From contig JAATFE010000506.1 of assembly GCA_015655365.1 (NCBI GenBank), forward strand, positions 1 through 11,597: a DNA stretch of 11,597 bases, written 5' to 3'. This stretch comes from Terriglobales bacterium. Lineage in GTDB: Bacteria; Acidobacteriota; Terriglobia; Terriglobales; Acidobacteriaceae. The position numbers were made by a program, and so were the translations under genes. Each line of letters opens with the position of its first letter. Within the stretch, counting starts at the first letter, position 1. Of this stretch, positions 1 through 11,597 are shown in pieces. The notes below the pieces were generated by a model that was given only the letters and a program-made list of their open reading frames with translations, made no database searches and was not told the DNA's origin.

Positions 1-545
1 CAAACTCCCAGCCAGTAGCGGCGCGGCCAGCGGCGCACGATCCAGTGGAAGAGCAGCATGACCGGTGCGCCAATCGCCACGGAGAGTCCCAGTTCCTTGG
101 CTTGATCGGCGAGCCAACTGCCCCAGCCCTGCACGCCGATGCCAAAGCGCAGGCTGACATGGTGCCCATACCAGTCCAGCGGTAGGCTGGCCAGGAAGAG
201 AATCACCAGCAGAACGGCGAAGAACAGCAGCCCTTGCAGCCAGCTTGGCTTGACCAGCCGCTCCGCCCATGCGGCCAAGCCGGCGGCCGCGCGCGTGGCC
301 AGCAGAATCCAGAGGAATGCCAATCCCCACAGCGCGCTCACCAGTTCCAGAATGTTGCGGATGCGGCTCAGGGCAATCGCCTTGGCCAGTTTTTCCGGCG
401 GCAGCGAGTAAGCCTGCTGCGCGCTGGCCGTTGCATTGGCGGCAGTCTGAGACGGCGCAGACTGGCCGGCGCAAAGCCGCGGTGCAAGACCGCACACAAG
501 CAAGCTGAGGCACAGCGCCAGCAGCGAACGGCGTACAAATGTCAT
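1..545 (-). CDS. M48/Ste24-type membrane metallopeptidase, N-terminal part (runs off the window)
   Basis: This gene reads from an ATG at 545 and leaves the window at base 1, giving 181 residues without a stop. Residues 1-27 look like a signal peptide (TFVRRSLLALCLSLL core). Hydrophobic stretches follow at about 66-85, 103-123 and 151-170. The text around 124-146 (LPLDWYGHHVSLRFGIGVQGWG, then a W-L-A-D-Q stretch) resembles the multi-helix N-terminal domain that precedes the zinc-protease domain in Ste24/CAAX-prenyl-protease-like M48 enzymes. The HExxH catalytic motif would lie beyond the window, so activity cannot be judged. A GGGGGA element about 6 bases before the ATG is a plausible ribosome binding site and, with the signal peptide, supports this start. 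The gene is head-to-head with the Tld gene at 571. It could instead be another multi-pass membrane protein; the family call is from pattern memory. Confidence 0.7.
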   Translation of the reverse strand, partial: MTFVRRSLLALCLSLLVCGLAPRLCAGQSAPSQTAANATASAQQAYSLPPEKLAKAIALSRIRNILELVSALWGLAFLWILLATRAAAGLAAWAERLVKPSWLQGLLFFAVLLVILFLASLPLDWYGHHVSLRFGIGVQGWGSWLADQAKELGLSVAIGAPVMLLFHWIVRRWPRRYWLGV

Positions 546-557
546 TCGGATTCCCCC

Positions 558-564
558 GAGGGAG
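558..564 (+). promoter_or_regulatory. Ribosome binding site that favours a TTG start at 571
   Basis: GAGGGAG lies 6 bases before the TTG at 571. The first in-frame ATG, at 592, has no purine-rich element in front of it. This favours initiation at the TTG. The same 25-bp gap carries the ribosome binding site of the divergent gene on the other strand. Confidence 0.5.
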
Positions 565-570
565 CAGACT

Positions 571-2358
571 TTGAGACAATTCCGATTACACATGCTTTTA
601 CCCGAGTATTCCCTACCTACCCAAGCTACTCCCTCGCCATCGAAGCGGCGATTCTGTCCCAGGTCCTTTTGCGCCGCGGTTCTCGCCGCTTTCGCCCTGG
701 CATTGCCCGCAGCCGCCGGCGCGCAGCAGGGTCCTATTTTGCTGGATGCCATGACCACGGAGTTGCACCGTGCCTTTACGTCGCTCGGCAAGCAAGCTCC
801 CGGCAAGCAGGAATCCGGCCAGCAGTTACCGCCTTACTTTCTGAGTTATGCCGTGAGCGATGCCAGCGCTGTCTCGATCCGGGCGCAGTTTGGCGCGCTG
901 GTCGATAGCTCGGCCAATCGCGAGCGCATCGCCGACGTGCAGGTGCGCCTGGGCGACGCCAAGCTCGACAATACCCATGGCACTCATCGCGGCACAGCGG
1001 TCAAGAGCCTGCAACTACCTCTGGGCGACGACCGCGAAGCATTGGGCCGAGCCCTGTGGCTCGCCACCAATGCGGGCTACGGCAATGCGCTCGATAACTA
1101 TCTGAAAGTGAAGACCGAGGCGCAGGTACGCGCCAAGGAAGAGGACTCGTCGCCCGACTTCAGCCAGGAAGCCCCGCAGACCTATCTGGGCAAGCCGGCT
1201 CCCGTGGTGACGGTGGACAAGGCGGCGTGGGAGCAGCGGGTGCGGGCGCTCTCCAAAATCTTCCGCGAGTTCCCCGACGTTTACCAGAACATCGTGATGC
1301 TGACGGCGCAGAACGAAACCGACTACTTTGTCTCGTCGGAAGGCTCGCGCGTCGTGGCTCCTCACCAGCAGGCGCGGGTGGTGGTGTTTGCCGTGACCAA
1401 GGCCGAAGACGGTATGGATCTCTTCCGCGCGCAAACCTTCGAAGCCGAGACGGTCGAAGGCCTGCCCGCGCAGCCCGAGTTGGAAGCGGCGATTCGCGAA
1501 CTGGGCAAGAGCCTGGAGGCGCTGCGCAAGGCCCCGGTCACCGAGCCTTTCGATGGACCTGCGATCCTTTCCGGACGCGCGGCGGCGGTCTTCTTCCACG
1601 AGGTGCTGGGCCACCGGCTGGAAGGCCAGCGCCAGCGCGGCGACGAAGAGGGCCAGACCTTTACCAAGGAACTGAACAAGGAAGTGCTGCCCACCTTCCT
1701 CTCCGTGGCCGACGACCCCACCCTGACGACCTTCGGCAAAACCTGGCTCAGCGGCACGTACGAGTACGACGACGAAGGCCAGAAGGCGCGCCGTGTGGAC
1801 CTGATCCAGGACGGCGTGTTGAAGACCTTCCTCATGTCGCGGCTGCCCATCGCCAGCTTTGCCGCCTCCAACGGCCATGGCCGCGCGCAAACCGGCCGCA
1901 TGCCCACCGGGCGCCAGGGCAACTTGATTGTGACCTCGACCAAAACCGTATCCGACGCCGAATTGCGCAAGCAGTTGATCGACGAAGCCAAGAAGCAGGG
2001 CAAGCCGTTCGGGCTCTACTTCGAAGACATTTCTTCCGGCTTTGCCGTCACCACCCGCAGTTCGCCGCAAGCCTTCTCCGTGGTTCCGCTAGTGGTTTGG
2101 CGGGTTTATGTGGACGGCCGCCCCGATGAGTTGGTCCGCGGCGTCAGCATCGTGGGCACGCCTCTCGCTGCGATGAAGCGCATCCTGGCTACCAGCGACA
2201 AGAGCGAAGTTTTCAACGGCGAGTGCGGCGCGGAGTCGGGCACGGTCCCGGTCAGCGCCGTGGCTCCGGCCATGCTGCTGAGCGAGATGGAAACCCAGCG
2301 CCAGCCGCAGAGCACAACCCGTCCGCCGATCCTGCCGATTCCCGGCGCAAAACAGTAG
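571..2358 (+). CDS. Exported TldD/PmbA-family metalloprotease with intact metal site
   Basis: 595 residues from the TTG (588 from the ATG at 592). The C-terminal half carries the TldD signature: HEVLGH (HExxxH) at 343-348, followed by a long conserved block (DDPTLTTFG, EYDDEGQKARRV, AASNGHGRAQTG) and the sequence GECGAESG with Cys552. In E. coli TldD two His and one Cys bind the metal and the Glu acts in catalysis; the equivalents here are H343, H348, C552 and E344. Cytosolic TldD/TldE degrades unstructured peptides and matures microcin B17. This protein differs in having a signal peptide: a basic n-region, a hydrophobic core near 34-48 (AAVLAAFALALPAAA) and an AxA-type site before QQ, so it should act outside the cytoplasm. 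It is followed by a motif-less paralogue at 2448. The last codons and stop lie inside the cagt repeat. Substrate unknown. The family call is firm; the start is less so. Confidence 0.9.
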   Translation: MRQFRLHMLLPEYSLPTQATPSPSKRRFCPRSFCAAVLAAFALALPAAAGAQQGPILLDAMTTELHRAFTSLGKQAPGKQESGQQLPPYFLSYAVSDASAVSIRAQFGALVDSSANRERIADVQVRLGDAKLDNTHGTHRGTAVKSLQLPLGDDREALGRALWLATNAGYGNALDNYLKVKTEAQVRAKEEDSSPDFSQEAPQTYLGKPAPVVTVDKAAWEQRVRALSKIFREFPDVYQNIVMLTAQNETDYFVSSEGSRVVAPHQQARVVVFAVTKAEDGMDLFRAQTFEAETVEGLPAQPELEAAIRELGKSLEALRKAPVTEPFDGPAILSGRAAAVFFHEVLGHRLEGQRQRGDEEGQTFTKELNKEVLPTFLSVADDPTLTTFGKTWLSGTYEYDDEGQKARRVDLIQDGVLKTFLMSRLPIASFAASNGHGRAQTGRMPTGRQGNLIVTSTKTVSDAELRKQLIDEAKKQGKPFGLYFEDISSGFAVTTRSSPQAFSVVPLVVWRVYVDGRPDELVRGVSIVGTPLAAMKRILATSDKSEVFNGECGAESGTVPVSAVAPAMLLSEMETQRQPQSTTRPPILPIPGAKQ

Positions 2359-2430
2359 ACAGTAAAACAGTAGTCAGTTAACAGTTGTCAGTTAACAGTG
2401 GTCAGTGGTCAGTAGTCAGTTAGTTGTCAG
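2351..2430 (+). repeat. Degenerate tandem repeat (cagt-type) between the two Tld genes
   Basis: About 80 bp consists of imperfect copies of a roughly 14-base unit, aacagt-w-gtcagtt, decaying into 7-base half units (ggtcagt, agtcagt). The first copy contains the last codons and TAG of the upstream Tld gene. The last copy contains a TTG (2424) that would be an in-frame alternative start for the downstream gene. No hairpin with a T-tract is apparent, so it does not look like a terminator. Polymerase slippage could change the copy number. Confidence 0.8.
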
Positions 2431-2447
2431 CAAAAGATAGAGGCAGA

Positions 2448-4118
2448 ATGAACCCGATTCGACCGATTGCGAAATTCGCTGGAGCAGGCATTCTTGCCGC
2501 TCTTCTGGGCGGCGCTTGCCTGAACGCTACAGCGCAGCAAACCCGCGCCGACGCCGAAAAGGACCCGATCCTCAAGGCGATGCTCGAAGAGCTGGACCGC
2601 AGCAAGACCCAGCTTCAGTTGAAGGGCTTCGAGAAGCCGTTCTTCATCCAATACCGCATTGAGGATGTGGAAAGCTACGAGACAAAAGCGGAGTTTGGCG
2701 CCAGCGAGGGCTCCTCGCACAGCCACCAGCGCGTGGCCCGCGTCACCGTGCGGGTGGGCGACTACAAAACCGACAGCTCCGGGAGCCGGACCGAGGGCGG
2801 ACTGCAAATGGCGGCGCTCGACGACGATCCGGTCGCGTTGCGCTCGGCGCTGTGGGCAGCCACGGACATGGCCTACAAGAATGCGCTCTCCGCCTACGCG
2901 CAAAAGCAGGCTGCACTGAAACAGGTGCAAACCCCGCCGCAGGCCGACGACTTCAGCCAGGAAAAGCCGGTCGTTTCGCTGGAGGAGCCGCTCCGTTTGA
3001 AGCTCGATGAAGCTGCCTGGGCAGACCGCGTGGCTAAAGACAGCGGCCTCTACCGTACCGATGCGACCGTGAAAGCCGGCCAGCGCGACGTGCAGTACGC
3101 CACTTCCGCGTTCAATGCCCGCGTAACCACCACGTGGTTTGTCACCAGCGAAGGCGCCATCGTGCGCAAGTCGGCCTCCGGCTACCAGGAGGCGTTCGGC
3201 GTGGGCACGCAAGCCGCCGACGGCATGAGGCTCGACCGTTCCTATGCCTCCACCGGCTCCTCGCTCAAAGATCTGGACGAGCCCGCGGCCTTCCAAAAAC
3301 ACGCGGTCGAGTTGATCGCCTCGCTGACCGATCTGCGCAATGCGCCGCTTGTCGAGGAGGAATACCACGGCCCAGTGTTGCTCAGCTCCGATGCCGCCTC
3401 CGAGGCTTTGCGGCTGCTGGTGGGCAGTGGAGTCACGGCCACGCGACCCCAGCTCGGCACCGAGGCCCGCACCAATGGGCCATTTGCGTCGAGCTATCAT
3501 GCGCGGGTGCTGCCGGAGTTTCTCGACGTCGTCGACGACCCCGGTCTGAAGACCTATGCCAGCAAGGCGCTGGTCGGCGCTTACAGCGTGGACGACGAAG
3601 GCGTTCCGGCGCAGGCGGTGAAACTGGTGACTGCCGGCCGGCTGGAGAACTACCTCATCGGCCGCGAACCTGTCCGCGACTTTTCCCAATCCAACGGACA
3701 CGCGCGCGCCGGAGTAGCCGCCACGGCCCGTCCCTCAATCGGCGTACTGCAAGTGACCTCGCGCGAAGGCCTCTCGGACGAAGAGTTGAACCGCAAGCTG
3801 CTGGAGATAGCCAAGGATCGCGGCCTCAAGAGCGTCTATTCTGTGGCGACTTTGGGCACTGGGCTAACGCCGCGGCTGCTCTATCGCGTGAGCCCCGATG
3901 GCAAGCGCGAACTGGTCCGCGGCGCCGCGCTGGAAGATCTGGACCAGCGTGCGTTGCGTTCCGGTGTGGAAGCTGCGGGCAAAGATTTATGGGTTGCGAA
4001 TTACTTTAACGAGGTGCCGGAAACCGTGCTGGCCCCCGCGCTGCTGCTGGGCGACGTGACCATTCGCCGCGCCAACGAGAAGAACGACAAGCTGCCCTTT
4101 TATCCGCCGCCGACGTAG
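2448..4118 (+). CDS. Exported TldE/PmbA-like paralogue lacking the metal-binding motif
   Basis: 556 residues from the ATG at 2448, which has AGAGG four bases upstream. An in-frame TTG at 2424 lies in the tandem repeat and is less likely. Residues 1-29 form a signal peptide ending ATA before QQ. The protein aligns along its length with the upstream gene: DDFSQEKPVVSLEEP near the middle, then DVVDDPGLKTYASKALVG, YSVDDEG and FSQSNGHARAG. Where the partner has HEVLGH this protein has RLLVGS (322-327), and the C-terminal Cys region reads YFNEVPETV without Cys. It therefore lacks every expected metal ligand, as TldE lacks them beside TldD in E. coli. The inferred role is a non-catalytic partner of the 571 gene in an extracytoplasmic heterodimer or heterohexamer. 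The pair probably arose by tandem duplication and is likely co-transcribed. Confidence 0.85.
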   Translation: MNPIRPIAKFAGAGILAALLGGACLNATAQQTRADAEKDPILKAMLEELDRSKTQLQLKGFEKPFFIQYRIEDVESYETKAEFGASEGSSHSHQRVARVTVRVGDYKTDSSGSRTEGGLQMAALDDDPVALRSALWAATDMAYKNALSAYAQKQAALKQVQTPPQADDFSQEKPVVSLEEPLRLKLDEAAWADRVAKDSGLYRTDATVKAGQRDVQYATSAFNARVTTTWFVTSEGAIVRKSASGYQEAFGVGTQAADGMRLDRSYASTGSSLKDLDEPAAFQKHAVELIASLTDLRNAPLVEEEYHGPVLLSSDAASEALRLLVGSGVTATRPQLGTEARTNGPFASSYHARVLPEFLDVVDDPGLKTYASKALVGAYSVDDEGVPAQAVKLVTAGRLENYLIGREPVRDFSQSNGHARAGVAATARPSIGVLQVTSREGLSDEELNRKLLEIAKDRGLKSVYSVATLGTGLTPRLLYRVSPDGKRELVRGAALEDLDQRALRSGVEAAGKDLWVANYFNEVPETVLAPALLLGDVTIRRANEKNDKLPFYPPPT

Positions 4119-4128
4119 GATGGGCCGA

Positions 4129-4197
4129 TCACTGCTGGGCAGCCAGTTCTTTCTCCATCTCGGCGATGACTTTCTTGAACTCCCCGATGGAAACAGT
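4129..4197 (-). other. Short open tail, possible 3' gene remnant
   Basis: Downstream of the DUF1761-type gene on the minus strand, a frame opens right after a TAG (4200-4198) and ends with TGA at 4131-4129. It encodes 22 residues, TVSIGEFKKVIAEMEKELAA plus QQ. This reads like the charged helical C-terminus of a protein, but it has no start codon and no upstream reading frame. It may be a gene remnant left by a deletion, or chance. The surrounding 4119-4253 gap between convergent genes shows nothing else. Confidence 0.2.
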
Positions 4198-4253
4198 CTA
4201 TTGCGCCAAATTTCGCGAGTCAAAGCCCGCGTCGCCACCGCGGTTAACCTGCA

Positions 4254-4682
4254 CTACTTCTTTTTCCACCCGCCCACAATCGCGCCCATGACGATCATCC
4301 CCAGCAGCCAGAACCCGGCATTGATGCCCAGCAGGCTCAACGGCCGCACCTCGAAGATGTACTCGGTGCTCCACGTGGTCAACACGAAGCCGAACCACAG
4401 CGGCACCGCGACCTTGATGCCGCGCCACACCGTCTGCGGCCCGGTGAGTTGGATGACGCAAGAGAGCGCCATGGCGATTACCGCGGCAGAAACCAGGGCC
4501 GTGGCGTATTGCAACGCCGGACTCACTCCCGAGCTCATCGCCCACTCGCGCGTGCGGCCGATGCCGTTGAGCCACCCATTCAGGAAGAACGAGTACCAGC
4601 CGGCCTCCAGCAGGAAGCAGGCTACCGCGGCCACCACGATTGCCAAATAATTCTGCCGAACTCTTGTTCCTTCCATGGTCAT
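4254..4682 (-). CDS. DUF1761-type integral membrane protein
   Basis: 142 residues from the ATG at 4682, which has GGAGG five bases upstream. In-frame ATGs at 4694 and 4709 lie on or before that site, and one at 4676 follows two codons later. Four hydrophobic segments are visible at about 12-31, 57-78, 90-107 and 117-138, and the protein ends GGWKKK. The start NYLAIVVAAVACFLLEAGWY, followed by a loop and a W-x-x-G-I-G stretch, matches the DUF1761 pattern, a widespread family of small four-helix membrane proteins without an assigned activity. It is convergent with the Tld pair and follows the RlpA operon on the same strand, 131 bases after its stop. An inverted repeat sits in its leader. Function unknown. 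Confidence 0.8.
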   Translation of the reverse strand: MTMEGTRVRQNYLAIVVAAVACFLLEAGWYSFFLNGWLNGIGRTREWAMSSGVSPALQYATALVSAAVIAMALSCVIQLTGPQTVWRGIKVAVPLWFGFVLTTWSTEYIFEVRPLSLLGINAGFWLLGMIVMGAIVGGWKKK

Positions 4683-4711
4683 TCCTTCCTCCATTTCAGA
4701 TTTCCGCATCG

Positions 4712-4755
4712 GCCCATGTGCAAACGGGAGATGGGCGAAATTTTAGCCCATCTCC
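4712..4755 (-). terminator. Hairpin after rlpA, in the leader of the DUF1761-type gene
   Basis: GGAGATGGGC (4727-4736) and GCCCATCTCC (4746-4755) form a perfect 10-bp stem with a 9-base AT-rich loop. It may end transcription of the rlpA operon, though no T-tract follows on the minus strand. A further GCCCAT at 4712-4717 could pair with ATGGGC at 4731-4736 instead, so two mutually exclusive folds exist just before the ribosome binding site at 4688-4692. Confidence 0.45.
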
Positions 4756-4813
4756 GGCGGTCCTGGCCTTAAATCAAAATAAGCGGATTTTCTGTCGAGG
4801 CGGATCGGCTGCT

Positions 4814-5608
4814 TTAGTCCAGCCGCGTCAAGAAGGCCTCGCCCTCGGCAGGACGCAGTCGGCGGGCAATTGTCTCGGCCATCTCGCGGTCGTCGCCCTG
4901 GGGACGGATACGGACCCAGTAGCTGTTCTCGCCGGGGAACTCGATCACATTCGCGCTCGGATACTTGCGCAAAAGCTGCTTCTTCAAGCCCAGGGCCAGT
5001 TCCTCGCTCTTGAAGGCTCCGATCTGCACGCACCAGCGGCCGCCGGTTTCGATTGGCTTGGGCGTCTGGTAAACATCGAGACGCACGTTCACCAGGCCCG
5101 CGCGATAAACGCCCGTAGCCTTGGCCGAGGCAACGGTGAGATCGAGGATTCTGCCGTCCACAAACGGCCCGCGATCGGTGATGCGCATGGCGCTCGATTG
5201 GCCGGTCTTGATATTGGTCACCACCACCAGCGAACCCATGGGCAAGGTACGGTGCGCAGCGGTTTTGGCGCTGTCGTCGAAAACTTGTCCGTTGGCGGCC
5301 TTACGCCCCTTGTACGGCGCGGTATACCAGGTGGCCAGCCCTACCTCGGTCAAAATCGGCCTGTGGGTCGCCACATAATCCAGGTCTTCCGGGCTCACGC
5401 CGCCGGGAGGAACCGGCGTGATGGGAATCCGGCCCAGCGGTGCGCTCTGCGCCACGGGAGGCAGCATCTCTGGCTCCGGCGCAACCGCCTGAGGCGGGGG
5501 CGGAGCCGGTTTGCGGTGATGGCCGCAGCCGGAAACAGCCAGCAGCAGCGCCAACCCTACCGGGGCAAGCGAGCGCCACACGTTCCTGCCTTGCAGGGAA
5601 AAGGTCAT
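4814..5608 (-). CDS. rlpA: RlpA-family septal lytic transglycosylase lipoprotein (DPBB + SPOR)
   Basis: 264 residues. A signal sequence ends in the lipobox V-S-G-C with Cys28 as lipidation site, then a Pro-rich linker (about 32-70). The double-psi beta-barrel domain spans about 88-182: GLATWYTAPYKGRKAANGQVF, TAAHRTLPMGS with His119, and RITDRGPFVDGRILDL with Asp145, the His and Asp conserved in the RlpA active site. A SPOR domain follows at about 190-256 (CVQIGAFKSEELALGLKKQL). RlpA proteins cleave glycan strands lacking stem peptides, and SPOR domains bind such denuded glycan at the division site. The start ATG overlaps the stop of the upstream 87-residue gene by four bases (ATGA), implying translational coupling. 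An AAGGA lies 12 bases upstream, rather far to act alone. Length and domain order are normal for the family. Confidence 0.93.
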   Translation of the reverse strand: MTFSLQGRNVWRSLAPVGLALLLAVSGCGHHRKPAPPPPQAVAPEPEMLPPVAQSAPLGRIPITPVPPGGVSPEDLDYVATHRPILTEVGLATWYTAPYKGRKAANGQVFDDSAKTAAHRTLPMGSLVVVTNIKTGQSSAMRITDRGPFVDGRILDLTVASAKATGVYRAGLVNVRLDVYQTPKPIETGGRWCVQIGAFKSEELALGLKKQLLRKYPSANVIEFPGENSYWVRIRPQGDDREMAETIARRLRPAEGEAFLTRLD

Positions 5609-5868
5609 CGTGCGTGCGAATCCTTATCTGGGCTGGAAGGCGGGTTGGGTGTCTGGCCGGTGGACTTCTCGAAGCGGTCGGCAAGAGTGTGCAGCGTATC
5701 GGCCATATTGCGCAAAGCGGAGATCGACTCCTGGCGCACTTGCGGAACCACCGCGCTATTCACATAAGCAATGGTGTGGCGCAGCTCCATTTCGATCAGT
5801 TCGACAGCCTCTTCGATGCGCCTGCCTACTCCGCCCGCACCAGAACCCGGAGGGGGATACGTACTCAC
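5605..5868 (-). CDS. Small helical protein of unknown function, coupled to rlpA
   Basis: 87 residues from a GTG at 5868. The GTG is chosen because a perfect AGGAGGT lies 7 bases upstream (5876-5882); an upstream in-frame TTG at 5886 would put that element inside the gene. The N-terminus is Pro/Gly-rich (STYPPPGSGAGGVGRR). A probable long helix follows, about 17-70, with regularly spaced hydrophobic residues (IEEAVELIEMELRHTIAYV, ISALRNMADTLHTLADRF), then a disordered hydrophilic tail. There is no signal peptide or membrane segment, so the product is likely cytoplasmic and oligomeric. Its TGA overlaps the rlpA ATG. I do not recognise the family. The operon suggests a link to envelope or division, which is inference only. 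Confidence 0.75.
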   Translation of the reverse strand: MSTYPPPGSGAGGVGRRIEEAVELIEMELRHTIAYVNSAVVPQVRQESISALRNMADTLHTLADRFEKSTGQTPNPPSSPDKDSHAR

Positions 5869-6178
5869 AAAAGTAACCTCCTGCAAGTAACCTCGTTAAA
5901 GGTAACCTCATCTTCAGTCTGCGGGGTGCGCCGTGGCGCGTCAATGGAGGAAGCCGCGAATGTGCCGCAATCGTCAATAGGGAATTTCAGTTCCCCATGG
6001 CTTAAAGCTCCGCGCTTTGTTATGGTCGCGGTTGACCTTCCCTTGAGAATCTACGTCGAACTTCCATAGAGAGCATTCCCGGCGGATTTTTCCCGGCGTC
6101 GATTCCGATGCGGGGATCCGTTGAGGTCAACAGGAAATGCCAGGAAGGACGCAGCTTTAACCAGCGAGGGCCAGGTCA
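5869..6178. other. Divergent intergenic region, rlpA operon / exported protein
   Basis: This gap must hold promoters for both directions. Besides the GAGGTTAC array, it has an inverted repeat GGGAA-TTTCAG-TTCCC (5980-5995) and AAAGC-tccgc-GCTTT (6004-6018). For the minus strand, TTGACG (5944-5939) lies 17 bases from CAGACT (5921-5916), a fair -35 with a poor -10. For the plus strand, TTGAGA (6043-6048) lies 16 bases from CATAGA (6065-6070). Neither promoter is convincing. No gene is apparent here. Confidence 0.3.
5873..5909 (-). repeat. Three direct copies of GAGGTTAC before the rlpA operon
   Basis: GTAACCTC (GAGGTTAC on the minus strand) occurs at 5873-5880, 5887-5894 and 5902-5909, spaced 14 and 15 bases. 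The copy nearest the gene overlaps the AGGAGGT ribosome binding site. The array may be a repeated operator, or a duplicated ribosome-binding segment. Confidence 0.55.
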
Positions 6179-7093
6179 TTGCAGAGCCGTTCAGCAAGGT
6201 TTGACGGATACGGAAGCGTCGGCAGCCTCAGCCGGATGCAGCGGGCCAGCATTTCGAGCGCGGCGCTGATTCTGGGCGCCCTGCTTTGGTCTGCCAACAT
6301 CGCATGGGCAGAGCAGGCAGAAGGCAGCAAGTCCGACCTGCCGGAAGCTCCCCAGCCGCAACCTGCGATCCTGGCCGGCTCCTCGGCGACCCTCACCGTT
6401 TCCTGCCCCGCCAGAGGCAGTTCCAATCCCCCCTCAGCCACGGCAACCGCTCCAGCCTCTTGCCTGCCTCCCCCGCCCACCAACTGGTACCACCGTTTCA
6501 TCACCGGCCCACAGGTCAAACCCCTGACGCCCAAGGAAAAGGCCCGTCTGGCCATGCGCAATGTGCTTGACCCCTTCAACGGCCTCACCATTCTGGCCGA
6601 TGCCGCCATTGCCGTAGGCTCCGACCCTGACTCCGCCTATGGCCCCGGCATGGCCGGATTCGGGCGCAATGTGGGCGTCAGCTTTACCCAGGACATCACC
6701 GGTGAGTTCTTTGCCACGTTTCTGGTTCCCTCAGTTGTTCACCAGGACCCGCACTACCATCGCATGCCCAACGCCACCATTCCGCGCCGGGTGCGTCACG
6801 CCATCGGCCAGGTGGTGTGGACCCAGGGCGACGACGGCAAGGGCATGGTGAACTACGGCGACATTGTCGGCGCAGCCATCAGCGACGAGGTCAACAACCT
6901 CTACGTGCCGGGCCGCAAAACCAATCTACCCGCCAGCGCCTCGCGCTGGGGCATCGGCCTGGCCACCGCCCCCATCGACAACTTCGTCTCCGAGTTCCTG
7001 CCCGACGTTGCCCGCCACATCCACGTCCAGATCGTCGTCATCCAGCGTGTCATCAACACGGTAGCCAAGACCGACGGACCGGCGCAGCCGTAG
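6179..7093 (+). CDS. Exported protein of unknown function with HQDPHYHR motif
   Basis: 304 residues from TTG 6179, which has GAGGG 8 bases upstream, or 285 from ATG 6236, which gives a more ordinary signal peptide but has no ribosome binding site. The hydrophobic core (SSAALILGALLWSANIAWA) ends in an AxA site before EQ, so the protein is exported. A low-complexity Pro/Ala/Ser stretch (about 48-102) precedes a conserved-looking domain: LTPKEKARLAMRNVLDPFN, SAYGPGMAGFGRN, SFTQDITGEFF, then HQDPHYHRMPNA (188-199), VWTQGDDGKGMVNYGDIVG and ISDEVNNLYVPGR. I recall similar sequences as uncharacterised proteins in Acidobacteriota, but no assigned activity. The clustered His188, Asp190, His192 and His194 could bind a metal, which is inference. 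It precedes the radical SAM gene by 219 bases on the same strand; co-transcription is possible but unproven. Confidence 0.85.
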   Translation: MQSRSARFDGYGSVGSLSRMQRASISSAALILGALLWSANIAWAEQAEGSKSDLPEAPQPQPAILAGSSATLTVSCPARGSSNPPSATATAPASCLPPPPTNWYHRFITGPQVKPLTPKEKARLAMRNVLDPFNGLTILADAAIAVGSDPDSAYGPGMAGFGRNVGVSFTQDITGEFFATFLVPSVVHQDPHYHRMPNATIPRRVRHAIGQVVWTQGDDGKGMVNYGDIVGAAISDEVNNLYVPGRKTNLPASASRWGIGLATAPIDNFVSEFLPDVARHIHVQIVVIQRVINTVAKTDGPAQP

Positions 7094-7312
7094 ACAAAAC
7101 CCCCTCTCCTCCCAACCGTTCGCCCCGCCCTGGCAACCGTTCAGCCAGCCATTTCGCCGTTTACTGCGTGGCCTTTGGGTTGACCGGGCACCACGGGTAC
7201 TCTAGGACTGGAATTTCAGCACCCCGGCTTCCAAGACTTTTAGGAATCGCGGGTTCAGCCGGGTGGTCAATCGCCCCGGCAACAAGTTCATTCTTCAAGG
7301 AGATCGCAACAC

Positions 7313-9406
7313 ATGGGCAAAGCGACAAAGTATGCCGAGCTGGCAGTTGTCTACGCGGCAAAGGGCGCGTGGGCCGTATTTGAGCGGTTGAACCGCATCA
7401 GCCCCAACCCGGGATTCACTCCCAAGTGGAGCGACAAACCCCTGCTCAAGAGCTGGGAGAAGGAAAAGCCCCCGCTGGGATGGCCGCGCACCACGGACTC
7501 TCTTTGTCCCAAGTGCGTACCCGAGATTCGCAAGCAGATTCTGGAAGGCAAGCTGCCCATGGAAGTCCTGCTCAATGAGAAAGTGGGCGAAATCAAGGCC
7601 CAGATCATCGAGCGCGACGGCAAGATCCTGATGGTCAAGGACTGCCCCAAGCACGGGCACTTCGAAGACGTCATGTCGATCGACACGGCCTTCTTCAAGC
7701 ATCTGGAAGAGAGCTTCCCCGGCCGCGACATCCGCTTGCACGGCACGGGCGACGAAAAGCTCCACCACCACGGCACCTCGACCCTGACCCACGGGCGCGG
7801 CTCGGTGCTGACCATCGATCTGACCAACCGCTGCAACATGATGTGCGATCCCTGCTTCATGGATGCCAACCAGGTTGGTTTCGTCCACGAACTGACGTGG
7901 GATGAGATCAAGACCATGCTCGACAACGCCGTCACCGTCAAACCCAAGCGGCAGATGAGCGTCCAGTTCTCCGGCGGCGAGCCGACCCTGTCGCCCTACT
8001 TCCTCGACGCGGTCGCCTATGCCCGCAAGGTGGGCTTCAACAGCGTCCAGGCTGCCTCCAACGGCATCGAGTTCGCCAAGAGCAAGGAACTTTGCCGCGC
8101 CGCTGCCGAAGCCGGTCTGCGCTACGTCTATCTCCAGTTCGACGGCATCGGCAACGCCGCCAACTCGCACCGCAAGGTGGGCAACCTGTTTGACGTGAAG
8201 TTGCAGGCCATCAACAACCTGCACGACGCCGGCGTGGACATTGTGCCGGTCACCACGATCATCAACGGCATCAACAACGAGCAGGTGGGCCACATCATCC
8301 GCTTCGCCCTGGACAACCCCAAGCGGATCAGCTTCCTCAGCTTCCAGCCGGTCAGCTTCACCGGCCGCGACGAGGACATCTCCGACGAGCGCCGTCACGC
8401 CCAGCGCTACACCCTCAGCCACATGGCCCACGACATCAAGGACCAGATGGGCTTTGGCGAGCCGGCGCGCGATTGGTTCCCCATCAGCTTCATGTCCATC
8501 TTTACCGACTGGGCCGATCTGGTTCACGGACCCAACGCCGAGTGGGGCCAGCTCAACTGCGGCTGTCACCCAAACTGCGGCGTCGGCATGGCCCTCATGA
8601 TCGATAAGGAAACCAAGGAAGCCGCTCCCGTCACCGCCTTCCTCAACATGGACAAGGTCTCGAAGGATCTGGCCAAGGTCAACGATGCCGCCCGCGGCCG
8701 CTGGCTCTCGGTCATCGGCTTCTCGCTGGCGCTGTTGCGCAACTACGATCCGTTCAAGTCGCCTACCCACTTCAAGATCACCGACATGCTCAAGAAGATG
8801 GACAAGACCTTCGGCGCCACCGGCAGGAGCTATGGCAGCGTCTCGGGCGACCGCACCATGGACGACATCAAGAAGCGCCGCGCCGACCGCTGGAACTTCC
8901 TGTTCATCGCCGGCATGTGGTTCCAGGATCTCTGGACATACGACTTCCGCCGCACCGAGCAGTGCACCATCCCCTATGCCACGCAGGAAGGCGAAATCAG
9001 CTTCTGCGCCTACAACACCGGCATCGGCTGGCGCAACATCATCGAGAAGATGCACATGACGGCCACCCTCACCAAGTGGTACGAGGAGCACGGACGCCAT
9101 GAGATCTTCGCTGGCGGCAAGAAGGTCAACATGCCCGAGGTGGGCCACGATCTGACCCTCAACATGGCCGACGTGAACGCCGAGGCCAATCACACGCTCG
9201 ACAACCTGGGCATTGCCAAGAACGCCCGCGAAGAGAAGCTGCGCGCCCGCGATTCCAAGGTGATCAGCGATGCGGAAAACGCCCGCATGGCCAAGCTCTA
9301 TCGCGAGCACGTCCTGGGCGAAAAGCCGGTCGAAGGCATGGTGCCTCTGTCCTCCATCGCCCCCGCCAAGCCCGTCGAAGAGAAAGAACCCGTCGCCGGA
9401 GACTAA
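7313..9406 (+). CDS. Radical SAM enzyme, tetraether / membrane-spanning lipid synthase-like
   Basis: 697 residues, ATG with AAGGAGA about 9 bases upstream. The N-terminus has a short amphipathic helix (AELAVVYAAKGAWAVFERL), then a Cys motif CPKC (65-68) and DCPKHG (Cys111), as in the MJ0619/Tes group. The radical SAM core has C174-x3-C178-x2-C181 for the catalytic 4Fe-4S cluster and SGGEP (220-224) for SAM binding. Further Cys at 416, 418 and 422 (NCGCHPNCG) and at 551 and 565 suggest auxiliary clusters. Archaeal Tes joins lipid tails by carbon-carbon bonds; bacterial relatives are implicated in membrane-spanning diabolic-acid-type lipids, and iso-diabolic acid is a major acidobacterial lipid. 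The inferred role is tail-to-tail coupling of membrane lipids. No transmembrane helix is seen; association would be peripheral. Codon use is strongly biased to C- and G-ending codons, hinting at high expression. Radical SAM membership is certain; the lipid role is likely, not proven. Confidence 0.9.
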   Translation: MGKATKYAELAVVYAAKGAWAVFERLNRISPNPGFTPKWSDKPLLKSWEKEKPPLGWPRTTDSLCPKCVPEIRKQILEGKLPMEVLLNEKVGEIKAQIIERDGKILMVKDCPKHGHFEDVMSIDTAFFKHLEESFPGRDIRLHGTGDEKLHHHGTSTLTHGRGSVLTIDLTNRCNMMCDPCFMDANQVGFVHELTWDEIKTMLDNAVTVKPKRQMSVQFSGGEPTLSPYFLDAVAYARKVGFNSVQAASNGIEFAKSKELCRAAAEAGLRYVYLQFDGIGNAANSHRKVGNLFDVKLQAINNLHDAGVDIVPVTTIINGINNEQVGHIIRFALDNPKRISFLSFQPVSFTGRDEDISDERRHAQRYTLSHMAHDIKDQMGFGEPARDWFPISFMSIFTDWADLVHGPNAEWGQLNCGCHPNCGVGMALMIDKETKEAAPVTAFLNMDKVSKDLAKVNDAARGRWLSVIGFSLALLRNYDPFKSPTHFKITDMLKKMDKTFGATGRSYGSVSGDRTMDDIKKRRADRWNFLFIAGMWFQDLWTYDFRRTEQCTIPYATQEGEISFCAYNTGIGWRNIIEKMHMTATLTKWYEEHGRHEIFAGGKKVNMPEVGHDLTLNMADVNAEANHTLDNLGIAKNAREEKLRARDSKVISDAENARMAKLYREHVLGEKPVEGMVPLSSIAPAKPVEEKEPVAGD

Positions 9407-9426
9407 TTCGTTTCCTTGGTTCTCAC

Positions 9427-9466
9427 ATACGCAAAGGCCGCTCCCTCGGGAGCGGCCTTTGCGTAT
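9427..9466. terminator. Bidirectional intrinsic terminator, 18-bp perfect stem
   Basis: Bases 9427-9444 pair perfectly with 9449-9466 around a CTCG loop. The GC-rich core (GGCCGCTCC) is flanked by AAA/TTT, so each strand reads a GC stem followed by TTT. It lies 20 bases after the radical SAM stop and 37 bases beyond the stop of the convergent hydrolase, so it can serve both genes. Confidence 0.9.
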
Positions 9467-9477
9467 TGATCCAGTCA

Positions 9478-9487
9478 GGGTGCCCCA
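9478..9487. repeat. GGGTGCCCCA, shared with the 10495-10526 element
   Basis: This ten-base segment is the reverse complement of 10517-10526, which flanks the inner hairpin in the gap beyond the hydrolase. It may be a remnant of the same dispersed intergenic repeat, but ten bases could match by chance. Confidence 0.3.
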
Positions 9488-9502
9488 CCTTCCCTCTCGG
9501 AC

Positions 9503-10324
9503 TTACCCTCGAATAAAGCTCAGCAGATCGGCATTGATCTGCTCGGAATGGGTAATAGCCATTCCATGCGCCAGCCCCGGATAGACCTTGAGCTGTGCTC
9601 CCTTCACCAGTTTCGCCGTCAGCAGCCCCGAGTCGGCAATCGGCACGATCTGGTCGTCGTCGCCATGCAGCACCAAGGTGGGCACGTCGATCTTCTTCAG
9701 ATCCTCGGTGAAGTCGGTCTCGGAGAATGCCTTGATGCAGTCGTACTGCCCTTTGAAGCCGCCCTGCATTCCCTGGTACCAGAAGTTCTCACGAACCCCC
9801 TCCGAAATCTTTGCGCCCTCGCGGTTGTAGCCGAAAAACGGCAGGGACAGGTCCTTGTAAAACTGCGACCGGTCTTTCAGCACACCCTGTCGAATGCCGT
9901 CGAACACGTCGATCGGCAGTCCGCCCGGATTGTCTTTGGTCTTCAGCATGATCGGGGGCACGGAAGCGATGAACACGGCCTTGGCTACCCGCTTCGATCC
10001 GTGGCGTCCCAGGTAGCGGGCCACTTCGCCGCCCCCGGTCGAGTGTCCCACCATCACCGCCTCCCGAAGATCGAGCGCCTCGAACAGGCCCGCCAGGTCG
10101 TCGGCATAGGTGTTCATCTCGTTGCCGTCCCAAGTCTGATCCGAGCGGCCATGGCTGCGGCGATCGTGCGCGATCACCCGGTATCCGTGCTGCCCGAGGA
10201 AGAGCATCTGCGCATCCCAGGCGTCGGCATTCAGGGGCCAGCCGTGCGAAAAGACGATGGGTTGCCCCTTGCCCCAGTCTTTGTAGTAAAGCGTGGTTCC
10301 GTCTTGCGTCTTGATTGTGCTCAT
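9503..10324 (-). CDS. Alpha/beta hydrolase, non-heme chloroperoxidase type
   Basis: 273 residues. The ATG at 10324 has GGAGG five bases upstream; an in-frame ATG at 10336 would swallow that site, so it is rejected. The fold is clear: the strand and oxyanion-hole region [14 protein letters not shown], the DRRSHGRSD segment, the nucleophile elbow GHSTGG with Ser95, the acid in HGDDDQIVP (Asp224) and the base in GLAHGM (His253). These are typical of cofactor-free haloperoxidases / arylesterases (chloroperoxidase-T-like), with the usual family length. Such enzymes hydrolyse esters and can form peracids that oxidise halides; the natural substrate cannot be read from sequence. No signal peptide is seen, so it is cytoplasmic. 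The gene is convergent with the radical SAM gene, and its leader contains a strong hairpin. Confidence 0.93.
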
Positions 10325-10357
10325 TGCAACCTCCATATGTTGGATGAGTGAAAGGTC

Positions 10358-10391
10358 GGCGATCCGCCGGGGAAGCCGGCAAAGGATCGCC
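10358..10391 (-). promoter_or_regulatory. Hairpin in the hydrolase leader
   Basis: GGCGATCC (10358-10365) pairs with GGATCGCC (10384-10391), and inside them GCCGG (10366-10370) pairs with CCGGC (10376-10380) around a 5-base loop; a 3-base bulge (10381-10383) interrupts one side. The hairpin ends 33 bases before the start codon, and TTTCA follows shortly on the minus strand. It could stabilise or attenuate the mRNA. Confidence 0.5.
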
Positions 10392-10452
10392 AGGTGTGTA
10401 CATGGAATGGATGCAACAGCTTCCGAGGGGGCGCAAAACAAAGTTTCGCACC

Positions 10453-10558
10453 AGGTCTCTGACCGGATGATTTAGTACCTTGAGTTCGTGCTCTCCCAGG
10501 TCTCAGAAGCGAGACCTGGGGCACCCAAGCTGGTACAGCTTTAAGCGGTCAGAGACCT
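10453..10558. repeat. Nested inverted repeat (MITE-like or structured RNA)
   Basis: The outer arms AGGTCTCTGACCG (10453-10465) and CGGTCAGAGACCT (10546-10558) are perfect 13-bp inverted repeats. Between them CCCAGGTCTC (10495-10504) and GAGACCTGGG (10511-10520) form a 10-bp hairpin with a 6-base loop. AGGTCTC thus occurs four times, twice in each orientation. The 106-bp unit codes for nothing evident, and the flanks show no clear target duplication. Confidence 0.75.
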
Positions 10559-10565
10559 AAGCGCA

Positions 10566-10588
10566 CGGCACGGCTTCCCAGCCTGCCG
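10566..10588. repeat. Small hairpin beside the nested repeat
   Basis: CGGCA and GGCT (10566-10575, with a one-base bulge at 10571) pair with AGCC and TGCCG (10580-10588) around a TCCC loop. It begins 8 bases after the nested repeat ends and may be part of the same structured element. Confidence 0.4.
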
Positions 10589-10793
10589 AGAGAATCAATC
10601 TGGAGGAAAGCGGGCGGTTCTCCAATTGCGATACGCCGAAGCTATTGCGGTTGGAATCGACGATGGACAAACCGTTCGGATCGTGCGCCCGTTGAGATAG
10701 CAAACTGTGTTTTTTGCGGTCCGCACCCTACCCTACTCCGCAGGATGGCCATTCATCTTCTTTTAGCACGCTTCAGGCAGACTCAATTTACAT

Positions 10794-11597
10794 ATGTTCA
10801 AATCATCGGTACGATTTCTCAGCGTCCTCCTGGCCATCTCTGCCCTCCATGCGACGGCTCAGATCGCTGCGCCACCCCTAGTCCTGATCTCCGTTGATGG
10901 AATGAAGCCCGAGTACGTCACGGAAGCCAGTCAGCACGGCCTCAGAATTCCTGCGCTCCGCAGCTTTCTTACCCATGGCAGCTATGCGGTGGGGGTGGTC
11001 GGGGTCGTTCCTACCGTTACCTATCCCAGCCACACCACGCTGGTCACTGGCGTTTGGCCTGCGGAACATGGGATTTTGGACAACACCCTCTTCGATCCGC
11101 TACATGAGCACCCCAACACCTGGTATTGGGATTTCTCCGACATCAAAGTGCCCACGCTTTATACGGCAGCAGATGCCGCGGGCATCAAGACCGCCAATGT
11201 GGGCTGGCCCGTGACCATCGGCGCGCCCATCGACTACAACATCGCAGAGGGAACGCAGTCCGAGCATACCGACAAGCCCGCCATTTCTCCCTACAATCCC
11301 GTCGACATTCTCGAACAGATTGGCGTTCACCCCACTCCCGGCACGGACCAGGATGTCACCAAGACCGCCGAGGCGGTTGCCATCTTGAAGAAGTTCCATC
11401 CCGGCCTTTTGCTGGTTCATCTGACCGACCTTGACCACCAAGAGCATGGGCACAGCCCATTCAGTCCCGAGGCGAATGCATCGCTTGAGATCATCGATGG
11501 CCAGATTGCCCAGATCGAGCAGGCGGCGCTTGCCGTCGACCCCCACACGCGCATCGGGATCGTCTCAGACCACGGCCTCCTTCGCCTCGATCACCGG
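10794..11597 (+). CDS. Exported type I phosphodiesterase / nucleotide pyrophosphatase, N-terminal part
   Basis: 268 residues from ATG 10794; the frame is still open at the window end. The signal peptide (MFKSSVRFLSVLLAISALHA) ends ATA before QI. The alkaline-phosphatase-superfamily metal site of the NPP type is visible in order: VLISVDGM (Asp35), the nucleophile segment PTVTYPSHTTLVTG with Thr76, HLTDLDHQEHGH with Asp214 and His218 (D-x3-H), and IVSDHG (Asp259, His260). The last metal-binding His lies beyond the window. Such enzymes cleave phosphodiester or pyrophosphate bonds of nucleotides or lipids using two zinc ions; substrate preference cannot be decided here. The start lacks a good ribosome binding site, but the signal peptide fits. 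It is divergent from the hydrolase across the repeat-rich gap. Confidence 0.9.
   Translation, partial: MFKSSVRFLSVLLAISALHATAQIAAPPLVLISVDGMKPEYVTEASQHGLRIPALRSFLTHGSYAVGVVGVVPTVTYPSHTTLVTGVWPAEHGILDNTLFDPLHEHPNTWYWDFSDIKVPTLYTAADAAGIKTANVGWPVTIGAPIDYNIAEGTQSEHTDKPAISPYNPVDILEQIGVHPTPGTDQDVTKTAEAVAILKKFHPGLLLVHLTDLDHQEHGHSPFSPEANASLEIIDGQIAQIEQAALAVDPHTRIGIVSDHGLLRLDHR

Follow-up and report, generated by a model that had tools for sequence, protein, structure and literature searches.

Widely used proxies for temperature and pH are based on brGDGTs, lipids presumed to be built from iso-diabolic acid. In bacteria, Mss of Thermotoga maritima is a verified membrane-spanning lipid synthase, as reportedly shown by Sahonero-Canavesi in 2022. 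Expressed in E. coli, Mss couples fatty acid tails (cited in PMC11604127), its AlphaFold models reportedly share the Tes architecture (PMC13274423), and one study reports homologs in 11 of its 97 acidobacterial MAGs (PMC11868695). The archaeal Tes MJ0619 has four metal centres: (i) a rubredoxin-like iron (C9, C12, C33, H36), (ii) the RS cluster, (iii) [4Fe-4S]N, ligated by C73, C77, C80 and a His, which we read as H83, and (iv) [4Fe-4S]C, whose ligand Met439 is labile, the M439A variant being still active, and at which the C-S intermediate is located (PMC9433317). For bacteria, the available portion of PMC11868695 describes Tes activity as unconfirmed and the acidobacterial pathway as unclear.

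The gene studied here lies in an 11,597-nucleotide stretch of DNA of a soil acidobacterium, referred to as the window, and is a single intact ORF, from ATG to stop, encoding the protein P0001 (Table 1). The motifs listed in the preliminary description are all present (CPKC 65-68, DCPKHG 110-115, CNMMCDPC 174-181, SGGEP, and Cys 416/418/422 and 551/565); the Pfam matches to Radical_SAM (E 5.7e-19) and the HMPTM zinc ribbon (E 2.1e-13), and the first PDB match, GDGT-MAS 7TOL/7TOM (MJ0619; E 6.5e-58), are far beyond chance. The strong codon bias reported for the gene was also found, its Nc of 30.8 being the lowest among the nine genes measured, a ranking within the window only, and its GC3 of 0.88 the second highest of nine. 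The acidobacterial host that had been proposed agrees with the nearest named homologs, which are from Acidobacteriaceae (MAG L003, 88%; Terracidiphilus sp. L004, 88%, and P0002, 86%), and Acidicapsa dinghuensis provides the sister row of P0001 in the tree (L019); on these grounds we assign the window's genome to Acidobacteriaceae. Homologs named Rhodanobacteraceae, Verrucomicrobia and Bathyarchaeia were seen at 78-81% identity, and these names are probably binning errors. In the host genome, which is 67% complete, there was no second strong Tes-family match, the next two scoring 55.5 and 45.7 bits; in a plasmid search, 35 records matched and none reached 80% query coverage.

Table 1. Features of the enzyme gene in the window (residue numbers refer to P0001 unless MJ0619 is named)
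Feature	Position	Strand	Remark
Radical SAM enzyme, Tes-like clade lacking the N-terminal auxiliary cluster motif	7313..9406	+	697 aa, P0001
N-terminal helix, residues 2-28 in the model	7313..7396	+	No counterpart in MJ0619
Rubredoxin-like domain, residues 57-130, with insert 71-92	7481..7702	+	
Rubredoxin-like CxxC: C65, C68 (MJ0619 C9, C12)	7505..7516	+	Alignment
Rubredoxin-like CxxH: C111, H114 (MJ0619 C33, H36)	7643..7654	+	Alignment
Former N-terminal auxiliary cluster region, residues 131-164	7703..7804	+	No Cys
Radical SAM motif CX3CX2C: C174, C178, C181	7832..7855	+	Motif present
CxCx3C: C416, C418, C422, C-terminal cluster domain	8558..8578	+	C422 = MJ0619 C338
M535 (labile Met439 ligand of MJ0619)	8915..8917	+	Alignment
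C551 (MJ0619 C455)	8963..8965	+	Alignment
C565 (MJ0619 C470)	9005..9007	+	Alignment
C-terminal extension, residues 603-697	9119..9403	+	Variable; low confidence at its end

The earlier assignment of the protein to the MJ0619/Tes type stands as far as sequence, predicted fold and catalytic positions are concerned, and fails with regard to the full Tes layout and the Tes cut-off. The best NCBIfam match of P0001 is the Tes equivalog NF045702, with 318.1 bits against its curated cut-off of 450 bits; the model for the TrsS radical SAM (seleno)protein, NF045646, gives 213.9 bits, with its best stretch at residues 93-380, far under the TrsS cut-off of 490. P0001 is 29% identical to MJ0619 and resembles it in its predicted structure, which has the overall fold of 7TOL/7TOM, in the radical SAM and rubredoxin-like sites, in three Cys and the labile Met of the C-terminal domain, and in ten SAM-site positions, but it differs by an additional N-terminal helix, the insert at 71-92 and a C-terminal extension. 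The N-terminal helix is mildly amphipathic, with a hydrophobic moment of 0.45-0.52 in 18-residue windows starting at 11-17, a value not above that of some core helices; that it faces the membrane is a guess. The C-terminal part, previously left unassigned, indeed has no MJ0619 counterpart beyond residue ~603, is shorter in several distant clade members, and is the least conserved of the compared regions (mean majority residue 0.45 versus 0.85 in the radical SAM core). The predicted model falls below pLDDT 50 from residue 682 on, and also at 180-187 and 348-351, adjoining the SAM site.

With regard to the metal centres, residue equivalences were taken from an alignment of P0001 with 12 archaeal Tes. 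The rubredoxin-like C-x2-C ... C-x2-H of Tes (C65, C68, C111, H114) is present, and the C-terminal auxiliary cluster retains C422, C551, C565 and M535 at the places of C338, C455, C470 and M439, so that C551 and C565 are probable ligands of this cluster. The CxxxCxxC plus His that marks the N-terminal auxiliary [4Fe-4S] of Tes, on the other hand, is absent: K149, H153, S156 and T159 of P0001 stand at MJ0619 C73, C77, C80 and H83. Since P0001 contains no Cys at all between residues 111 and 174, the absence of the [4Fe-4S]N motif is independent of the alignment.

The same holds well beyond P0001. When CxxxCxxC was sought in the 45 residues ahead of the RS motif, it was present in 119 of 120 database matches of MJ0619 (archaeal where named, many being nameless), the sole exception, P0146, being a 434-aa sequence without the zinc ribbon, and in 24 of 25 distinct acidobacterial Tes rows, among which L167-L169 were counted by identity (L167 also by the tree) rather than by the cut-off, and the exception, L091, is a short gene call. 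By comparison, none of 350 window-type rows contained it; these comprise 120 + 120 database matches together with 110 distinct locus rows, a 111th being without the RS part. Conversely, CxCx3CG occurs in 349/350 window-type rows versus 0/145 other rows; there are no identical pairs between locus and database rows, although many rows are close kin and the counts are not independent. C416 was found only in the window clade; MJ0619 lacks both C416 and C418, and archaeal Tes have Cys at position 418 in 8/12 and at 416 in 0/12. At the level of the sequences, loss of the N-terminal auxiliary cluster motif is thus a trait of the whole clade, so that P0001, like its clade, has motifs for three of the four Tes metal centres and departs from the full layout. 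The accessible parts of the open-access literature yielded no mention of such a lost-cluster variant.

Grouping with another radical SAM subfamily, by which the preliminary description was open to challenge, did not occur. Our tree had 62 rows, namely 32 of the window type, 15 acidobacterial Tes, 12 archaeal Tes and 3 outgroup rows, the latter long; 10 database rows of alignment A1 were omitted as near-copies. The window type forms a single clade with support 100/100 and a stem length of 1.93 changes per column, and shares one branch with 13 of the 15 acidobacterial Tes rows against the archaeal rows (100/97), the remaining two, L087 and L088, grouping with the archaea. An origin of the window clade inside the 13 acidobacterial Tes gave an AU p of 0.341. 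Given so long a stem, the substrate or the reaction may be a new one, and losing the cluster might have altered the chemistry.

P0001 is probably a Tes-like synthase of membrane-spanning lipids that makes iso-diabolic acid; it is best described as a well-marked, widespread variant of Tes, most likely serving Acidobacteria as an iso-diabolic acid synthase. The sequences establish homology, conserved positions and the clade with its distribution, and the model a predicted fold; metal content, substrate, product and C-S intermediate are inferred. In the proposed mechanism, the 5'-deoxyadenosyl radical, formed at the C174/C178/C181 cluster, would take a hydrogen from the branched end of a phospholipid iso-C15 tail, the C-terminal [4Fe-4S] cluster (C422, C551 and C565, M535 being the spare ligand) would store the resulting carbon radical as a C-S adduct, and iso-diabolic acid would be completed when a radical on a second tail displaces the adduct and forms the C-C bond. 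Ester-linked phospholipids are probably the main substrate, which would give iso-diabolic acid bound as an ester; in hosts with an additional, ether-forming enzyme, this coupling could also supply brGDGT synthesis.

The lipid records of cultured strains bear on this assignment. Iso-diabolic acid had been called typical of the lineage, and it is a major fatty acid in the strains measured: it accounts for 26.8-49.2% in five Occallatibacter/Terracidiphilus strains, Terracidiphilus gabretensis having a further 16.9% of a likely isomer (PMC12935467), and for 11.8-30.4% in six Edaphobacter strains, for which the available part of the paper gives no glycerol ethers thereof (PMC11354219). The values for E. 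modestus and E. aggregans are 30.4% and 26.4%, provided that the table of that paper lists the strains in the order of its text (PMC11354219). In E. modestus DSM 18101, the one Tes-family protein above 53 bits is of the window type, and PF09989, a domain of PlsA/Ger that also marks other enzymes, was not found; E. aggregans DSM 19364 combines the window type with PF09989 and a partial Tes-like frame of 402 aa (202.5 bits). Further Tes-like frames were seen in Acidicapsa (256 bits) and in an E. lichenicola strain (178 bits). Such additional frames weigh against the assignment, as does Solibacter usitatus, which is recorded as making brGDGTs, with iso-diabolic acid not detectable, in the accessible text of PMC10087280. 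With few named strains to go by, the P0001 clade is nevertheless a strong candidate for producing the iso-diabolic acid of these bacteria.

The same records bear on the foremost alternative, that a Thermotoga-type Mss couples the tails and P0001 carries out some other C-H functionalisation on these lipids, such as cross-linking within the chain or methylating iso-diabolic acid at C5/C6. The long stem and the lost metal-centre motif would suit such a change, methylated iso-diabolic acid is reported in some Acidobacteria (PMC13274423), and the Mss homologs in acidobacterial MAGs mentioned above (PMC11868695) would supply a coupler. We nevertheless regard it as unlikely, since P0001 retains the C-domain Cys and Met and the SAM-site positions of the coupling enzyme, and since the gene is present in E. 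modestus and E. aggregans, members of a genus in whose measured strains plain iso-diabolic acid is a major fatty acid. As for Mss itself, the T. maritima genome has no match to the Tes or TrsS model at 1e-20, and P0001 is for this reason probably outside the close family of Mss, as judged from model matches rather than from the Mss sequence; at 1e-10 T. maritima does match the Tes model, as do 14/14 control genomes. An Mss of the Thermotoga type may also occur in the genomes that have the window type.

Across the phylum, P0001 has matches at 1e-60 in 206 of 396 genomes. For 21 of the 206 the match is Tes only (best E 1e-70 to 1e-98, Tes score over the cut-off), and the window type is present in 185 genomes, the weakest at 1e-111 (G330); 38/396 genomes are over the Tes cut-off and 15 have both. 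Genomes were not split by Tes-model E-value, as a third type (L178) scores in the band of the window clade. In the window's own family, all 44 genomes match P0001 with E = 0. Among 41 relatives, 35 match at 1e-30, six of which (family f88) have only a 36-37% Tes type, and the window type is found in 29 (23/25 in the genus, 4/14 in f88 and 2/2 others), or in 18 of the 22 good-quality genomes; the 14 genomes of f88, which belongs to the same order, divide into 4 with the window type, 6 with only the 36-37% Tes type and 4 with neither, a pattern that counts against the proposed role. When 15 named genomes were scanned with the Tes model, one exceeded the cut-off.

This distribution weighs against the reading in which P0001 is Tes in function and makes brGDGTs mainly from diether lipids, as the archaeal enzyme does. 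Homology speaks for it, as does E. aggregans, which makes brGDGT-Ia (PMC13274423) and has the window type and PF09989, with nothing over the Tes cut-off. However, P0001 itself is under that cut-off, and PF09989 occurs in 28 of 38 genomes over it versus 23 of 170 with only the window type (Fisher 6e-13, kinship ignored). The domain is present in 15/15 genomes with both types, in 38/188 with neither, and in two of nine named genomes, E. aggregans and an E. lichenicola strain. Acidobacterial Tes over the cut-off (e.g., L116:7821-9521, 574.5 bits) keeps CxxxCxxC, lacks CxCx3CG and goes with PF09989, and in two genomes (L176 and L177) such a gene adjoins a PF09989 gene; PF01869 is also present in L176, the one of the two scanned for it. 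We therefore hold this reading to be very improbable. In L176:1949-8144 and L177:66-6073, the gene over the Tes cut-off lies directly upstream of a BadF/DUF2229 (Ger/PlsA-like) gene with a 401-aa companion, a set that is possibly a bacterial tetraether operon.

The existing literature appears to contain both groups. Zeng 2022 lists one E. aggregans Tes homolog (32%, 4e-61) and stronger homologs, of 42% and 40%, in Koribacter and Solibacter, and proposes a role of bacterial Tes homologs in brGDGTs (PMC8941075). In our comparison with the 12 archaeal Tes, the E. aggregans window-type protein is 29.9-32.4% identical and the acidobacterial Tes L113 39.8-44.6%; as the identities sit at the same two levels, the homologs printed there probably span both clades.

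Several gene arrangements were observed along the way. In L116:7821-12001 a window-type gene is the immediate neighbour of a Tes gene on the same strand, and in L117 and L118 the two are a few kb apart with an opposite-strand gene between them; all three genomes belong to the window's family and have PF09989 elsewhere. The third Tes-like type (L178:13680-15182, 346 bits to the Tes model; L179:18267-19817; L180:14560-15864; same-genus genomes) adjoins an MMPL exporter gene (Pfam, L178), with, by eye, dehydratase, FabG and glycosyltransferase genes nearby and a DUF2229 gene ~10-14 kb away. Two apparent cases of Tes proper near Ger (G406, G413) were rejected, the genes being of this third type. 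In the window, ORF304 (6179-7093, +), a 285-304 aa protein with a signal peptide by eye and no Pfam/NCBIfam match at 0.01, stands upstream of the enzyme gene, as in many Acidobacteriaceae loci. An RlpA-like protein with a SPOR domain (4814-5608, -) and a 93-aa protein (5605-5886, -) form a block that is likewise syntenic upstream in many of these loci, L116-L118 included, and a TldD/PmbA-like pair (571-4118, +) scores far under the TldD/PmbA model cut-offs. A function could not be drawn from an operon: in most distant loci (comparison anchored in 31/40) the enzyme gene had neither ORF304 nor the divergent RlpA/small-protein block next to it, and we therefore regard both as synteny.

The weakest alternative, a pterin methyltransferase (7,8-dihydro-6-hydroxymethylpterin dimethyltransferase), is suggested by many database names and by the Pfam zinc ribbon name HMPTM, but is scarcely credible, as MJ0619 was first annotated in the same way and the available part of its structure paper does not corroborate that activity and describes a hydrophobic pocket (PMC9433317).

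To conclude, bacterial Tes homologs are already known and a role in brGDGTs has been proposed for them (PMC8941075); what appears to be new, going by sequence, is a separate bacterial branch of Tes relatives in which one of the four metal centres appears to be missing. With the acidobacterial homologs divided into two clades, a one-gene, one-product prediction follows that is testable in cultured Edaphobacter. A more specific proposal, for which we see the case for and against as evenly balanced, is that the clade is a synthase in its own right, widespread in Acidobacteria, which would make ester-linked membrane-spanning lipids with three metal centres where Tes has four, having discarded the surface [4Fe-4S]N, perhaps because many hosts live in air, and rebuilt its catalytic domain with CxCx3C. 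Compared with archaeal Tes, a cluster lost in nature hints at the one metal centre, out of four, that the coupling reaction can spare.
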